DNA of 64,000 nt from Methanomassiliicoccus sp. (GTDB lineage: Archaea; Thermoplasmatota; Thermoplasmata; Methanomassiliicoccales; Methanomassiliicoccaceae). Below, piece by piece: positions 1 through 64,000 of this stretch. Below the pieces are notes generated by a model. That model searched no databases, was not told the origin of the DNA, and saw nothing but the letters and a program-made list of their open reading frames with translations. The stretch lies in NCBI GenBank assembly GCA_016109435.1, contig JAEILR010000003.1, positions 186,001-250,000 of the forward strand, given 5' to 3'. The stretch's first letter is position 1. Every line of letters begins with the position of its first letter. Both the position numbers and the translations under genes were made by a program.

Positions 1-625
1 TCTCCGAGTAGGCGTTGTCGTAGCACAGGATGGTGTTGGTATCGTTGCACCACCGCAGGGCGTTCCTGAGGAACGGCGACGGGGCCACCGCCCCGGTGGG
101 GTTGTTGGGATAATTGAGGTAGATCATCTTGGCGTCGGCGGGGCAGGACTCCAGGTCCGGCAGGAACCCGTCATGGTCGTACAACGGGACCTTGACCGGT
201 TCCGCGTCGCACAGCAGGGCGGCGCCCTGGGCGTAAACAGGATAGGCAGGGTCGGGGGACAGCACCTTCTCGCCCGGGTTGACGAACGCCCGGGCGATGT
301 TGGCCAGGCCTTCCTTGCTGCCGAGCAGCACCGCGACCTCGCGATCGGGGTTCAGCTCCACGCCGAAGCGCCGGCCGTACCACTCGGCGATGGCCACCCG
401 GGTATCCCGCTCCCCTCCGGAGGACGGATAGCGGTGGTTCTCAGGGTCGTCGAGCTGCCTCTTGATCTCCTCCACTATCGGCCGGGGGGTGGGCAGGTCG
501 GGATCACCGATGCCAAAATCGATGATGTCCACGCCCTGAGCCTTCTTCTTGCTGACCTTCTCCTCGATCTCCGCGAACAGGTATGGCGGGATGTTCTTCA
601 AGCGCTCCGCGAACTCGCACGACAT
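1..625 (-). CDS. dapL: LL-diaminopimelate aminotransferase, N-terminal part (cut by window edge)
   Basis: PLP-dependent aminotransferase that would convert tetrahydrodipicolinate directly to LL-diaminopimelate, bypassing the succinylase and acetylase steps. About 208 residues are visible, from ATG at 625 to the left edge. They include the class I/II aminotransferase motifs FGIGDPDLPTP near residue 37, HRYPSSGG, a GSKEG segment and YLNYPNNPTG, the last typical of DapL/aspartate aminotransferase folds. The PLP lysine lies beyond the edge. It is the last visible gene of the lysine operon, ten bases after dapF, and is the enzyme needed to link DapB to DapF here, since no dapD, dapC or dapE is present. 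A general aspartate aminotransferase is the alternative, but context favours DapL. Confidence 0.85.
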   Translation of the reverse strand, partial: MSCEFAERLKNIPPYLFAEIEEKVSKKKAQGVDIIDFGIGDPDLPTPRPIVEEIKRQLDDPENHRYPSSGGERDTRVAIAEWYGRRFGVELNPDREVAVLLGSKEGLANIARAFVNPGEKVLSPDPAYPVYAQGAALLCDAEPVKVPLYDHDGFLPDLESCPADAKMIYLNYPNNPTGAVAPSPFLRNALRWCNDTNTILCYDNAYSE

Positions 626-635
626 GTGATCACCT

Positions 636-1466
636 TCATAGCTCGATCTCGCCCTGGAACACCCGGGCGGCGGGACCGGTCATCCGGACCATGGAAAGAT
701 CGTTCTTAACATTGATGGTGAGGTCGCCGCCCGGCAGCCGCACCTTCACGTCCTTTCCGAGGGGGGCGACACCCTTCAGTCCGGCGGCGACCGCCACGGC
801 GCAGGCGCCGGTGCCGCACGCCTGGGTCCAACCGGCGCCGCGCTCGAACACCGTGACGTCCAGGCGCCCGTCGACCGGGCGGACGAACTCCACGTTGGTC
901 TTCCGGGGAAAGATGGGATGATGGTGTATCTCCGGCCCCAGCCTCCGCACCTCGGCGTCATCGAGGTCCTGGAAGATGATGAAGTGGGGGTTGCCCATGC
1001 TCACCGCGGTGCCCCGCACCGACCCGCTCCCGATCTCGATGGTGCCGTCGATGAACCGGCCGTCGCAGGCCATGGGGATGTCCCCGCAGTCCAGGCGGGG
1101 CGCCCCCATGTCCACTGTGGCCTCCACGGCCTCGCCGTCACGGACCCTCACGTCGATGTCCTTCACCCCTCCCAGGGTGTTGATGCGCATGCACTCGGTG
1201 GAAGCGATGGCGAAGTCGTAGAGGTGCTTGGCCGCGCAGCGTATGCCGTTCCCGCACATCTCCGCCTCGCTGCCGTCGGAGTTCATGACCTTCATGAACG
1301 CGTCGGCGTCATCATCTGGCTGGATGTACAGGATACCGTCCGCTCCGATCCCGGTGCGCCGGTCGCACAGCCTCCTGACGATCTCCGGAGAAGTGGGCGC
1401 GGTGAGGTCCAGGTCCTCGAACAGGATGAAATCATTGCCGATGCCGTGATACTTCCAGAAGATCAA
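636..1466 (-). CDS. dapF: diaminopimelate epimerase
   Basis: Interconverts LL- and meso-diaminopimelate, supplying the LysA substrate. The protein of 276 residues has both catalytic cysteine motifs: EMCGNGIRC (residues about 73-81) and ACGTGACA near the C-terminus, plus the N-terminal HGIGNDFI signature. The start is a TTG whose first bases overlap the lysA stop (TTGA), which implies translational coupling. Upstream in the same frame the open reading runs on through antisense of lysA, but HGIGNDF must lie close to the N-terminus in this family, which fixes the start. Confidence 0.93.
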   Translation of the reverse strand: MIFWKYHGIGNDFILFEDLDLTAPTSPEIVRRLCDRRTGIGADGILYIQPDDDADAFMKVMNSDGSEAEMCGNGIRCAAKHLYDFAIASTECMRINTLGGVKDIDVRVRDGEAVEATVDMGAPRLDCGDIPMACDGRFIDGTIEIGSGSVRGTAVSMGNPHFIIFQDLDDAEVRRLGPEIHHHPIFPRKTNVEFVRPVDGRLDVTVFERGAGWTQACGTGACAVAVAAGLKGVAPLGKDVKVRLPGGDLTINVKNDLSMVRMTGPAARVFQGEIEL

Positions 1467-2722
1467 ATCATCAGCCTCGAGGGTATGCGCTGGTCCCGCA
1501 GCAGGTCCTCCATCGACTGGCCTTCGCGTATGAGGTTCGCCGTCCCCTTGTGGACCAGGACCTCCCGGGGAAGGGGCCGCATGTTGTAGTTCGAGGCCAT
1601 GGAGAAGCCGTAGGCCCCGGCGTCGTACACACAGATGATGTCGCCCTCCCCCAGGCGGGGCAGCCGGCGCTCCTTGGCCAGGTGGTCGCCGGACTCGCAG
1701 ATGGGGCCGACCACGTCGTAAGTGGCCTCCCCCGGCAGGTCGAACTTGTTGGCCACCGCCACGTGGTGGAAGGAGCCGTAGAACGCCGGGCGGACCAGGG
1801 TGTTGAACCCGGCGTCCACCCCGGCGAAGGTGCGGTCCGGTGTCTCCTTGATGTCCACCACGGTGGTCAGCAGGACGGTGGTGTCGGCGATGATGTACCT
1901 CCCCGGCTCGAGGACGATCCTCTTGACCGAGGTGCCTTCCTTGATGAGGGAGGTGATGCTCCTGGCCAGCAGGTCGAGGTCCATGGCGTGGTCCTCGGGA
2001 TGGTAGGGGATGCCGATCCCTCCCCCGATGTCGACGAAGTCCAGGTGAAGTCCGAGGTCCCTCTCGAGGCTCTGCACGATGGACACCAGTGCCTCGGTGG
2101 CCTTGACGAACGGCTCCACCACCTGGACGCCCGCGCCGATGTGGCAATGCAGGCCCATGGGGCGGAATCCCAGCTGGACCGCCTCGGCGTACGCTTCCAC
2201 GATGCGGTCCCGGGGTATGCCGAACTTGGTCGACCTGGCCCCGGTGACCACCTTCTCGTGATGCCCGGCGCCGACCTCGGGGTTCACCCGGAAGGAGATG
2301 GGCAGGTGCGGGTCGATCATGGCCAGGCGCCTGAGCTCGGAGAGCGAGTCGATGTTGATAGGGACGTTCAGCGAGGCCACCGCCCTCAGCTCCGGCGTGG
2401 AGACGTTGACCCCGGTGTACAGGATGCGGTCCGGGGTGAAGCCGGCGCGGAGGCACGCCTCCACCTCCCCGATGGACACCGCGTCGATGCTGCTGCCCTC
2501 CTGTTGGAGGATCCGTAAAATCGCCAGGTTGGTGTTGGCCTTGCACGCGTAGTTGATGCGGGTGGGCATGCACCGGTCGAAGGCATTGAACACCGCCCGG
2601 TAGTTGCTGCGGACGGCGTCCTCATCGGTCACGTAGACCGGTGAACCGTACTTCTTAACGATCTCGCTGGCCTTCACGCCCCCGATGAGCATCTGGCCAT
2701 CCATACTCTCGAATTTCCTCAT
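1463..2722 (-). CDS. lysA: diaminopimelate decarboxylase
   Basis: PLP fold-III decarboxylase that makes lysine from meso-diaminopimelate. It shows the PLP-lysine motif YACKANTN (near residue 57), HCHIGAGVQ, GGGIGIPY, EPGRYI and the catalytic CESGD motif. The chosen ATG (MRKFES) lies one base after the lysC stop; a GTG/ATG start four codons upstream at 2734 is possible but would overlap lysC. The length of 419 residues is normal. It sits between lysC and dapF in the tightly packed lysine operon. Confidence 0.94.
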   Translation of the reverse strand: MRKFESMDGQMLIGGVKASEIVKKYGSPVYVTDEDAVRSNYRAVFNAFDRCMPTRINYACKANTNLAILRILQQEGSSIDAVSIGEVEACLRAGFTPDRILYTGVNVSTPELRAVASLNVPINIDSLSELRRLAMIDPHLPISFRVNPEVGAGHHEKVVTGARSTKFGIPRDRIVEAYAEAVQLGFRPMGLHCHIGAGVQVVEPFVKATEALVSIVQSLERDLGLHLDFVDIGGGIGIPYHPEDHAMDLDLLARSITSLIKEGTSVKRIVLEPGRYIIADTTVLLTTVVDIKETPDRTFAGVDAGFNTLVRPAFYGSFHHVAVANKFDLPGEATYDVVGPICESGDHLAKERRLPRLGEGDIICVYDAGAYGFSMASNYNMRPLPREVLVHKGTANLIREGQSMEDLLRDQRIPSRLMI

Positions 2723-2723
2723 T

Positions 2724-4079
2724 TTAACCACCAATGAACGTATCGTGAATGCTTCTCACCACGTCCAGCGCCTTGTCGCTGGGAACCACGAAATTGAGGG
2801 CGACGTCGGATGCCCCCTCAGATATCATCTCGATATTGGCCCCGATATCGGCCACCGCCGAGAACACCTTGGCCGACACTCCCGGCATGTTCAACATGTT
2901 GTCCCCGACGCAGCAGATGAGCGACACGTTGCCCTTGACGGTGAGCTTCTCCACGTGCAGGTCGCCAAGGGAGTCGATCTTCCTCAGCACCTCGTCCACC
3001 GCCGGGGTGGGGATGACCATGGCCAGCGTCGATAGCGATGTTGAAACGGCGTAGGTATTGACCGCGGCGTCGGAGATCGCTCCCACCAGCCTGGAGATGA
3101 GGCCGGGCTGGTACACGATCTCGGAGGAGTACACCTTGATGATGGAGAGATCGCACTTCACCGCCACCGACCTCAGGATCTCCCCGCCGTTGATCTTCTG
3201 GCCCCTGACCAGGGTACCTTCGCCGTCGGGGTTGAAGGTGTTCTTCACCATCAGGGGGATCCCCTTGCGCCTGACCGGCTCGATGGTGCGGGGATGCAGC
3301 ACTTTGGCCCCGAAGTAGGCCAGTTCGGCCGCCTCATTGTAGTCCATCTCCCGAATGCTCTTGGCCGAGGGAACGGCCCGCGGATCGGCGGTCATGAACC
3401 CGTTGACGTCCGTCCATATCTCGCAGCAGTCAGCGTCGATGCCGTACGCTATCACGCTGCTGGAGTAGTCGGAACCGCCCCGGCCGAAGGTGAGGGGGCG
3501 GCCATCCGGACCGCAGCCGTAGTAGCCGGTGAGCACCGGCGTGGAATCATTCTCCAGCAGCGGGAGCAGGTTCCTGCGCAGATTGTGATGGGTCGCGACC
3601 AGATCGGCCGAGCCGTTGCCCGGGCTTCCCTGGGCCACGATGCCCGCGGCCTCCGAGGTGAGCGATACGCCGTCCAGGCCCTTGGACCTCAGCACATAGG
3701 CCATGGTCAGGGACGACAGCCGCTCCCCCCACGAGGATATGGTATCATCGAGGACGGGGTCCATGCCCACCTTCCAGCGGTCGTGCAGGGCCCGTCCCAG
3801 GCCTTCCAGGCTGGTGTCCAGGGCCTCTCCGTACTCGGCGAACAACGAGGGGGTCATGATGACCTTGGCGCTGGAAGAGTACTTGCCCCTGAGGTGAGCG
3901 AGGACATCGTCCACCGGCGGGCGGTCGCGGATGAAGCTGATGAGGGAGTTGGTGACGCCGGACATCGCCGAGACCACTACGATCTTCCTTCCCTCGCCCT
4001 TCCCGATGATGGCAGCGGTCCTCTCCATGGCATCCACGCTGCCAACGCTGGTGCCCCCGAACTTCATGACCTTGATCAT
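2724..4079 (-). CDS. lysC: aspartate kinase
   Basis: Catalyses the first committed step from aspartate to lysine, methionine and threonine. The 451-residue protein starts with MIKVMKFGGTSVG, the nucleotide-binding signature of the amino-acid kinase fold, and has the substrate motif FGRGGSDYSSS. Its last 130 or so residues form a tandem ACT regulatory region (VGDNMLNMPGVSAKVFSAV and neighbouring segments), so feedback inhibition is likely, presumably by lysine given the operon. The ATG overlaps the dapB stop (ATGA). Length and domain order are those of a monofunctional class without homoserine dehydrogenase. Confidence 0.94.
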   Translation of the reverse strand: MIKVMKFGGTSVGSVDAMERTAAIIGKGEGRKIVVVSAMSGVTNSLISFIRDRPPVDDVLAHLRGKYSSSAKVIMTPSLFAEYGEALDTSLEGLGRALHDRWKVGMDPVLDDTISSWGERLSSLTMAYVLRSKGLDGVSLTSEAAGIVAQGSPGNGSADLVATHHNLRRNLLPLLENDSTPVLTGYYGCGPDGRPLTFGRGGSDYSSSVIAYGIDADCCEIWTDVNGFMTADPRAVPSAKSIREMDYNEAAELAYFGAKVLHPRTIEPVRRKGIPLMVKNTFNPDGEGTLVRGQKINGGEILRSVAVKCDLSIIKVYSSEIVYQPGLISRLVGAISDAAVNTYAVSTSLSTLAMVIPTPAVDEVLRKIDSLGDLHVEKLTVKGNVSLICCVGDNMLNMPGVSAKVFSAVADIGANIEMISEGASDVALNFVVPSDKALDVVRSIHDTFIGG

Positions 4080-4855
4080 ATTCCCAACACCTCGTCCATC
4101 GAATGGACCTTTCCGTCGTTCCTTCCGGCGACCCACCTGATGGCCATCACGCAGCCCTCGGCGAACGCTTCCCTCGAGTGTGCCCGGTGGGTAAGTTCCA
4201 GCCTCTCCTTGCGGCCGGCGAAGATGACGGTATGCTCTCCCACCACGTCCCCCGCCCGCACCGAGTGTATCCCTATCTCCCTGCCCCTGGCCCCTACGTT
4301 GCCCTCCCGGCCGTACACGAACCGGTCGGTGCCGGTGGCGCCGGCCACGATCTCCGCGGCCCGCCGGGCGGTCCCCGAGGGGGCGTCCTTCTTCAGGTCG
4401 TGGTGCACCTCCACGATCTCTACGTCGTAGCCCGGGAGGGTCCTTGCCAGGCTCTCGCAGGTCTTGAAGAACACGTTCACCCCGACCGAGAAGTTCGGCG
4501 TGACCACCGCTGCTGTGCCGTCCTCGCGCACCGAGGAGGCCAGCGCGCTCATTGACGCCGCCTGCATCCCCGTGGTCCCGATGACCAGGTTCAGACCCTT
4601 CCGTCGCATCGCTGGCAGGTTGGCCTCCGCCGCGGCGGGGGAGGTCAGGTCCACGTACACGTCCGCGCCGGCGACCGCCTCTTTCAGCCGGTCCGCGCCC
4701 ATCAGGTCCACGCCCGTGGCTATCGGCCGGCCGACGCTCTCGCTGCCCGGGGACACCACGCCTCCGACCAGCTCCATGTCCGGCTGGGACCGCACGAGCT
4801 CGCATACCAGCCGGCCCAGCTTGCCGGTGGCCCCGCCCACCACAACCCTGATCAT
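4076..4855 (-). CDS. dapB: 4-hydroxy-tetrahydrodipicolinate reductase
   Basis: NAD(P)H-dependent reductase that makes tetrahydrodipicolinate. It has the N-terminal VVVGGATGKLGRLV dinucleotide motif, VIGTTG, the catalytic-region motif EVHHDLKKDAPSGTA and a C-terminal AHSREAFAEG segment. The chosen ATG (MIRVVVG) is preceded by GAGGTGG at a good distance; a GTG three codons upstream at 4864 overlaps that ribosome site and is less likely. The gene lies between dapA and lysC. Confidence 0.93.
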   Translation of the reverse strand: MIRVVVGGATGKLGRLVCELVRSQPDMELVGGVVSPGSESVGRPIATGVDLMGADRLKEAVAGADVYVDLTSPAAAEANLPAMRRKGLNLVIGTTGMQAASMSALASSVREDGTAAVVTPNFSVGVNVFFKTCESLARTLPGYDVEIVEVHHDLKKDAPSGTARRAAEIVAGATGTDRFVYGREGNVGARGREIGIHSVRAGDVVGEHTVIFAGRKERLELTHRAHSREAFAEGCVMAIRWVAGRNDGKVHSMDEVLGI

Positions 4856-4865
4856 GGCGACCACC

Positions 4866-5738
4866 TCAGATTAGTTTCTTGTCCGACAGCACTGCCTTCA
4901 GGGCGTTCAGGTGCTCGGGGCTCATTTCGCACAGCGGCAGTCGGAACGGTCCGGCCGGCTTCCCCATGAGGCGAACCGCGGTCTTGACCGGGATGGGATT
5001 GGTCTCGATGAACAGCACCGACAGCAGGGGCAGAAGGCCGTCGTTGATGCGCCTCGCCTCCTTGATGTCACCGTCGAGCATGGCCTTCACCAGGGCGAGC
5101 ATCGTCCCCGGCACGATGTTGGAGGCGACGGAGATTACTCCCTTCCCCCCCATGGCCATGGCCGGGAGGGTCATGGCGTCATCGCCGGACAGCACGCAGA
5201 AGTCCTTGGGCGCTTTGGACACGATGGTGGCGATCTGGTTGATGTCCCCGGACGCCTCCTTGACACCCACGATGCTGGGCAGCTCGGCGAGCTGGAGCAT
5301 GGTGGCGGCGGTGATGTTGGACCCCGTCCGGGACGGGATGTTGTACACTATGGTGGGGATGTCCACCGCCGCATCGATGGCCTGGAAATGCTTCACTATC
5401 CCGGCCTGGGTCGGCCGGTTGTAGTATGGCGTCACCGACAGTGCTCCGTCCGCCCCGAGGTCCTTGGCCCCCTTGGTGAGATGGATGGCCTCCTTGGTGG
5501 AGTTGGAGCCGGTGCCGGCCACGATCTTCGAGCGCTTGGCCTCATCGATGACGATGCCGATGACCTTCAGATGCTCATCATGGTCCAGGGTCGCCGATTC
5601 CCCGGTGGACCCGCAGGGGACCAGGACCCGGATACCACTCTCCTCCTGGAACCGGACCAGCTCCCGGAGGCCCTCCTCATCCACTGCCCCGTCCTTCAGC
5701 ATGGGGGTGATGATGGCGGTGGCGCAGCCGGAGAACAT
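4866..5738 (-). CDS. dapA: 4-hydroxy-tetrahydrodipicolinate synthase
   Basis: Class I aldolase condensing pyruvate with aspartate semialdehyde. The 290-residue protein contains PCGSTGESATL (residues 41-51), the tyrosine motif YNIPSRTG and the Schiff-base lysine motif VGVKEASGD, all in the expected order. The ATG has GGGGAGCGTGAG upstream and starts one base after the lrp stop. Members of this superfamily can act on other keto-acids, but the surrounding dap genes settle the assignment. Confidence 0.95.
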   Translation of the reverse strand: MFSGCATAIITPMLKDGAVDEEGLRELVRFQEESGIRVLVPCGSTGESATLDHDEHLKVIGIVIDEAKRSKIVAGTGSNSTKEAIHLTKGAKDLGADGALSVTPYYNRPTQAGIVKHFQAIDAAVDIPTIVYNIPSRTGSNITAATMLQLAELPSIVGVKEASGDINQIATIVSKAPKDFCVLSGDDAMTLPAMAMGGKGVISVASNIVPGTMLALVKAMLDGDIKEARRINDGLLPLLSVLFIETNPIPVKTAVRLMGKPAGPFRLPLCEMSPEHLNALKAVLSDKKLI

Positions 5739-5739
5739 C

Positions 5740-6162
5740 TCACGCTCCCCCGAAATGTTCCCTCAGGATCAGGCGGGTCCTGGTGGACTGGACATTGTCG
5801 AAACGCCGGATCCGCTCGATGATCTCATTGAGCTGGGGCGAGGACGTCACATCGATGATCGCCACCACGTCCTCCTCTCCGGTGACCTCGAACACCTCTG
5901 ACACTCCTTCGAACTTGGCTATCTTGGCGCTGACGTCGGACGTGTTCACGTTCACGTTGATCTTGATCTCGATGATGGCCTTGACGTTCTTGCTGCTGGT
6001 CTTGATGGTGAACGACTGTATGATCCCGTCGTCCACGAGCTTGCGCACCCTGCTGCGTATGGTCCCTTCCGATACCTTGAGCTGATTTGCTATGTCTACG
6101 AACGGCCTGCGAGAATCCTTCTTCAGTATCTCGATGATCTTCTCGTCCAGATGGTCGATCAC
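5740..6162 (-). CDS. Lrp/AsnC family transcriptional regulator, first gene of the lysine operon
   Basis: Protein of 140 residues with an N-terminal winged helix (residues about 1-60, SRRPFVDIANQLKVSEGTIRSRVRKL) and a C-terminal RAM ligand-binding domain (about 65-140, with GEEDVVAIIDV). This is the standard Lrp/AsnC layout. GTG start with GGGTGTG upstream. As the promoter-proximal gene of an operon for lysine synthesis it probably senses lysine and controls the operon, by analogy with Sulfolobus LysM, which regulates a different lysine pathway. That specificity is inference. Confidence 0.9.
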   Translation of the reverse strand: MIDHLDEKIIEILKKDSRRPFVDIANQLKVSEGTIRSRVRKLVDDGIIQSFTIKTSSKNVKAIIEIKINVNVNTSDVSAKIAKFEGVSEVFEVTGEEDVVAIIDVTSSPQLNEIIERIRRFDNVQSTRTRLILREHFGGA

Positions 6163-6225
6163 AGTTTCACACCCTTCTAAATGATTTCTACGAATTCCTT
6201 AAGCCTTTTTGATGATAACAAAGGT

Positions 6226-6237
6226 GTATTATAAATC
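6226..6237 (-). promoter_or_regulatory. TATA box of the lysine operon
   Basis: Read on the minus strand the site is GATTTATAATAC, about 70 bases upstream of the lrp GTG, giving a predicted leader of about 40 bases that carries the ribosome site. The 215-base gap from 6163 to 6377 shows nothing else convincing. Confidence 0.6.
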
Positions 6238-6377
6238 TATATGTGTGACGGAGGTCAGTCTGCGAAAATAGTTTAGTTCACGGGGTTTCTCGTCACCGCA
6301 TCGACAAATCACGTATATCTCGTCCAGATACAGCGCCCGGTCCGGCCGCGCGGCGGCTTCCGGACGGTGGGTCGGCC

Positions 6378-6827
6378 TCATCTCACCTGGTCCACGAACC
6401 GCTGCCACCGCCGGACGTCCTCTATACGCTTCATCAGGTCCTGGCGCTTTATCTCGGCGGCCTCCCCCCTGGCGTTCCGAAGCTCGTCCACCGCCCGAAG
6501 GATGGAGCGGGCCTCATTCATCAGGTCGCAAGCCTGCTGCCGGCTGACGTCCCCGTGCTTGATGTCCGCCTCGATCTCCCTGACGTGACGGTCCAGAAGC
6601 TCGGCCAGGACCGCGGCGTCCTCCTGCTCCTGCTCCGTGGGGGCGTCGTTGGTGATGTAATGGTACACCGTGTCCCGGAGCCGCACCGAGCGGTCCTCTA
6701 TGGTGATCTCCTGGGGTATCATCTCCCCGACCCAGAACAGCAGGGAGTGGATGCGGGAGATGATCCTGCCGCGGTCCTCGGCGGTCAGTGCCGACGTGCC
6801 CTCGCAGACATCTCGAGCTTCGCGCAT
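6378..6827 (-). CDS. conserved archaeal protein of unknown function, helical
   Basis: 149 residues, rich in charged residues and predicted almost entirely helical (EDRGRIISRIHSLLFWVGEMIP, then long Glu/Arg/Ala stretches). No enzyme motif, signal peptide or membrane segment is visible. It may belong to one of the small archaeal DUF families, but I cannot name it with certainty. The ATG begins one base beyond the stop of the GfcR-like gene, so the two are almost surely co-transcribed. Confidence 0.7.
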   Translation of the reverse strand: MREARDVCEGTSALTAEDRGRIISRIHSLLFWVGEMIPQEITIEDRSVRLRDTVYHYITNDAPTEQEQEDAAVLAELLDRHVREIEADIKHGDVSRQQACDLMNEARSILRAVDELRNARGEAAEIKRQDLMKRIEDVRRWQRFVDQVR

Positions 6828-6828
6828 G

Positions 6829-7470
6829 TCAGTGGTAGGGGAAGGAGTGCAGCGGCCCGCCGCCCAGGATCGTCCCGCCCATCGACCTCGCGCGTATCAG
6901 GCCTCTCAAGGGGACCCCCCCGATCTCGTTCAGGCTGCTCTTGTTCACGATCACCACGACCAGCGCGGGGTCCCCGCCGGCCTCCCGCACATCCTTTATC
7001 GCCTCTTCGGCTGTCGCCCCGGTGGTGACCACATCGTCGATGATCACCGTCCTCTTGCCCCCCACCGAAGCGTAGTTGGCGGACATGGCCCCGCCGGCCT
7101 TGCCCCTCTCCGCCGGAGGCTTGTACACCGCCAGGTCCAACCCCATGTTCTCTGAGATGTACGTGGCGAACGGTACGCCATTGAGGGCGATCCCCAGCAC
7201 CACCTCGACCTCCATGTTCTTGTTCTGCAGCTCCTCCATCACGATGTCGGCGAGGATATCGCTCATCAGCGCTATCCGGGTCCCGCTGACCCCCAGGCTG
7301 CGCCATCCTACCTTGACGTCGCTCGGCGGCAGACCTCCGTCCTCGCCCTGCTCGACGAGGTACTGCACGGTGTCCACCGAGAGATGCAGCTCATCGGCGA
7401 TCTCCCTGTCGCTGAGCTCCTTCGCGTTAAGCTCCCGTGCTCGCCTGGCGAGCTCCTTGACATCCACCAT
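6829..7470 (-). CDS. HTH-containing orotate phosphoribosyltransferase-like regulator (GfcR type)
   Basis: 213 residues: an N-terminal helix-turn-helix (about 1-45, ELSDREIADELHLSVDTVQYL) joined to a phosphoribosyltransferase fold with the PRPP loop VIIDDVVTTGAT (near residues 137-148). This combination is the PyrE-like family whose haloarchaeal member GfcR regulates sugar catabolism; it is distinct from genuine OMP-forming PyrE. It probably acts as a DNA-binding sensor of a phosphoribosyl or nucleotide ligand. The ATG lies about 28 bases after a TATA-like element, so the mRNA may be leaderless. Confidence 0.82.
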   Translation of the reverse strand: MVDVKELARRARELNAKELSDREIADELHLSVDTVQYLVEQGEDGGLPPSDVKVGWRSLGVSGTRIALMSDILADIVMEELQNKNMEVEVVLGIALNGVPFATYISENMGLDLAVYKPPAERGKAGGAMSANYASVGGKRTVIIDDVVTTGATAEEAIKDVREAGGDPALVVVIVNKSSLNEIGGVPLRGLIRARSMGGTILGGGPLHSFPYH

Positions 7471-7493
7471 GACCTCGACATTGGGCGAATGAG

Positions 7494-7502
7494 ATAATAA
7501 AT
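7494..7502 (-). promoter_or_regulatory. TATA-like element before the GfcR-type gene
   Basis: Minus strand ATTTATTAT, centred about 28 bases upstream of the ATG at 7470 and located just after the panE stop. The spacing fits a transcript that begins at or next to the start codon. Confidence 0.45.
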
Positions 7503-7508
7503 CCCCCG

Positions 7509-8399
7509 TCACCGGAGGGAGCGCACGAGGGACCATAGGGTCCGGTTGACGGTCATGTTCACCCCTCGCTCCTCCCCTGCCCGGACCAGGGCGCCGTTGA
7601 TCTCGTCGATCTCCGTCCGCTTCCCCCTCTCCACGTCCTGCAGCATGCTGGACCGGTTCCCGGCGGTGGCACGGACCACCTCCATGACCTTCTCGAAGGG
7701 GTCTCCGGCGCAGGGGACGACGCCGCACGCGCCGGCCGCCCTGGCGCCTTCGGCACAGGCGGCCCGGCTCAGCTCCCGCAGTTCGTTCTGGCGCAGGATG
7801 CAACCGTTCTCCTTCCGCACCAGAGCGGTGATGGGGTTCACCGACGCGTTCACCACGGCCTTGAGCCAGACCTCCTGCCGCACCTGGGCCGTGACCCGGG
7901 CGGGGATTCCGCTTCCGCTAAGGACCCTGCCCAGCTCTATCGCCATGCCATGCTGTCCGCTCGTCGAGCCTACGGCCACCTCCTTGAGCCCGGATAGGCG
8001 GACCTCCCCCGGCCCCAGATAGGTGACCCCCAGGACCGGCACGGCGATGATGGCCCGGGGACCGAACGCCCGCTCCATGATCTCCACGTTCCCCAGCCCG
8101 TTCTGCACCGATACCGCCATGGTATGCGGGCCGACCAGGGGAGCGACCTCCCGGACCGCGTTGCCGGTATCGTAGGCCTTGACCGTGATGAGAACCACGT
8201 CCTGAGTTCCCAGGCCGTCGACCGCCTCCCTAGCCTCGGGACGGTAGGTCGCTTCGACGGTCCCCCTGACCCGCAGCCCTTTGGCGTTGACGGCATCGAC
8301 GTGCTCCCTGCGCCCCACCAGGACGACATCGTGGGCCGGGGAGAGCATGCCTCCGAGCAGGCTGCCCACCGCTCCCGCCCCGAACACCGTGATCCTCAT
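7509..8399 (-). CDS. panE: 2-dehydropantoate 2-reductase (ketopantoate reductase)
   Basis: NADPH-dependent step in pantothenate and CoA synthesis. The protein of 296 residues begins MRITVFGAGAVGSLLGG, a classical GxGxxG Rossmann motif, and has the ApbA-type VSVQNGLGN and the catalytic lysine region VWLKAVVNASVNPITAL. Start overlaps the stop of the upstream ATL-EndoV gene (ATGA). A longer frame to 8483 exists but is antisense-like sequence inside the neighbour. Confidence 0.9.
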   Translation of the reverse strand: MRITVFGAGAVGSLLGGMLSPAHDVVLVGRREHVDAVNAKGLRVRGTVEATYRPEAREAVDGLGTQDVVLITVKAYDTGNAVREVAPLVGPHTMAVSVQNGLGNVEIMERAFGPRAIIAVPVLGVTYLGPGEVRLSGLKEVAVGSTSGQHGMAIELGRVLSGSGIPARVTAQVRQEVWLKAVVNASVNPITALVRKENGCILRQNELRELSRAACAEGARAAGACGVVPCAGDPFEKVMEVVRATAGNRSSMLQDVERGKRTEIDEINGALVRAGEERGVNMTVNRTLWSLVRSLR

Positions 8400-9379
8400 G
8401 CCGAAGCCCTCTTGGCCTGTCCGGCAAGGTCGTGGGCGCGGCGTAGGGGCAGGGGTATCCCCCGGTCGAGGAATCGCTCGCACACCTCCACCGCCGTGCC
8501 CAGGGATACTCGGTGGCCTACCGAGACGAAGGTGACGCTCCGCCCCCGGCCCAGGCGGTATCCCCTGACCTGGCCGTCGATGCTCACCGGCACCTTGCCC
8601 TCCTTCTCATCTCCGGTCCTCCCGGTCAACGCGCTCTTCGCCGCCCCCACGGTGGGGACGTCCAGGCACACCCCGAGGTGGGAGGCCACCCCCACCCCGC
8701 GGGGATGCAGGACCCCATGGCCGTCCACCAGGTATACGGTACCGTCCCCGCTCCGTATCAGCGGCCGGAGGGCCGGAAGCTCCCGGAACGTCAGGTAAGT
8801 GGGGATGTAGGGGAACCGTACCACGCTCTCCGCCACCCTCTCCTCGACCAGCTCGCCGGAGACGGCGTCGTAGACCGTCACGGCGGCGAAGGCCCTATGG
8901 CCGGAGTAGGCGATATCCAGGCCGGCGATCCGGCCAAGCTCGTCGAGATCGTCCCGTTCCACGATGAGCTCCCTTACCCTCTCCTGCTCCTCCCTCAGCG
9001 TCTTCAGCACTGGCTCGATGCGGAGGTCGGTGAACCTACGGGCATCAAGATCGGCGACCCTGTCCTTCTCCACCTCCACCCCCTCCGAGCGCAAGAGCAC
9101 GTCCGCATCTGCCCCCCCGTGGGACCGGCCGGTGCGGCCGTCCGAATAGACCACCCGATGTGCGGGCACCCCGGGAGGCAGCTCTCCGGACAGCACCTCT
9201 CCCACCGCGCGGGCGGCCAGGCGGTCCCCGAGGGCGGCGGCGATGTCCCCGAAGGTGGCGACCCAGCCCTTTGGTATCCGCTCTGCCGCTTGGACGATGA
9301 AGGGGGCAAGGTCCAGATCCTCCGGGCAGACCGGCCGGTCCCGGGGATGTCCGCCCTCTCTTCCCGGTGCGCCGCGCAT
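8396..9379 (-). CDS. fusion of alkyltransferase-like (ATL) domain and endonuclease V
   Basis: 327 residues. Residues about 22-85 are an alkylguanine-transferase C-terminal domain (GWVATFGDIAAAL, VGEVLSGE), but the methyl-acceptor motif PCHR is PAHR: Ala73 (codon GCA) replaces the cysteine, so this is an ATL protein that can bind but not repair O6-alkylguanine. Residues about 120-320 are endonuclease V, cutting DNA beside deaminated bases such as inosine, with Asp155 in GLDIAYSG, Glu200 in YLTFRELP, Asp219 in VDGHG and Lys248 in GAAKSAL. A fused AGT-EndoV with an active cysteine is known from Ferroplasma; here the acceptor is lost. It lies in an operon between doxX-like and panE genes. Confidence 0.9.
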   Translation of the reverse strand: MRGAPGREGGHPRDRPVCPEDLDLAPFIVQAAERIPKGWVATFGDIAAALGDRLAARAVGEVLSGELPPGVPAHRVVYSDGRTGRSHGGADADVLLRSEGVEVEKDRVADLDARRFTDLRIEPVLKTLREEQERVRELIVERDDLDELGRIAGLDIAYSGHRAFAAVTVYDAVSGELVEERVAESVVRFPYIPTYLTFRELPALRPLIRSGDGTVYLVDGHGVLHPRGVGVASHLGVCLDVPTVGAAKSALTGRTGDEKEGKVPVSIDGQVRGYRLGRGRSVTFVSVGHRVSLGTAVEVCERFLDRGIPLPLRRAHDLAGQAKRASA

Positions 9380-9380
9380 C

Positions 9381-9893
9381 TCACTCCAGGAACCTGAACC
9401 TCTTGACCAGCTTGGTCTCCGACCACCTGGCCCCCAGCCCGATGTACCGGCCGGCCTGCGCCAGCGCGATCCCGATGAGGGCGAAGATGTAGATCACGTG
9501 CTCGTCCACGATGGGGTTGTTGGTCGGCGGGAAGTTGGAAAGCCACAGCAGGGCCATCAGCAGGGAGCCCCCTACCGCGGCGATCTTCAGCCCGATGCCC
9601 AGTAGAAGCGCGACCCCCAGCAGCAGCAGCGCGGCCATGAACACCACGTCCACCACCGCGTTGTTGGCCAGGTCGGCGAAGAGGTCTCCGAACAGCCCCC
9701 CTGTCCCGAAGTTCAGATAGCCGCTGGTCGGTGACACCCCGTTGATCCATGCCTGCCCGGACTTGGTGGCGTAGCCGAGTCCCAGCAGCTTGTCAAGGAA
9801 CGCCCAGATGAATATCCAGCCCAGCGTAATCCTGATGGCCACCCATGCCCAGATATCACGTTCGTGGCCGAGGAGCGACTTCTTGGGTATCAT
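9381..9893 (-). CDS. DoxX/DoxD family membrane protein
   Basis: 170 residues with about four hydrophobic segments (around 17-35, 75-100, 105-122, 130-148) and the DoxX-like start WVAIRITLGWIFIWAFLDKLLGLG. The family comprises small membrane proteins of quinone or thiosulfate oxidation systems and many of unknown role; nothing here defines a partner. It precedes the ATL-EndoV gene by two bases. A perfect 14-base palindrome lies in its upstream gap. Confidence 0.8.
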   Translation of the reverse strand: MIPKKSLLGHERDIWAWVAIRITLGWIFIWAFLDKLLGLGYATKSGQAWINGVSPTSGYLNFGTGGLFGDLFADLANNAVVDVVFMAALLLLGVALLLGIGLKIAAVGGSLLMALLWLSNFPPTNNPIVDEHVIYIFALIGIALAQAGRYIGLGARWSETKLVKRFRFLE

Positions 9894-9915
9894 GAGCGGG
9901 ATATCCCAGTTGCCG

Positions 9916-9929
9916 ATAGATTAATCTAT
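9916..9929. promoter_or_regulatory. perfect 14-bp palindrome upstream of the doxX-like gene
   Basis: ATAGATTAATCTAT, in the 50-base gap between the cupin stop (9944) and the doxX-like start (9893). Its AT-rich centre sits about 28 bases before the ATG, so it could be both the TATA region and an operator. Confidence 0.45.
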
Positions 9930-9943
9930 AGACCGGCCGCAGC

Positions 9944-10264
9944 TCAGAGGTAACGTATCTCGAGCATCTTGATCCCCGAGGAGGTGGAGAAGTAATGTTC
10001 CTCGTCCCCTTCCATCAGGAGGATGTCCCCCGGGCCGAAGGCCATCATCTCCCGCCCGTTGGTCACCGTGCCGGTGCCTTCGATGACGTAATTGGCCTGT
10101 TTGAGGGGATGCCGGTGCGGTCTCTGGGGGACGACCGAGTCGGGCTCGATCCATCTCACCCCGAGCAGGAAGTTCTCCTCGTCCAGCAGGTCGCACGCGA
10201 GCACGGCGCCCTTCTGGCCGGGCCTGCGCTCGCATCCGATGTCCGCCTCGTGGGCCATCCTCAT
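9944..10264 (-). CDS. small cupin-domain protein
   Basis: 106 residues forming one cupin_2 barrel: RPHRHPLKQANYVIEGTGTV (first metal motif with two histidines) and FGPGDILLMEGDEEHYF (second motif). Metal-binding small cupins act as isomerases, dioxygenases or sensors; no substrate can be deduced. The ATG overlaps the nitroreductase stop (ATGA), so expression is coupled. Confidence 0.85.
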   Translation of the reverse strand: MRMAHEADIGCERRPGQKGAVLACDLLDEENFLLGVRWIEPDSVVPQRPHRHPLKQANYVIEGTGTVTNGREMMAFGPGDILLMEGDEEHYFSTSSGIKMLEIRYL

Positions 10265-10761
10265 TGGCGAGCCCCGTAGCGTTCATAGTGGAACAGTTCT
10301 TCCGCTGGCTTCCTGGGCCGGGCCTCGGGATCCTCGTCCGGATATCCCAGGGTCATGCACGCCATGACCGACCGCTCCGGGGGCACACCAAGGAGCTCCC
10401 CCACCTTGTCCTTGTCGAAGGCACCGACCCAGCAGGTGCCCAGCCCCCTCTGGTGGGCTTCCAGGGTGATGTGGTCCAGCATTATGGTGGTGTCCACCCT
10501 GCTCCATTTCTGGGCGGGGTCCTCCACCGCGACCAGGAGAACGGAGCACTCCTCCACGAACTTCTGGTTCCTGCAGAGCGGCACCAGCTCGGTCTTGGTC
10601 CCCGGATCCTTTATCACGATCAGCTCCCAGGCCTGGCGGTTGGCCGCCGATGGCGCCAGGCGGGCCGCTTCCAGTACTTCCTTCAGGATGCTGTCCGGTA
10701 TGTCCTTTCTCTTGTACCTGCGAACGCTCCTCCGTGTCCGAATGGCTGTGGCGACGTCCAT
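10261..10761 (-). CDS. nitroreductase family protein
   Basis: FMN-dependent oxidoreductase fold of 166 residues: RTRRSVRRYKRKDIP at residues 8-22 (FMN phosphate-binding arginines), APSAANRQAWELIVI, GTCWVGAFD and a C-terminal LGYPDEDP segment. Substrate unknown. It is the first gene of a minus-strand run (nitroreductase, cupin, DoxX, ATL-EndoV, PanE). Confidence 0.87.
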   Translation of the reverse strand: MDVATAIRTRRSVRRYKRKDIPDSILKEVLEAARLAPSAANRQAWELIVIKDPGTKTELVPLCRNQKFVEECSVLLVAVEDPAQKWSRVDTTIMLDHITLEAHQRGLGTCWVGAFDKDKVGELLGVPPERSVMACMTLGYPDEDPEARPRKPAEELFHYERYGARQ

Positions 10762-10802
10762 GTCATTCCCCGCTCGACAGATGAGGAATGGTCGCCGAAT
10801 TA

Positions 10803-10811
10803 GATATAAAT
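10803..10811 (-). promoter_or_regulatory. TATA box for the nitroreductase operon
   Basis: Minus strand ATTTATATC, about 45 bases before the nitroreductase ATG and 15 bases downstream of the mscS stop; predicted leader about 20 bases. Confidence 0.55.
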
Positions 10812-10825
10812 GGGGGCGGGACCGC

Positions 10826-12358
10826 TCAGTCCTTGCCCCCGTTCTTGAGGCTTATCTCCCTCTGGGGGAACGGTATCTCGATCCCCTCCTGGTTGAAGCG
10901 GTCGTAGACCATCCTCCTTATCTCCGAGGCCACCTGGCCTCTCTTGTTCAGGTCGACCATGTACCACAAGGCGAAGTCGACGGAGGAGTCGTTGAACCGG
11001 ACGACCCGAACGTACGGTTTCTGCCCCTCCCTCTTGATGATGTCCGGGTGGCCGTCGGCGACGTCCAGTAGTATGTCCTCGACCCTCTTGAGGTCAGAAC
11101 CGTAGGCCACTCCGACCTCACAGCTCATGTACCGGCGGCTGTCGGGGCGGGAGTAGTTAACCACCTTCTTGTTGACCACGTCGTTGTTGGGAACCACGAC
11201 CATCTCGTTGTCACCGGCGTTGAGCATGGTGGTGGACCGAAGGCCGATACGCTTGACCTCGCACACCTCCCCGGAGTCCAGCTCCACGATGTCCCCGACC
11301 CTGAACGGACGGTCCACCAGAAGCTGCATCCCCGCGAACAGGTTGCCCAGGGTCTCCTGGACCGCGAAGGCGATGACCAGGCCGATCACCCCCACGCTGG
11401 CGACCAGCAGGGTGACGTCGATGCCCATGATGCTGAGGACGGTCACCAGACCGACCACGGGGATGAGGACGATGCCCACCTTGTGGAGCAGGGGCACCAG
11501 GACATCATCGACCTCGGTATCGGTCTTGCTGGACCACTTCTCGGCGTAGGCGATGATGACCCGGTCGAAGATGCGGTAGGCCATATAGGCCAGGACGACG
11601 ACCATCACCACCTGGTATGCCTGGATGATGGTGACGTACCAGTCCGGTGATATGTCCAGGATGGTCAGGGAATCGACCAGCCCGAAAAGGACGATGAGAA
11701 TGAACACCGGCATCCTGGTCTCCTCCATGATCCGGTCGTCAAGCTCCGTCTTGGTCCTCTTGGTGACGAGACTGACGATGGGATCGATGACGAAGTAGAT
11801 GAAGCCGGCGAGGAGGGCCCACAGCAGAACGGTGATGACGAACGTCCCGACCAAGGTGTTCAACGGTGAGGGGAGATTGTTCTCCCAGATCCCGAATATC
11901 TTGTTGCCGCTGGTCTCGAACAGGGCCTCGACCTGAACGGTCACCGTCTTGGAGGCCGTCTGCACCTGGCTGGGGTCGTCCATCCTGGTGAAGGTCATGT
12001 TCACGAACACCGGGAACACATCGGACCGCGAGGTCCTACTCGCGGAAACGTTCAGGACGATCTCCCGACTCTCCCCGGGGTTCAGGGCGGAGAGGTCCTG
12101 GGTCACTCCCAGGGTGATGTCCGGGGGAACGACCCCGGACGCATCGCCCCCCTCCCGAGCATCTACCTGGACCAGGTAGGGGACGGTGTCGTTGTTGAAG
12201 ACCACCCAGGTGAAGGAAACAGATTCCGACGCGTTGTCGATCTTGGTATAGCCCTCGTTGAGTTCGAGGACGTTGACCCCTGCCCCCGCCGCGGAGGGGA
12301 CCAATAGGAGGGCCACCATCATGACCGGCAGGAACATGAGAGCGAGGCTCTTTCTCAT
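10826..12358 (-). CDS. MscS-family mechanosensitive channel with extracellular N-terminal domain
   Basis: 510 residues. A signal peptide (1-25) is followed by an extracellular region of about 135 residues resembling NEW3/Ig-like domains (NPGESREIVLNVSAS), membrane segments around 170-200, 222-240, 250-270 and 300-345, then the MscS pore helix and beta domain (GVIGLVIAFAVQETLGNLFAG; FRVGDIVELDSGEVCEVKRIGLRSTTM; VVVPNNDVVNKKVVNYSR). It would open under membrane tension to release solutes. An AT-rich AGATTAATTA centred near 12385 could be the TATA box of a leaderless mRNA. Confidence 0.9.
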   Translation of the reverse strand: MRKSLALMFLPVMMVALLLVPSAAGAGVNVLELNEGYTKIDNASESVSFTWVVFNNDTVPYLVQVDAREGGDASGVVPPDITLGVTQDLSALNPGESREIVLNVSASRTSRSDVFPVFVNMTFTRMDDPSQVQTASKTVTVQVEALFETSGNKIFGIWENNLPSPLNTLVGTFVITVLLWALLAGFIYFVIDPIVSLVTKRTKTELDDRIMEETRMPVFILIVLFGLVDSLTILDISPDWYVTIIQAYQVVMVVVLAYMAYRIFDRVIIAYAEKWSSKTDTEVDDVLVPLLHKVGIVLIPVVGLVTVLSIMGIDVTLLVASVGVIGLVIAFAVQETLGNLFAGMQLLVDRPFRVGDIVELDSGEVCEVKRIGLRSTTMLNAGDNEMVVVPNNDVVNKKVVNYSRPDSRRYMSCEVGVAYGSDLKRVEDILLDVADGHPDIIKREGQKPYVRVVRFNDSSVDFALWYMVDLNKRGQVASEIRRMVYDRFNQEGIEIPFPQREISLKNGGKD

Positions 12359-12445
12359 CGACGGGCGAACTACTGCTCGCTAATTAATCTTCTCTGATTC
12401 GTAGGCAGAAAGAATTTTGAACCCATCACCGATTTGGCCCCAGCC

Positions 12446-13330
12446 ATGGACTGGATGCTCGTCCTCAAGGTATCGCTCGCCTTCATCGTTCTAGCCATGG
12501 CCGCCCGGGCCGACTGGAGGACCAGGGAGGCCTCGGACCTGTACTGGGTGTTCCTGGGGGGAGCGGGCATGGTTTTCCTGGCCGCCCAGATCATCCTGGA
12601 CGGGGCGGAGCCGGCCTATCTGCTGATCCTCCTCCCCATCGGCTTGTTCTTCGCCGATATCTTCTGGGAGAGGAAGGGGATGTTCGAGGATGGAGTGAAC
12701 GTCGTCCCCCTGGCTATGTACGCCGCGGGGTTCGCCGTGCTGGGGGCGATGGTCTACCTCTACAGCTCCGACCTGTACTTCTGGAAGCTGATGCTGATCC
12801 CCATCCTGTTCCTGGTGTTCATTCTCCTGTATCAGTTCGATGTCATCAAGGGAGGGGCGGACGCCAAGGCCCTCATCGCGCTGTCCATCATGCTGCCGCT
12901 CTATCCGGTCATCGGGCCGTTCCCCCTCATCGCCATCCCCTTTGACACCGCACAGTTCGTGCTGCCGTTCCCTCTCCTGGTGCTGTTCAATGCGGCCCTT
13001 CTCACCCTGGCGGTCCCAGTGTTCATGCTTTTCCGCAACCTGGCGGGAGGTCAGGTCCGCTTCCCGGCCATGCTTTTCGGCCGCCCCATGCCGGTGGCCG
13101 AGGCCAGGGACAGGTTCGTTTGGCCGATGGAGAGGTACGAGGACGGGAAGCTGAAGCTCAGCCTGTTCCCCGGGCCCTCGGAGGACACCGCCGCGGACCT
13201 CGACAAGCTCTCTGCCGCGGGCATCGAGGAGGTCTGGGTCACCCCCAAGATACCCTTCCTGATCCCCATCACCGCGGCCCTGCTCTTCTCCGTCATCGTA
13301 GGCAACCTTCTCTTCCTGTTCTTCCGGTGA
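12446..13330 (+). CDS. A24-family prepilin/preflagellin peptidase-like membrane protein
   Basis: 294 residues from the ATG at 12446 (a TTG at 12434 is an alternative). Six or more hydrophobic segments; the two aspartates of this protease family are seen in ARADWRTREASD after the first segment and in KGGADAKAL (the GxGD-type motif). The enzyme would process class III signal peptides such as the one on the archaellin-like protein at 20138-20653. The C-terminal extension with a last membrane helix is longer than in bacterial TadV/CpaA types. Its 3' end overlaps the convergent glycosylase gene by 38 bases. Confidence 0.8.
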   Translation: MDWMLVLKVSLAFIVLAMAARADWRTREASDLYWVFLGGAGMVFLAAQIILDGAEPAYLLILLPIGLFFADIFWERKGMFEDGVNVVPLAMYAAGFAVLGAMVYLYSSDLYFWKLMLIPILFLVFILLYQFDVIKGGADAKALIALSIMLPLYPVIGPFPLIAIPFDTAQFVLPFPLLVLFNAALLTLAVPVFMLFRNLAGGQVRFPAMLFGRPMPVAEARDRFVWPMERYEDGKLKLSLFPGPSEDTAADLDKLSAAGIEEVWVTPKIPFLIPITAALLFSVIVGNLLFLFFR

Positions 13331-13961
13331 ACGCGCAGGCGTCCATGAGGACGCAATTATCACAGAGGGGTCGGGTGCGGCAGGTGGACCGGGCGTGCTG
13401 TACCATGAGGGCGTAGCAGCGGGCATAGGTCGAAGGATCGGGTTCCAGGCGGGCCTCCATGTATCGCTGGACCTCATCGTAGTCCTGGGAGGCGAACAAC
13501 CCCGTCCTGCTCAGGACGCGGGACACATAGGCGGCGGCGATGAACCGGGGCCTGCGGCCGGCGAAGAGGAGGATGGCGTCGGCCGTCTCCTTGCCCACCC
13601 CTGGGAGGGACAGCAGCTCCTTCCTGGCGGACCCGGGGTGCTTCGAGAGCAGGCCGAGGGGGTCGGAGCGGTGCGCCCCCCGCAGATGCGCGGCCATGGC
13701 CTTGATGCTCCGCGCCTTCTGACGGTAGAACCCCGCGGGGCGGACAAGCCTCTCCAGCCGCTCGAGCGGGAGATCATCGATAGCGTCCACCTCCAGGAGG
13801 CCACGCGCCCTCAGGTCGTCGAGGACCATCGTCGCGTTCTCCCAGGCGGTCCGCTGGACCAGGATCGCTCCTACCATGATCTCCCAGGGCGATTCCGCCG
13901 GCCACCATCTCTCCACATCGTAGCGCGACCCGAGGCGGCGGACCAGTTCCTCCAGGCGCAT
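13293..13961 (-). CDS. endonuclease III-related DNA glycosylase (COG2231 type), catalytic Asp replaced by Ala
   Basis: HhH-GPD fold with the COG2231/MagIII hallmarks WWPAESPWEIMVGAILVQRTAW (residues about 19-40), the hairpin LLSLPGVGKETADAIL (117-131) and a C-terminal 4Fe-4S cluster motif C-x5-C-x2-C-x5-C. In the family the segment after the hairpin reads VDxY, with the aspartate that activates water; here it is IAAAY with Ala143 (codon GCC). The protein may bind lesions without excising them, or use another residue. ATG at 13961 follows the amrS stop; a TTG at 13967 is possible. Confidence 0.82.
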   Translation of the reverse strand: MRLEELVRRLGSRYDVERWWPAESPWEIMVGAILVQRTAWENATMVLDDLRARGLLEVDAIDDLPLERLERLVRPAGFYRQKARSIKAMAAHLRGAHRSDPLGLLSKHPGSARKELLSLPGVGKETADAILLFAGRRPRFIAAAYVSRVLSRTGLFASQDYDEVQRYMEARLEPDPSTYARCYALMVQHARSTCRTRPLCDNCVLMDACAFTGRTGREGCLR

Positions 13962-13963
13962 GC

Positions 13964-15010
13964 TCAAGGCCTGCGGCCCCTCCGCGATTCCGACTGCTCC
14001 ACCTCACCTCGACGCTGGACCATATACAGGTCCTGGCCGCAGATGGGGCAGTGGCCGTCCCGGGCCTCCATCCTGATGATGGTGAATCCCGACCGCTCCA
14101 CCAGGGAGGCGTTGCAGTTCGGGCACACCGTATCCTCGCCCCGCGGGATCCGGACGTTGCCGAGGTACACGAACTGCAGCCCCGCCTCCTTCCCCATGTC
14201 CCTGGTCATCTCCATGGTGGATATGGGCGTGGGGGGCCGGTCGGACATGCCATAGTCGGGGTGGAAGCGGGAGAAATGGACCGGGACCCGGGGGTCCAGC
14301 CGGGCGACCCATTCTGAGAACTTCCGGATCTCCTCCTTCCCGTCGTTCTCCCCTGGGATGACCAGGTAGGTGAGCTCGATGTGGATCTTCAGCTCATGTG
14401 CAAGCTCCACCGTCCTCAGCACCGGGGCCAGGGACGCCTTGCACACCCTGTCATAGAAGCCCTGGGTGAAGCCCTTGACATCGATGTTCATCGCGTCCAG
14501 GTATTTCGACAGCTCCCGCAGCGGCTCTTCCTGGATGAACCCGTTGGTGACGTAGACGTTGAACATGCCCTTCTCCCGGGCGATCTTCATGGCATCGTAG
14601 GTAAACTCGTGCCAGATGGTCGGCTCGTTGTAGGTGAAGGCGATGCCCCGGCACCTGTTAGCCAGGGCGGTCTCGGACACCGCTTCCGGGGGCATCTCCC
14701 GCAGCACCAGCTCGCCAAGGGAGGCCTGAGATATTGTGAAGTTTTGGCAGTGGGCACACCTAAGATTGCAGCCGATGCTGCCCAAGGAGAAGACGTCCTC
14801 GCCAGGGTAAAAGTGGAACAGCGGCTTCTTCTCGATAGGGTCCACGTTCATCGCCGCCACCCTGCCGTAGTTCATGCTGTACAACTTGCCGTCCCTGTGC
14901 TCCCTGACCCCGCACATCCCCCGCCTCATCGGGCTGATGCTGCAGGACTGGGGGCAGAGGTGGCAACGTATCCTCTCACCCTCCCTGGTCCAGAACCTGG
15001 CCTCGTGCAT
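13964..15010 (-). CDS. amrS: AmmeMemoRadiSam system radical SAM enzyme
   Basis: 348 residues. The N-terminus has a CHLCPQSC cysteine cluster and RGMCGVREH, followed by the radical SAM motif GCNLRCAHCQN (C-x3-C-x2-C) and the tail rubredoxin-like CPNCNASL / CPICGQDL pair. This is the AmrS family that co-occurs with Memo and AMMECR1 in archaea; its substrate is unknown, though related to the PflA-activase group. ATG at 15010 has GGTGAG upstream; a GTG at 15019 overlaps the thiL stop. No memo or AMMECR1 gene lies in the window. Confidence 0.9.
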   Translation of the reverse strand: MHEARFWTREGERIRCHLCPQSCSISPMRRGMCGVREHRDGKLYSMNYGRVAAMNVDPIEKKPLFHFYPGEDVFSLGSIGCNLRCAHCQNFTISQASLGELVLREMPPEAVSETALANRCRGIAFTYNEPTIWHEFTYDAMKIAREKGMFNVYVTNGFIQEEPLRELSKYLDAMNIDVKGFTQGFYDRVCKASLAPVLRTVELAHELKIHIELTYLVIPGENDGKEEIRKFSEWVARLDPRVPVHFSRFHPDYGMSDRPPTPISTMEMTRDMGKEAGLQFVYLGNVRIPRGEDTVCPNCNASLVERSGFTIIRMEARDGHCPICGQDLYMVQRRGEVEQSESRRGRRP

Positions 15011-15015
15011 TCCGC

Positions 15016-15972
15016 TCACCTGAAGTGCTCGTAACCCCGGGTATCCAGTGGAACTACCTCATCCCCACGGATTAATACGTTCTCCTTCCCGGCGACCCGG
15101 CCGATGACGTGCAGCCTCCCTCCCAGTTCCCCCCGGAGCCGGTCGTAGGCGTCCGGGGCAAGGGTCACCAGGAGCTCGTAGTCTCCGCCGAAGTGCATGA
15201 TGAGGGCCTCTTCGGACACCTCGGCCTTGGTCGCGACCCTCTCCACGTCCTCGCCCCTGGGGATCGAGCACCAGCGGACCTCGAAGCCCACCCCGCTCTG
15301 CTTGGACAGCTCACCGATGGAGAAGGCCAGGCCGTCGGTGATGTCCATGCACGAGGTGACCGCGCCTGACCTGGCAAGTATCATTCCCTCCGCGATCCGG
15401 GGCTGGGGCTCCAGAAGCGCCTTGATGGAGCGGGGGGCGTAGATACCCTTCATGAGCGCGGTGTAACCCGCAGCGGCCAGCCCCAGGGGGCCGGTCACCG
15501 CCACCAGGTCGCCCTCCCTGGCCCCCCGGCGTAGCATGATCTTGTCCTTGTCCACCAGGCCTAGGGCGGTCCCGGAGAGGACGATCTCGCTCCCCTCCTT
15601 GGTGTCTCCGCCCAAGAGCTCCGCCCCCACCGCGCGGCAGCAGTCCTGAACCCCCTGGGAGATCCGCTTCAGGTCCTCCAGGGGCAGGCACCGGGGCAGC
15701 ACGTAGGCCATCACCATCCCGATCGGCCGGGCGCCCATGGCCGCGATGTCGCTGAAGTTCACCGCGGCAGCGAACCAGCCGATCTGCCACTCGGTCATCC
15801 CCTTGGGGAGATGAGAGGCGCGGGAAACCACATCAGTGGACACCACCAGGTACTGCGAGCCTAGGTCCACAGCGGCGGCGTCGTCCCCCGGCCCCACGGC
15901 CGCGGTGGAACTCATGTTCTCCAGAAGGGCGGCGATCACTCCTTTCTCGCCGATGTCGCCCAAGGTCTTCAT
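15016..15972 (-). CDS. thiL: thiamine-monophosphate kinase
   Basis: ATP-dependent conversion of thiamine phosphate to the diphosphate. The family start MKTLGDIGEKG is used; a further ATG at 16005 with GGGGGTGA upstream could extend it by 11 residues. Motifs: VGPGDDAAAV, the AIRS-fold NFSDIAAMGARP, GGDTKEG, VTGPLGLAAAG and DITDGLAFSI, then GGDYELLVT. Length 318 is usual. It is probably co-transcribed with amrS. Its 5' region faces larA divergently. Confidence 0.92.
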   Translation of the reverse strand: MKTLGDIGEKGVIAALLENMSSTAAVGPGDDAAAVDLGSQYLVVSTDVVSRASHLPKGMTEWQIGWFAAAVNFSDIAAMGARPIGMVMAYVLPRCLPLEDLKRISQGVQDCCRAVGAELLGGDTKEGSEIVLSGTALGLVDKDKIMLRRGAREGDLVAVTGPLGLAAAGYTALMKGIYAPRSIKALLEPQPRIAEGMILARSGAVTSCMDITDGLAFSIGELSKQSGVGFEVRWCSIPRGEDVERVATKAEVSEEALIMHFGGDYELLVTLAPDAYDRLRGELGGRLHVIGRVAGKENVLIRGDEVVPLDTRGYEHFR

Positions 15973-16149
15973 GCTCCTGAAATGGCGATCATGGTGATTT
16001 AGCATTGTCCGTTCACCCCCGGTCGAAGGCGGGAGGTTCGGCGAACGGAGGCCGCGAGCCTTCGATTTCCGTGACCGAGTCGCGTTCCTCGCCATAATGC
16101 GCAATGTCGCGGACGATAATCCGCCCGACCGGGCGGAAAAATATCTAAC

Positions 16150-16158
16150 GGTTAAATA
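16150..16158 (+). promoter_or_regulatory. TATA box of larA
   Basis: Sequence GGTTAAATACC region, centred about 37 bases before the larA ATG, giving a leader of about 10 bases. Confidence 0.45.
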
Positions 16159-16191
16159 CCGCCTCCATTATTCCAAAAAAAGGTTCTGTTG

Positions 16192-17433
16192 ATGAGGTTC
16201 ACGATTCCATACGGTAAGGACGAGAAGCAGGTCCTCGACATTCCCGAGGAAAACTTTGCCGGAAAGATATATCCTAACGATGTCCAGGTGGAGGATGAGA
16301 GGGCCGTCATCCGGCAGGCTCTCGATCATCCGGTGGCCGGATCAGCGTTGGAGAGGTTCCTGGAGGGCGGAAAGGACATCGTGTTCATCGTCAACGACGG
16401 CACCCGGCCAACGCCCACCTGCAAGGTGCTGGACGCCCTGGCCGAGAAGATGGACCCGACCACCGCGAGATACCTGGTGGCGACCGGTGATCACCGCGCT
16501 CCCACCGAGGACGAGTACCGCTTCATATTCGGGAAGCAGCTCGACAGGCTGAGGACGAACATCCACAGCCATAGCTCGAGGAACGACAGGCACGTGCTCC
16601 TAGGCACCTCCAAGAACGGAACGGAGATGCTGGTCAACGAGATGGCGGTTAACGCCGACCGCCTGGTGATCATCACCTCGGTGGAGCCTCATTACTTCGC
16701 CGGCTATACCGGCGGCAGGAAGTCCTTCCTTCCCGGGGTCGCAGCGAGGAAGACGATCGAGCAGAACCACAAGCTGGCGATGCGTCCCGAGGCCCAGGCC
16801 CTGGTCCTCGACGGCAACCCTGTCCACGAAGACATGATGGACGCTCTCAAGGTGGTCAAGGACAAGCCGATCTTCGCCATCCAGATCGTTCTGGACCGCC
16901 ACCAGAACATTTACAAAGTGGAGGCCGGGGACCTGCACGCCTCCTTCGCCCGAGCGGTCAAGTGGGCCAACGAGGTCTTTTCGGTCAGGATAAAGGAGAA
17001 GGCCGACATCGTGGTCTCCGTCGCCCCCTACCCAATGGACGTGGACCTGTACCAGTCGCAGAAGGCTCTGGACAACGGGAAGTGGGCGCTCAAGGAGGGC
17101 GGGACGATAATCATGGTTTCCAAGTGCAGGGAGGGGATCGGTCACGACACCTTCCTGCAGCAGCTGTCCCTCTCCGAGGACCCCCGCGAGGTGCTGGAGA
17201 ACCTGGCCAAGGAGTACAAGCTGGGGTATCACAAGGCGGCCAAGATGGCCGAGATCGCAGTGTGGGCCGACGTATGGGCGGTGACCGACCTGGACCCCGA
17301 GCTGTTGAGGAAGGCCAACATCCGCCCCTTCTCCACGGTCCAAGAGGCCATGGACGCCGCGCTGGCCAAGAAAAAGGATGCCAAGGTCCTTATCAACATG
17401 GACGGGAGCATAACCGTTCCGAAGGTGGGTTAA
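16192..17433 (+). CDS. larA: nickel-pincer lactate racemase family protein (LarA)
   Basis: 413 residues of the LarA/DUF2088 family, which racemises lactate or related 2-hydroxy acids with a nickel pincer cofactor. Residues known in Lactobacillus LarA are recognisable: NDGTRPTP (Asp/Arg), ATGDHRAPT (His), SVEPHYFAGYTGGRKSF (His and the cofactor lysine) and IEQNH (His). No larB, larC or larE is in the window, so the cofactor genes would lie elsewhere. The HdrD-like gene begins one base after the stop, suggesting that the hydroxy acid is subsequently oxidised or reduced. The substrate is not certain because the family is broad. Confidence 0.85.
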   Translation: MRFTIPYGKDEKQVLDIPEENFAGKIYPNDVQVEDERAVIRQALDHPVAGSALERFLEGGKDIVFIVNDGTRPTPTCKVLDALAEKMDPTTARYLVATGDHRAPTEDEYRFIFGKQLDRLRTNIHSHSSRNDRHVLLGTSKNGTEMLVNEMAVNADRLVIITSVEPHYFAGYTGGRKSFLPGVAARKTIEQNHKLAMRPEAQALVLDGNPVHEDMMDALKVVKDKPIFAIQIVLDRHQNIYKVEAGDLHASFARAVKWANEVFSVRIKEKADIVVSVAPYPMDVDLYQSQKALDNGKWALKEGGTIIMVSKCREGIGHDTFLQQLSLSEDPREVLENLAKEYKLGYHKAAKMAEIAVWADVWAVTDLDPELLRKANIRPFSTVQEAMDAALAKKKDAKVLINMDGSITVPKVG

Positions 17434-17434
17434 G

Positions 17435-18538
17435 ATGGCCGAGAAGATCGAAGCGAGGAACCTCCAGGAGGTAAAGCATGAGATGATGACCTGCACGATG
17501 TGCGGGTTCTGCAAGAGCGTATGCCCGGCGTTCGAGGACATCGGCTGGGACCCCGGGGTGGCCCGGGGAAGGGTCATCCTCTCCTATGGCCTCCTGCAGA
17601 AGGACATTCCGGCCGACGACTCGGTGGTCGAGGCCCTGTACCAGTGCACCACCTGCCGGGATTGCGAGAGGCGGTGCCCTTCCAAGGTGCGGGTCGTGGA
17701 CATCGTGGAGCGGGCCCGCAGGGACCTTGTGGAGTCGGGGAAGCTGCTGCCCAGCCACCGTAAGGTGGTGGACAACATCCTCAGGTACGGCAACCCCTAC
17801 GCCGAGAACCGGTCGGTCCCCGAGACCTTCGGGGAGAGGCCGCGCAAGGCCCGGCTCGGGTACTTCATCGGCTGCACCTCGGCCTACCGCAATCCCTCGA
17901 CCGCCAAAGCCACCATTTCCATCATGAGGAAGCTGGGGGAGGACTACACCCTGCTGGACGAGTCCTGCTGCGGCAGCGTCATGGAGAGAGTGGGCTGGAA
18001 CGAGGAGGATGTGGTCGCCCGAATGAGGAAGAACGTCGATGCCATCAGCGCCCAGGGGGTGGAGGAGGTCATATTCTCCTGTGCCGGCTGCTACCGCATG
18101 TTCAAGGAGGAGTACCCCAAGCATGTCGAGGTGCCGTTCAAGGTCCGTCACGTGTCCGAATACCTCGCGGAGAAGGACCTCAAGCTGTCCAACCTGCAGA
18201 AGAAGATCACCTATCATGATCCCTGCCACTTGGGCCGCCACTCCGGAGTGTACAAGGCCCCCCGGGCGGTGCTGGCCAAGGTGCCCGGGGCGGAGTTCAA
18301 GGAGATGCCCCGGAACTCCGACCAGGCCCGCTGCTGCGGCGGCGGGGGCGGGGTCCGCTCCGCGTACCCCGACCTGTCGGGCCAGATCGCCGGCAAGAGG
18401 GTCGATGAGGCCTCCTTCGCTGATGTGCTGGTGACCACCTGCCCGTTCTGCGTGAACAACCTCAAGGTGGGAAAGGAAGGCTCCAAGTCCAAGGTCGAGG
18501 TCATGGACCTGGTGGAACTCATCGACCCGCTGCTGTGA
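17435..18538 (+). CDS. HdrD/GlcF-like iron-sulfur oxidoreductase (two CCG domains)
   Basis: 367 residues. Two N-terminal 4Fe-4S motifs (CTMCGFCKSVCP at about 20-31 and CTTCRDCERRCP) precede two cysteine-rich CCG domains (DESCCGSVMERVGW, CAGCYRM; then YHDPCHLGRHSG, RCCGGGGG, CPFCVNN). This is the layout of heterodisulfide reductase subunit D and glycolate/lactate oxidase iron-sulfur subunits. Directly coupled to larA, so a role as electron partner in 2-hydroxy acid conversion is likely; no flavin subunit is adjacent. A genuine HdrD would normally pair with HdrE, which is absent. Confidence 0.85.
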   Translation: MAEKIEARNLQEVKHEMMTCTMCGFCKSVCPAFEDIGWDPGVARGRVILSYGLLQKDIPADDSVVEALYQCTTCRDCERRCPSKVRVVDIVERARRDLVESGKLLPSHRKVVDNILRYGNPYAENRSVPETFGERPRKARLGYFIGCTSAYRNPSTAKATISIMRKLGEDYTLLDESCCGSVMERVGWNEEDVVARMRKNVDAISAQGVEEVIFSCAGCYRMFKEEYPKHVEVPFKVRHVSEYLAEKDLKLSNLQKKITYHDPCHLGRHSGVYKAPRAVLAKVPGAEFKEMPRNSDQARCCGGGGGVRSAYPDLSGQIAGKRVDEASFADVLVTTCPFCVNNLKVGKEGSKSKVEVMDLVELIDPLL

Positions 18539-18539
18539 G

Positions 18540-19703
18540 ATGATCTACCGACTGCGGCGGTACCGCTCGTTCGAGGAGGCCGTCACCGACCTCTCCCGCC
18601 TGGGCATGAGCGCCCCGCCCGCCGGACCGGCGGTGCCCTCGGCCCTCTTCGTGGAGGGACGCAAGGAGGAGATACAGGCGGTACACCGCAGGTTCTGGGA
18701 AAGAGGAGTGGAGATCGCCTCCTCCGAACGCGGCCACCGTTCCCGGGCCTGCATGGTCGGAGACGACGAAGACCTCCGGACGTGGGCCGAGCTGCTCCCC
18801 GACCGGGGCGCCGCCACCAGGGCGATGGGTTCGTACCACAGCGATGATGCCCCGCCGGTCAGGATCCCCGGGGGCGCTCTCACCTTCGACCGCCCGCTGG
18901 TCATGGGCATATTGAACGTGACGCCCGACTCCTTCTCCGACGGAGGGTCGTGCAAGAGCGTGGAGGCCAGCGTCCTGAAGGGCCTGGCGATGGTCGAGGA
19001 AGGCGCCGACATCATCGACGTGGGCGGGGAATCCACCCGGCCGGGGGCGGCTCCCGTGCCGCTCGAGGAGGAGATCCGGCGCACCGTACCGGTGATCAAA
19101 GAGATCGTCGCCCGGACCGACATCCCCATCTCCGTGGACACGATGAAGCCGGAGGTGGCCGCGGCGGCGGTCGCGGCCGGGGCGCATATCATCAACGACG
19201 TCACCGGACTGGAGGACCCCCGGATGATCGACGTCGCCGCCGAAGCTGCCGTACCGGTGGTCCTCATGCATATGCTGGGCACTCCCCAGACCATGCAGTC
19301 CCTGGTCGACGCGAGCACCTACGACGACATCGTGAGCGACATCATGTGGCGGTGGGAGGAGAGGATGGCCGCGGCCGAGATAAGGGGGCTGGAACGGGAC
19401 ATGGTCATACTCGATCCGGGCATCGGGTTCGCCAAGCTCCAGGAGCACAACCTCGAGGTCCTGGACCGGATCAGGGAGCTTCGCTGCGCCGGGCGGCCGG
19501 TGCTCATAGGCGCGTCAAGGAAAGGATTCGTCCGCAAACTGGCCGGGGGTAGCGTCGAGCAAAGGGCCGGCGGAAGCCTGGCCGCAGCGTCCGTGGCAGT
19601 GATGAATGGAGCGAACATCGTCCGCGCCCACGACGTTCCGGAGACCGCGGGCGCTCTCCGCCTGATCGACGCGGTCAGAAAGCGGCCTAGAGAACGAAGG
19701 TGA
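18540..19703 (+). CDS. folP: dihydropteroate synthase with archaeal N-terminal extension
   Basis: 387 residues. The barrel starts near residue 118 with GILNVTPDSFSDGG, followed by DVGGESTRPGA, SVDTMKPEV, NDVTGL, LDPGIGFAK and LIGASRKGF, all conserved substrate-binding motifs. The first 110 residues are an extension seen in archaeal homologues and show no clear motif. It would join a pterin to an aminobenzoate moiety. The gene starts one base after the HdrD-like stop. Its presence suggests a folate or methanopterin-like cofactor is made, which matters for the MtrH homologue in this window. Confidence 0.9.
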   Translation: MIYRLRRYRSFEEAVTDLSRLGMSAPPAGPAVPSALFVEGRKEEIQAVHRRFWERGVEIASSERGHRSRACMVGDDEDLRTWAELLPDRGAATRAMGSYHSDDAPPVRIPGGALTFDRPLVMGILNVTPDSFSDGGSCKSVEASVLKGLAMVEEGADIIDVGGESTRPGAAPVPLEEEIRRTVPVIKEIVARTDIPISVDTMKPEVAAAAVAAGAHIINDVTGLEDPRMIDVAAEAAVPVVLMHMLGTPQTMQSLVDASTYDDIVSDIMWRWEERMAAAEIRGLERDMVILDPGIGFAKLQEHNLEVLDRIRELRCAGRPVLIGASRKGFVRKLAGGSVEQRAGGSLAAASVAVMNGANIVRAHDVPETAGALRLIDAVRKRPRERR

Positions 19704-19884
19704 ACAACCAGAGAAGGACCAGGGCGACCGCCGCGATAACGTAGAACAGCTTGTTCCTGACGCTCGACTGCTTCTGCTTGACCTTGGACTCCACCATGCA
19801 CTTCTCCGAGCAGTATTGCTCACCCTCAGGGACGGGTTCCTCGCAGTTCAGGCAGTGGCTGTGGGGGGGCAGTCGAACGCTCAT
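19687..19884 (-). CDS. DUF2116-type zinc-ribbon membrane protein
   Basis: 65 residues: a zinc ribbon (HCLNCEEPVPEGEQYCSEKC, Cys pairs at 11/14 and 25/29) and a C-terminal membrane helix (about 46-64). Small tail-anchored protein of unknown function, common in euryarchaea. Its end overlaps the convergent folP end by 17 bases. A minus-strand GATAAATG at 19917-19924 is a plausible TATA box. Confidence 0.85.
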   Translation of the reverse strand: MSVRLPPHSHCLNCEEPVPEGEQYCSEKCMVESKVKQKQSSVRNKLFYVIAAVALVLLWLFTFVL

Positions 19885-20137
19885 GTCCTTGCGTGCAATG
19901 ACCGCCTCGCACTTAACATTTATCGGTCTTCGAACCGGATGGCCGTTCCTCGGTCCCCATCGCGTCCGCCGGGCCGGTCCTGGCCTCCGAGGGCCGATGG
20001 CGTGAACCGCATGGCCTCGTGCGGCTCCCGGTCCGGCGTGCCATCATGATAAGCAAGAACGCGGAAGCTCTAGGGCAGAAGCCCGACGGGCCTCGGAGAT
20101 CAGTGGCGCGAGCGGACCGGACCACCCCGGGCAATGA

Positions 20138-20653
20138 TCAGCGGAGGATCATCGTACCGGGGGTCAGCACGCTGGGGATGGAGAGGGCGATGCGGGTGCT
20201 GTATCCGGCCGGCGGGATGACCAGTATGTTCACTGAGGAGCCTGGACTGGCCGACATCCCGCTGATGACGAACTCCACCCGGTCATCGACGATGACCGTG
20301 TTGGTAGCATCGCACACCAGGTCAGCACCGATCGACCCGCCCTCCGATGAAATGGAGATGGACAGCACCACGCGGGTGACGTCGATGTCCTGGCTGCCGG
20401 AGGCGAGCCTCATGAATAGGTGAAGCTCGGTCACTTCGTTATCGGACACGTCCCCCGTTATATAGATCAGCTCAAATCCGGTGGACACCGACGCGGTCGC
20501 ATCGGTCCCCGTCCTGATCGCCTGTTCCTTCAGATCGTTGGCGGTGGAGATTAGAACGGAAGCGGCGACAGTGGCGACCAGCACCATCGCTATGAAGATG
20601 ACCATCGCGCCGATGCCCATATCGGCCCGCTCATCACGCCTCATCCTTCGCAT
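20138..20653 (-). CDS. archaellin/type IV pilin-like protein
   Basis: 171 residues from the ATG at 20653. After a charged leader (MRRMRRDERAD) comes the archaellin hydrophobic N-domain, MGIGAMVIFIAMVLVATVA, followed by ASVLISTANDLKEQA. The class III cleavage site would be after Ala10 rather than the usual Gly. The remaining 125 residues form a beta-rich domain with FlaB-like spacing but without the large glycosylated insert. No other archaellum genes are near, so it may form a pilus or adhesion thread; the A24 peptidase at 12446-13330 is the likely processing enzyme. Alternative ATG at 20644, GTG at 20671. Confidence 0.82.
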   Translation of the reverse strand: MRRMRRDERADMGIGAMVIFIAMVLVATVAASVLISTANDLKEQAIRTGTDATASVSTGFELIYITGDVSDNEVTELHLFMRLASGSQDIDVTRVVLSISISSEGGSIGADLVCDATNTVIVDDRVEFVISGMSASPGSSVNILVIPPAGYSTRIALSIPSVLTPGTMILR

Positions 20654-20704
20654 CCGAGGTCCCCCGCGCACATGGCGTCGTAGAATGATATTCGAGGTTC
20701 GATG

Positions 20705-20712
20705 ATATATAC
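20705..20712 (-). promoter_or_regulatory. TATA box of the archaellin-like gene
   Basis: Minus strand GTATATAT, about 55 bases before the ATG; predicted leader about 29 bases. The stretch 20713-20883 up to the IS element shows no supported gene. Confidence 0.5.
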
Positions 20713-20883
20713 AGATCTGATAATTTTATAATGGTCTCAAAGGGGGTCAGGTCCGCTTCCGCGCGGAAAAGACCAGCGATGAGAGAGGGCGTTCGCAGAG
20801 GCGGGCCGGCATTCCACGGCCTTCATGAACGTGGTTCCAGTTCGGAAGGGGCTGCGGTCCTGCCCCTGCCGGCATGCGGACGA

Positions 20884-20891
20884 CGCCTTCG
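20884..20891. repeat. left 8-bp target-site duplication of the IS element
   Basis: ACGCCTTC, repeated at 21952-21959 immediately outside the right end of the element. Confidence 0.8.
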
Positions 20892-20892
20892 G

Positions 20893-20906
20893 CTCTGTAG
20901 AAATCA
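20893..20906 (+). repeat. left terminal inverted repeat of the IS
   Basis: GCTCTGTAGAAATC; perfect complement of the right end. Confidence 0.85.
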
Positions 20907-21048
20907 TCGCTGACAGTGACGCAATCAACAAGTAACGTCCGGCGAGAATTGGCCACGTTCGAGGGCAGCGACAAGTCTTGCTGAAGGACAGCTGGCCTCA
21001 GGACGTTGAGGTCTCACGCCAAATGATTCATTGAGGAACAACAAGATA

Positions 21049-21930
21049 ATGCGTGCGGTCGAACAAATAGCGCGAGGCGCTCGGCGCCTCGGCGTGCCGC
21101 TTTATTCAAACGAATGCTCGAAGCATGTGTTCACGCAGCACCAGCTGCTGGTGCTCGTAACGCTGCGCCAGATGCTGGCGAAGTCGTACCGCGACTTCGC
21201 CGACTGGCTCGAGCTGATGACCGCGGTGCATCGCCGTCTTCGAATTCGCAGGATGCCGCACTTCACCACGCTGCACAAGTTCTCGCTGCGACTCGAAGCG
21301 CATACGCTCGATGGACTACTGGTGACGCTCGCCTCGACCGTCGCCGACGGTCGAGCGGAGGTCATCATCGACTCCACCGGGTTCCAGTCCGGGAGCGCCT
21401 CGTACTATTACATTCGAACGATGTCGCTTCGAAATGGCTCGCAGGGTACGGAGCAGAGGGCGGTCCGCCACCACGTCAAGGCGACCATCGTCATCGACGC
21501 GCGGACGATGATGATCCTCGGGATGCTCGCCACGCTCGGACCGGGGCCGGACGCTCCATATCTGCGGCCGGTGCTGGAGAAGGCGGTCGAGCATGGAGCC
21601 AGCATCGGAACGGTCATCGGGGACAAGGGCTACGATTCGGAGTCGAACCGCCGCTACGTCGTTCGCGAGCTGGGGGCGGAGACGCACATTCCGCTGCGCA
21701 AGGTTCAGCGGACAGCGGCGGACCACCAGGGCTTCTACCGCCGTCGCCAGCTCAGGGTGTTCGATCCTGGCTTGTATCGGCGGCGCTCGCTCGTGGAGAC
21801 GGTGAACTCGATGCTCAAGAGAACGATGTCCTCGGCGACGCTCTCGCGCTGCGAGAGCGCACAGTACGCCGAGCTGGCGCTGCGCGCTGTCGCGCACAAC
21901 GCGCAGCGGGCGGCGGAACTGCTCAGCTGA
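21049..21930 (+). CDS. IS transposase, DDE type
   Basis: About 293 residues with a DDE catalytic triad: IIDSTGF (first Asp, near residue 108), IGDKGYD (second Asp) and SLVETVNSMLKR (Glu). An N-terminal helical domain includes YRDFADWLELM, HRRLRIRRMPHFTTLHKF. The reading frame is intact. GAGGAAC lies about 12 bases before the chosen ATG; a TTG at 21031 would add six residues. Codon choice is less biased toward the host's AAG/CTG/ATC pattern than neighbours, fitting acquisition by transfer. Confidence 0.9.
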   Translation: MRAVEQIARGARRLGVPLYSNECSKHVFTQHQLLVLVTLRQMLAKSYRDFADWLELMTAVHRRLRIRRMPHFTTLHKFSLRLEAHTLDGLLVTLASTVADGRAEVIIDSTGFQSGSASYYYIRTMSLRNGSQGTEQRAVRHHVKATIVIDARTMMILGMLATLGPGPDAPYLRPVLEKAVEHGASIGTVIGDKGYDSESNRRYVVRELGAETHIPLRKVQRTAADHQGFYRRRQLRVFDPGLYRRRSLVETVNSMLKRTMSSATLSRCESAQYAELALRAVAHNAQRAAELLS

Positions 21931-21936
21931 ATGGAG

Positions 21937-21950
21937 GATTTCTACAGAGC
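21937..21950 (-). repeat. right terminal inverted repeat of the IS
   Basis: GATTTCTACAGAGC, perfect match to the left end in inverse orientation. Confidence 0.85.
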
Positions 21951-21951
21951 A

Positions 21952-21959
21952 ACGCCTTC
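21952..21959. repeat. right 8-bp target-site duplication
   Basis: ACGCCTTC; ends five bases before the TATA box of the next gene. Confidence 0.8.
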
Positions 21960-21963
21960 CCAG

Positions 21964-21971
21964 GATTTATC
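21964..21971 (+). promoter_or_regulatory. TATA box of the 21991 gene
   Basis: GATTTATC centred 24 bases before the ATG at 21991, so the mRNA is probably leaderless. The IS inserted just upstream, leaving this box intact. Confidence 0.55.
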
Positions 21972-21990
21972 TAGGCCTAACCGCTACCGG

Positions 21991-22386
21991 ATGGACATGT
22001 GGAAGGTTCTTGGGGTCGAGACGATAATGATCAACGCCGATGCGGTGTGGGCCGATCGGCTGGTGGCTCTGTCCCAGAGGAGGAAGGAATCTCCCCGCTT
22101 CCGGGAACTCCTCGCCATGGCCGACATCAGGTACTTCTTCGATACCATCCGTGAGATCCACGTGTTCTATCTCCGGTTCCCGCCCTCGGTATCGATGGAT
22201 GACCTGGAGTTCATAAAAAGCTTCATCATGAAGCTCCACGCCGCGGCCAAAGCACCGCTGGTGGAGTTCGATGGCGAGTCCCAGCGGGCCTCGGTGGCCA
22301 TGACCTCGGAGGAGGACATAGACGACCACAAGAAGCGCAATGATTGGTGGGAGACGGAAAAGGACGGGGACCGTCAGTCCGTCTGA
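21991..22386 (+). CDS. small acidic protein of unknown function
   Basis: 131 residues starting MDMWKVLGVET. An upstream ATG at 21931 lies inside the IS end and would add IS-derived residues, so the native start is at 21991. The sequence is mixed helix and strand (IRYFFDTIREIHVFYLRFP; LEFIKSFIMKLHAAAKAPLVEF) with a very acidic, hydrophilic tail. No family recognised, no signal or membrane segment. Confidence 0.7.
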   Translation: MDMWKVLGVETIMINADAVWADRLVALSQRRKESPRFRELLAMADIRYFFDTIREIHVFYLRFPPSVSMDDLEFIKSFIMKLHAAAKAPLVEFDGESQRASVAMTSEEDIDDHKKRNDWWETEKDGDRQSV

Positions 22387-22393
22387 GCGATGC

Positions 22394-23509
22394 TCAGGCG
22401 GACGCGTCCATCTTCGCCATCAGCTCGTTGAACCGGCCCTCGCCCATCGACGGATCGGAGTTCTGCGCTCTGGTCCACTCCTGAAGCTTCCTGACCGCTC
22501 TTCCACTGACCAGGATCGACCGGGCTTTTTCCACCCCGTCCCTTAGCGAATCGGCCCGTCCCATCATGTACAGGATGGGCGCGGTGTTCAGGCAAACGAT
22601 GTCCTGCTGGGGACCGGTCTCCTCTCCCCGTAGTATCCTCAATAGTCTGAGGGCTTCCTGTTCGCGGTCCCCGGTGGTCAGCAGGTCCTCCTCCCGCGCG
22701 AGGTCCAGACCCATCGCTTCAGGCGTTATCTGGTAGATCACGGTGCGGCCGTCACGGCCCAGCTCCACCACCTTGGTCGGTCCGAGGGTGGACATCTCGT
22801 CCATCCCCTTGCTGCTCCCGGTGAGGCCGTGGAACACGATGGCGCGGTGGTAGCCGATCTCCCGCATCGTCTCCACGGTGGGGGTCAACATGCTCTCCGA
22901 GTATACTCCCCTCACCCCGTAGGTGGGAAGGGCGGGATTGGCCAGCGATCCGGCTATGTTGAGAATGGTCCCGAACCGGATCTGGGACAGGATCCTTCCC
23001 AGGGCGGTGGGGTGCACCTTGGGGGACATCCCGTTGAACATGCCTATGCCCGCGGTCTCGATGCTCCTCTTGACCACCGACACGTCGCACTCCACGTCCA
23101 CGCCCAGCGCCTCGGCGATGTCCACCGTCCCGCAGCGGGAGGTGATGGCCCGGGCCCCGTGCTTGGCCATCACGATGCCGTCGGCCGCGGCGACGATGGA
23201 CGCGGCGGTGGAGATGTTGAACGTCTTGAGGGTGTCCATTCCCGTGCCGCAGTTGTCGACCAGGGGTGAGTTCACGTTGGGGGTGACCTTGATGGTGTCG
23301 ATCTCATAGATCGCCTCCCAGCTTCCGGCGATCTCCTGGGGGGTGGCCCCCTTGGCGGTGATGGAGGCCAGGAACGCCCCCTGCTGGAGGTCCGGCTGCT
23401 CGTTCAGCAGCACCTGGCGGAACATGTCCTTGGCCTGTGCCCTGGTCAGGCTCCCCCCGCCTATGAGCTCGTTCACCTTCGCACCGAATGTCCTTAATCT
23501 CTCTTCCAT
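22394..23509 (-). CDS. anthranilate phosphoribosyltransferase-like protein (TrpD superfamily)
   Basis: 371 residues. The TrpD/NP-II fold is recognisable: an N-terminal helical domain (RAQAKDMFRQVLLNEQPDLQQGAFLASI), the PRPP loop NCGTGMDTLKTFNISTAA (GTGGD-type, with Met replacing Gly) and AKHGARAITSRCGTVDIAEALG (KHGNRxxSSxxGSAD-type, with Asn replaced by Ala). These changes and the absence of other trp genes argue against classical tryptophan synthesis; it may act on another base or aromatic acid. It follows the alcohol dehydrogenase gene by four bases with GAGGTGA before its ATG, so the two work together. Confidence 0.8.
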   Translation of the reverse strand: MEERLRTFGAKVNELIGGGSLTRAQAKDMFRQVLLNEQPDLQQGAFLASITAKGATPQEIAGSWEAIYEIDTIKVTPNVNSPLVDNCGTGMDTLKTFNISTAASIVAAADGIVMAKHGARAITSRCGTVDIAEALGVDVECDVSVVKRSIETAGIGMFNGMSPKVHPTALGRILSQIRFGTILNIAGSLANPALPTYGVRGVYSESMLTPTVETMREIGYHRAIVFHGLTGSSKGMDEMSTLGPTKVVELGRDGRTVIYQITPEAMGLDLAREEDLLTTGDREQEALRLLRILRGEETGPQQDIVCLNTAPILYMMGRADSLRDGVEKARSILVSGRAVRKLQEWTRAQNSDPSMGEGRFNELMAKMDASA

Positions 23510-23513
23510 CTCA

Positions 23514-24548
23514 TCACCTCGTTAGATCATCTATCACGCACTTGAGCGCCCTGCGTTCCTCGATCATCATGAACGCCTCGTCTATAGCGCCGAGGGGCAT
23601 CCTGCGGGAGATCAGCGGCCGGAGGTCCACGCTTCCCTCGGCCAGCAGCCTGAAGGCCTCGGCATTGCTGCCGCTGGTGCACCCGTACGCGCCCACCATC
23701 GACAGCTCGCGATAATGGAGCTGATTGATGTCCAGAAGGGCCCGGGGATCGTCGCGGGGGAGCCCGGAGAACAGGCATATCCGTCCGCGGGGGGCCATGG
23801 CCCTCAACATGTCGTCGTCCGGCCTGACCTTCGGCGTTGCCAGCATGGCGACGTCGGCCCCTTGGCCTCCGGACCATTCCATTATCGCCTCACATGGGGG
23901 CTCATCGGTACCAATGGCCCTCTCCGCTCCCATCCTCACGGCGAGCCTCCGGCGATCGCCGTCCGGTTCCACCACCAGCGCGGCGGCCCCTCTGGCCCGG
24001 GCAAGGGAGGCGTGCATCAGTCCCATGGGGCCGGCGCCGAAGATGGCCACCAGATCGCCCGGGGCCACGGAAGCGGCGTTCTGACCGTGCACGCAGCACG
24101 CCAGCGGCTCGGTCAGGCTGGCCACGGCGGCGTCCATGCCCCCGGGGACCATGTTGACGCCCCCTCTGGCCAGTGTCTCCGCGGGCACGGCCATCCGTTC
24201 GGCGAACCCCCCGTCACGGTTGAAGCCGATGATGCCCTGGTGGGCGCACATGTTGTCCTGCCCCTTTCGGCAGGCGGGGCATGAGCCGCAGGCGATCCCC
24301 GGCCAGACCTGTATGGCATCGCCCTCTTGGAGGTTCGGTGATGAGGATGAGTCCACGATCCCCACCACTTCGTGGCCCAGGACCCGGGGGTAGGACAGGT
24401 CCCTCTGCCCCACCCTGACCATCTTGATGTCCGTAGGGCATACCGCACAGGCGGTGACCTTGATGATCGCGCCGCCTTCAGGGCATGCGGGCTCGCCCAC
24501 CTCTTCCACGGACAGGACCCTGGGGCTGCGGAGCACCGCCGCCCTCAA
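23514..24548 (-). CDS. zinc-dependent medium-chain alcohol dehydrogenase
   Basis: 344 residues. Catalytic zinc region CAVCPTDIKM with GHEVVG; structural zinc CGSCPACRKGQDNMC (C-x2-C-x2-C-x7-C); Rossmann motif IFGAGPMGLMHASLA. Closest in style to threonine/sorbitol/glutathione-type dehydrogenases; the substrate cannot be named. TTG start with GAGGGTGAT upstream. First gene of an operon with the TrpD-like protein, under a promoter flanked by two 19-bp operators that recurs upstream of the APC permease at 53 kb. Confidence 0.88.
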   Translation of the reverse strand: MRAAVLRSPRVLSVEEVGEPACPEGGAIIKVTACAVCPTDIKMVRVGQRDLSYPRVLGHEVVGIVDSSSSPNLQEGDAIQVWPGIACGSCPACRKGQDNMCAHQGIIGFNRDGGFAERMAVPAETLARGGVNMVPGGMDAAVASLTEPLACCVHGQNAASVAPGDLVAIFGAGPMGLMHASLARARGAAALVVEPDGDRRRLAVRMGAERAIGTDEPPCEAIMEWSGGQGADVAMLATPKVRPDDDMLRAMAPRGRICLFSGLPRDDPRALLDINQLHYRELSMVGAYGCTSGSNAEAFRLLAEGSVDLRPLISRRMPLGAIDEAFMMIEERRALKCVIDDLTR

Positions 24549-24561
24549 TCAATCACCCTCA

Positions 24562-24580
24562 TATGGATGTATCATCCAAC
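24562..24580 (-). promoter_or_regulatory. proximal operator (imperfect) of the adh-trpD-like promoter
   Basis: TATGGATGTATCATCCAAC on the plus strand; matches GTTGGA-N7-TCCAAC with two changes in one arm. Given the TATA box at 24605-24613 it covers roughly +1 to +19. Confidence 0.6.
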
Positions 24581-24604
24581 CGGTTTCAGGCAGGCGGGAG
24601 AGGA

Positions 24605-24613
24605 CTATTTACT
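24605..24613 (-). promoter_or_regulatory. TATA box of the adh-trpD-like operon
   Basis: Minus strand AGTAAATAG, followed by TCCTCTCC. The permease promoter at 53264-53272 has TTTATAG followed by TCCTTTCC in the same position between its two operators. Confidence 0.55.
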
Positions 24614-24634
24614 TCTTTCCCACTTCCAAATCAA

Positions 24635-24653
24635 GTTGGATTATACATCCAAC
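24635..24653 (-). promoter_or_regulatory. distal operator of the adh-trpD-like promoter
   Basis: GTTGGATTATACATCCAAC, a perfect inverted repeat GTTGGA-N7-TCCAAC centred about 35 bases upstream of the TATA box. Confidence 0.65.
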
Positions 24654-24673
24654 ATTGACTGGCAGTTGGTCGC

Positions 24674-25372
24674 TCAGGCCGCGTCTTCGACCAGCTCTCC
24701 GGTTCGGCGGATGGTGTACGACCGCACCGGCGCGGCGCTTCCGGACCGCTTCCGGGCCTCCTGCACCAGCCGCTTCATCTGGCCGCAGCACGGCACCTCC
24801 ATGTGCACGAGGGCGATATCCTTGATGCTGTTGGCCGACAGGATCGCCGACAGCTTGGCGATGAACTCCTCGTTGTCATCCAGCTTGGGGCACCCTATGA
24901 CCGTGGTCCGCCCGCGGATGAACCCTGGATGCATGGCCGCGAACGCGAAAGCGGTGCAGTCCCCTGCCAGCAGCAGGCTGGCATCTCTGAAGTACGGAGC
25001 GTTGGGCGATACGAGCCTCATCTGGATGGGCCAGTTAGTAAGCTCCGAGCCCTCCCCGGAGGGAGCGGCGGGAGCGGAACGGGGACCCATGATCATCGGC
25101 ACCGCCGAGGGACAGCCCTGCCCGGCGGCCCCCTTCTTCGAGCCGACATGCTTCATGGCGGCCTCCTCGTCGAACTCCTCCGCCTCCCTCTCTACGATTT
25201 TCAGAGCACCCTGGGGGCATTCCCCGAGGCAGGCGCCCAGCCCGTCGCAGAACACATCGCTGACCACCTTCGCCTTCCCTCCGCGGATCTCGATCGCTCC
25301 CTCCGCGCAAGCCTCCACGCACTGCCCGCAGCCGTTGCACAGCATCTCATCGATCTCGACTATCTTCCTCAC
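24674..25372 (-). CDS. 4Fe-4S ferredoxin-domain protein with C-terminal extension
   Basis: About 232 residues. Two ferredoxin clusters at the N-terminus (CNGCGQCVEACAEGAIEI and CDGLGACLGECPQGALKI) are followed by a variable linker and a domain with several further cysteines (GQGCPSAVP, GDCTAFAF, VIGCPKLDD, VEVPCCGQM) that may hold another cluster. Soluble electron carrier or redox subunit; the partner is unknown. GTG at 25372 is chosen as it sits 21 bases after a TATA-like TAATAAAC (minus strand); a TTG at 25414 is upstream of that box. Confidence 0.82.
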   Translation of the reverse strand: MRKIVEIDEMLCNGCGQCVEACAEGAIEIRGGKAKVVSDVFCDGLGACLGECPQGALKIVEREAEEFDEEAAMKHVGSKKGAAGQGCPSAVPMIMGPRSAPAAPSGEGSELTNWPIQMRLVSPNAPYFRDASLLLAGDCTAFAFAAMHPGFIRGRTTVIGCPKLDDNEEFIAKLSAILSANSIKDIALVHMEVPCCGQMKRLVQEARKRSGSAAPVRSYTIRRTGELVEDAA

Positions 25373-25485
25373 CGTCACGACAACACCGTTTATTATGATG
25401 CCACGAGAGGCCAAAAAGGAATCGCCTCACCGTGCGACAGTATCGCCTACCGGTGCGAGACCGGCCTGGCCCTCGGTCTTTAACA

Positions 25486-25495
25486 ATATTTAATA
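25486..25495 (+). promoter_or_regulatory. TATA box of the rhodanese gene
   Basis: ATATTTAATA, about 40 bases before the ATG; the short leader contains GAGGTG at 25520-25525. The gap 25373-25530 is a divergent promoter region. Confidence 0.5.
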
Positions 25496-25530
25496 CTCAT
25501 TAGAGCAAAATTATCGATAGAGGTGTCGAC

Positions 25531-26403
25531 ATGCAGGACGACGAGCCCTATCCCAACAGCAATGAGAAGGTGAAATGGGTCAGCACCGGCTGGTTGGAGG
25601 ACCATATGGACGATGAGATGAGGATCATCGACGCTCAGCCCAACATCCACGATTATATCGCCGAACATATCCCCGGCGCGAATTATCTCAATGAGGAGTT
25701 CCTGAGAGCGCCCAAGAGGGGCCTGTGCGGCCAGTTCATGTGCCTGAAAGCGGTGGAGCCATACTATCAGAGGGTCGGTGTGAAGAACGATACGCCAGTG
25801 CTCGTTTACACCGGAAAGGGAGCGGTCAAGGGATGGGGGGACGGCCTCGAGCAGACCATGACCGCTTACGGCCTCACCAGGTACGGGCACGATAACGTGT
25901 ACATCCTCAACGGGGGCCTGGACAAGTGGAAGGCCGAGGGCCGGCCGCTGTCCCAGGATTTCCCCAAGTTCGAATCCGGCGACTTCAAAGGAGAGGTACG
26001 TCCGTATTTCATCCGCTACGAGGAGTTCAAGGAGATCAAGGACCGCGACGACGTCCTGGTGCTGGACGCCCGTCCCCCGGCGGTGTATGAGGGAAAAGGC
26101 CCGTGGAAGAAGGGCGGGCACATTCCCGGCGCGGTCAACTTCCCGTGGGCCAGCCTCATGTCCCCAGATAACACCCGGTTGCTCAAACCGGACCCCGAGA
26201 TCAGGGAGCTGGTCGATCGGATAGGGGCGACCAAGGACAAGACCATAATCTGCTCCTGCGGGACCGGCCGGGAGGCGACCAACGAGTTCAACCTGTTCAA
26301 GTGGTACCTCGGCTATCCGAAGGTCAAGCTGCACGAGGGAGCGTTCACCGAGTGGACCTCGTATCCGGAGAACCCCACAGTGATGGGCAAGAGCCCGAGA
26401 TGA
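25531..26403 (+). CDS. tandem-rhodanese sulfurtransferase
   Basis: 290 residues with two rhodanese domains (about 15-135 and 155-280). The second has the active loop CSCGTGREA with the persulfide cysteine near residue 236; the first has VYTGKGAVKG without cysteine and is inactive, as is usual. It would transfer sulfane sulfur from thiosulfate or mercaptopyruvate to a thiophilic acceptor. Monocistronic, with GAGGTG upstream. Confidence 0.9.
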   Translation: MQDDEPYPNSNEKVKWVSTGWLEDHMDDEMRIIDAQPNIHDYIAEHIPGANYLNEEFLRAPKRGLCGQFMCLKAVEPYYQRVGVKNDTPVLVYTGKGAVKGWGDGLEQTMTAYGLTRYGHDNVYILNGGLDKWKAEGRPLSQDFPKFESGDFKGEVRPYFIRYEEFKEIKDRDDVLVLDARPPAVYEGKGPWKKGGHIPGAVNFPWASLMSPDNTRLLKPDPEIRELVDRIGATKDKTIICSCGTGREATNEFNLFKWYLGYPKVKLHEGAFTEWTSYPENPTVMGKSPR

Positions 26404-26449
26404 TGGGCGGACGGGGGTAATGGATGCGGCCCCCGGTCCGTTCAGCGGA

Positions 26450-27310
26450 CTATAGGCCGAACCGTCCCCCGCAGGGCATCGGCATCCCGTCGCCAAGGTC
26501 GGGGACGGGAGAACCTTCGACCTCGGCAAGGAAACCCAGGACGGCCTGGTTGAAGCTCCGGGGGAGCTCCACCTGGAGCTGATGCCCGGCCTTGAGGTCG
26601 GCCCGCCTGGCGTCGGGGATGCCTGAAACCAGCTCCCCGGAGCAGGAAGGAGGGGTGAGGCGGTCCTCGCCTCCGGACACGACCAGGGTGGGGGCGGCGA
26701 TCTCCGGGAGGCGTTCCCGGACGTCGAACCTGAGCATGGCATCAAACTGGGCGGAGAACCCAGCCCAGGAAGTGCCCCGGTATCCCGAGGCTCTCGCCCT
26801 GATGACGAACTCCCGCCATCGATCGTTCTCGAGGAACCACGCGGAATATAGCCAGGGCACCATGGAACGGCTGATCGCGGCGTCGTCAAGCCCGGATCGC
26901 GCCGACATCGCCAGCGTGCCGTAGACCTCTCTCTGCTGCACCGTCGCCCTGGCGGATGAGGATGCCAGTACCAGGCCGCCCACCCTGCCCGGCCTCTGCA
27001 GTGCCATCTCCAGCGCGATCATCCCTCCCAGCCCCATGCCTACCACGTGCGCCCGCTCGACCCCCACCAGGTCCATGGTGCAGATCATGTCCCGGGCCAT
27101 GGCCTGGATGGACCACCCCTCGGCGGGACAGTCCGACCATCCTGAGCCCCGATTGTCCAGCCTCATGAGGAAGTGCAGCCGACCGAAGTTGCCGGTCTGG
27201 AACGACCAGTAGGTGAGGTCCTCCCCGATGTCGGATATGAGCAGGACCGGTTCTCCCTTTCCGCACAGCTCTATGTTGAGCACCACGCCGTTCGCCCGCA
27301 GGTAGACCAT
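26450..27310 (-). CDS. alpha/beta hydrolase-fold protein lacking the nucleophile
   Basis: 286 residues with the fold order of small hydrolases: oxyanion region, LDNRGSGWSD, nucleophile elbow VVGMGLGGMIALE, VVSGGEDRLTP (acid, Asp216) and KAGHQLQVE (His243). The elbow normally reads GxSxGG; here position 93 is Gly (codon GGG), so serine catalysis is not possible while acid and histidine remain. It may bind a ligand or work by another mechanism, as in cofactor-free dioxygenases. No obvious operon partner. Confidence 0.85.
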   Translation of the reverse strand: MVYLRANGVVLNIELCGKGEPVLLISDIGEDLTYWSFQTGNFGRLHFLMRLDNRGSGWSDCPAEGWSIQAMARDMICTMDLVGVERAHVVGMGLGGMIALEMALQRPGRVGGLVLASSSARATVQQREVYGTLAMSARSGLDDAAISRSMVPWLYSAWFLENDRWREFVIRARASGYRGTSWAGFSAQFDAMLRFDVRERLPEIAAPTLVVSGGEDRLTPPSCSGELVSGIPDARRADLKAGHQLQVELPRSFNQAVLGFLAEVEGSPVPDLGDGMPMPCGGRFGL

Positions 27311-27505
27311 GGAAGCCCTCGGGATGGGGAGGGTCAGCAGGGTTCACATACTTTAGGTCTCGACCTCGGCGACACTACGAAGCAACGGCATCGGTCCGCG
27401 CCGGACCCGCCCGGAAGAGGAACGCCTTACGCGGGACGGTGCCGTTCCGCCGGCATTATGGCGGCTTTTCATGAGGGACAATCTATTTAACAATAGTTTA
27501 CATTT

Positions 27506-27874
27506 ATGTCCATCGGTCCTATGCGGGTCGAAGGATATCACGGCTGGGTGGCCATCGACGGCAAGCGTTACGAGAAGGATATCGTCGTTCATGCCGACGG
27601 CAGGATCACCGAGCGCCCGGTGGAACGGTCCTTTCCATATCGCGGCGACTACTTCCACATCCCGCTCTCGGAGCACGAGCTTGACACGATCGACGCCGAG
27701 CGCCCCGAAGTGGTCCTTATCGGCACAGGGTACAAGGGCATGATGAACCTCACTCCCCGGGCCAAAGAGAAGCTCGCCGGTTACGAGATCATCGCACGGC
27801 CGACCAATGACGTCTTCCCGCTGGTGGAGAACGAGAAGCGGCGTTTCGTAGCGATCCTTCACCTCACCTGCTGA
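27506..27874 (+). CDS. Mth938-domain protein
   Basis: 122 residues of the Mth938/NDUFAF3 fold: a short beta start (YHGWVAIDGKRYEKDIVV), EVVLIGTGYKG and a final VAILHLTC strand. Function in archaea is unknown. CTATTTAAC at 27483-27491 is a plausible TATA box for a leaderless mRNA starting near this ATG or at an ATG at 27521. Confidence 0.8.
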   Translation: MSIGPMRVEGYHGWVAIDGKRYEKDIVVHADGRITERPVERSFPYRGDYFHIPLSEHELDTIDAERPEVVLIGTGYKGMMNLTPRAKEKLAGYEIIARPTNDVFPLVENEKRRFVAILHLTC

Positions 27875-27927
27875 ACGCGTGAACGCAGAACATCGATTTT
27901 AGAAAAAATAGAGGGTTGGAAGGGGTT

Positions 27928-29991
27928 TTACTTCCGCCGGAGGTGCGCAACTACCGCGTCCTTGACGATCCTCACGCTGTCCATGGTCTGATCCCTGACC
28001 AGCGCGATGAGGCCAAAGCCGCGGGCCTTCGCCAAACCCAGGAGGTAGAGGCTCAGGTCCCTCATCAGCTTGCGGTCGGGGAGGTTCATTTCCCTGATCA
28101 GTTTGACGGTGGTGAAGGCGAGCTCCCTCGCCGACCGGACCTCCGAGATGGTGACGGTCTTCCGCCGGGAGGAGAACTTGGTTCCCCTGCCCATCCCGTA
28201 GTACCCGACCAGCCCGACGACCGAAGCGCATACCAGCCCGACGACCATCAACATAGAGTTGGTGGTCCCCCAGCCGACCGCGCCGGCGATGGACTGCCCG
28301 GAGCCGGGAACGTCCGAGGACGGCTCACCGAAATCCAGGCTGTAGGTGGTGTTGAGCATCGTGCCGTTCTCCCCGTACAGGGAGAGGGTGACCAGTTGGT
28401 CGCCGTCGGCGAAGGCGTGGCTCGGGGAGATCTCGTTGGAGACGCTGCCGTCACCGAAGTCCCACTGGACCCTGGAAACGGTGTCCCCGGCCAGTTCGGC
28501 CTCGAACGAGAACCGGTACTCCCGGGGAGCGATCTCCTCGGCCGATATCGTCGCCGAACCCCTCTCGGGGTCCCCGGCCACGGACAGAGTGTATTCCTGC
28601 ACATCCTCCTGGCCGTTCGCCGTGGAGATGACCTTGATGGTATAGTTACCGGCCATTCCCGGGGTCCCCCGGAGGGTCGATCCGGACCGGTCCAGAGCGA
28701 GGAAGCTCGCATCGGTATCGATCCGGATGGACGCTGGAGTGTTGGTGAGCACCTTGTACTCATAGGCGTTGCCTACCTTGTCCTTGAGGGAAGGCGAGGA
28801 GGTGATGTCCAGCGCCAGGGAGGCATCGTCGGAGCCGCTGTAACTCCCCTTCCAGTTGTTCGGCATGGGCACCGAGGCGGATCCTGAAACCCCGCCATAG
28901 TAAGGGTAGCCGGGGGTGCCGGTCAACACCATCGAGGCGATGGCCTTTCCTCCGGCGTTCCATATGGCGTCCTCACCATAGTCGTAGCGGACCAAGGGGT
29001 ACGGGCCGTTGTTGGCCAGCTCGCCCCAGAACAGGGGCTTGCCTGCCGCCCGGGCCCACTGCTCCGGCCCGGCGAAGTTGCTCGGGTCGGTGTTGGAGCC
29101 GTAGTAGTGCCGGTGGAGGATCTCGAACCCGGTGTCACCGGTGGCCAGATCAAAGTCCGCCTTGTTCATCCCGAACATGTTCCCGAAGCCGGCCACACCC
29201 ATGGTGCGGGGGTGATCGCTGACGCCCGCGGTGTCGTCGGCCACAGCATTGGACCACTGGTTGAACCTGACCTTGTCACCATGCCAGTACTGGGCGTGGA
29301 TGTTGTTGTGGTCCGGCTCGTTGAACAGGTCGTACATCGCGATCGCGTTCTCCTTCTCCAGCTCGACCATGGTCGACTTGGAGTACTCTATGTAGTTAGC
29401 ATAGGCCGAGGAGGACGGATCGAACACGCTGCCCGATCCGCCGTAGTGGTAGGTCGGGTATTCCTGAGCGCCGGCAACGACGAAGGCCAGCCATACTCCG
29501 TGGGCCTGAGCGTAGTAGCTCATGGTGTGGAGCAGGTCGAAGTACTCTTCCCTGTGGTTCTCCCAAGCATCGTACTGGTGCTCGGTCCCCCAGGTATCCC
29601 CGGCGCCGATGCGCACGAGGTTGACACCATAGTATTCCATCTGGGCGAAGTACTGGTTCCAGAAGGCGTCCGGAGTGTCATTGGGGGTCACTGGAACATG
29701 GGATCCGGTGTCCGGTGCATTGAACACTGACGTCCATCCGGCAACATTGCGGTTACCGTCGATGTACGTCTGAATAGCGAACGCTAAGGCGGTGGTATCG
29801 CACACGCCGAAGAACGGGTGGTCTGGCACTTTGCCGTCCACAAGGATGTCGGGGCCGGATACGGTCACTCTCCCAATATCGTTGGGAGCAGCGGCCGAAG
29901 AGGTCGGAATGTTGGATATCAGTAGCAGGCCTGGCAATAGGAAAGCTATTGTCGCCAAAGCTACCGCTAATTTGCTTATGTTTCGTTCCAT
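27928..29991 (-). CDS. secreted, membrane-anchored glycoside hydrolase (clan GH-A-like) with PKD domain
   Basis: 687 residues. Signal segment (about 6-32), then a TIM-barrel region to about residue 360 with the acid/base motif LFNEPDHNNI and the candidate nucleophile FWGELANNG, the NEP/GE pair of clan GH-A. A beta-sandwich follows (about 385-470), then a PKD domain (about 475-560; WDFGDGSVSNEISPSHAF), a membrane helix (about 585-610) and a basic cytoplasmic tail of about 80 residues. It probably cuts an external polysaccharide and signals or anchors through the tail. Start at the ATG at 29991, six bases after GAGAGGG. GH family and substrate are undetermined. Confidence 0.82.
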   Translation of the reverse strand: MERNISKLAVALATIAFLLPGLLLISNIPTSSAAAPNDIGRVTVSGPDILVDGKVPDHPFFGVCDTTALAFAIQTYIDGNRNVAGWTSVFNAPDTGSHVPVTPNDTPDAFWNQYFAQMEYYGVNLVRIGAGDTWGTEHQYDAWENHREEYFDLLHTMSYYAQAHGVWLAFVVAGAQEYPTYHYGGSGSVFDPSSSAYANYIEYSKSTMVELEKENAIAMYDLFNEPDHNNIHAQYWHGDKVRFNQWSNAVADDTAGVSDHPRTMGVAGFGNMFGMNKADFDLATGDTGFEILHRHYYGSNTDPSNFAGPEQWARAAGKPLFWGELANNGPYPLVRYDYGEDAIWNAGGKAIASMVLTGTPGYPYYGGVSGSASVPMPNNWKGSYSGSDDASLALDITSSPSLKDKVGNAYEYKVLTNTPASIRIDTDASFLALDRSGSTLRGTPGMAGNYTIKVISTANGQEDVQEYTLSVAGDPERGSATISAEEIAPREYRFSFEAELAGDTVSRVQWDFGDGSVSNEISPSHAFADGDQLVTLSLYGENGTMLNTTYSLDFGEPSSDVPGSGQSIAGAVGWGTTNSMLMVVGLVCASVVGLVGYYGMGRGTKFSSRRKTVTISEVRSARELAFTTVKLIREMNLPDRKLMRDLSLYLLGLAKARGFGLIALVRDQTMDSVRIVKDAVVAHLRRK

Positions 29992-30176
29992 AGGCATCCC
30001 TCTCTGTATCGACAGAGCTGTAGCCGTACCAAAACTGGGATATTTCAAGAGGTTTTCCATTCTATTATCTTGATTGATAATTGGGAATTATGAGATGCCA
30101 GATTAATTTCAGAAAGTGATAATATGTGCCAGTGATTATGAGAGTACGCGATAAGCTCCAGGAAAAAGAGGGAAAA

Positions 30177-31064
30177 ATGATGGACAAACAGGGCATGAGT
30201 GGCAAGTTGGTCGTCATCACCGGCGCTACGTCAGGCATCGGAAGGGCGACCGCGGAGGGCCTGTCGGCCATGGGCGCGACGCTCCTTCTTGTCGGCCGGG
30301 ACGAGGGCCGGCTAAAGGCGGCGCAGGACTCCATGCCCCGGGTGGAGGGCGTGCCCATGCCCGAAACGCATTGCGCTGACCTGTCGTCCATGGCCGAGGT
30401 CCGGCGGCTGGCGGCGGCGATCAGGGATGCGCATCCCAGAGTGGACGTTCTGATCAACAACGCCGGGACCATAGCGGGGCGGAGGAAGCTAACCGTTGAC
30501 GGTTACGAGTACACCTTCGCGCTGGACCATCTCTCTCCCTTCCTTCTCACCAATCTCCTGCTGGACCGCCTGAAGGCCGCCGCTCCGTCCAGGATCATCA
30601 CCGTCAGCTCCTCGGCGCACTTGGCCGGGAAGATCCATTTCGACGATCTCATGCTGGCCCGGAGGTACAGCGCGCCCCGGGCCTATGGGCAGGCTAAGCT
30701 GGCGAACGTTCTGTTCACTTACGAACTTGCACGCCGCCTCGAGGGGACAAGGGTCACCGCCAACTGCGTCCATCCGGGGGCCGTCAGGACTCACTTCGGC
30801 AACGAGGCCAGTGGGCCGGTGCGCATCGGCCTGGTGGCCGTTCGGCCGTTCGAGCTCAGCGCGCGGCAGGGGGCCAGGACACCCATCTACCTGGCATCCT
30901 CGCCGGAAGTGGAGGGAGTGACCGGAAGGTACTTCGTTCGGGGGAAGGCGAGAAGATCGTCCACCGCGTCATATGATCTGGACGCGGCAAGGCGGCTGTG
31001 GGAAGAGAGCGCCAGGCTCACCGGCCTGGAGGCCGATGAGCGGGCCGCCGGTGATCGGAAGTGA
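30177..31064 (+). CDS. short-chain dehydrogenase/reductase
   Basis: 295 residues, classical SDR: TGATSGIGRATAEG (cofactor loop), LINNAGTIAG, ITVSSSAH and the catalytic YGQAK (YxxxK). It resembles retinol-dehydrogenase-like SDRs with a C-terminal helical extension. ATG at 30177 has GAGGG upstream. The divergent glycosidase gene shares the AT-rich intergenic region 29992-30176. Confidence 0.88.
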   Translation: MMDKQGMSGKLVVITGATSGIGRATAEGLSAMGATLLLVGRDEGRLKAAQDSMPRVEGVPMPETHCADLSSMAEVRRLAAAIRDAHPRVDVLINNAGTIAGRRKLTVDGYEYTFALDHLSPFLLTNLLLDRLKAAAPSRIITVSSSAHLAGKIHFDDLMLARRYSAPRAYGQAKLANVLFTYELARRLEGTRVTANCVHPGAVRTHFGNEASGPVRIGLVAVRPFELSARQGARTPIYLASSPEVEGVTGRYFVRGKARRSSTASYDLDAARRLWEESARLTGLEADERAAGDRK

Positions 31065-31258
31065 ACTGCCCCGCCCTCGCGGACGTGGCTTCCTGCTTCA
31101 TACAGGCAACTTGCTGCCCGTTCGCCGACGACCGCAGCGGTCGTCTGCCCCAATGATGACCGAAAGTGGTTCACTGGCCTTCACCGTCGCGGAGCAGCGG
31201 AACTCCCGCTCCAATATAGTTAATAGTGCCCGCGGCATTTGCCTCAAGGGGTACGCGC

Positions 31259-31627
31259 ATGAACAAGATACTGATCGGTGTCCTGATCTTCGTCTCGATC
31301 TTCCTCATACTGCTGGGGGGCATATTCATCATCGCCGGAGGGGTGGCCAACATCATCACCGGAGGGATCATGGTGCTCGTCGCCATCGCCCTCCTGTTCT
31401 ACATATATCGGTTGGAAAAGGTCGAGGCCTCGAAACCCAAGCTCATCAACCAGACCTTCAATGTCCAGATGAGCGGCTCGGGGAAGCTGGATCAGAAACA
31501 GCTCACCTGTCGGTCCTGCGGCGCGCCCCTGGAGGACAAGGACCTGCGGGTGGTCCAGGGCGGGATCATGGTCAAGTGCCCGTACTGCGGGACGGTATAC
31601 GCGCTGGAGGAGGCGCCCAAATGGTGA
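31259..31627 (+). CDS. two-helix membrane protein with zinc ribbon, first gene of the Cys-Ala/rSAM unit
   Basis: 122 residues: hydrophobic helices at about 5-30 and 32-52, then a cytoplasmic zinc ribbon with C84-x2-C87 and C107-x2-C110. AGGGGT precedes the ATG, and AATATAGTTA near 31214 is a likely TATA box. Its stop overlaps the start of the DUF2207 gene by 7 bases (ATGGTGA), so the two proteins are probably made together and may form a membrane complex. Function unknown. Confidence 0.8.
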   Translation: MNKILIGVLIFVSIFLILLGGIFIIAGGVANIITGGIMVLVAIALLFYIYRLEKVEASKPKLINQTFNVQMSGSGKLDQKQLTCRSCGAPLEDKDLRVVQGGIMVKCPYCGTVYALEEAPKW

Positions 31628-33279
31628 TGTGGCGCTCCCTCATGGCCCTGGCCGCCATCTCCTGCCTTTGTATCGCCCTCATCGTGCCAGGGGGGCCGGC
31701 GGCATCGGCGGCGGCGCAGGACCCCTCGTTCTCCCTGTCGGAGGAGCGGGTCAACGTGACGGTGATGCAGGACGGCAGCGTGGACATCGATTACCGGTTC
31801 GAATTCACCAACGTCGGATTCCTGGACGGCGTGGACATCGGCATGCCTAACGACCGCTACGACCTCTCCACGGCGACCGCGTCTATCGTGGTCGACGGCG
31901 TGGAGCGATCCCCTCGCCTCATACACGACTCGCCGTTCGTGACCCCGGGGGTGGCGGTGGAGCTGGACCCAGCGACGGTATCGGCCGTCCAGGGGGGCGG
32001 TTCGTTCACCCTGGTCTTCCATATCAACAACCCCCACATGATCTACTCGGTGCCTGATCAGGAGGGGATGGCGGGGGTGGCCTTCACTCCCACGTGGTTC
32101 AGCACTCAGTACCAGAACGGCAACACCGGCCTGCTGAACGCGTCGGTGATCCTCCCGGCGGGCATGACCGACATCTCGGAAGCGACATGGCTCACCAACC
32201 AGCCGTTCGACGGCATCTATATTGACAGCGCCACCGGCCGGGGAGTGGCCACCTGGGAGGAGACCAGCGTCGATCCTGAAGGCCAGGCCGCCGGGGCGTT
32301 CGACGTGGGAGCGGGGTTCCCGTCAAGGTACGTTCAAACGTTCTTCGATCCCTCCACCGACCCCAACACCGGCCAGGGGGGAGGTGACATCCTGGGCGAC
32401 CTGGGTGTGCTGGCCGCCCTGCTCGCTCCCCTGCTGTTCATCGCCATTTTCCTCGCGGCCGTCGTGTCGGCCGTGAGAGGGGCGTCCAAGCGCCGGGAGG
32501 ACTACTTCGATCCCAAGCTCAGCGTGGTGGGGGCCGGCCCCCGCCGTGATCTCACCGCCCCGGAGGCCGCGGTGATCATGGAACGTCCGCTGGAGGACGT
32601 CGCCACGATGATCCTTTTCGGCCTCATCCGCAAGAACAAGGTCAGAGTGCTGTCGGAGGACCTGCCTATGCGGCTGCAGAAGCTCGCTGAGGTGGGCGAA
32701 CATCCGTACGAGATGGCCTACCTGAAGGCCATCACCGCGAACGGGACGATGGACCGAAATCTGCTGAGGGCCTGCCTGGTCGACCTCATCAAGGCCACCT
32801 CGAAGAAGGTAGAGGGGTTCGATTTCGCCGCCACCAAGAACTACTATGGTGTCATCGTGGAGAAGGCCTGGAAGCAGGTGATCGACGCCAAGACGCCTGA
32901 AGAGGTGGCCGCGGTGCTCAAGGAAAGGAACGACTGGATGATGGTCGACAGGAACTACCAGGATCGCATGAGGCGCACGGTCATCCCTCTGCCGATCCTG
33001 ACCAACTGGGGGCGGCCCTCCTCCGGTCAGACGGTCCTCGGCTTCCCCTCGGGAGGAAGCGGCAACATCGCCCAGGACTACGTCAGCAAGGTCCAGGCCG
33101 CCAGCAGCAACCTTGTGAATGACATGAAGGGCCTCGCTCGCCAGGTCGTGCCGTTCACCAATCCCGTGCCGGTAGCCTCCACCTCCGCTTCCAGCGCCGG
33201 GTTCAGGGGCGGCGGCGGGGGAAGGAGCTGTGCCTGCGCCTGTGCCTGCGCCTGTGCCTGTGCCGGGGGTGGCCGCTGA
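31621..33279 (+). CDS. DUF2207-type membrane protein ending in six Cys-Ala repeats
   Basis: 552 residues. Signal peptide (1-33), extracellular beta-rich domain (to about 255), membrane helix (about 258-282), then a cytoplasmic domain of 250 residues (TAPEAAVIMERPLEDVATMILFGLIRKNKV and so on). The tail is Gly-rich and ends RSCACACACACACAGGGR: Cys-Ala six times at residues 537-548. Codons alternate TGT and TGC, so the repeat is kept at protein level. DUF2207 proteins usually end in Gly/Ser. The tail faces the cytoplasm and the next gene, overlapping by one base (TGATG), is a radical SAM enzyme, so the cysteines are its likely substrate. Start has GGAGG upstream. Confidence 0.88.
   Translation: MVMWRSLMALAAISCLCIALIVPGGPAASAAAQDPSFSLSEERVNVTVMQDGSVDIDYRFEFTNVGFLDGVDIGMPNDRYDLSTATASIVVDGVERSPRLIHDSPFVTPGVAVELDPATVSAVQGGGSFTLVFHINNPHMIYSVPDQEGMAGVAFTPTWFSTQYQNGNTGLLNASVILPAGMTDISEATWLTNQPFDGIYIDSATGRGVATWEETSVDPEGQAAGAFDVGAGFPSRYVQTFFDPSTDPNTGQGGGDILGDLGVLAALLAPLLFIAIFLAAVVSAVRGASKRREDYFDPKLSVVGAGPRRDLTAPEAAVIMERPLEDVATMILFGLIRKNKVRVLSEDLPMRLQKLAEVGEHPYEMAYLKAITANGTMDRNLLRACLVDLIKATSKKVEGFDFAATKNYYGVIVEKAWKQVIDAKTPEEVAAVLKERNDWMMVDRNYQDRMRRTVIPLPILTNWGRPSSGQTVLGFPSGGSGNIAQDYVSKVQAASSNLVNDMKGLARQVVPFTNPVPVASTSASSAGFRGGGGGRSCACACACACACAGGGR
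33229..33264 (+). repeat. in-frame repeat encoding six Cys-Ala units
   Basis: Six TGY-GCC units at the 3' end of the DUF2207 gene. Cysteine codons run TGT, TGC, TGT, TGC, TGT, TGT with GCC constant. Confidence 0.95.
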
Positions 33280-34619
33280 TGGCGCTGGGACGGCGCTGGG
33301 CCGAGCTGACCGGCAAGGGGCTGCCGAAAGGGGTTTGGAAGTTCGATGGCCAGGGCCCACTGGCCCACCATCGCTTCCACCTTCGCGTGGACTCCCACCG
33401 CCGGGGCATACTCATCGTCGACGCGGCGCAGCTGGTGGAGCTCAACGGCACCGCGCTGGACTATGTGCGGTGCATCCTGGAGGGCCGGTCCGAGGAGGAC
33501 ATGTACAAGTACATGGACCATCGGTACAAGAACCTGGACCGGGCCATCGCGGTGGAGCACTATGCCGCCACCGCCCGGCAGCTGGAGGCCTTCGTTCACG
33601 GCGACACCGAGGTCGTTAACGTGATAGGATCGGACCGGCCGACCAAGGGAGCGGACGATTTCCCTGCCCCCTACCGGATGGACCTGGTCCTGACATACCG
33701 GTGCCAGAACGCCTGCTCCCATTGCTATAACCAGCCCCGGGAGCTGGTCGAGCTTTCCGCGGAGAAGTGGGCGAAGGTGATAACCCGAACCTGGCAGCTG
33801 GGCATCCCCCATATCGTGTTCACCGGCGGGGAGCCCACCCTGGCGCCGTTCCTTGGAGACCTCATCGCCCGGTCGGAGGACTATGGCCAGGTGACCGGCC
33901 TGGTGACGAATGGGCGCAACCTGCGCACCCCCGGCTACCTCCGGGACCTGGTGTCCAGAGGGTTGGACCACGTACAGATCACCGTGCTCTCCCACCGTGA
34001 GGACGTCCACGACCATCTGGCCGGAAGCCCGGGAGCCTGGAGGGAAACGGTGGAGGGGCTGAAGGTCGCCCTGAGCGAGGACCTGTACGTCAGCACCAAC
34101 ACCACCATCATGGCCTCGAACCTGGAGGACATGGAGGGGACCATGCGTTTCCTTCTCGAACTGGGGGTGAAGAACATCGCCTTCAACGGCATCATCCGCT
34201 CGGGGAAGGGGACCGAGGCCGCGGGCGTGGACTGCGCCAGGATGGAGGAGGTCCTGACCCGGTTGAAGGACATGGCCGAAGCCGGTGGGGCCAAGATGAT
34301 GTGGTACACTCCCACCCCCTACTGTCAGCTGAACCCCGTCAACCTGGGGCTGGGGATCAAGCAGTGCACCGCCTGCTCCCTGAACATGGCGGTGGAGCCG
34401 GACGGGACGGTGCTGCCATGCCAGAGTTACTACCGGCCCCTGGGCAACATCCTGAAAGACCAGTGGGAGAACATATGGAACCATGAGCTGTGCGGACAGA
34501 TAAGGGAGCGGAAGTACCTCGACGACCAATGTTCTGGATGCGCCATGGTGGACACCTGCGGAGGCGGCTGCCCCCTGGCCCGCGAGCACGGGGACTATTC
34601 CTGTCCCGAGCATCTCTGA
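33279..34619 (+). CDS. radical SAM/SPASM enzyme with PqqD-like N-terminal domain
   Basis: 446 residues. Residues about 30-110 resemble a PqqD/RRE peptide-binding domain (HLRVDSHRRGILIVDAAQ, VELNGTALDYVRCILEGRS). The radical SAM motif is C142-x3-C146-x2-C149 (YRCQNACSHCYN), with GGEP at 183-186. The C-terminal SPASM region has Cys349, 363, 366, 381, 418, 421, 427, 431 and 442, enough for two auxiliary 4Fe-4S clusters. This is the architecture of peptide-modifying enzymes that form thioether or carbon cross-links. The ATG overlaps the DUF2207 stop by one base, making its Cys-Ala tail the obvious substrate. The chemistry is inference. Confidence 0.9.
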   Translation: MALGRRWAELTGKGLPKGVWKFDGQGPLAHHRFHLRVDSHRRGILIVDAAQLVELNGTALDYVRCILEGRSEEDMYKYMDHRYKNLDRAIAVEHYAATARQLEAFVHGDTEVVNVIGSDRPTKGADDFPAPYRMDLVLTYRCQNACSHCYNQPRELVELSAEKWAKVITRTWQLGIPHIVFTGGEPTLAPFLGDLIARSEDYGQVTGLVTNGRNLRTPGYLRDLVSRGLDHVQITVLSHREDVHDHLAGSPGAWRETVEGLKVALSEDLYVSTNTTIMASNLEDMEGTMRFLLELGVKNIAFNGIIRSGKGTEAAGVDCARMEEVLTRLKDMAEAGGAKMMWYTPTPYCQLNPVNLGLGIKQCTACSLNMAVEPDGTVLPCQSYYRPLGNILKDQWENIWNHELCGQIRERKYLDDQCSGCAMVDTCGGGCPLAREHGDYSCPEHL

Positions 34620-34622
34620 GCG

Positions 34623-35456
34623 CTATCGCCCCTTCCTGGCCATGGCGTAGAACACCGGGTTGAACTGGACCAGGGAACCGTTGGCCGCCGCTGCGTCCCA
34701 GTCGTTCCTTAGGGCGTCCTCCGCGCCCCCCTCATCTGCCGGGACCAGGGAGTTCCACTCCGCGTCGGAACCCTCTCTCACGCTGCGATCGTTCCACATG
34801 CTGGCATGGACGCCCATGTCCGGCCGCAGTCCGCATCGGGCATAGGTCCCCTGCAGTTTCCTTCCCATCTGGGGGTCTGCGCCCTGCCGCCGAAGGCTGT
34901 CGATGAACAGCCGGTCCACGGCGGTGATCTCCGGCGGATAGGATATCCGACCGAAATGGTCCGGCTCGGCCAGGCATATCACCCAGTCCCTGGAGACGCG
35001 GGCCATCTCCTTCACCACCTTCACCGGGTCCGCCGTCCACAGGAGGAGGAAGGAACAATATACGATGTCGAAAGCGCCGTCCTCGAAGGGAAGCTCCTCG
35101 GCCCTGGCCACTCGTGCCCGCAGCCCCCTGGCGGTGCTCTCGGAGACCATCCGATGGTCGATGTCGATCCCCTCCACGTCAATGAAGGGGGACAGCAGCT
35201 CCATGACCAGGCCGGGGCCGCAGCCGACGTCCAGGGCGGTCGGCCGGGGGAGACCCTCCTTCCGGCCGGCCAGCACCCTGGTGCGCAGCAGCCAGATCCA
35301 GGAGTCGCCGAGCCAGGAACGCTGTCGGGCGAGCTGCTCCTCGGGGACCACTCCGGCACACACGACCCAGTGAAGCGGGGCGTAGCGAGAATAACATTTC
35401 GGTCGGCGGTCTTCCGGAAAAAAGGAAAAATTGGAAAAGGTTCTAGGATCTTTCAT
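34623..35456 (-). CDS. class I SAM-dependent methyltransferase
   Basis: 277 residues from the ATG at 35456. Motif I LDVGCGPGLVMELL, acidic GIDIDHRM, FDIVYCSFLLLWT and RVSRDWVICLAEPDHFGR are typical of Methyltransf_11-type enzymes. Substrate unknown. It is convergent with the radical SAM gene (three bases apart). The longer frame to 35561 passes through AT-rich promoter sequence and is not used. Confidence 0.83.
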   Translation of the reverse strand: MKDPRTFSNFSFFPEDRRPKCYSRYAPLHWVVCAGVVPEEQLARQRSWLGDSWIWLLRTRVLAGRKEGLPRPTALDVGCGPGLVMELLSPFIDVEGIDIDHRMVSESTARGLRARVARAEELPFEDGAFDIVYCSFLLLWTADPVKVVKEMARVSRDWVICLAEPDHFGRISYPPEITAVDRLFIDSLRRQGADPQMGRKLQGTYARCGLRPDMGVHASMWNDRSVREGSDAEWNSLVPADEGGAEDALRNDWDAAAANGSLVQFNPVFYAMARKGR

Positions 35457-35615
35457 CCGCTCAAGTAGACCTGATGGTCCGAGGGTATGGCCTAGGCCGG
35501 AATGGGAGTGGCCTTTAGCGTTCCGGGCGATCGTTTCCCGACCAGTTTTCCATGTTGCCATAATTAATTATACGACCCTGGTTTTACACGATTCGGGGTT
35601 CGCACTCTGACCAAG

Positions 35616-36902
35616 ATGACGCTACCTACGGCTTTTGTCATCAACATGGGCGCCAATGGCCTGGCCGTTGCTCGAACGCTCGGTCGAAAGGGTGTGCCGG
35701 TGGTGGGCGTGGACAGCCGGCCAAAAGCTCCTGGGCTGGCGTCCAGGTATGTCACCGAACTGCTGACCGAGGACCTGCAACAGCACCCCGATGCCGTCCT
35801 GGACGCCATGCTGGGCGCCGGTCGCGAGCTGGACCACAAGGGCGTGTTATTCCCGGCCTCCGACGCCGCGGTCCAATTCATTTGTGCCAATGAGCGGGCG
35901 CTTTCAGAATACTATGTCTTCACTACTCCGCCCGAGCGGGTCAGGGAGGCCATGGTGAACAAGCGCCTGCAGTACGATGAGGCGGTGCGGCTGAACATTC
36001 CCGTACCGGAAACGATGTTCCCCATCGGTCCGGAGGACCTGGACAAGGTCGCGGTCCGCTTCCCCGCCTTCATCAAGCCATTGTACTCCCATCAATGGTG
36101 CACCACCTTCGATAACAAGGGGTTCGTGGTCAAGGGCCGGGCCGACCTCAGGGACAAGATGGCCATGGTCTTCGCCTCCGGCCATAAGGTCATGGTCCAG
36201 ACCATCATGCTCCCTCCCGGGAAGGGCCTATACAGCGTCGGGGCGTACTTCAGCGGGGACGGCTACATCTCCCCGGAGTTCTGCTGGCATAAGCTCCGGC
36301 AGTATCCGCCGAGCTTCGGCGTGGGCTCGCTGGTGGAGAGCGCCCATGAGCCGGAGGTCAGAGAGCTTGCCCTCCGCTTCATGAAGGGAATGGACTACAG
36401 GGGCATCGGATACGTCGAGTTCAAGAGGGACCATCACGACGGCGAGTTCAAGATGGTGGAGATGAACGCCAGGACCGGGCAGACGAACGCCCTGCAGGCC
36501 GCGGCCGGCCGGCCCCTGGTGCTATTCCAGTATTATGACCTGATCGGCCATCCCCTGCCCGATGTCGGTGACTATCCCGACGGGGTCCGGTGGTGGGACA
36601 GTCTGAACGATCTCGAGTCGTTCTGGCGGCTGAACCGGAGGGGGGAGCTGACCACGTCCCAGTGGTTGGGCTCGATCGCTCACGTTAACGTGCACGCGTA
36701 CTTTGCGTCCAGCGACCTCGCCCCGGTGCTTCGGCGTTACGGATTCGGTGTGGAGCTGGCAAAATTGACCTATAACCTTCTTAAGATGGAGTCTGATGAC
36801 GACGCCGTGGTGAGCTCGGACAACTCGAGCATATCTCCTGCGGCGAGGCCCACCTCGTTGAGAGCGGGGGAATGTGAGAAGAATGACAAGGGGAGCCCTT
36901 GA
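35616..36902 (+). CDS. ATP-grasp ligase
   Basis: 428 residues: a pre-ATP-grasp Rossmann-like N-terminus (AFVINMGANGLAVARTLGRKG), central ATP-grasp region with FPAFIKPLYSHQW (phosphate-binding lysine) and a C-terminal metal motif FKMVEMNARTGQTN. It resembles D-aspartate ligase/carboxylate-amine ligases that attach an amino group to a carboxylate in surface or cofactor synthesis. A Ser/Asp-rich tail of about 45 residues is unusual. The flippase gene follows 54 bases later. Confidence 0.83.
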   Translation: MTLPTAFVINMGANGLAVARTLGRKGVPVVGVDSRPKAPGLASRYVTELLTEDLQQHPDAVLDAMLGAGRELDHKGVLFPASDAAVQFICANERALSEYYVFTTPPERVREAMVNKRLQYDEAVRLNIPVPETMFPIGPEDLDKVAVRFPAFIKPLYSHQWCTTFDNKGFVVKGRADLRDKMAMVFASGHKVMVQTIMLPPGKGLYSVGAYFSGDGYISPEFCWHKLRQYPPSFGVGSLVESAHEPEVRELALRFMKGMDYRGIGYVEFKRDHHDGEFKMVEMNARTGQTNALQAAAGRPLVLFQYYDLIGHPLPDVGDYPDGVRWWDSLNDLESFWRLNRRGELTTSQWLGSIAHVNVHAYFASSDLAPVLRRYGFGVELAKLTYNLLKMESDDDAVVSSDNSSISPAARPTSLRAGECEKNDKGSP

Positions 36903-36956
36903 GACCCAAGCCCCGCTCAGAACAAAGATGGTGATAACATAAGTCTCGTACGCGGA

Positions 36957-38387
36957 GTGGCCAAGAACTCGATGGCCATGGCCATCGTCCAGTTCACCGG
37001 CCAGGTGAGCACTCTCATCCTGGCCATGGTGCTCAGCCGTTCCCTGGGGGACGACTATACCACCTACACCGCGGCCTTCTCCATCGCCGCCCTGCTGTTC
37101 CTCATCGCCGATCTGGGCCTGGGGGTCAAGCTGGTCATCGATGTGGCCCAGGAACGGTCAACCGCCAGCAGCAAGCTCACCTCGGTCCTGTTCATCCGCG
37201 GGACCATGGGTATCGTGGCCATACTGTTGACGCTGACCATTGTGGTGATCCAGGACCTGCCGTCGGACGTGGCCTTTGCCTACATGATCATCGCCCTGTC
37301 CACCGGCCTGGGATGGATAGCGCAGACCTTCACCTCGATGTTCACCGCCTACGAGCGGATGCACTACGTGCTCATGACCTCCCTGGTGGAGAGAGCCTTC
37401 ACCGTGTCCATCTCCATTGCCCTGGTGCTCCTGGGATACGGACTGGAGGTGGTGGTGATGGTCGTCCTGGTCGGCAGCATGCTATATGTCATCCTCTCGT
37501 ACACGGTGTGCAGCCGCCTCATCGTCAAGCCGTCCAGAAAGATCAGCCTGGCCCAGGTCAAGGAGGAACTGAAAGGTTCCGCCCCGTTCGCCATCAACAT
37601 CGCCCTGGTGAGCACGCTGTACGCGGTCAACGGGTTCCTGCTGCTGTCCATCGTATGGGGTATGGACGGCCTGGAGGCCGGTCAGTTGGCCAATACTCAG
37701 TTCTACATCGCCTTCAACCTGGTGGTGTCCCTGATCGCCGTTCCCACGGTGTTCAGGACCGCTCTTCTGCCGGTCATCGCCCGCCTGTTCGGATCATCGA
37801 AAGAGATGACCAAGCTGGCGCAGCAGAAGGTCATGAAGTACATGTACACCATCGGCCTTCCCATGACCCTGGGGGGCATGGTCCTGGCCGACCAGATCAT
37901 CGCCCTGCTCTTCCCCAACTACCCGGAATCGGCCACCGTGCTGAGGGTCCTCCTGCCGGTACTGGCTATATCCTATTTCGGCACGGGCCAGGGAAGCCTG
38001 CTGGCTGCGGCCAAGCTGATGCACCTGAGCACCATCTCATCGGCCGCCGGCGCGGCCACCAACCTGGTCCTCTGCTTCCTGGCGATCCCCGTGCTAGGGC
38101 CGGTGGGCGCGGCCCTGGCCTTCACCGTGGCGACCCTGGTCACCAATCTCATCAGCCACCACTACATGAGCAAGCGGGTCGTCAAGCTCAAGGTGTCAGA
38201 GATCATCGTCCGGCCGACCCTGGCAGGCCTGGGCATGACCGCGGTCCTGCTCCTCCTGCCATGGGACAACCTGTTCCTCTCCATCGTCATCGGTGTGGCC
38301 GTCTACTTCATCCTCCTGATCGCCCTTAAGGCGGTGGACCAGGACGACATCGATATCTTCCGCAAGGCGGTCAACAGGAAGGCGTGA
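36957..38387 (+). CDS. oligosaccharide flippase (Wzx/MATE-like)
   Basis: 476 residues with about 14 membrane segments in the polysaccharide_synt family pattern (LSRSLGDDYTTYTAAFSIAALLFLIADLGLG; PVLGPVGAALAFTVATLV). It would flip lipid-linked glycans across the membrane. The GTG start has no ribosome site; in-frame codons extend upstream to an ATA at 36939 that does have GGTGAT five bases before it, so the true N-terminus may begin there with six more residues. Probably cotranscribed with the ATP-grasp gene. Confidence 0.85.
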   Translation: MAKNSMAMAIVQFTGQVSTLILAMVLSRSLGDDYTTYTAAFSIAALLFLIADLGLGVKLVIDVAQERSTASSKLTSVLFIRGTMGIVAILLTLTIVVIQDLPSDVAFAYMIIALSTGLGWIAQTFTSMFTAYERMHYVLMTSLVERAFTVSISIALVLLGYGLEVVVMVVLVGSMLYVILSYTVCSRLIVKPSRKISLAQVKEELKGSAPFAINIALVSTLYAVNGFLLLSIVWGMDGLEAGQLANTQFYIAFNLVVSLIAVPTVFRTALLPVIARLFGSSKEMTKLAQQKVMKYMYTIGLPMTLGGMVLADQIIALLFPNYPESATVLRVLLPVLAISYFGTGQGSLLAAAKLMHLSTISSAAGAATNLVLCFLAIPVLGPVGAALAFTVATLVTNLISHHYMSKRVVKLKVSEIIVRPTLAGLGMTAVLLLLPWDNLFLSIVIGVAVYFILLIALKAVDQDDIDIFRKAVNRKA

Positions 38388-38462
38388 GGGCGGGGCACCG
38401 TACAGAATAAATATCGGCGCATGCCTCTACCGTACGGTCGTGCGACCAGGAGGTTCCCGTCA

Positions 38463-38510
38463 ATGATGCCCACTGCTGTTCTTCATATGCTGCCGGGAAC
38501 CGCGATCTGA
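38463..38510 (+). CDS. putative 15-codon leader ORF before the RIO kinase
   Basis: Reads MMPTAVLHMLPGTAI and is preceded by AGGAGGT at good spacing, the strongest ribosome site in the neighbourhood. AATAAATAT at 38407-38415 is a TATA box predicted to start transcription near 38439. The ORF ends 56 bases before the kinase ATG. Small-protein or leader function is inference. Confidence 0.35.
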   Translation: MMPTAVLHMLPGTAI

Positions 38511-38566
38511 GATCGTCATCCTCGGCGAGGCCCGCGTCCGAACGCCAACGATCCGTTCAGAAAGAA

Positions 38567-39310
38567 ATGCCTAATCATCCATATCTTGACGCCAGCGTCG
38601 CGTGGCGCATCAAGAACGACAACATACAGTTCCGCGAAGCCGACCATCGAACGACCGTTATGGCCATCCAGGAGGCTGGTCTGGCCACCGAGGTGAGGGG
38701 CGTCATCAGCGCCGGCAAGGAGGCCGACGTGTACCTCGGAGGCTATAACGGAGCCCCGCTCGCGATCAAGGTGTATCGCCTCTACCGTACCTCCCACCGC
38801 GGGGGCAGCCCCATCAAGCTGGAGTCGGCCGGCCGCCTGGCCGCCCACGAGTTCGACATGCTGCTCCAGGCCTGGAAGGGAGGAGCGCCCGTCCCCGCGC
38901 CGGCCCGGAGGGTGGAGAACATGCTGACCATGAGATATCTGGGGGACGAGCGTCCGGCCCCCCGTCTCCAGGACGTACGCCTGGAACGGCCCGAAAGATG
39001 CCTGAACGAACTGCTGTCAGGGATCGGGGCCCTGGCGGGGGCGGGGGTGGTCCACTCCGACCTCAGCGCCTTCAACGTCCTCATGTACCACGACCGGCCG
39101 TGGTTCATCGACCTCTCCGAGGCGATAAGGGTGGACCGCACCGGGTACTCCCCATGGCAGCGCCTGGAGGCCGCCGAGGCGGCGCTGGTCCACGGCCTCC
39201 GGGCCCTGGGAGCGTACTTCCGCCGTTACGATCTGGAGGTGGACGCCCAGGGCGAGGCCGACCGGCTGGTGCGCAGGCTGGACCGCTGGGGGGTGCTGGA
39301 CATGGACTAG
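38567..39310 (+). CDS. RIO1-like serine protein kinase
   Basis: 247 residues: GVISAGKEADVYLG (P-loop, residues about 45-58), AIKVYR (lysine), VHSDLSAFNVL (catalytic loop) and WFIDLSEAIR (metal-binding Asp). RIO kinases assist small-subunit ribosome maturation. The motifs differ slightly from canonical RIO1 (HSDLSAFNVL in place of HADLSEYNIL). The 3' end overlaps the convergent photolyase gene by 4 bases. Confidence 0.87.
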   Translation: MPNHPYLDASVAWRIKNDNIQFREADHRTTVMAIQEAGLATEVRGVISAGKEADVYLGGYNGAPLAIKVYRLYRTSHRGGSPIKLESAGRLAAHEFDMLLQAWKGGAPVPAPARRVENMLTMRYLGDERPAPRLQDVRLERPERCLNELLSGIGALAGAGVVHSDLSAFNVLMYHDRPWFIDLSEAIRVDRTGYSPWQRLEAAEAALVHGLRALGAYFRRYDLEVDAQGEADRLVRRLDRWGVLDMD

Positions 39311-40641
39311 AGCCTGCTGACCTTCTCCTGGAAGGCGTGGGTGTCGTAGCTCAGCCTCTCCTCGGTGTAGGTCATCGCCTTGACCTTCCCCAGCACCTCC
39401 TTGGACTGCCACGGCCTGCCATAAAGTCCGCCCATGACCATCGCTATACCGGTGTACCCGCTGGGGTCGCGGGCATCGAGACCGTATCGGTCGTTGAGAT
39501 GAATGGCCACGCTCAACGCGACCTCCGGCGACGGGCTCCATTCAAGGATCTTCTCCGCCCAGTACGCCCTCAGCGATCCGTGGATCTTGCCGATCTTGAC
39601 CAGTTCGGTCTGGGCGGCGTTCCACAGCGGGTCGTGGGTGCGCGCTCCCTCCAGTTCCTCGGCGGTGTACAGGTGCTCCCGGGGATCGGAACGGTGCTTG
39701 TCCATGGAATCCCTGGCCCACTTGGGGAAGGCCCTGAAAGTATCGTAGTGGGGAGTATGATAACAGAAGTTGTCCGACAGCTCGCGCTTCACCACCAGCT
39801 GGTCCAGGTAATGCTCCTTGGCCTCGGAAGGGGCCGCTGAGGCCCTCACCTCCAGCGCCACCCGTTGGGCGGACAACTGCCCGAAGTGAAGGTATGGGGA
39901 GAGGTCCGACTGCCCGCCCAGCAGAGGGTTCATGGAATCGGCTGGGTAGGCCGACAGCCGTTCCTGGCAGAAACGGCCCAGGGCCTCTCTGCCGGCCCCT
40001 TCTCCGGGAGCGGCCCAGTGGACCTCCTTCACCGTTCGGTCGATCCTCAGGTCGTCAAGAACGCCCTGCCAGTCGATGGCCTCGCTTCCTTCCCACCGCG
40101 CTTCGGGGACGGCGGGGGGCGGAAGGTCGTTCAGGAACCGTTCGAGCAGGGGTGTTATCCTGGCCCTGAAGGTGGCATAGGACGAGATCCGGCGGGGAGC
40201 GACGATCCAGGTCGGTACGATATTATGGGCGTCCACCTCGTGGAACGGGAGATCGCTTTCGATATGCACCCTTCGCTTCCACTCCCGCTTGATCCGCAAG
40301 GGGTCCAGATCGGTGACCAGCAGTCCCGCCCCCACCCGATGCAGGAAGGATGGCAGCACCACTTCCGGGAGCCCCTCCAGGAGCACGAAGCCCATGCCTC
40401 CCGACCGCAGGCGCTCCTCGGCCTCCCTCAGCCCCCGGAGCATGAACCCATACTGCCGGATGGTGGCCCCCAGATAGTCGGGCGTTAAGCAAAACACAAC
40501 GCACAGGGGGACACCATGCTCGTCCGCGGTCTGTTTCGCGTATTCCAGCGCCCAGTTGTCCGAGGCTCGCTGGTCCCTGCTCATCCAGTATATCGCCGGC
40601 CCGTCTCTGAAGGGACGGTCCAGGACCTTCCTGACCCTCAT
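39307..40641 (-). CDS. phr: class II CPD photolyase
   Basis: 444 residues. N-terminal Rossmann-like antenna domain (DGPAIYWMSRDQRASDNWALEYA, the class II signature of CPD photolyases) and C-terminal FAD domain with SDLSPYLHFGQLSAQ, RELSDNFCYH, and WNAAQTELVKIGKIHGSLRAYWAEKILEW. It reverses UV-induced pyrimidine dimers using light, a function known also in Methanosarcina. ATG at 40641; a TTG at 40662 preceded by GAGGTC is also possible. Confidence 0.92.
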   Translation of the reverse strand: MRVRKVLDRPFRDGPAIYWMSRDQRASDNWALEYAKQTADEHGVPLCVVFCLTPDYLGATIRQYGFMLRGLREAEERLRSGGMGFVLLEGLPEVVLPSFLHRVGAGLLVTDLDPLRIKREWKRRVHIESDLPFHEVDAHNIVPTWIVAPRRISSYATFRARITPLLERFLNDLPPPAVPEARWEGSEAIDWQGVLDDLRIDRTVKEVHWAAPGEGAGREALGRFCQERLSAYPADSMNPLLGGQSDLSPYLHFGQLSAQRVALEVRASAAPSEAKEHYLDQLVVKRELSDNFCYHTPHYDTFRAFPKWARDSMDKHRSDPREHLYTAEELEGARTHDPLWNAAQTELVKIGKIHGSLRAYWAEKILEWSPSPEVALSVAIHLNDRYGLDARDPSGYTGIAMVMGGLYGRPWQSKEVLGKVKAMTYTEERLSYDTHAFQEKVSRL

Positions 40642-40792
40642 GGACAGTATGGGCTCGATCAACGGAGGACCTCGTCCTATGGGACCCGTATACCGGGATA
40701 TATTGTATGCCGGTGGTCCTCCGTTCCCGGACGAACGGTACCGGCCGGCACGATCTCGCCGGATGAGAATATATTTATAGCTAATCATGTGA

Positions 40793-40809
40793 TATGACCA
40801 TTAGTCATA
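40793..40809. promoter_or_regulatory. operator-like palindrome in the flavodoxin-tetR promoter
   Basis: TATGACCATTAGTCATA, a perfect TATGAC-N5-GTCATA repeat, with a third TATGAC half-site at 40811-40816. The TATA box ATATATTTATAG (40769-40780) lies upstream so that transcription would start inside the palindrome. Probable binding site of the TetR protein encoded in the same operon. Confidence 0.55.
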
Positions 40810-40826
40810 ATATGACGGTGAGTAAT

Positions 40827-41342
40827 ATGAAGACACTGGTGACATACATATCCCGTAGCGGGAACACCCGAACGGTGGCCGAGGCGGCGTACAGCGGACT
40901 GGAGGGGAGCAAGGACCTGAGGCCGATCGAGGAGGTCGAAGATGTCGAGGGGTACGACCTGGTGCTCCTGGGCTTCCCGGTGGTGGGGGAGGGGGCCCCG
41001 GGTAAGGCCAGGCGGTTCATCAAGAAGGCCGGGAGAAAGAGGATCGCCCTCCTGGTGACCCATGGTATGCCCGCGGAAATGGACGCCTTCGCCGACGTCA
41101 TCCCCAACTGCCAGGCCGCCGCCGGGGCCGCGGAGCTTGTGGGAACCTACCACTGCCAGGGAGCGATGGTCTCCTGGATGCCCAAGGTGCTCCGGCTGCA
41201 CCCCTATGGATACGTGCGCAGGTGGGCCCGCATGAACGGCAGCTCCCACGGCGCCGGCCACCCCGACGGAGCGGACCTCGAGGGCGCCCGGGCTTTCGCC
41301 GCGGAGATGGAGGCGAAGATCGTCGCGGGGGAAAGAAGTTAA
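40827..41342 (+). CDS. flavodoxin-like protein
   Basis: 171 residues. Flavodoxin fold with the FMN phosphate loop SRSGNTRTVAEAAY (residues 8-21) and a YDLVLLGFPVVGEGAPGKA strand-loop. Electron carrier or flavin reductase; partner not visible. GGTGAGT precedes the ATG. Transcribed with the TetR gene 28 bases downstream. Confidence 0.86.
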   Translation: MKTLVTYISRSGNTRTVAEAAYSGLEGSKDLRPIEEVEDVEGYDLVLLGFPVVGEGAPGKARRFIKKAGRKRIALLVTHGMPAEMDAFADVIPNCQAAAGAAELVGTYHCQGAMVSWMPKVLRLHPYGYVRRWARMNGSSHGAGHPDGADLEGARAFAAEMEAKIVAGERS

Positions 41343-41370
41343 GCGGGTCGAGGTACATCGGGGCGATCGG

Positions 41371-42030
41371 ATGGGAACGGCGGAGAGGAGGAAGAGGGAG
41401 CGGGAACGGAAGGAGCGGGAGATCGTGGAAGCGGCCCGCTCGCTGTTCTTCCAGAAGGGGTTCGACGCCACCACCGTGGACGAGATCGCCGCCCGGCTGG
41501 AAGTGTCCAAGGGCACGATCTACCTGTACTTCACCAATAAAGATGAGATATACTTCGCCGTGGCCCGCGAGGGACTGATGATCGTCCGGGACCTGTTCCG
41601 GGACGCGCTGGAGGGGCCGGGGACGGGACTGGAACGCCTGGAGGCGATAGGGAGGGCGTACATTCACTTCTGGTCGTCCCAACCGGACTATCGGAGGCTG
41701 TTCCACGATACGAGGTTGAAGGTCCCCCCGGAATCCTCCGGACCCCAGGGCATGGAGTTCGCCCGGGCCGGGGCGGAGGCCTTCGGCATGATGGTGGAGG
41801 CCATCCGCGCGGGGATGGAGGACGGCTCCATACGGCCGGACACCTCCCCGGAGAAGCTGGCCTTCTGCGCGTCGTCGATGGTGGACGGCATCCTGGAGCG
41901 GATGGAGCGCCGGGGTGGAAGGGCCATAGGTCCGCCGAGGGACGAGGCCCTGGAGTACGCCTTCGACCTGATGATAAGGGCGGTGGCCAGCCCGCCGGAG
42001 CGGGCACCGGCACGCAAACCGGACCATTGA
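41371..42030 (+). CDS. TetR/AcrR family transcriptional regulator
   Basis: 219 residues. N-terminal TetR helix-turn-helix (about 15-62: EIVEAARSLFFQKGFDATTVDEIAARLEVSKGTIYLYF) and a helical ligand domain (YIHFWSSQPDYRRLF). It likely represses its own operon with the flavodoxin gene through the palindrome at 40793-40809. Confidence 0.9.
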   Translation: MGTAERRKRERERKEREIVEAARSLFFQKGFDATTVDEIAARLEVSKGTIYLYFTNKDEIYFAVAREGLMIVRDLFRDALEGPGTGLERLEAIGRAYIHFWSSQPDYRRLFHDTRLKVPPESSGPQGMEFARAGAEAFGMMVEAIRAGMEDGSIRPDTSPEKLAFCASSMVDGILERMERRGGRAIGPPRDEALEYAFDLMIRAVASPPERAPARKPDH

Positions 42031-42103
42031 CCGATGCTGGCCGGACCCGTCCTTGTTGATGCTCCGGGAAAGAGGTTATACCATACTTCGGGAATTGCCT
42101 GCC

Positions 42104-42132
42104 GACCTCGGAGGTCCCGGGCCAGGCCCGGG
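42104..42132 (+). other. two adjacent perfect inverted repeats before the hydantoinase-like gene
   Basis: GACCTCGGAGGTC (42104-42116) and CCCGGGCCAGGCCCGGG (42116-42132). GGTTATACC at 42075-42083 may be a TATA box, placing both at the 5' end of the mRNA as RNA hairpins 22 bases before the ATG. No U-tract follows. Confidence 0.35.
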
Positions 42133-42154
42133 CCGCCGGAACGGACGGACAAGG

Positions 42155-44119
42155 ATGACACCCGACCAAAGCGCTGGAACCATCTGCGGACTGGGGATAG
42201 ACACCGGCGGCACCTACACCGATGCGGCCATCGTAGACCTGAGGACGAACGGCGTTCTGTTCAAGGCCAAGGCCCGGACCACCCATCACGATCTGAGCAT
42301 CGGGCTGGGGGAAGCCATCGACAACGTGCTGGAAAAGTACGGCCAGAAGTCGCCGGTCCTCAGCTTGGTAGGGGTATCCACCACCCTGGCCACGAACTCC
42401 ATCCTCGAAGGGAAGGGCGGACGCGTCGGCCTCATCGGATTGGGGTGGAAGCCCCAGGAGGGATGGGAGCTGGGGGCGAGGGTCCAGAGGTTCATCGACG
42501 GCGGCCATGACGTCCGGGGCCGCACCGCCAAGCTCCTGGACGTCGACGGGGTCAACGCCGCGGCGGCGGAGATGAAAGGGCAGGTGGACAGCGTGGTGGT
42601 GTCCGGCCTCTTTAGTGTCCACAATCCATATCACGAGATCGAGGTCGCCAGGATATTGAGGGAGAAGCACGGGATCCCCGCGGTGCTGGGGCATCAGCTC
42701 ACCGGGGAGCTGGGCATCCACGAGAGGACGGTGACCGCCGTCCTCAACGCCCGCCTGATCCCGGTGCTCAGGGACTTCCTCGATCGGGTACAGGAGATAC
42801 TCGCAGGCAGGGACATCACCGCCCCGCTGATGGTGTTCAAGGGCGACGGCACGCTCATGAACATCACCACGGCGTTGGAGCGTCCGGTGGACACCATACT
42901 CTCCGGGCCGGCCGCCAGCGCCATGGGCGGACGCGTGCTGGCAGGTCTGGACGATTGCATCGTGATCGATATGGGAGGGACCTCCACGGACATCGCGGTC
43001 CTGGAGAAGGGCGTACCCCGGGTGACCGCGGAAGGCGCGGTGGTGGGCAGGTGGAGGACCAGGGTGGAGGCGGTGGACATGTGGACCACCGCCCTGGGCG
43101 GAGACTCCGAGATCCGCGCGGCGGCGGGGAGGCAGCTCATCATCGGCCCGGAACGGGTGATCCCGCTATGCGTCGCCTCCATGAGATACCCGTCGCTGGT
43201 GGGCAAGATGGCCGAGCTGGGAGAGGCCCGGTTCCTGGTCCCATCGCTTCGGCAGCACGTCCTGTCGCCGTCCGAAGAGCGGATCGTTCGGTATCTGAAG
43301 GAGAACGGGCCGCTGACGCCCGGCGAGCTGAAGAAGGGGATGGAGGACATAATCCTCATGGACTCTTATGTTCGGGACCTCCGTTCGCGGGGGGTCATCG
43401 AGGGCATCGGCCTCACCCCCACGGACGTCCTGCACGCCTCCGGCGTCTACGTGGTGGGAGATGTGGAGGCCGCCCGCCAGGGCGTCCGTTTGTTCGCCCG
43501 GGTGCTGGGAAAGGGGGAGGAAGAAATGATCGGCGAGGCGGTCCTCCTCGTGGGGACCAGGATCGCCGATGAGGTGGTGCGAAAGCTTCTCTCCGACGAG
43601 ATAGGGACGCTGCCCGACTCCCCCTCCTTCCAGGGGGTTATGGACCTGGTCACGGGGAAGAGATGCTGCCCGGCGGTCAAGCTGAGCGCCAGGGTCGACC
43701 GGGTCATCGTGGGCCTGGGCGCTCCGGCCCACGCGTTCATAGCCCCCCTGGCCGAGAGGCTTGGGGCCAGGGTGGTGGTCCCCCAGGACCACGAGGTCGG
43801 GAACGCGGTGGGGGCGGTGTGCGGGCAGGTTTCCGAGTTCGTCGACGTTTATGTTTACCCTCGAGAGAAGGACTATGCGGTGTTCTCAGCGTACGGGGCG
43901 CCCCTGCCCTGCGGAGGCGAGGAGACCGCGGCGAAGAAAGCCCGTGAGCTTGCGACCATGTATGCCCTGGAGCGGGCGCGGAAGGCCGGAGGGACTGACC
44001 TGGTGGTCGAGCTGAAGGTGGAGGAGGAGAGAGGAAGGTCCAACAGCCGGCTGCAGAAGGACGAGCTGGTGCAGATGAGGGTGCGCGCCCGGGCGGTGGG
44101 GCGTCCGGCGGACAGCTAG
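42155..44119 (+). CDS. hydantoinase/oxoprolinase family protein
   Basis: 654 residues. HyuA-type ASKHA fold: GLGIDTGGTYTDAAIVD (phosphate loop, residues 10-26), GVSTTLATNSILEGKGGRVGLI, IVIDMGGTSTDIAVLE (second loop) and a region like a winged helix (about 370-420, EERIVRYLKENGPLTPGELKK). ATP-dependent hydrolysis of cyclic amides or an activator function are possible. In archaea such stand-alone proteins have no proven substrate. The gene converges on mtrH (4-base overlap). Confidence 0.83.
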   Translation: MTPDQSAGTICGLGIDTGGTYTDAAIVDLRTNGVLFKAKARTTHHDLSIGLGEAIDNVLEKYGQKSPVLSLVGVSTTLATNSILEGKGGRVGLIGLGWKPQEGWELGARVQRFIDGGHDVRGRTAKLLDVDGVNAAAAEMKGQVDSVVVSGLFSVHNPYHEIEVARILREKHGIPAVLGHQLTGELGIHERTVTAVLNARLIPVLRDFLDRVQEILAGRDITAPLMVFKGDGTLMNITTALERPVDTILSGPAASAMGGRVLAGLDDCIVIDMGGTSTDIAVLEKGVPRVTAEGAVVGRWRTRVEAVDMWTTALGGDSEIRAAAGRQLIIGPERVIPLCVASMRYPSLVGKMAELGEARFLVPSLRQHVLSPSEERIVRYLKENGPLTPGELKKGMEDIILMDSYVRDLRSRGVIEGIGLTPTDVLHASGVYVVGDVEAARQGVRLFARVLGKGEEEMIGEAVLLVGTRIADEVVRKLLSDEIGTLPDSPSFQGVMDLVTGKRCCPAVKLSARVDRVIVGLGAPAHAFIAPLAERLGARVVVPQDHEVGNAVGAVCGQVSEFVDVYVYPREKDYAVFSAYGAPLPCGGEETAAKKARELATMYALERARKAGGTDLVVELKVEEERGRSNSRLQKDELVQMRVRARAVGRPADS

Positions 44120-45006
44120 AGATCCTCTGCCGCCTGTCTCATCATCTCGTCGGCGAAAGATGCGGCGTGGTATGCTCTTCTGGCGTATTCCAGGGGGCCA
44201 TACATGACCAGGTCCGCGCCGGCCATGATCGGCATCGCCACCGAGGCCACATCGACGTATCGGTAGATAGCGCGGTCATCCCCCTTCAATGATGCCAGGG
44301 GAGGATATGACTCCACCGCGTTGTGAAGGGCGCAACCTGTGGGGAGCCCCCACTTGGCCTTGGCCACCACGATCGCCCGGAGGGAGGAGCCGGCGTTCTG
44401 CTCCGCGGACATCACCGCGGTGTCGAGCAGCGGCTTGGTGATGCCCGCCTCCCTGGCCATGGCGATGAGTCCCGCCGGCAATAAGCCCCCGCCGTCCTCG
44501 AGGATGTAGATCTTCCCCTTGAGCCCCGTGTCTCGGGGGTTGAACGCCAGGAGGACCGCGGCGTCGATGCCGGAGTCCTTGATCCCCTCCAGCTCCTCAG
44601 CGGCAGCACCGGCCGAAAGAGAATTGTACACCACCCGGCGAGCGATGCCTATCTCCCCGGCCACCCTCGCTCCCGATAACCGCACCTCGGCGCTGGGGGA
44701 GTCGATGAACAGCGGCAGGGAGGTGAGATCGGCCGCTTTCCTCAGGTACACCTCCATGGCCTCGGCGGTCTCGGCGAAGAGCATGATCCCGCCGGGAGCG
44801 GAGGTCTCCTCCTCCGCCATTTTGGCCTGGGAGAGCAGTCGTTCGAAGGAGCCTTCCTTGCAGCGGCCGGCCGCGCGGTCCTCCACGATGCTGTGGCGGG
44901 GATAGCACATCGAACCGAGCATGACCGTACGGCGCTTCCCCGGCTGCCCTCCGAACCTCACTCCCGATATCTCGAACTCTTCCTGTTGGTTGTGGAACCT
45001 CAGCAC
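44116..45006 (-). CDS. mtrH: MtrH homologue (methyl-corrinoid:tetrahydropterin methyltransferase)
   Basis: 296 residues, recognisable along its whole length as MtrH: FEISGVRFGGQPGKRRTVMLGSMCY at the start, LPLFIDSPSAEVRLSGA, VLLAFNPRDTG, ILEDGGGLLPAGL, ITKPLLDTAV and LPTGCALHN. MtrH is the pterin-side methyltransferase of the Mtr complex, and homologues act with other corrinoid proteins. Only MtrA accompanies it here (stop of mtrA one base before); the other Mtr subunits are missing, so it works as a soluble pair. Pterin partner and direction are inferred. Confidence 0.88.
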   Translation of the reverse strand: MLRFHNQQEEFEISGVRFGGQPGKRRTVMLGSMCYPRHSIVEDRAAGRCKEGSFERLLSQAKMAEEETSAPGGIMLFAETAEAMEVYLRKAADLTSLPLFIDSPSAEVRLSGARVAGEIGIARRVVYNSLSAGAAAEELEGIKDSGIDAAVLLAFNPRDTGLKGKIYILEDGGGLLPAGLIAMAREAGITKPLLDTAVMSAEQNAGSSLRAIVVAKAKWGLPTGCALHNAVESYPPLASLKGDDRAIYRYVDVASVAMPIMAGADLVMYGPLEYARRAYHAASFADEMMRQAAEDL

Positions 45007-45007
45007 G

Positions 45008-45862
45008 TCATCCCTCTCCCCTCAGATATTTCTGCAGCCGCCCGGCGAACTCCACCGAGGGCACCGTCCTCACCACCCCGTCCACCGGGTCCAGGATGAC
45101 CCTGAACTCGGTCGATATGATGGTGATGTCCGCCGAAGTGCTCAGCCGCTCGCTGGGCATCCTCAGCATCTGACCCACGAAATCATCGGCCAGGCGGTTG
45201 AGGTCCCCGGCGATGCGTCCTCCCTCGACGTCCAGGGCGCCGACCTCGAACCACAGCGGAGCGTCGGGGAACGGCCCGGGGTCCCTCGACCGGCACTCCT
45301 CGATCGCCCTCTCCACCTCTTTGACGTTGTCGGCGTCGAGAAGGTACTCAGGGTCATAGGCCACGATCTCCCTCACCTCCTTCACATGAACGAGGTCGAT
45401 CACCTCGACCTGCTCCCGGAACCGCTCCACCGCCGACGGCGGAAGGTTGCACAGGAAGGGGATGGCCGACCGGGGGCCGATGATGCGCATCTGTCGGTCC
45501 ACCCCGTTCCGGGCCAGGCAGTTCACGGCGTCAGCGGGGAAGTGACCGAACTCCTCCTTTCCGCAGACGATGATGAAGCGGAGGCGGGGGTTGGCCACGA
45601 TGTTGGTGACGACCTTCTCCAGCCCCATGTTCTCGGTCTTGAGGGTGCCCTTGATGGCGAACCCTCCTCCCGGGAGATCGGCCCGTCCCCGGCCGATGAT
45701 GAGCACGGCCACCGGGCTTTCCTTATCCCCTACTACGTAGTCCCCGGGCACCGCCGGCCACTCGCGAGGGTCATCCGGGCCGCTCCCTGCCTTCGTCATC
45801 AGCAGGGGAATGCGCGTCCCGGTTATTGTTCCTTCCCGGGAGGGGGGCAGGCGTTCAGTCAT
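45008..45862 (-). CDS. mtrA: MtrA-like corrinoid protein, soluble form
   Basis: 284 residues. MtrA core: EWPAVPGDYVVGDKESPVAV, KGTLKTENMGLEKVVTNIVANP, VCGKEEFGHFPADAV and IIGPRSAIPFLCNLP. His107 in FGHF corresponds to the lower cobamide ligand (His84 in Methanothermobacter MtrA). The usual C-terminal membrane helix is absent; an extra domain of about 110 residues follows (WFEVGALDVEGGRIAGDLNRL). The start overlaps the trkH stop by 8 bases, so this methyl-transfer protein is translated with the potassium channel. Confidence 0.88.
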   Translation of the reverse strand: MTERLPPSREGTITGTRIPLLMTKAGSGPDDPREWPAVPGDYVVGDKESPVAVLIIGRGRADLPGGGFAIKGTLKTENMGLEKVVTNIVANPRLRFIIVCGKEEFGHFPADAVNCLARNGVDRQMRIIGPRSAIPFLCNLPPSAVERFREQVEVIDLVHVKEVREIVAYDPEYLLDADNVKEVERAIEECRSRDPGPFPDAPLWFEVGALDVEGGRIAGDLNRLADDFVGQMLRMPSERLSTSADITIISTEFRVILDPVDGVVRTVPSVEFAGRLQKYLRGEG

Positions 45863-47408
45863 GATACCTGAGCAGCTCCCGCCAGAACACCGGGGTCAGG
45901 ATGACGAAGACGGTCAGGAACTCCAGACGGCCGGCCCACATGGTGAAGGTGAGGACAAGCTTGGCCACGTCGGAAAGGCCGGCGAAGCTCCCCATGGGCC
46001 CCAGCTCCCCGATGCCAGGACCTGCGTTGGACAGCGTGGCTATGGCCCCGCTCAGGGCGACCATAGGCTCTATTCCCGTCATCATCAGGACCAGTGTCGC
46101 TGCCAAAGCCGTTCCTAGGTAGCAGAAGAACACCGCCATGAGCGAGGTTAGGGCCTCCTCCCCCATGGGCCGGCCGTCCAGCTTGGTGAAGAACACCGAC
46201 CGGGGATGGACGGTCTTGTACAGGCTGGAGTAGACGAACTTGTATGACAGGAGGAAGCGGACGACCTTGATGCCCCCTGCTGTGGACCCACTGGACCCTC
46301 CGATGGCCATGATGAGGAACAGCACGAAGATCGCCGCCCCGCCCCAGGTCACGAAATCGGCCGAGGCGAAGCCGGTGGAGGTGGACACCGAGATCACCTG
46401 GAACATGGCGGTCCTTATCCCCCTCTCGATGTCTCCCAGTTCCCCGGTCCATATGATGGCGAAGATGGCCGCGGACGCTGCCAGGACGATGAGCAGATAG
46501 GCCCGGAACTCAGAGCTTTTCCAATAATGCTTCAGGTTCCGGGAGATGAAGACATGATAGTGCAGGAAGAAGTTGGTGCCTGCCAGGAACATGAAGACGA
46601 TGATGATCCACTCCACCAGGGGGTCACCGTAGAACGCTATACTCTCGCTGTGAGGCGAAAACCCCCCGCTTGAGGATGTGGAGAACATCACCACCAGCGA
46701 ATCGTATACTCCTATACCGGTGACCAGGAGAAGGACGAGTTGGATCGCCGAGAGGCCGATGTAGATGTAATGGAACTTCTTGGACTCCTCCCGGATTCGC
46801 AATGAAAAGTTCTGCACGTTGAGTCCGGGGAACTCGTTCTTGAACAGGGCCCGTCCCCCCACTCCCAGCATGGGAAGGACGGTCACGAAGATCATGATGA
46901 TCCCTGCTCCTCCCAACCACTGGCTGAAGCTCCTCCAGAAGAGCAGGCTGGCGGACCAGGCCTCGATGTCGGTCATGATGGTCGAGCCAGTGGTGGTGAA
47001 CCCGCTCATCATCTCGAATAGCGCATCCACCGGGGCCATCCCGCTCATCATGAATGGTACGGCACCGATGATGACCACCACGAACCAGCTGGTGGCCACC
47101 ATGAACAGCGCCTCACTCGGCCGGGTGACCCCGGGAGGCCGGTATCGGAGCACCAATCCTCCGCCCACGATCGCGGTCAGGGCCAGAGGGAAGAGCCAGA
47201 TGCGACCGTCTTCACCGTAGAACAGCGATACGATATAGGGCAGCAGGAGCGCGATGCTCATGTACAGCATGAGGATCCCGTACAGGTGGGGTACGGTGCC
47301 CTCCTTCCTGGCCATCTTGCTCATGACCCAGTACCGATCGATCCCGATGTGCTTGAGCACCGTGCGATACTGCTTCTTTCTTCTCTTCGTCCACTCCTTC
47401 AAGCGCAT
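45855..47408 (-). CDS. trkH: Trk potassium uptake channel subunit
   Basis: 517 residues with about ten membrane helices and repeated pore loops: MMSGFTTTGSTIMTD, FSTSSSGGFSPHS, SVSTSTGFAS and ATLSNAGPGIG. It has the AIGGSSGSTAGGIKV segment typical of TrkH/KtrB. K+ uptake channel regulated by TrkA. A basic cytoplasmic N-terminus of about 35 residues precedes the first helix. In operon after trkA. Confidence 0.92.
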   Translation of the reverse strand: MRLKEWTKRRKKQYRTVLKHIGIDRYWVMSKMARKEGTVPHLYGILMLYMSIALLLPYIVSLFYGEDGRIWLFPLALTAIVGGGLVLRYRPPGVTRPSEALFMVATSWFVVVIIGAVPFMMSGMAPVDALFEMMSGFTTTGSTIMTDIEAWSASLLFWRSFSQWLGGAGIIMIFVTVLPMLGVGGRALFKNEFPGLNVQNFSLRIREESKKFHYIYIGLSAIQLVLLLVTGIGVYDSLVVMFSTSSSGGFSPHSESIAFYGDPLVEWIIIVFMFLAGTNFFLHYHVFISRNLKHYWKSSEFRAYLLIVLAASAAIFAIIWTGELGDIERGIRTAMFQVISVSTSTGFASADFVTWGGAAIFVLFLIMAIGGSSGSTAGGIKVVRFLLSYKFVYSSLYKTVHPRSVFFTKLDGRPMGEEALTSLMAVFFCYLGTALAATLVLMMTGIEPMVALSGAIATLSNAGPGIGELGPMGSFAGLSDVAKLVLTFTMWAGRLEFLTVFVILTPVFWRELLRYHD

Positions 47409-47414
47409 GCCCGT

Positions 47415-48761
47415 TCACGGTCCGAGAGGTATCTTGGTGTGGAACATCCGCTCCAGCCGGGGGACGTCCTGCCGGGAGGCGTAGATGAGCACCACATCCC
47501 CATCGTTCAGTTCCATGTCCGGTCTCGGGACCATCGGCCCTCCGTTCTTAATGATCATGGCCAGGACCGAACGGGCGGGGAGGTCCAGATCGACCACCAA
47601 GGTTCCCGACATCCGGCTCCGCTCATGCACGGTGATCCCCACCAGCACTTCCTGGAACCCCTCCAGCAGGAGCAGCATCTCCAGTTCCGGAACGATCTGC
47701 TTTACGATCTCATTGGCCACCACGTGGTAGTATCCGATGGCCACGTCCACCCCGCTCATGTTGAACACCTTCTCGTACTCCCGGCGGGAATATTTGGTGA
47801 TGGTCTTGTGAACGCCCAGATGCTTACCGATGAGGCAGGAGAGAAGGTTCTCCTCCTCGTTCTCGGCAGTGCAGATGAGCGCATCGGACATGTTCACGTT
47901 CTCGTTCCTGAGCACCGAGGGGTCGGTACCGCTGTCATTGATGATGACCGCCTTGTCAAACCTCCTGGACAGACGCCTGCAACTGGTCTCGTCCTTCTCG
48001 ATGAGCTTGATCGTGCAGTTCTCTGCCTCCAGGAGGGTGAGCAGGTGTTCGGCCAGAATGCCTCCGCCCACGATCATGAGGTCCCTGCGCTCCTTCACCT
48101 TGCCCAGGGCGGAGTTGAACGCTTCGACCGTCCCCGGCCGGCCGATGATGGTGACGTCGTCACCCGTCGCCAGCCGTTCGGTGTCCCCGGGCATGAGCAC
48201 CTCTCCCTTTCGATGGATGGCGACCAGGGCGCTGCCTGGGGGCAGTTCCATGTACCTGAGGGGCTTGAACAGCGCGGCGTCATGCTTGGCGGCCACCCTG
48301 AACACCCCCAGCTCGAGGCCGAGTACGGGCAGGCTCTCATAGTCGACGAGGTTCTCCATCATGGCCACATGCCTCATCTTGGCCGCTGTGAGCCGCTCCG
48401 GCGATATCGTTCGGTCGACGCCCATGGCATCGGACCGCAGCACCCCGCCGAGATACTCGGGGTTCCGCACCCGGGCGAATGTGACCGCTTCCGGCCGGAT
48501 CTGCTTGGCCACCAGGCAGGCGAAGATGTTGAACTCGTCCCGTTCGGTGACCGCCAGGAAGAGGTCGGTCTCCGCCTTCATGATGTCCTTGAGCACCCTG
48601 GGGCTGGCTCCATTGGCGTTGATCGCCCCGATGTCCAGGCTCTCCACGACCTTCTCGTAGCGCTTCTCGTCGATCTCCACCATCATGACCGAATGGTTCT
48701 TGCTCAGCGTACGGGCCAACGTGTATCCCACGTTCCCTGCCCCGACAATGATCACCTGCAT
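47415..48761 (-). CDS. trkA: Trk potassium channel regulatory NAD-binding subunit
   Basis: 448 residues with two RCK halves: IIVGAGNVGYTLARTLSKNHSV (first Rossmann, residues 3-24), VVESLDIGAINANGASP, and a second (LMIVGGGILAEHLLTLLEAENC), each followed by a TrkA_C domain. Binds NAD(H)/ATP and gates TrkH. The ATG sits close to a minus-strand TATA-like CATTTAGTTAAC near 48798-48806. Confidence 0.92.
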   Translation of the reverse strand: MQVIIVGAGNVGYTLARTLSKNHSVMMVEIDEKRYEKVVESLDIGAINANGASPRVLKDIMKAETDLFLAVTERDEFNIFACLVAKQIRPEAVTFARVRNPEYLGGVLRSDAMGVDRTISPERLTAAKMRHVAMMENLVDYESLPVLGLELGVFRVAAKHDAALFKPLRYMELPPGSALVAIHRKGEVLMPGDTERLATGDDVTIIGRPGTVEAFNSALGKVKERRDLMIVGGGILAEHLLTLLEAENCTIKLIEKDETSCRRLSRRFDKAVIINDSGTDPSVLRNENVNMSDALICTAENEEENLLSCLIGKHLGVHKTITKYSRREYEKVFNMSGVDVAIGYYHVVANEIVKQIVPELEMLLLLEGFQEVLVGITVHERSRMSGTLVVDLDLPARSVLAMIIKNGGPMVPRPDMELNDGDVVLIYASRQDVPRLERMFHTKIPLGP

Positions 48762-48842
48762 CTTGGTCCCGGGCCGTCGGGGCGAGAATGGGTCAGTTAA
48801 CTAAATGCTTATCGTTGCCAGTCGGCTTACGGAGATGCAAAC

Positions 48843-49877
48843 TCAGGGGCGATGGCCGTAGCGTTCCACGCTCTCCTTGAGCCTCTTGATGTTCTCCACC
48901 GGGGTCTTGTACCCCATCTCGCAGCCGGGCCCAATTATGATACCGGGATCGTCCCCCCAAAGCTCGAGGGCATTCTTCACTTCGGCCTCCACGGTGTCGG
49001 GGGACCCCGTCTGGAGCACCTCGGTGTGATCTACCCCGGCGATCATGCACGCCCTCCCCCTGACGCCATCGAAGACCTCGCCGGGGTCGACGTTCTTCAG
49101 GTGGATGTGCATCGCCGTCGGTCCCAGCTCCAGCTGGGCGGACCAGAACGGCTTGGCCGCGCAGTTATGGCAGATGGTCCTCAGGCCCTTCCCCTTGTAC
49201 GAGTCGAGGACCAGTCCGAAGTACTTCTTGTCGTATTCGTCATACTGCTCAGGACTGACCATCTCCCCTCCGGCGGTCGCATTCTCAATGAACACGTCCT
49301 CCACCCCGATCTCGACCAGGGCCTCTCCGTAAGCCTTGGAGGATTCGGTAAGCACATCAAGCACCTTGTTCACCGCATCGGGATCGGTGAAGTAGCCCAT
49401 CATCACGTTCTCCATCCCCAGGAGCTCGGAGGCGATGACCGTCGGAGAGTTAATGCAGCCCACGACCGCCGCTTCCTTTCCCACCTTGTCGAGCATGATG
49501 GACGCCGCCTCCAATGGTACCGACCAGAACCGGTCCTTCCGGGGGTCGACCGGGACCAGCCTATCCACGTCACTCATCTCCACGTACTTGTCCACCCGAG
49601 GATAGAAATCCCGTTCGGGCCACTTCCATGCCATGCCGTGGGCCTGCGCCTCCACCAAAATGTCGCCCCAGCCGGCCATCAGGTTATCGAAGCCGTACAT
49701 CTCGTAGGAAGCGAGGGCCAGCCGGGCGAAGATATCGGGATCGTGGAATCCGTCGTACCATTTCAGCCCGGTGGACTGCAGCAGCCATTTGGCCGCCCCC
49801 AGGTGCTGATAGAAAATGGGCACTCTGTCGGTCGCCTGCCGGTCAAGCGCGGCCTGGAATCTCTCGCGAGGGGTCAT
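48843..49877 (-). CDS. MtaA/MtbA-like methylcobamide:CoM methyltransferase (UroD family)
   Basis: 344 residues. Uroporphyrinogen decarboxylase fold with the zinc-thiol activation site of MtaA/MtbA: His237-x-Cys239 (ICHNCAAKP) and Cys319 (GPGCEMGYK), the same arrangement as in Methanosarcina MtaA. It would move the methyl group from methyl-corrinoid protein to coenzyme M or a related thiol. It could equally be a paralogue for another substrate. ATG is 28 bases after the minus-strand TATA box CATTATAATG, so probably leaderless. First gene of a minus-strand run with trkA, trkH, mtrA and mtrH (81-base gap to trkA). Confidence 0.85.
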   Translation of the reverse strand: MTPRERFQAALDRQATDRVPIFYQHLGAAKWLLQSTGLKWYDGFHDPDIFARLALASYEMYGFDNLMAGWGDILVEAQAHGMAWKWPERDFYPRVDKYVEMSDVDRLVPVDPRKDRFWSVPLEAASIMLDKVGKEAAVVGCINSPTVIASELLGMENVMMGYFTDPDAVNKVLDVLTESSKAYGEALVEIGVEDVFIENATAGGEMVSPEQYDEYDKKYFGLVLDSYKGKGLRTICHNCAAKPFWSAQLELGPTAMHIHLKNVDPGEVFDGVRGRACMIAGVDHTEVLQTGSPDTVEAEVKNALELWGDDPGIIIGPGCEMGYKTPVENIKRLKESVERYGHRP

Positions 49878-49900
49878 GTATGCATATCGTATCAGCGCGG

Positions 49901-49910
49901 CATTATAATG
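49901..49910 (-). promoter_or_regulatory. TATA box of the mtaA-like gene
   Basis: CATTATAATG, a palindrome centred 28 bases before the ATG. Confidence 0.55.
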
Positions 49911-49978
49911 GTACGGTAATGCCCCCCGAGCGTCGAACAGGCGAAAGGTTGAGGTATTGAACGTGCCATCAAAGGGCC

Positions 49979-50389
49979 ATGAACACAAAGAAGGGAAAGA
50001 AGAAAGGCTTCAACGCCGACATCGAGAAGGATACCGTGGAGAACACTAACTTCCGAAAGGTGCTGTATACCGCCAAGTACAGCCAGCTCGTGCTCATGAA
50101 CCTCAGGCCGGGCGAGGAGATCGGCATGGAAGCCCATGACGACGGCGACCAGTTCTTCCGGTTCGAGGAGGGCGAGGGGGTTGTGTATATCGACGGCAAC
50201 GAGTACAAGGTGACCGACGGCAGCGCGGTGGTGATCCCCTCCGGGGCCATGCACAACGTGACCAACACCGGGAAGAAGAATCTCAAGATGTACACCATCT
50301 ACTCTCCTCCTGAGCACCAGGACAAGGTCGTGGCCAAGACCAAGGCCGATGTGGTCGAAGAGCACTTCGACGGCAAGACCACCGAGTGA
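49979..50389 (+). CDS. cupin-domain protein
   Basis: 136 residues. Metal-binding cupin: MNLRPGEEIGMEAHDDGDQFFRF region (first motif with His) and DGSAVVIPSGAMHNVTNTG (second motif with His). Similar archaeal proteins have no assigned role; possible mannose-6-phosphate isomerase-like fold. Start ATG with AAAGGG upstream; ends at a strong terminator. Confidence 0.85.
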   Translation: MNTKKGKKKGFNADIEKDTVENTNFRKVLYTAKYSQLVLMNLRPGEEIGMEAHDDGDQFFRFEEGEGVVYIDGNEYKVTDGSAVVIPSGAMHNVTNTGKKNLKMYTIYSPPEHQDKVVAKTKADVVEEHFDGKTTE

Positions 50390-50397
50390 ACACCTTC

Positions 50398-50421
50398 GGG
50401 GCCCTGCCCCTTTTTTTTTTT
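50398..50421 (+). terminator. hairpin and T-tract terminator after the cupin gene
   Basis: Stem GGGG/CCCC with loop CCCTG, followed by eleven T. It lies 9 bases after the stop codon. Confidence 0.75.
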
Positions 50422-50497
50422 ATCAATGTCGTACCCCCAATGGACCCGGCATATGCCGGGATAAAGGATATGACCGCATCCGATCATTGACTTGCCG

Positions 50498-51676
50498 ATG
50501 AGCGCTTTACGTATCGCCATATCCGCAGCCGCGGAGGGGCCGATGGGCCGGCTATCCTCCGCGTTCCCCGGTGCCTTGCTGGAGGGAACGCCGGTGGGCG
50601 CTTCCTTACTGATCCGTTGCCGCGGGGACGCCAGTAAGCTGAAGAACTTAGAGGACCGGATGGCGTCACGCTTCGTGACTCGATATGAGGTCGACGGGGA
50701 GAGCGTGCTGACCATGGTCGCAGCCCTGCTCCCGTCCGAGGCCAAGCTCCTGAAGGCGCTCCGGGATGAGGACCTGGTTCTCCTGCCCCCGCTGATCTGG
50801 AGGGCCGGCCGGATCCAGGTCCGGCTCCTGGCGTTCAAGAATCCGGGGGACCGTGCGATCGTGGCGCTCAAGGACGCGAGGGTGATGTCCAAGATCGTGC
50901 TGGGACCACAGCAGGTGGAGGACGAGCTGCGATCGTCCGGCCTAATGCTGCCGGACCTCACCATGAAGCAGGGACAGGCCATCCTGGCGGCTTTCGAGGC
51001 GGGCTACTATGACTCCCCCCGAAGATCCACCGCCGGAGAGGTGGCCAGGGGACTGGGGGTGGCCCGGAGCACGTTCGAGGAGAGCCTCCGTTCGGCGGAG
51101 TCGCAGATGGTCCGGGCCGTCGCCCCCCTGGTCCGCGTCCGCCTGTTGGAGATGGAACAGGGGAGGAGGGAAGCAGGGGCGGAAGCACTGCATCTGTACG
51201 CCCGCTTCAGCGAAGACCTGGGGCTCTATGTTAATATGGCCCTAAGGGAGAACGGGGTGACCTCGGTCAGCTTGACCACGGAGGCGCCGGAAGCCTCTCA
51301 TGGGACAGACCATCCGTATCTGGCAAGAATGATCGAGCACCTATCCAGCGGAGAGGACGATCTGAGGGATATACCGGTGGACCTTCGGGTGTCCCCGTTC
51401 GACCGCGAGGTCCTGGTAGCCCTGCGGGAGATACCAACTGGGGAGGTTGTTACCTACGGGGAGGTGGCCAGTCGGTTAGGGCGCCCCCGGGCGGCGAGAG
51501 CGGTGGGCAGCGCCTGCGCCCGGAACCCCATACCGCTCATCATACCCTGTCACCGAGTAGTGCCTGCCGCTGGAGGCCTGGGTAACTATTCCGGCGGGAA
51601 TGGCCCGGCGACCAAGGCGGCGATCCTAGAACGGGAGGGCGTTCCCGGAAAGAAGGTGAAGGGGGGGGACCGGTAG
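50498..51676 (+). CDS. fusion of Bat-type HTH_10 regulator with O6-methylguanine-DNA methyltransferase
   Basis: 392 residues. Residues 1-150 are an N-terminal domain like those found ahead of HTH_10. HTH_10 (bacterio-opsin activator type) is at 157-207 (AGYYDSPRRSTAGEVARGLGVARSTF). Residues 215-385 are a full AGT/Ogt: an N-subdomain and then VVTYGEVASRLGRPRAARAVG with PCHRVV, the acceptor Cys351, and YSGG. This is a repair enzyme joined to a DNA-binding regulator, a logical counterpart of bacterial Ada. TATA-like GATAAAGG at 50460-50467 lies about 33 bases before the ATG. Whether methylation changes DNA binding is unknown. Confidence 0.9.
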   Translation: MSALRIAISAAAEGPMGRLSSAFPGALLEGTPVGASLLIRCRGDASKLKNLEDRMASRFVTRYEVDGESVLTMVAALLPSEAKLLKALRDEDLVLLPPLIWRAGRIQVRLLAFKNPGDRAIVALKDARVMSKIVLGPQQVEDELRSSGLMLPDLTMKQGQAILAAFEAGYYDSPRRSTAGEVARGLGVARSTFEESLRSAESQMVRAVAPLVRVRLLEMEQGRREAGAEALHLYARFSEDLGLYVNMALRENGVTSVSLTTEAPEASHGTDHPYLARMIEHLSSGEDDLRDIPVDLRVSPFDREVLVALREIPTGEVVTYGEVASRLGRPRAARAVGSACARNPIPLIIPCHRVVPAAGGLGNYSGGNGPATKAAILEREGVPGKKVKGGDR

Positions 51677-51730
51677 GTCAGCCGTGAATTCCAGGGAGAA
51701 AAGGAAAGAGGATAAAGTGGTTTGAGGAGG

Positions 51731-53179
51731 TCAGCTGACCTCGACCTTCTCATCTATCGCGGTCCTGCTCTTGCGCTGGGCAAAGGACTCGTTCTGCGAG
51801 TAGATCCACAGCGGGAAGAACAGCGCGAGAACGCCGAAGGCGATGATATTGGAGGTCATGCCGAACTCAAGGTAGTTGATGTAGATCCCTCCGATGAGAA
51901 GGAAGGGTATCTGCAGGATCGCCAGCGCGAGGGCGATCCACACCCAGCCACGGGGCGCCTTATAGGGCCTGATGATCTTCCTCAGCTCGGGATCACGGTG
52001 GGCCTTGACGTACGCGGCCAGGGCGATGGCGAAGACGAAAACGTATCCTATCGCCGAGATGGCCAGGATGGCCACCGGGTTTCCCTGGAGCAAGACCAGG
52101 AGGGCCATATTGAACAGGGCGATCACCAGTATCGCCCGCATCGGCTCACCGTTCTTGTTGGTCTTGACGAACCAGCAGGGCAGGTTCCCCATCAGGGCCA
52201 TCGAGTGCATGGCCCTGGCGCCGGCGGAATATCCGATCTGGATCAGAAGAACGCAGGCACAGACCAGCAGTAGGATGACCACGGAACCGCCTAGTTCCCC
52301 GAAGGCCATGGCCGCCACCGGCCGCAGAGGCGATATCGGCTCGGCCAGGATGCCATCGATGCCCAGGGCGCCGATGACCGAGGTCTGGATGAGCACGAAC
52401 ATGAACAAGCAGATGGCACCGCAGGCGAACAGGGCCTTGGGCAGGTCGACGGACGGCTTGTGGTACTCCGGACCGTAGACCGCCACCACTTCCCAGCAGC
52501 ACGCGCTCCACTGAGCGATGACCATCATGCCCAGGACCAGGAGGATGTGGTCCCCGTCCCACACCCAATCGGCCGGCACCATGTAGTTTGTAATGTTATC
52601 GAGGTGGAAGTTGCCGGTGACGAACGGTGCCAAAGTGATGATGGCGATCGGCAGGAGGGTGACCACCCCGACGATGAGACCCAGCTTGGCGCTGTGCTCC
52701 AGGCCGCGAGAGGCCAGGACCGCCAGGCCGACCAGGACCATCAAACCGACTATTAGGTTGAGCGTGAGGAAGTCGATGGACGCGAGGTTGGGGAACAGGC
52801 CCACCAGGTATCCGCAGATGACGATAATGAAGACCGCTAGGCCGGGAGCCCAAACCAGCCAGTATGCCCATCCGCAGAACCCTCCGATGAGCCGGCCCTT
52901 TTCGTACTTCCGGTCGACCCCGTCCCTGCTCTTGAAGATCTCCTGAGTGAACCCCGGGATCCCGCTGGCATTGGGGAAGGCCACCGCCAGCTCGCCGAAC
53001 GCCATGTTCTGAATGAATCCCTGGACCACCGCCAGGCCCCACAACAGGATCGACGCCGCCCACAGGAACATGGTGGTAGGCACAATGCTGGGCAGGATGG
53101 CCAGGGGAATGCCGATACCTATCAGGAGGCCCTGTTTCCAGTCGATCCTCCGATGCAATCCGTTATCTGAATCCGTCAT
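51731..53179 (-). CDS. APC-family amino acid/amine permease
   Basis: 482 residues, 12-13 membrane helices. APC-superfamily features: GIGIPLAILPSIVPTTMF at helix 1, FGELAVAFPNASGIPGFTQE and WAYWLVWAPGL. Takes up an amino acid, polyamine or methylated amine; in methylotrophic methanogens such permeases often serve methylated amines, but no substrate can be shown. Its promoter has two GTTGGA-N7-TCCAAC operators around the TATA box, as for the adh-trpD-like operon. Confidence 0.88.
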   Translation of the reverse strand: MTDSDNGLHRRIDWKQGLLIGIGIPLAILPSIVPTTMFLWAASILLWGLAVVQGFIQNMAFGELAVAFPNASGIPGFTQEIFKSRDGVDRKYEKGRLIGGFCGWAYWLVWAPGLAVFIIVICGYLVGLFPNLASIDFLTLNLIVGLMVLVGLAVLASRGLEHSAKLGLIVGVVTLLPIAIITLAPFVTGNFHLDNITNYMVPADWVWDGDHILLVLGMMVIAQWSACCWEVVAVYGPEYHKPSVDLPKALFACGAICLFMFVLIQTSVIGALGIDGILAEPISPLRPVAAMAFGELGGSVVILLLVCACVLLIQIGYSAGARAMHSMALMGNLPCWFVKTNKNGEPMRAILVIALFNMALLVLLQGNPVAILAISAIGYVFVFAIALAAYVKAHRDPELRKIIRPYKAPRGWVWIALALAILQIPFLLIGGIYINYLEFGMTSNIIAFGVLALFFPLWIYSQNESFAQRKSRTAIDEKVEVS

Positions 53180-53222
53180 GTCGATACGCTCCGCTAGTTC
53201 GATCGAATTCTATCTCAAACAA

Positions 53223-53241
53223 GTTGGACCTATAATCCAAC
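53223..53241 (-). promoter_or_regulatory. proximal operator of the APC permease promoter
   Basis: GTTGGACCTATAATCCAAC, perfect arms (extending one base each side to 21 bp), covering about +1 to +19 from the predicted transcription start and 44 bases before the ATG. Confidence 0.65.
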
Positions 53242-53263
53242 TACGGCCGGATTGAGGAAAGGA

Positions 53264-53272
53264 CTATAAATC
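53264..53272 (-). promoter_or_regulatory. TATA box of the APC permease gene
   Basis: Minus strand GATTTATAG followed by TCCTTTCC; located midway between two operators with the same geometry as at 24605-24613. Confidence 0.6.
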
Positions 53273-53292
53273 GTTTTATCGACCGAAATATA

Positions 53293-53311
53293 GTTGGATG
53301 TATACTCCAAC
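53293..53311 (-). promoter_or_regulatory. distal operator of the APC permease promoter
   Basis: GTTGGATGTATACTCCAAC, perfect arms (21 bp with flanking A/T), centred about 34 bases upstream of the TATA box. Confidence 0.65.
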
Positions 53312-53343
53312 TGTATCATCCAGTAGGTCGCTTCGATCGCTGC

Positions 53344-53673
53344 TTATTCCAGGAAATGTATGCACACGTTCTTCTCCTTGATAGCGTGGCGCTTGGAGAT
53401 CATCCCCACCTCCATCCATATGACGTTGAACACGGCCACGGGTATCAGGCAGGTTGGGGTCAATCGGGCCTCTTCCGCGCACTTCCAGACCTTGGAACCG
53501 GTGTTCTGCACATAATCCTCCATCCCCACCGGTCCGAGACGCCGGCCAAAGTCCCGGACGTCCTTGCAGGTCGATCGTATCCTTACCTTGACCGTCCCGT
53601 CCGGCTGTTCGTCCGCGTCGATGAGGGTCTTGTGATCGCAGATGGTCATATCCACGCGTACCTTGGAGGTCAT
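53344..53673 (-). CDS. small cysteine-containing protein, DUF6951-like
   Basis: 109 residues with cysteines at 12, 36, 65, 75 and 105 and the layout of small methanogen proteins with VRIRSTCKDV and a following CxIPVAV segment. No membrane helix or known enzyme motif. The placement of Cys12, Cys36 and Cys75 suggests a metal or cluster site; the family name is tentative. TATA box CTATATCT at 53701-53708 lies about 31 bases before the ATG. Confidence 0.65.
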   Translation of the reverse strand: MTSKVRVDMTICDHKTLIDADEQPDGTVKVRIRSTCKDVRDFGRRLGPVGMEDYVQNTGSKVWKCAEEARLTPTCLIPVAVFNVIWMEVGMISKRHAIKEKNVCIHFLE

Positions 53674-53746
53674 GTAATCGTCCTAGGCATTGACCTCAAT
53701 AGATATAGTGGTTCATCGGTCCGGCCGTCGGAACGCTCAACAGTAT

Positions 53747-53755
53747 GATATATAG
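53747..53755 (+). promoter_or_regulatory. TATA box of the cupredoxin gene
   Basis: GATATATAG centred 25 bases before the ATG, implying a leaderless mRNA. It is back to back with the TATA box of the 53344-53673 gene. Confidence 0.6.
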
Positions 53756-53775
53756 AAAAGGGTCAAATCGATATC

Positions 53776-54138
53776 ATGGACCGGAGGGTATTGGCGGTGA
53801 TCGCCGTGGCCGCTGTCGTCATCATCGTTATCGTCGCGATCATGGTTATGCAAACACCCCCTGGCGGGAACGGTAACGAACAACTGGGCGGCAATATGGT
53901 AGACATCAGGGACTTCTCGTTCGACCCAGGGACCCTGACCGTCGCCAACGGGACCACCGTCACCTGGACGAATCTTGATTCCTTCGATCATACCGTGACC
54001 TTCGACAACGGGCCGTTCATCAGCAGTGAGCTGATGAGCAGGGGCGAGATGTTCAATGTCACTTTCGATCGGTCGGGCACATATAACTATCACTGTTCGA
54101 TCCACCCGAGCATGACCGGCACGATAGTGGTGGAGTGA
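53776..54138 (+). CDS. membrane-anchored cupredoxin (plastocyanin/azurin-like)
   Basis: 120 residues. N-terminal membrane helix (5-25) as uncleaved or lipoprotein-like anchor, a short linker, then a blue-copper domain with His72 (FDHTVTF) and the loop Cys107-x2-His110-x2-Met113 (YHCSIHPSM), the full type 1 copper ligand set. It would carry electrons or sequester copper outside the cell. Such proteins are unusual for an obligate anaerobe. Confidence 0.9.
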   Translation: MDRRVLAVIAVAAVVIIVIVAIMVMQTPPGGNGNEQLGGNMVDIRDFSFDPGTLTVANGTTVTWTNLDSFDHTVTFDNGPFISSELMSRGEMFNVTFDRSGTYNYHCSIHPSMTGTIVVE

Positions 54139-54573
54139 GCCGACACTTCTCGTCCGGAGGGCAGACGTTCGGGTGAGGAAGGGCGGAGAAGTGCCCTGCC
54201 CGCCTTTCATGTTCGTATGAACTATGTGGCTAGCGTCGGCTCATCAAAAAAGCCCCAAATTATCATTCTACATTTCTAGAACGAACTTTTACAATCGAAC
54301 ATTAGCTTTATATCGTTACGCGGAGAATCGATAGATTAGTGCGAGAGTAAGGACTATCAGGTTCCTCAATAAACTCCCTTTCCTGACTTCACTGGATGGG
54401 GTTTGAACGATTACGATAGGTCTTACTTTAATATCTCGCTAAATATTATATTGTTCTCTATTTTACTAAAATTGTAAACAATTGTTTATATACTATTTTC
54501 GTGATGTGGAAAACGAACGGTCCGAGTTCCATGGTGGGGTTCGGATTGTTGAACAAGAGGAGAGAATGGGAAA
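54139..54573 (+). other. 435-base AT-rich intergenic region upstream of mtaCB
   Basis: Markedly more AT-rich than the rest of the window. It holds the mtaC promoter with a palindrome at 54475-54488 and several AT runs (ATATTATATTG, CTTTATATCG at 54307-54316) that could be further promoters. No ORF or RNA gene is recognised. Confidence 0.6.
54475..54493 (+). promoter_or_regulatory. mtaC promoter: 14-bp palindrome overlapping the TATA box
   Basis: Palindrome TAAACAATTGTTTA (54475-54488) runs into TATA box TTTATATAC (54485-54493). The predicted start near 54515 leaves a leader of about 60 bases with GAGGAGAG before the ATG. Confidence 0.6.
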
Positions 54574-55362
54574 ATGCTAGACTTCGACAATGTGAATGCT
54601 GACAAGATCTTGACGCGTTATGACATCAAGATGGAAGCAGCGGAGAAGCCCGAGACGATAGCTGCTAGGATCCTTCCCAAGGACCCCCTTCTGAAGAAGG
54701 TCGCCGACGATGTGTGGACCCTGAAGGGAAAGCTTGTTGAGGAGGATGTTAAGGCCGCGCTGAAGAGCCACTCCCCCGAGGAGGTCATTCAGAACGGTCT
54801 GCTGAAGGGAATGGATGTAACGTCCGAACTGTACGGACGGGGTATCTACTACCTGCCGCACGTCATGGTCGCTTCCGACGCTATGACCAAGGGAATGAAG
54901 CTTGCCGAGGGTGCCCTCGCATCCGGTCACATGAAGACCAAGGGAACCATCGTCATGCACGCCGCCGAGGGAGACCCCCACGACATTGGCAAGAACATCG
55001 CCGCGGTGCTGCTGAAGTCCAACGGCTTCGGTGTCGTCGACCTGGGCAGGGATATCCTGGTCAGCGATGTCGTCGACGCGGTAGTGAAGAACAAGCCGAT
55101 GATGGTCACTGGGACCGCCCTTATGACCACCACCATGTCCGCGTTCCCCAAGATCGCCGAGAGGCTGGAAGAGAAGGGGATCAACATCCCGTTCATCTGC
55201 GCCGGCGGTGCGGTTAACAGGGAGTACGTGGAGTCTTACCCGATGGGCGTATACGCCGAGAAGGCCGCGCAGGGACCTGGTCTCGCCACCAAGGCCGTTG
55301 AGGGCTGGGACTGGAGGAAGCTGAGGGACAAGTGGGATGACCTAATGTCCGGGAAGGCCTAA
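54574..55362 (+). CDS. mtaC: methanol-specific corrinoid protein
   Basis: 262 residues. N-terminal helical cap, then the B12 domain with the base-off motif EGDPHDIGK; His136 is the cobalt ligand, at the same number as in Methanosarcina barkeri MtaC. Carries the methyl group between MtaB and MtaA. Codon use is strongly biased (highly expressed). The order mtaC-mtaB differs from the mtaB-second naming but is seen elsewhere in the order. Confidence 0.95.
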   Translation: MLDFDNVNADKILTRYDIKMEAAEKPETIAARILPKDPLLKKVADDVWTLKGKLVEEDVKAALKSHSPEEVIQNGLLKGMDVTSELYGRGIYYLPHVMVASDAMTKGMKLAEGALASGHMKTKGTIVMHAAEGDPHDIGKNIAAVLLKSNGFGVVDLGRDILVSDVVDAVVKNKPMMVTGTALMTTTMSAFPKIAERLEEKGINIPFICAGGAVNREYVESYPMGVYAEKAAQGPGLATKAVEGWDWRKLRDKWDDLMSGKA

Positions 55363-55376
55363 TCGAGGTGAAAAAA

Positions 55377-56780
55377 ATGGCACTTAAGAACTTTACAAAG
55401 ATGGAATACGGCTCTGCTGATGAGATGGTTTTTGGTGAGGCAAAGTACCCCCTCTCATACGGCCTAGGCTTGAAGGTAGGTGCGGGATTCGTTTCCCCTG
55501 AGATCAACTTCGCCCCCAGGCCGGGCGCGGAGAAGAACCCCGAGTCCCTGACCAAGGAGTACGTGGACTACATCACCAAGGACATCATGAACCGCGCCGT
55601 GACCCTCGGGTTCCCCTCCCTCCAGCTGGAGAACGAGTGGATCCACCAGATGGGTAACGACCCCGAGAAGTTCGCGAAGCCCGTGGTCGTCGGCCAGAAG
55701 GCCGTCATGAGGAAGTTCCACGAGGAGTACGGCGTTGCTTGCGCTATCAGGCACACCTGCGCTGACCCCAGGCTGGCCGAGTTCGGTATGAGGCCCGGCA
55801 TGGACAAGAGGCACGCCTACCCTGAGAAGACCCTGGAGTCCTTCGAGGTCGCTGCAGCGAACGGCGCCGATGTGCTGTCCATCGAGACGATGGGTGGCAA
55901 GGAGATCGCTGACTACGCTGTTGTCAGGCAGGATATCCGCGGATGGCTGTTCGGTATCGGCTACTGCGGTTCCCTCGACATGGCCTGGCTGTGGCCCCAG
56001 ATCGTGGACATCGCCAAGAAGCACAAGGTCGTCCCCGGTGGAGACACCAACTGCGCCGGTGCGAACACCTCTATGTTCATGGCCGGCGGCTACCTGGACA
56101 AGGATATCCCCAGGACCTTCTCTGCGGTCACCCGTGCTATCGCCTCGGCCAGAACCCTGGTCGCGATCGAGGCCGGCGCAACCGGTCCGGACAAGGACTG
56201 CGGCTACGAGGGACCAATCCTGAAGGCCATATCTGGCCGCCCGTCTGCCCAGGAGGGCAAGGGCGCTCAGGACGCCCACGCTGACCTGATGGGTAACCTT
56301 ACCGCCCAGGTCTGCGACCTGTGGTCCAACGAGTCGGTGGAGTACCACTCCGAGTTCGGCGGCTCGTCCGTCCAGTGCTGGCTCGGCGTCATCGGCTACG
56401 AGGCCGCGCTCATGAACGCCGCCAAGGCTCTGAAGCAGGACAAGGTCCTCAGGGACATCTACACTGCCTCGGACCGGTACCGCTGCCCGGAGGCCTTCAT
56501 CATCTCGTACGACAATGCGTACAAGATCGGTGAGGCCATCGTCGCTGAGGGTAACAACTACTACCTCAGGGCCAAGGCTGCGGGTCTGAAGGCCGCGGAA
56601 CTTATCCAGGCGTCCAACGACAAGGGCAAGCTGAAGCTGTCCAAGCAGGAGAAGGACACCCTGAACAAGATCCTCACCGACCTGAACTCCCTGCCGTCCG
56701 AGGAAGGCAAGTTCGTCGACTGGGCTCTCAAGGAGTACAAGGACGTACAAGCCTGGAACCCGAAGAACTACGAGCTCTGA
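55377..56780 (+). CDS. mtaB: methanol:corrinoid methyltransferase
   Basis: 467 residues, zinc enzyme that cleaves methanol and methylates MtaC. The zinc ligands match M. barkeri Glu164, Cys220 and Cys269 with a constant shift of six: Glu170 (LSIETMGGKE), Cys226 (GDTNCAGAN) and Cys275 (DKDCGYEGP). GAGGTG lies seven bases before the ATG; the GTG at 55368 is part of that ribosome site. 14 bases after mtaC; first-class evidence for methylotrophic methanogenesis. Confidence 0.96.
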   Translation: MALKNFTKMEYGSADEMVFGEAKYPLSYGLGLKVGAGFVSPEINFAPRPGAEKNPESLTKEYVDYITKDIMNRAVTLGFPSLQLENEWIHQMGNDPEKFAKPVVVGQKAVMRKFHEEYGVACAIRHTCADPRLAEFGMRPGMDKRHAYPEKTLESFEVAAANGADVLSIETMGGKEIADYAVVRQDIRGWLFGIGYCGSLDMAWLWPQIVDIAKKHKVVPGGDTNCAGANTSMFMAGGYLDKDIPRTFSAVTRAIASARTLVAIEAGATGPDKDCGYEGPILKAISGRPSAQEGKGAQDAHADLMGNLTAQVCDLWSNESVEYHSEFGGSSVQCWLGVIGYEAALMNAAKALKQDKVLRDIYTASDRYRCPEAFIISYDNAYKIGEAIVAEGNNYYLRAKAAGLKAAELIQASNDKGKLKLSKQEKDTLNKILTDLNSLPSEEGKFVDWALKEYKDVQAWNPKNYEL

Positions 56781-56821
56781 GCGAGGAGCGATTCCCTCCT
56801 GGCCTAAACCGTTTCAAACCC

Positions 56822-56840
56822 TTTCCCTTCACCTTTTTTT
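56822..56840 (+). terminator. T-rich terminator after mtaB
   Basis: Pyrimidine run ending in seven T about 50 bases after the mtaB stop; no strong hairpin, as is common for archaeal termination. Confidence 0.45.
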
Positions 56841-56936
56841 GTAAAGTTCGATCATCGTGCATATGCTGGAAATTCTATAGCACATCGAACTATGGCTGAG
56901 GATACTATCGCGCCTAGGATCAGCGGCCTATAGCGA

Positions 56937-57716
56937 TCACCAGGCGAAGTAGCGGTCATCGATCCGTGCAAGCCGCACCGGCACGCTGTAGAGCTCGCCG
57001 AGGTTCTCCTCGTTCAGCTCGCTCATGTCCCCGTCGCGGAAGATCTGACCGTCCTTCATCAGAATGACCCTCTCCATCTCCGGTATGATGTCCGACGGGT
57101 CGTGGGTGACCATCACCAGCGTTCTGCCGGTAGCGGCGAGGGCGCGCATGGCCTCCCTTACTATATGCTTCCCTGTGAGGTCCAGGGAGGTCATCGGCTC
57201 GTCAAGGATCAATGCTTCCGGCTCGTTGACCAGCGCGCGGGCCATGAGCACCCTGCGTGCCTCGCCCGATGACAGCGTGGATACCGTTCTCGATGCGAGG
57301 TGGGAGGAGCCGACCAGGGACAACGCCTTCAGGGCCTTCGTCCTCATCTCCGCGGTCAGCGCCTGGGAGCGGTTGGTGCCGATGGAACCGTAGAACCCGG
57401 AAAGGACCGCCTCGACCGCCCCCATGTCCCGACGGAACTCGTACTGCAGATCCCCCGACACCAGGCCGAAGGCTCTGCGGACGTCGAACAGGGAGAAGTG
57501 CTCCTCCCCCATGATGCGTACGAACGAGCCGTCCGCCGAGGTGTCCGCGCGGTTTTCCCCCAGCATGACCTTTATGAGCGAGGATTTTCCGGACCCGTTA
57601 GGTCCCAGCACCACCACTCTCTCACCCTTGCGGATGCACAGGTCGATGTCCCTGAGGATCACCGATCGTTCCTTCACCACCGATACTCCGTGCATCTCGA
57701 TTATGGGCGTGGACAC
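56937..57716 (-). CDS. ABC-type ATPase (ModF/COG1119-like)
   Basis: 259 residues. Walker A GPNGSGKSS (39-47), Q-loop region VSGDLQYEF, signature LSSGEARRV, Walker B ALILDEPM and H-loop VTHDP. No permease or binding protein is adjacent, so it may be a soluble ATPase, as in ModF, or pair with subunits elsewhere. Single-domain, unlike the tandem ModF. Confidence 0.87.
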   Translation of the reverse strand: MSTPIIEMHGVSVVKERSVILRDIDLCIRKGERVVVLGPNGSGKSSLIKVMLGENRADTSADGSFVRIMGEEHFSLFDVRRAFGLVSGDLQYEFRRDMGAVEAVLSGFYGSIGTNRSQALTAEMRTKALKALSLVGSSHLASRTVSTLSSGEARRVLMARALVNEPEALILDEPMTSLDLTGKHIVREAMRALAATGRTLVMVTHDPSDIIPEMERVILMKDGQIFRDGDMSELNEENLGELYSVPVRLARIDDRYFAW

Positions 57717-57821
57717 GACCTCCCCATCGACCAGGACCTACATTAAGGTCCATCTCGGAAGGGAGCGGGCAAGGAACACATCTCTGCCCGGTGGTAACGG
57801 GCGGGACGTTAAAGCAACGAA

Positions 57822-57857
57822 GATTAAGAAAAGAAAGAGGAGGGTCCGAAGACCCTC
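57822..57857 (-). terminator. hairpin terminator of the surface-protein gene
   Basis: Minus strand: GAGGGTC stem, TTCG tetraloop, GACCCTC, then a T-rich tract (CTCTTTCTTTTCTT). Located 14 bases after the stop of the 57872 gene. Confidence 0.7.
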
Positions 57858-57871
57858 GTTGGACCCTATCT

Positions 57872-59290
57872 TTAAGCCTTGGGTTTGCCCTTGCGCTTCA
57901 CCATGAGGATCACGCCCACCGCAGCGACGGCGGCTATGGCCACCAGGGCGACGATCAGCAGCAGGTTCATCGGGTCATCGAGGAAACCCTTGGCCGCCCC
58001 GGCGGTCAAGCTAAGCTCCTCGTACGTCTTTTCCCCGGCCACCTGATCAGCTATCGTGGTTGCGGTCTTCTCGGCCTCACTTACCGGCACAGACCTCATG
58101 TCCAGGACCATCTTGGCCATCGGGAGGGGGTAGGTCAGCTCGGCCCCCACCAGGTATCCGTTTGCCGGGCAGTAGATCAGCTGGAAGAAGTTGTTGTTGC
58201 TGGCATCCTCGAAGCCCAGCCGGTAGGCGGAAATATTGCCGTGCACGGGGTCGTCAATGGTGACATTGCGGACGTTGCAGAAGGTCATGCTGGCCTTGGC
58301 AGCCTCGATCTCCAGTGTCCCATTGTCGATCCGAGGATCATCGTTGTAGGGATTGTATATCTTAGCCAGGTCGATGGGGAAGCCAGTTATGCCCCATTCG
58401 GCACTATCCTCATCGAACCACTCATCAGTGAACCTCTCGGGCATCCCAGTAACGTTTAGGACACCAGTCCATCCGAAGGTCGCGTTGACGTATGATTCCT
58501 GTTCCCATTCGCCCCTCTCTGCCGGGGCGTCCTTAACGATGGCCAGATACGGGTCGAAGCTCATCTCGCCGTTAAGCGAGAGGTCCATGGTGATGTTGCT
58601 GCGGAAGGTCTCGTAGGCGGTGATGTTCTCGATATCCAGGTCGTTGTCCGAGTCATAGTAGTAATTCATGACCGGGTAGTTCATCACATCAAGGTAGCCT
58701 CGAGCGTAGGCCATTGCTTCCATCTGCACCGATTTCACTGCCAGATCGCTCTTCTGCAGGTGAACGATGAAGGTCTGGTTGGACCCCGCAGCGATCTTGC
58801 CGTCAACGCTGAAGGTCTTCACCGAGGCCGGAGCGTCACTGAGGTTGAGAAGCTCATTCGGGTTCTGGGACCACCCAGACCAGTAGCTGATGTATGAACC
58901 CGTGTCCACCACCTCTCCGGTCATGGTGAACGTCGCGGCCAAGGAGAAGTTCTGGGCCGCGGTGATCTTCATCACATACTCGTCAGCCGATGCCCCGATC
59001 ACTTCGAAGACCGCCACCGAAGTGATGTAACCATCCATCCTGGCGTCCTCGATGATGGCATTGTGCACCCACGAATCATCATCGCCGATACTGATCAGTT
59101 GGTTGATGGAGGTGTAGCTCAAGCTGAGGTCCTTCTCCCCCTTCAGCGCGAACTTGTCACCCACGCTGTAGGTGGCATAGCTGGCCTCGGAGGTGGTGGT
59201 TCCAAAAATCGCAATGAACGATGCGCATACCATCACGACGACCATTGCGGCCGCCAGGATTGGTCTGGCCATCCTTGATGCTGAACTCAT
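57872..59290 (-). CDS. large secreted surface protein with C-terminal membrane anchor
   Basis: 472 residues. Signal peptide about 8-32 (ARPILAAAMVVVMVCASFIA), extracellular beta-rich ectodomain with many Tyr/Asn/Asp residues and several NxS/T sequons (NITM, NVTI, NIS), one C-terminal membrane helix (about 445-466) and a short basic tail KRKGKPKA. Architecture fits an S-layer-associated or cell-envelope protein; no domain is recognised. Probably leaderless from AATTTAAG at about 59317. Ends at a TTCG terminator. Confidence 0.8.
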   Translation of the reverse strand: MSSASRMARPILAAAMVVVMVCASFIAIFGTTTSEASYATYSVGDKFALKGEKDLSLSYTSINQLISIGDDDSWVHNAIIEDARMDGYITSVAVFEVIGASADEYVMKITAAQNFSLAATFTMTGEVVDTGSYISYWSGWSQNPNELLNLSDAPASVKTFSVDGKIAAGSNQTFIVHLQKSDLAVKSVQMEAMAYARGYLDVMNYPVMNYYYDSDNDLDIENITAYETFRSNITMDLSLNGEMSFDPYLAIVKDAPAERGEWEQESYVNATFGWTGVLNVTGMPERFTDEWFDEDSAEWGITGFPIDLAKIYNPYNDDPRIDNGTLEIEAAKASMTFCNVRNVTIDDPVHGNISAYRLGFEDASNNNFFQLIYCPANGYLVGAELTYPLPMAKMVLDMRSVPVSEAEKTATTIADQVAGEKTYEELSLTAGAAKGFLDDPMNLLLIVALVAIAAVAAVGVILMVKRKGKPKA

Positions 59291-59517
59291 GAACGTTAAA
59301 AAAATATCCACATCTTAAATTAATTCGTCTGGGATTCAAAAACAATAATCAGTCGCCAGGCGACACCATCACCTTGCGTGTTCTTGGATAGAATGCCTCG
59401 ATCCCCTGGGGCCTCTTGAGACCATCATGAACGCACGTGAATATACGAACAATCGTCTTTTTTCTCGCTACAAGACCAAAGAATAATTATAGGCGCGGTC
59501 TTCGGCAATCCGGTGTT

Positions 59518-59841
59518 ATACTGGCTAAGGTAGGAATCGTTGATCGGATTCGCCGGGCCCTGGGAGGGTCGCCGGGAGACCACGGAAGCGGGCATGGTGC
59601 GCCCGCCGCCAAGGTCATGGACTACGGACCGCAACTGGACATTCTCCGCGATACCGCACGGGACCTGTGCGCAGATCCGTGGGTGGCCAACAAGCTCACG
59701 CTGGACGTGAGGATGGAAGGAGGACGTCCTATGCTCAAGGCGCTGCCGGAGACCATGCCGTACCTGAGGGCCGCCTACGCGATAAAGCGGAACGAGCTGT
59801 CGCCGGAGCTCAAGGGCCTCTTCGAAGGCATGGCCGGTTAG
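59518..59841 (+). CDS. small protein of unknown function, start uncertain
   Basis: The open frame runs from GTG 59437 to 59841. A TATA box (AATTATAGG, 59482-59490) lies inside it, so translation should begin downstream; the frame then starts with GTT-ATA-CTG and the first ATG is at 59617. The coding-like stretch ILAKVGIVDRIRRALG supports a start near 59518 with a non-standard codon, which is given here tentatively. The C-terminal part (DYGPQLDILRDTARDLCADP, MLKALPETMPYLRAAYAIKR) looks like a genuine helical protein. No family recognised. Confidence 0.45.
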   Translation: MLAKVGIVDRIRRALGGSPGDHGSGHGAPAAKVMDYGPQLDILRDTARDLCADPWVANKLTLDVRMEGGRPMLKALPETMPYLRAAYAIKRNELSPELKGLFEGMAG

Positions 59842-60020
59842 TCCATTTCCCTTTTTTCATCGCGGCCTCCGGTCCGCATTTTCATTTAATCTCCACCGGC
59901 CCCCGGGCCCGGAAGACATTTCCTCGAACGTCCCTGAAGCGGATGTTTCAAATACTGGGACGGCATCGTTCCACCGTTCCCGAGCATCCGGGTGGGTGTG
60001 GAGGACGAGTAGGTATAGTA

Positions 60021-60191
60021 ATGTACGGAAACAAGAGACAGGGCGGCTACAGCCGCGAACCCCGCGAAATGCATGACGCAAAGTGCTCCGACTGTGGAGC
60101 CCAGACCCAGGTACCTTTCAAGCCGACCGAGGGCAGGCCGGTTTACTGCAGGGACTGCTTCCAGAAGCACAAGCCGAAGGACAGGTACTAA
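60021..60191 (+). CDS. CxxC-x17-CxxC zinc-binding small protein
   Basis: 56 residues. Contains CSDC then exactly 17 residues then CRDC, the small archaeal CxxC_CxxC zinc domain. Basic ends suggest RNA or nucleic acid binding. ATG preceded by weak ribosome site; the gap 59842-60020 holds no other gene. Confidence 0.78.
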   Translation: MYGNKRQGGYSREPREMHDAKCSDCGAQTQVPFKPTEGRPVYCRDCFQKHKPKDRY

Positions 60192-60412
60192 ACCAGTTCT
60201 TCCAAACCCCTTCCCCAAATCCCTTCTAACTCGCTGTTCTTCACACACTATTCGAACTCTTGCTTGCCGTTTCTATCGATCGGCGCCAGGCATCTCCATC
60301 GCCTTGCGTCCGGTAACGGCAACAGGATGGACGTTGAAGCGTCGATGCGGCCTTTTGATGTCCCCGAGGTGCTGAGGTCGAGGTCCCGCGAGCATCGGAA
60401 TCATTGTCTGGC

Positions 60413-60432
60413 TAGTGTCAATTATCACACTA
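60413..60432. promoter_or_regulatory. inverted repeat upstream of the FkbM gene
   Basis: TAGTGT-N8-ACACTA, about 60 bases before the ATG, next to AT-rich CTTTATGG (60435-60442), which may be the TATA box. Confidence 0.35.
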
Positions 60433-60490
60433 TCTTTATGGAGAAAGCTTATTTACCCCTGCCTGACCAACCTTTTGAGGGTAATATAGG

Positions 60491-61252
60491 ATGCTTCGCC
60501 ATCGCATTAACGATATGATCACCGGAAAGCCGTTCGAGCGCCCGGTGAGGAACGCTTACAGCTTGGTTTACAGCTACTACACTCACGACCCCAATTTCTA
60601 TTACGACAAGCAGGCCAGGAAGGTGATGGCTCAGGTCCTGAGAAAGGACTCCAACTGCGTGGACGTCGGTGCCAATGAGGGCACCTTCCTGAAGGACATA
60701 CTTAGGCTCGCTCCGCTGGGCGAGCACATCGCGTTCGAACCGATCCCCGAGCTGGCCGAACGCATCGCCGAGAAGTATCCGAAGGTGGATGTGTACGACT
60801 GCGCCCTCTCCAACGTGGACGGGACCTCGACCTTTCAGCTGGTGACCAACAATCCTGGCTACTCCGGCCTGAAGCGGAGGCATTATGATTTCGGGGAGCC
60901 GGTCATCAAGGAGATCACCGTGCGCACCCAGATGTTGGACGATATCTATCCTCCAGACCGGCCTCTGGATTTCATCAAGATCGATGTCGAGGGAGCTGAG
61001 TACCTGGTGCTGCAGGGAGGAAAGAGAACGGTGGAGAAGAACCGCCCGTACATCGTTTTCGAGCACGGACGGGGCGCTGCCGAGTTCTACGATGTTACGC
61101 CTGAGCAGGTCTTCGACCTTCTGGTGGAGGAGTGCGGTCTCGAGGTGTCGACGATGGAGGAGTGGCTGAAGGACGGAAGCTCGCTCGACCGCGAAGATTT
61201 CATCGATCAGTTCGACAAGGTCACCAACTATTACTTCCTGGCCCATCCCTGA
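60491..61252 (+). CDS. FkbM family methyltransferase
   Basis: 253 residues. NCVDVGANEGTFLKDIL (motif I), AFEPIPELAERI, DFIKIDVEGAEYLVLQGG (FkbM signature) and IVFEHG. SAM-dependent O-methylation, often of sugars in surface glycans. No glycan genes flank it. It ends just before a 435-base gap. Confidence 0.88.
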   Translation: MLRHRINDMITGKPFERPVRNAYSLVYSYYTHDPNFYYDKQARKVMAQVLRKDSNCVDVGANEGTFLKDILRLAPLGEHIAFEPIPELAERIAEKYPKVDVYDCALSNVDGTSTFQLVTNNPGYSGLKRRHYDFGEPVIKEITVRTQMLDDIYPPDRPLDFIKIDVEGAEYLVLQGGKRTVEKNRPYIVFEHGRGAAEFYDVTPEQVFDLLVEECGLEVSTMEEWLKDGSSLDREDFIDQFDKVTNYYFLAHP

Positions 61253-61687
61253 GATATCGACTTAGGCCGGTCCATGGGACGCCGGCATAGGAGTTCAGTG
61301 CGGGGACAGATCTTGGCAACGAAACCGGTGGAGAAAAGATCATATTGACACCAGAAAGCCTCGTTCGCCGTTCAGGCAGTCCCGCAGCCGGGACACGATG
61401 CTTTCAGATGTAATCCTCCAATGTCCGATGCACGATATATGCTTTGTGTTCTTATGGAAAGGTCGTTTCCTTTTTCTATATACAACAATGTGAGTGGGGC
61501 GAACGGTTCAGGTCCCTGGTCGATCCCCACGCCAAGATGATGCTGTCGTCGTCACCCGGCACCTCATCGCCATTTTGAAATCAGGGATGCCAGTGGCGAT
61601 CGACGGCCTGATATCCTGTGAGGTCCTCGTTCATCATAATGATTATAATCGGGTCAATTGATTGGCCCCCGTCCATCGGCGGGAGGA
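61253..61687 (+). other. 435-base intergenic region before the ABC exporter
   Basis: No ORF is convincing. A TATA-like TCTATATAC near 61475-61483 and another AT block (ATAATGATTATAATCGG, 61636-61652) are visible; the second probably drives the exporter genes. Nothing else is recognised. Confidence 0.5.
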
Positions 61688-62413
61688 ATGGTGGGTTTGT
61701 CAGCGGTAGAGGTCAAGGGTCTAGTGAAGAACTTCGGGGACTTCCAAGCGGTCAGGGATGTCAGTTTCAGCGTGAAGGAGGGAGAGATATTCGGCCTCAT
61801 CGGCCCCAACGGGGCGGGGAAGACCACCACCATGAGGATGATGGCAACCTTGCTCCAGATCAGCGGCGGGAGCATCAACATCTTCGGAAAGGACGTGGTG
61901 AAGGATACCGATGACGTGCGCAGGATCATCAGCTACCTGCCCGAGGAAGCTGGCGCCTACAAGAACCTGACCGGCAGGCGGTACCTTGAGTTCATCGGCC
62001 GGTTCTTCGCCGATGGAGATGAGGTCCATAAGATGGTCGATCGGGGCATCGAGATCTCAGACCTCGCTGACCGCATCGATGATAAGGTCGATTCCTACAG
62101 CAAGGGCATGACCCGTCGTCTGCTGGTCGGCCGGGCCCTCATGTTCAAACCCCGCCTGGCCATCCTTGACGAGCTCACCTCCGGCCTGGACGTGATCAGT
62201 GCCCAGCAGATTCGTAGGATTGTTAAGAACATAGCCCGGGACGGGACCACGATCATAGTTTCATCACACAATATGCTCGAGGTCGAGCTCATCTGCGACC
62301 GCCTGGCCCTCATCAATGACGGGAAGGTGGTGGAGACGGGGGGCCCGGCCGATCTGAAGAAGAAGTACGATGCGGCCAACATCGAGGACGTCTTTGTGAA
62401 GGTGGTCGGATGA
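61688..62413 (+). CDS. ABC-2 type exporter, ATP-binding subunit
   Basis: 241 residues. Walker A GPNGAGKTTT, signature YSKGMTRRL, Walker B LAILDELTSGLD, switch VSSHNM. NatA/DrrA-like. GGGAGG lies immediately before the ATG; a GTG at 61691 is an alternative start. The stop overlaps the permease start (ATGA). Confidence 0.9.
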   Translation: MVGLSAVEVKGLVKNFGDFQAVRDVSFSVKEGEIFGLIGPNGAGKTTTMRMMATLLQISGGSINIFGKDVVKDTDDVRRIISYLPEEAGAYKNLTGRRYLEFIGRFFADGDEVHKMVDRGIEISDLADRIDDKVDSYSKGMTRRLLVGRALMFKPRLAILDELTSGLDVISAQQIRRIVKNIARDGTTIIVSSHNMLEVELICDRLALINDGKVVETGGPADLKKKYDAANIEDVFVKVVG

Positions 62414-63684
62414 AGTCGTTGACCAACATCATGCTCAAGGAGATCAAAGAGCTGCTGACCGTGACCACCATCATCCCGGTGGTGATCATGGCCGTGCTGT
62501 TCGCCTCCCTCGGGGGGATGATCGGTGGTGTACAGGACGAAGCGTCCCAGGCTCCCCGCATCGGGCTCATCGTCCAGGACCTCGACAGCTCCTGGTCCAT
62601 GCTTGCCCAGGGGACCATAAACAATCACACCGAGGTGGTCTACGGCGGGACGGACATCGATGAGGGGCTTAAGGCGGTCTCCTCGGCGGGCGGGACCGCC
62701 CTCCTGGTGATCCCCGAGGATTTCGGCGACAATATCAGCAGCGAACGTCCCGGGACCATCGCCGTGTACTGGATAATGTATGGGGCGGGCCTCATGGACT
62801 CCATATCCTCCTCGGTGGTGGACGGCATCATCGTCCAGGTCAACACCGATATCTCCAGGGTGATGATCGAAGAAGGTTCATCCTCCAACGCATCGATGGT
62901 CCTTTCCCCGACCATCAAGAGCGAGACCACCTTTTTCAAGGAGAAGTCTATCGAGGGGGTCTCCCCCTCGGCCATCTCCTCAATGCTCTCGTCCCAGTCG
63001 TTCATCATACCCCTGGTGGTCATGATGATGATACTGATGTCCGGGAGCACGGTCATATCCTCGATGGGCCTGGAGAAGGAGAACAAGACTCTGGAAACCC
63101 TGCTGACCATGCCGGTCAGGCGCAGCCATATCGTCCTGGGCAAGCTGGGAGGGGCGGCAGTGGTCGGGCTGCTGATGGCCTTCATCTACATGGCGGGGAT
63201 GGGCTACTACATGAACGGGATGCAGGGATCCGCCGCGATCGACGTCGCCAGGTACGGGCTCGTCCTGGAAACCATGGACTATGTCCTGGTGGGAATATCC
63301 CTCTTCCTGTCGGTGCTGGGCGGTCTGGCCCTGTGCATGATCCTGGGCGCGCTGGCCCGGGACTACAAGGCTGCCCAGAGCCTCACCCTTCCGATCACTT
63401 TCCTGGCAATGCTGCCCTTCTTCGCGCTCATGATGAAGGACTTCAACACCCTGCCCGCATTGCTGCAGGCCGTGCTGTTCGCCATACCCTTCACCCATCC
63501 CATGATGGCCATGAACAACCTCATGTTCGACGATTACGGACTGGTGATCGCCGGCATCGCCTACCAGCTGCTGTTCGCCGCCATCGCCGTGGCCGCGGCG
63601 GTGTGGCTGTTCAAGAAGGACATGCTCATCACCGGGCGCCGGAAGAGAGGAGGCAGTCCCTTTGGGAAAGGTTCAAAAAGGTGA
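62410..63684 (+). CDS. ABC-2 type exporter, permease subunit
   Basis: 424 residues. First membrane helix at about 20-40, a large external domain (40-190) and a cluster of about five helices (200-390; MMMILMSGSTVISSMGLEKENKT, ETLLTMPVRRSHIVLGKL). NatB/DrrB architecture with the conserved E-nkT-lE-ll-PvrR motif. Substrate unknown; sodium, drug or lipid export are usual for the family. Confidence 0.88.
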   Translation: MKSLTNIMLKEIKELLTVTTIIPVVIMAVLFASLGGMIGGVQDEASQAPRIGLIVQDLDSSWSMLAQGTINNHTEVVYGGTDIDEGLKAVSSAGGTALLVIPEDFGDNISSERPGTIAVYWIMYGAGLMDSISSSVVDGIIVQVNTDISRVMIEEGSSSNASMVLSPTIKSETTFFKEKSIEGVSPSAISSMLSSQSFIIPLVVMMMILMSGSTVISSMGLEKENKTLETLLTMPVRRSHIVLGKLGGAAVVGLLMAFIYMAGMGYYMNGMQGSAAIDVARYGLVLETMDYVLVGISLFLSVLGGLALCMILGALARDYKAAQSLTLPITFLAMLPFFALMMKDFNTLPALLQAVLFAIPFTHPMMAMNNLMFDDYGLVIAGIAYQLLFAAIAVAAAVWLFKKDMLITGRRKRGGSPFGKGSKR

Positions 63685-64000
63685 TCGTCCCGCCTTACCG
63701 AACCCGTTCGGCCGCCTGCCCCATCGGCCAGAAGACCATCTCCCCGGCATGGCCGAGGGAACATGGCGAGCGCCCGATGAACGTTCGGTGAGGGGGCATG
63801 CGGTCACCGTCGGCCTCACTGCGGCCATCAAGGTGTCAGCCTGGATCAAACAAAACGGTCAATGAGGGTGAGGCGTTCCGCCGAGGATACGGTCCTGCAC
63901 GAAGTCCCAGAGGGACGGTACAGATACCATTCTCATTGCGAGCTGTGAACGAGCGAGGCATTGAGATCATCGTTCACTCGTACTAAGACTCCCGCGCTTC
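63685..64000 (+). other. right-edge stretch without recognisable genes
   Basis: 316 bases. Short open frames are present on both strands but none has a start, ribosome site and protein-like composition together. I see no RNA gene or repeat. Confidence 0.5.

Follow-up and report, generated by a model that had tools for sequence, protein, structure and literature searches.

A Cys-Ala-repeat membrane protein tail and its radical SAM/SPASM partner: a probable RiPP-type modification system

The four-gene cassette

The window analysed here, a 64 000-nucleotide stretch of a Methanomassiliicoccus sp. contig (JAEILR010000003.1), contains a cassette of three overlapping or abutting forward-strand genes and a fourth on the opposite strand (Table 1). 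Translation bears out the layout given in an earlier note on this DNA, a zinc-ribbon partner, a membrane protein and a SPASM gene, including the one-base overlap in which the membrane protein TGA and the enzyme ATG share only base 33279. The methyltransferase gene, overlooked in that note, is convergent with the SPASM gene and lies 3 bases past its stop codon. PADLOC matches at the locus (viperin and mad2) are generic superfamily matches.

Table 1. Positions of the cassette genes and their proposed functional parts within the window
Feature	Positions	Strand	Basis
122-aa protein with two TM helices and a CxxC...CxxC zinc ribbon, gene 1	31259..31627	+	translation; sub-threshold zinc-ribbon Pfam matches
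552-aa membrane protein, proposed substrate	31621..33279	+	translation; predicted model
(Cys-Ala)6-Gly-Gly-Gly-Arg C-terminal tail, proposed modification site	33229..33276	+	residues 537-552
446-aa radical SAM/SPASM enzyme, proposed tail maturase	33279..34619	+	PF04055; PF13186; fold matches
PqqD/RRE-like N-terminal region of the SPASM enzyme, ~residues 17-106	33327..33596	+	model secondary structure; homologue Pfam match
312-aa class I SAM-dependent methyltransferase, gene 4	34623..35561	-	Methyltransf_11, 66.7 bits

The predicted model of the membrane protein (pLDDT 77 overall) comprises a signal peptide, an extracytoplasmic beta domain (residues 37-234), one TM helix (257-294), a cytosolic winged-helix-like part and a disordered tail (pLDDT about 30 for residues 515-552). 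The model thereby places the tail in the cytosol, where it would be within reach of an oxygen-sensitive Fe-S enzyme. The extracytoplasmic domain is homologous to that of clostridial tail proteins (hhalign probability 99.6%, E 1e-24), and tail-bearing membrane proteins span roughly 280-630 aa; the length of the window protein agrees with the earlier view of a large membrane-protein target in place of a small peptide. The DUF2207 label it had been given is to be dropped: the protein has no Pfam match to that family (PF09972/PF20990), and profile-profile comparison to true DUF2207 proteins by hhalign yields a probability of only 7%. Membership in TIGR04222 was likewise rejected (21.5 bits, below the cut-off of 43). 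Similarity to TIGR04222 at E<0.01 was found in 8 of 29 tail-protein homologues, and by this measure TIGR04222 proteins are possibly distant kin, at most.

The enzyme matches the radical SAM domain PF04055 at 74.2 bits (cut-off 29.5) and the SPASM domain PF13186 at 39.3 bits (cut-off 21.5). Its CX3CX2C motif (C142/C146/C149) is present in all 27 aligned enzymes, and it shows the 7-Cys SPASM pattern CX9-15GX4C-CX2CX5CX3C-C, in keeping with the seven or more SPASM cysteines previously claimed. Outside the Clostridia both CX9GX4C and CX2CX5CX3C are conserved, whereas the CX2CX5CX3C half is missing from clostridial enzymes, so that these differ in their number of auxiliary clusters and may differ in chemistry too. 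A PqqD-like N-terminus had also been proposed. Pfam PqqD yields no match in the window enzyme itself and a sub-threshold one in homologue L068, but homologue L155 scores 26.3 bits against it (cut-off 23.4); residues ~17-106 of the window enzyme are modelled as beta strands followed by helices, and the model is closest to SkfB, SuiB and CteB. The L155 match and the model support the proposal. The best fold matches in the PDB are SkfB, SuiB, PqqE and CteB (full-length for SuiB and CteB), with the SPASM epimerase EpeE also among the matches, while the nearest PDB sequences are PqqE and SkfB. None of the named NCBIfam maturase families searched (PqqE, NirJ, SkfB, AlbA, MftC, etc.) is reached at its curated cut-off, the best listed being PqqE at 110 bits versus the required 381, and the bacterial homologues scanned likewise fall below every NCBIfam maturase cut-off. 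That no curated family searched covers the system is consistent with its earlier description as uncharacterised.

Tail conservation and association with the enzyme

The membrane protein ends in S536 followed by CACACACACACA-GGGR, just the six Cys-Ala units and GGGR that had been described. The repeat had been considered to be selected as protein on the grounds of alternating Cys codons; both TGT and TGC are indeed used, but not in strict alternation (TGT TGC TGT TGC TGT TGT). A stronger argument for the same conclusion comes from codon comparison among 23 orthologues, in all of which the 16-residue tail is identical despite 2-4 synonymous codons per position and a mean third-position divergence of 58%; the 20 residues preceding the tail meanwhile differ by 78%. 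Because codons vary freely while the amino acids do not, we reject a DNA-level repeat artefact as the origin of the tail. Across 29 diverse homologues, conservation is 99.6% in the tail versus 49% in the remaining protein. By these sequence comparisons the tail is under strong purifying selection. The repeat is not always uniform, with several tails out of two-residue register (CACVSCACA, SCAHSSCACA), and in some homologues the tail extends beyond GGGR, a form missed by the earlier note.

Tail, substrate and enzyme occur together in 23 of 61 relatives and are all absent from the other 38. Among 293 genomes sampled across the host phylum, the 16 with the tail are the same 16 that have the enzyme, leaving 277 with neither. 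More widely, among the matches listed, 110 tail loci were found in bacteria and archaea (nine further pattern matches, mostly from GC-rich genomes, were left out as chance or out-of-frame: L061, L070, L081, L110, L112, L126, L132, L148 and L171). The enzyme is adjacent and on the same strand in 83 of these; of the other 27, the enzyme is elsewhere in the genome for 22, four lie at contig ends, and one, in a 1.7-Mb metagenome bin (L103), has a tail and no enzyme. This last arrangement, which had been named as evidence against the proposal, was thus encountered once in the 106 resolvable loci among those listed. In a Lachnospiraceae-type family of 80 genomes, the enzyme is found in eight, six of which have the exact tail pattern; the other two were dismissed as cases of an enzyme without a tail, since both bear a variant SSGR tail, CACACACASSGRAGC.

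The check suggested earlier, whether a SPASM gene goes with every such tail, came out in favour of the proposal, with L103 as the one real exception. The enzyme is usually downstream in archaea and upstream in bacteria, and swapped order is seen even within the host phylum. The association therefore does not reflect one inherited operon order. These gene distributions support the view that the tail and this SPASM subfamily form a near-obligate pair, in either gene order. The pair is found in methanogens, Heimdallarchaeota, Chloroflexi, Planctomycetes, Armatimonadetes and rumen/gut Clostridia, a spread into bacteria that had escaped the earlier note.

Methyltransferase and zinc-ribbon partners

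The methyltransferase gene adjoins the cassette in 20 of 20 relatives, and lies beside it on the same strand in Heimdallarchaeota, Chloroflexi, Planctomycetes and Armatimonadetes. It is beside 17 of the 22 GGGR-end loci whose downstream flank reaches 2.5 kb or more, versus 0 of 55 with an extended tail. This distribution is suggestive of a methyltransferase acting on the free C-terminus of GGGR-end proteins, but on the enzyme tree the correlation comes down to no more than 1-2 independent changes, and we therefore keep C-terminal methylation as a lead. Weak PDB matches of the methyltransferase include LahSB, a RiPP methyltransferase, which may reflect only the common class I fold.

A homologue of the zinc-ribbon protein neighbours the cassette both in relatives and in Armatimonadetes/Planctomycetes, and L137, a homologue with an extended tail, has TFIIB-type zinc ribbons fused within the substrate protein itself. 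Among the cassette neighbourhoods, we saw neither conserved peptidase or transporter genes nor cofactor-biosynthesis genes travelling with the enzyme.

A proposed tail modification and its alternatives

We propose that the cassette is probably a RiPP-type modification system for the membrane protein tail, with a thioether as the likeliest product. The fused PqqD-like domain would dock the SPASM enzyme on the membrane protein, allowing it to modify the disordered cytosolic (Cys-Ala)n-Gly tail. The inference that the enzyme acts on the (Cys-Ala)6-GGGR tail has strong support and is, in our judgment, very probably right; that the chemistry is thioether formation has roughly an even chance. The most plausible products would be sactionine- or ranthionine-like crosslinks, formed intramolecularly through Cys thioethers, that would stiffen the flexible tail into a sulfur-rich hairpin or ribbon anchored on the membrane protein. 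Since Ala and Gly have no reactive side chain, the crosslink acceptors would have to be alpha-carbons or the Ala methyl. Where the protein ends at GGGR, the class I methyltransferase may join the pathway, and we tentatively place its action at the C-terminal carboxylate or at leftover thiols. Somewhat short of an even prospect is the fuller picture of a system widespread in archaea and bacteria, in which the SPASM enzyme, joined in many lineages by the methyltransferase, makes from the tail a novel polycyclic sulfur-crosslinked (or alternating D/L) structure; this would do its work while still attached to the protein, perhaps as a metal or redox element tethered to the membrane, and would not be set free as a natural product.

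Besides thioethers, RiPP enzymes of the SPASM-maturase fold make C-C bonds, epimers and further products. The enzyme could epimerise alternate residues of the repeat in the manner of PoyD or EpeE, giving an alternating L/D peptide with all its thiols on one metal-binding face; a tail that repeats strictly every two residues would suit such a pattern and EpeE is among the fold matches, yet maturases forming thioether or C-C bonds rank far higher among those matches and the register is broken in the several tails noted above, so that we regard epimerisation as unlikely. Only slightly less doubtful is a tail that stays covalently unchanged and, being rich in thiols, binds a metal or cluster or else acts as a docking tag, with the enzyme modifying another part of the complex or making a small cofactor held there. 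Such a role in metal handling would fit both the spacing of Cys at every other position and the zinc-ribbon partner; the enzyme, however, bears a PqqD/RRE-like peptide-docking domain, tracks the tail and no other conserved part, and is unaccompanied by cofactor-biosynthesis genes. It is extremely improbable that low-complexity tails arose convergently beside generic SPASM enzymes, with the link explained by inherited operons and by the commonness of Gly/Cys-rich tails on membrane proteins. Some true DUF2207 and TIGR04222 proteins do have Gly-rich or Cys-rich tails, but the identical tail and enzyme sets in the host phylum, the swapped gene order between lineages and a tail invariant against a diverging linker all argue otherwise.

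Tail crosslinking by the SPASM enzyme, if true, would mean that RiPP-type radical chemistry is not limited to small natural products but includes conserved finishing of a cellular membrane protein, and would assign a role to the many proteins that no curated family names; the proposed substrate, 12-16 residues of Cys, Ala, Gly and Arg, is unusually well defined. The enzyme shares its PqqD-like N-domain, CX3CX2C core and SPASM domain with RRE-containing RiPP maturases (SkfB, SuiB, CteB, PqqE and the sactipeptide/ranthipeptide enzymes), which act on small leader/core peptides, whereas the candidate substrate here is the tail of a 552-aa membrane protein; the cassette thus lies outside a strict definition of RiPPs as cleaved products of small leader-core precursors. 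A parallel in this respect is QhpD, a SPASM enzyme that makes Cys thioethers within a lasting protein, the gamma subunit of quinohemoprotein amine dehydrogenase, although in that small enzyme subunit Cys is bonded to Asp/Glu and the cassette tail is a repeat with only Ala and Gly neighbours.

We found no description of the tail-enzyme system in the openly searchable literature. Among its closest counterparts there are TIGR04222 membrane proteins, whose Cys/Gly-rich tails have been proposed as MNIO substrates (PMC12452194): these likewise pair a low-complexity Cys-rich C-terminal tail on a membrane protein with an adjacent modifying metalloenzyme. They differ in having an MNIO rather than a SPASM partner and a Gly/Ser-rich tail with interspersed Cys rather than Cys-Ala, and their tail is predicted in that paper to be periplasmic, whereas that of the cassette is predicted to be cytosolic. 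Short repeated motifs paired with a SPASM-subfamily enzyme are also known from TvgA, along whose TVGG repeats, (TVGG)n, TvgB acts repeatedly, and from the uncharacterised (Asp-Cys)n peptides (PMC9062424); unlike the membrane protein of the cassette, those precursors are small dedicated peptides.

Genes and proteins of the cassette

The zinc-ribbon, membrane-protein and SPASM genes overlap and all run left to right (see table), and translation bore out the one-base overlap between the latter two that the earlier note had read. None of the three proteins reaches the cut-off of any NCBIfam model. The note's DUF2207 label for the membrane protein, the proposed substrate, is not upheld: it has no Pfam match, and hhalign gives a probability of 7% against true DUF2207 proteins, of which three belong to the same phylum as the window. 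In its structural model (29 sequences, pLDDT 77), a predicted signal peptide is followed by a beta domain outside the cytoplasm (37-234) and a single helix through the membrane (257-294); a winged-helix-like part on the cytosolic side comes next, and the (CA)n-GGGR tail is disordered. The tail is thus predicted to be cytosolic, the compartment in which Fe-S enzymes operate.

Genes of the cassette and its flanks in the window
Feature	Position	Strand	Evidence or remark
Glycoside-hydrolase-like surface protein	27928-30060	-	upstream; adjoins cassette in close relatives only
Short-chain dehydrogenase	30126-31064	+	upstream; adjoins cassette in close relatives only
122-aa two-helix zinc-ribbon protein	31259-31627	+	translation
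552-aa membrane protein, C-terminus S-(CA)6-GGGR	31621-33279	+	translation
446-aa radical SAM/SPASM enzyme	33279-34619	+	radical SAM and SPASM Pfam cut-offs passed
Class I methyltransferase	34623-35561	convergent to enzyme gene	domain match and neighbourhood comparison
ATP-grasp-like and MATE/flippase-like genes	35616-38387		after methyltransferase; order kept only in genus-level relatives, therefore probably unrelated to cassette

The model of the enzyme (pLDDT 84) shows beta strands and a set of three helices N-terminal to the radical SAM barrel, and PqqD scores above cut-off in the homologue L155, in agreement with the PqqD-like N-terminus proposed earlier; all seven SPASM cysteines are present in the window's enzyme. 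The closest PDB folds are SkfB, SuiB, PqqE and CteB, and the closest PDB sequences PqqE and SkfB. Clostridial enzymes lack the CX2CX5CX3C half of SPASM. At four loci from Planctomycetes and Armatimonadetes (L085, L127, L128, L172), a second enzyme homologue lies between the enzyme and substrate genes; having lost CX3CX2C in L085 and L127, it looks by sequence like a dead paralogue, perhaps a peptide-binding helper.

Conservation and forms of the tail

All 23 substrate proteins (22 orthologues plus the window's) end exactly in (CA)6GGGR, while each tail position uses 2-4 synonymous codons, with a mean third-position difference of 58%, and the 20 preceding residues differ by 78%. For a set of 29 homologues, archaeal ones as well as those of Chloroflexi, Planctomycetes and Armatimonadetes, mean identity is 99.6% in the last 16 residues, versus 49% in the remainder and 40% in the linker. 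As the earlier note had read from its codons, the tail is, on these comparisons, under selection at the protein level.

Among the matches listed from the scan described below, proteins end in (CA)6GGGR in most Thermoplasmatota and in Heimdallarchaeota, in CACACAGCACACACAGGGR in Chloroflexi, Planctomycetes and Armatimonadetes, and in CACVSCACACVSCACACACAGGGGGCT in Methanocella; Krumholzibacteria, Chitinivibrionia and Aminicenantes carry CACACVSCACACACAGGGGAGCSRK, and in Clostridia the CA repeats are followed by GGGRAGCSxKDFY... Clostridial and archaeal substrates match not only in the tail but also in the domain outside the cytoplasm (hhalign 99.6%, E 1e-24). Membrane proteins without detectable relation to the window substrate can also finish in A-G-G-(G)-R: the true DUF2207 proteins of the same phylum (L210-L212) end in GGGFGGGG-AGGR.

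Pairing of tail and enzyme

Enzyme, substrate and tail occur together in 23 of 61 close genomes and are all absent from the other 38; across 293 genomes of the phylum, 16 carry the tail, and exactly these 16 carry the enzyme. In a Lachnospiraceae-type family (80 genomes), the tail is present in 8/8 enzyme-positive genomes, two with the variant CACACACASSGRAGC. The genomes sampled are mostly metagenome bins. A single scan of the tail DNA pattern over 84,980 species genomes matched at least 119 stretches, and among the matches listed 110 tails are credible. An enzyme of the same subfamily (E<1e-10) adjoins the tail gene on the same strand in 83 of these; for the other 27, where the surrounding sequence block mostly ended too soon, the enzyme lies elsewhere in the genome for 22, and 4 are at contig ends. 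The check proposed in the note, whether a SPASM gene always follows the tail, thus favours the pairing at the credible loci away from contig ends, with one exception, the locus L103, whose 1.7-Mb bin yielded no enzyme of the subfamily. The gene upstream of this tail gene (L103/L194) encodes a surface-like protein of 2388 aa.

Among scored loci in the matches listed, the enzyme lies upstream of the substrate in 69 and downstream in 11, upstream being usual in bacteria and downstream in archaea; that linkage survives rearrangement argues for a functional pair. At L163 (in tandem), L066 and L086/L092, two tail-bearing proteins lie by one enzyme gene, which suggests that one enzyme serves several substrates.

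Proposed chemistry and companion genes

The tail is very probably the enzyme's substrate. Co-occurrence supports a function, not a chemistry. Cys thioethers are the products of SkfB and CteB, a C-C bond is that of SuiB, and Ala alpha-carbons are thioether acceptors in some sactipeptides; we therefore rate thioether crosslinks within the CA tail the likeliest product, at about an even chance, with epimerisation and other chemistries as rivals. RiPP maturase systems offer a working likeness, although the cassette falls outside the strict RiPP definition of a small cleaved precursor. The nearest published parallels are the Cys/Gly-tailed membrane proteins of TIGR04222, for which a role as MNIO substrates has been proposed (PMC12452194), and two cases from PMC9062424: TvgB, whose target is a series of TVGG repeats, and the (Asp-Cys)n peptides, which are uncharacterised. 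In the openly searchable literature we found no description of a (CA)n-GGGR tail or a DUF2207-radical SAM pair.

The methyltransferase gene adjoins the cassette in all 20 relatives fetched for neighbourhood comparison and cassette mapping, and a same-strand homologue occurs in Heimdallarchaeota, Chloroflexi, Planctomycetes and Armatimonadetes. Among the matches listed whose downstream flank spans 2.5 kb or more, it is found at 17 of 22 loci whose protein stops at GGGR versus 0 of 55 whose tail is extended, which hints that it may act on the free C-terminus; this is a lead rather than a result, because the correlation amounts to one or two independent changes on the enzyme tree. Zinc-ribbon proteins recur upstream in the cassette map, and in the extended-tail substrate L137, TFIIB-type zinc ribbons are fused in.
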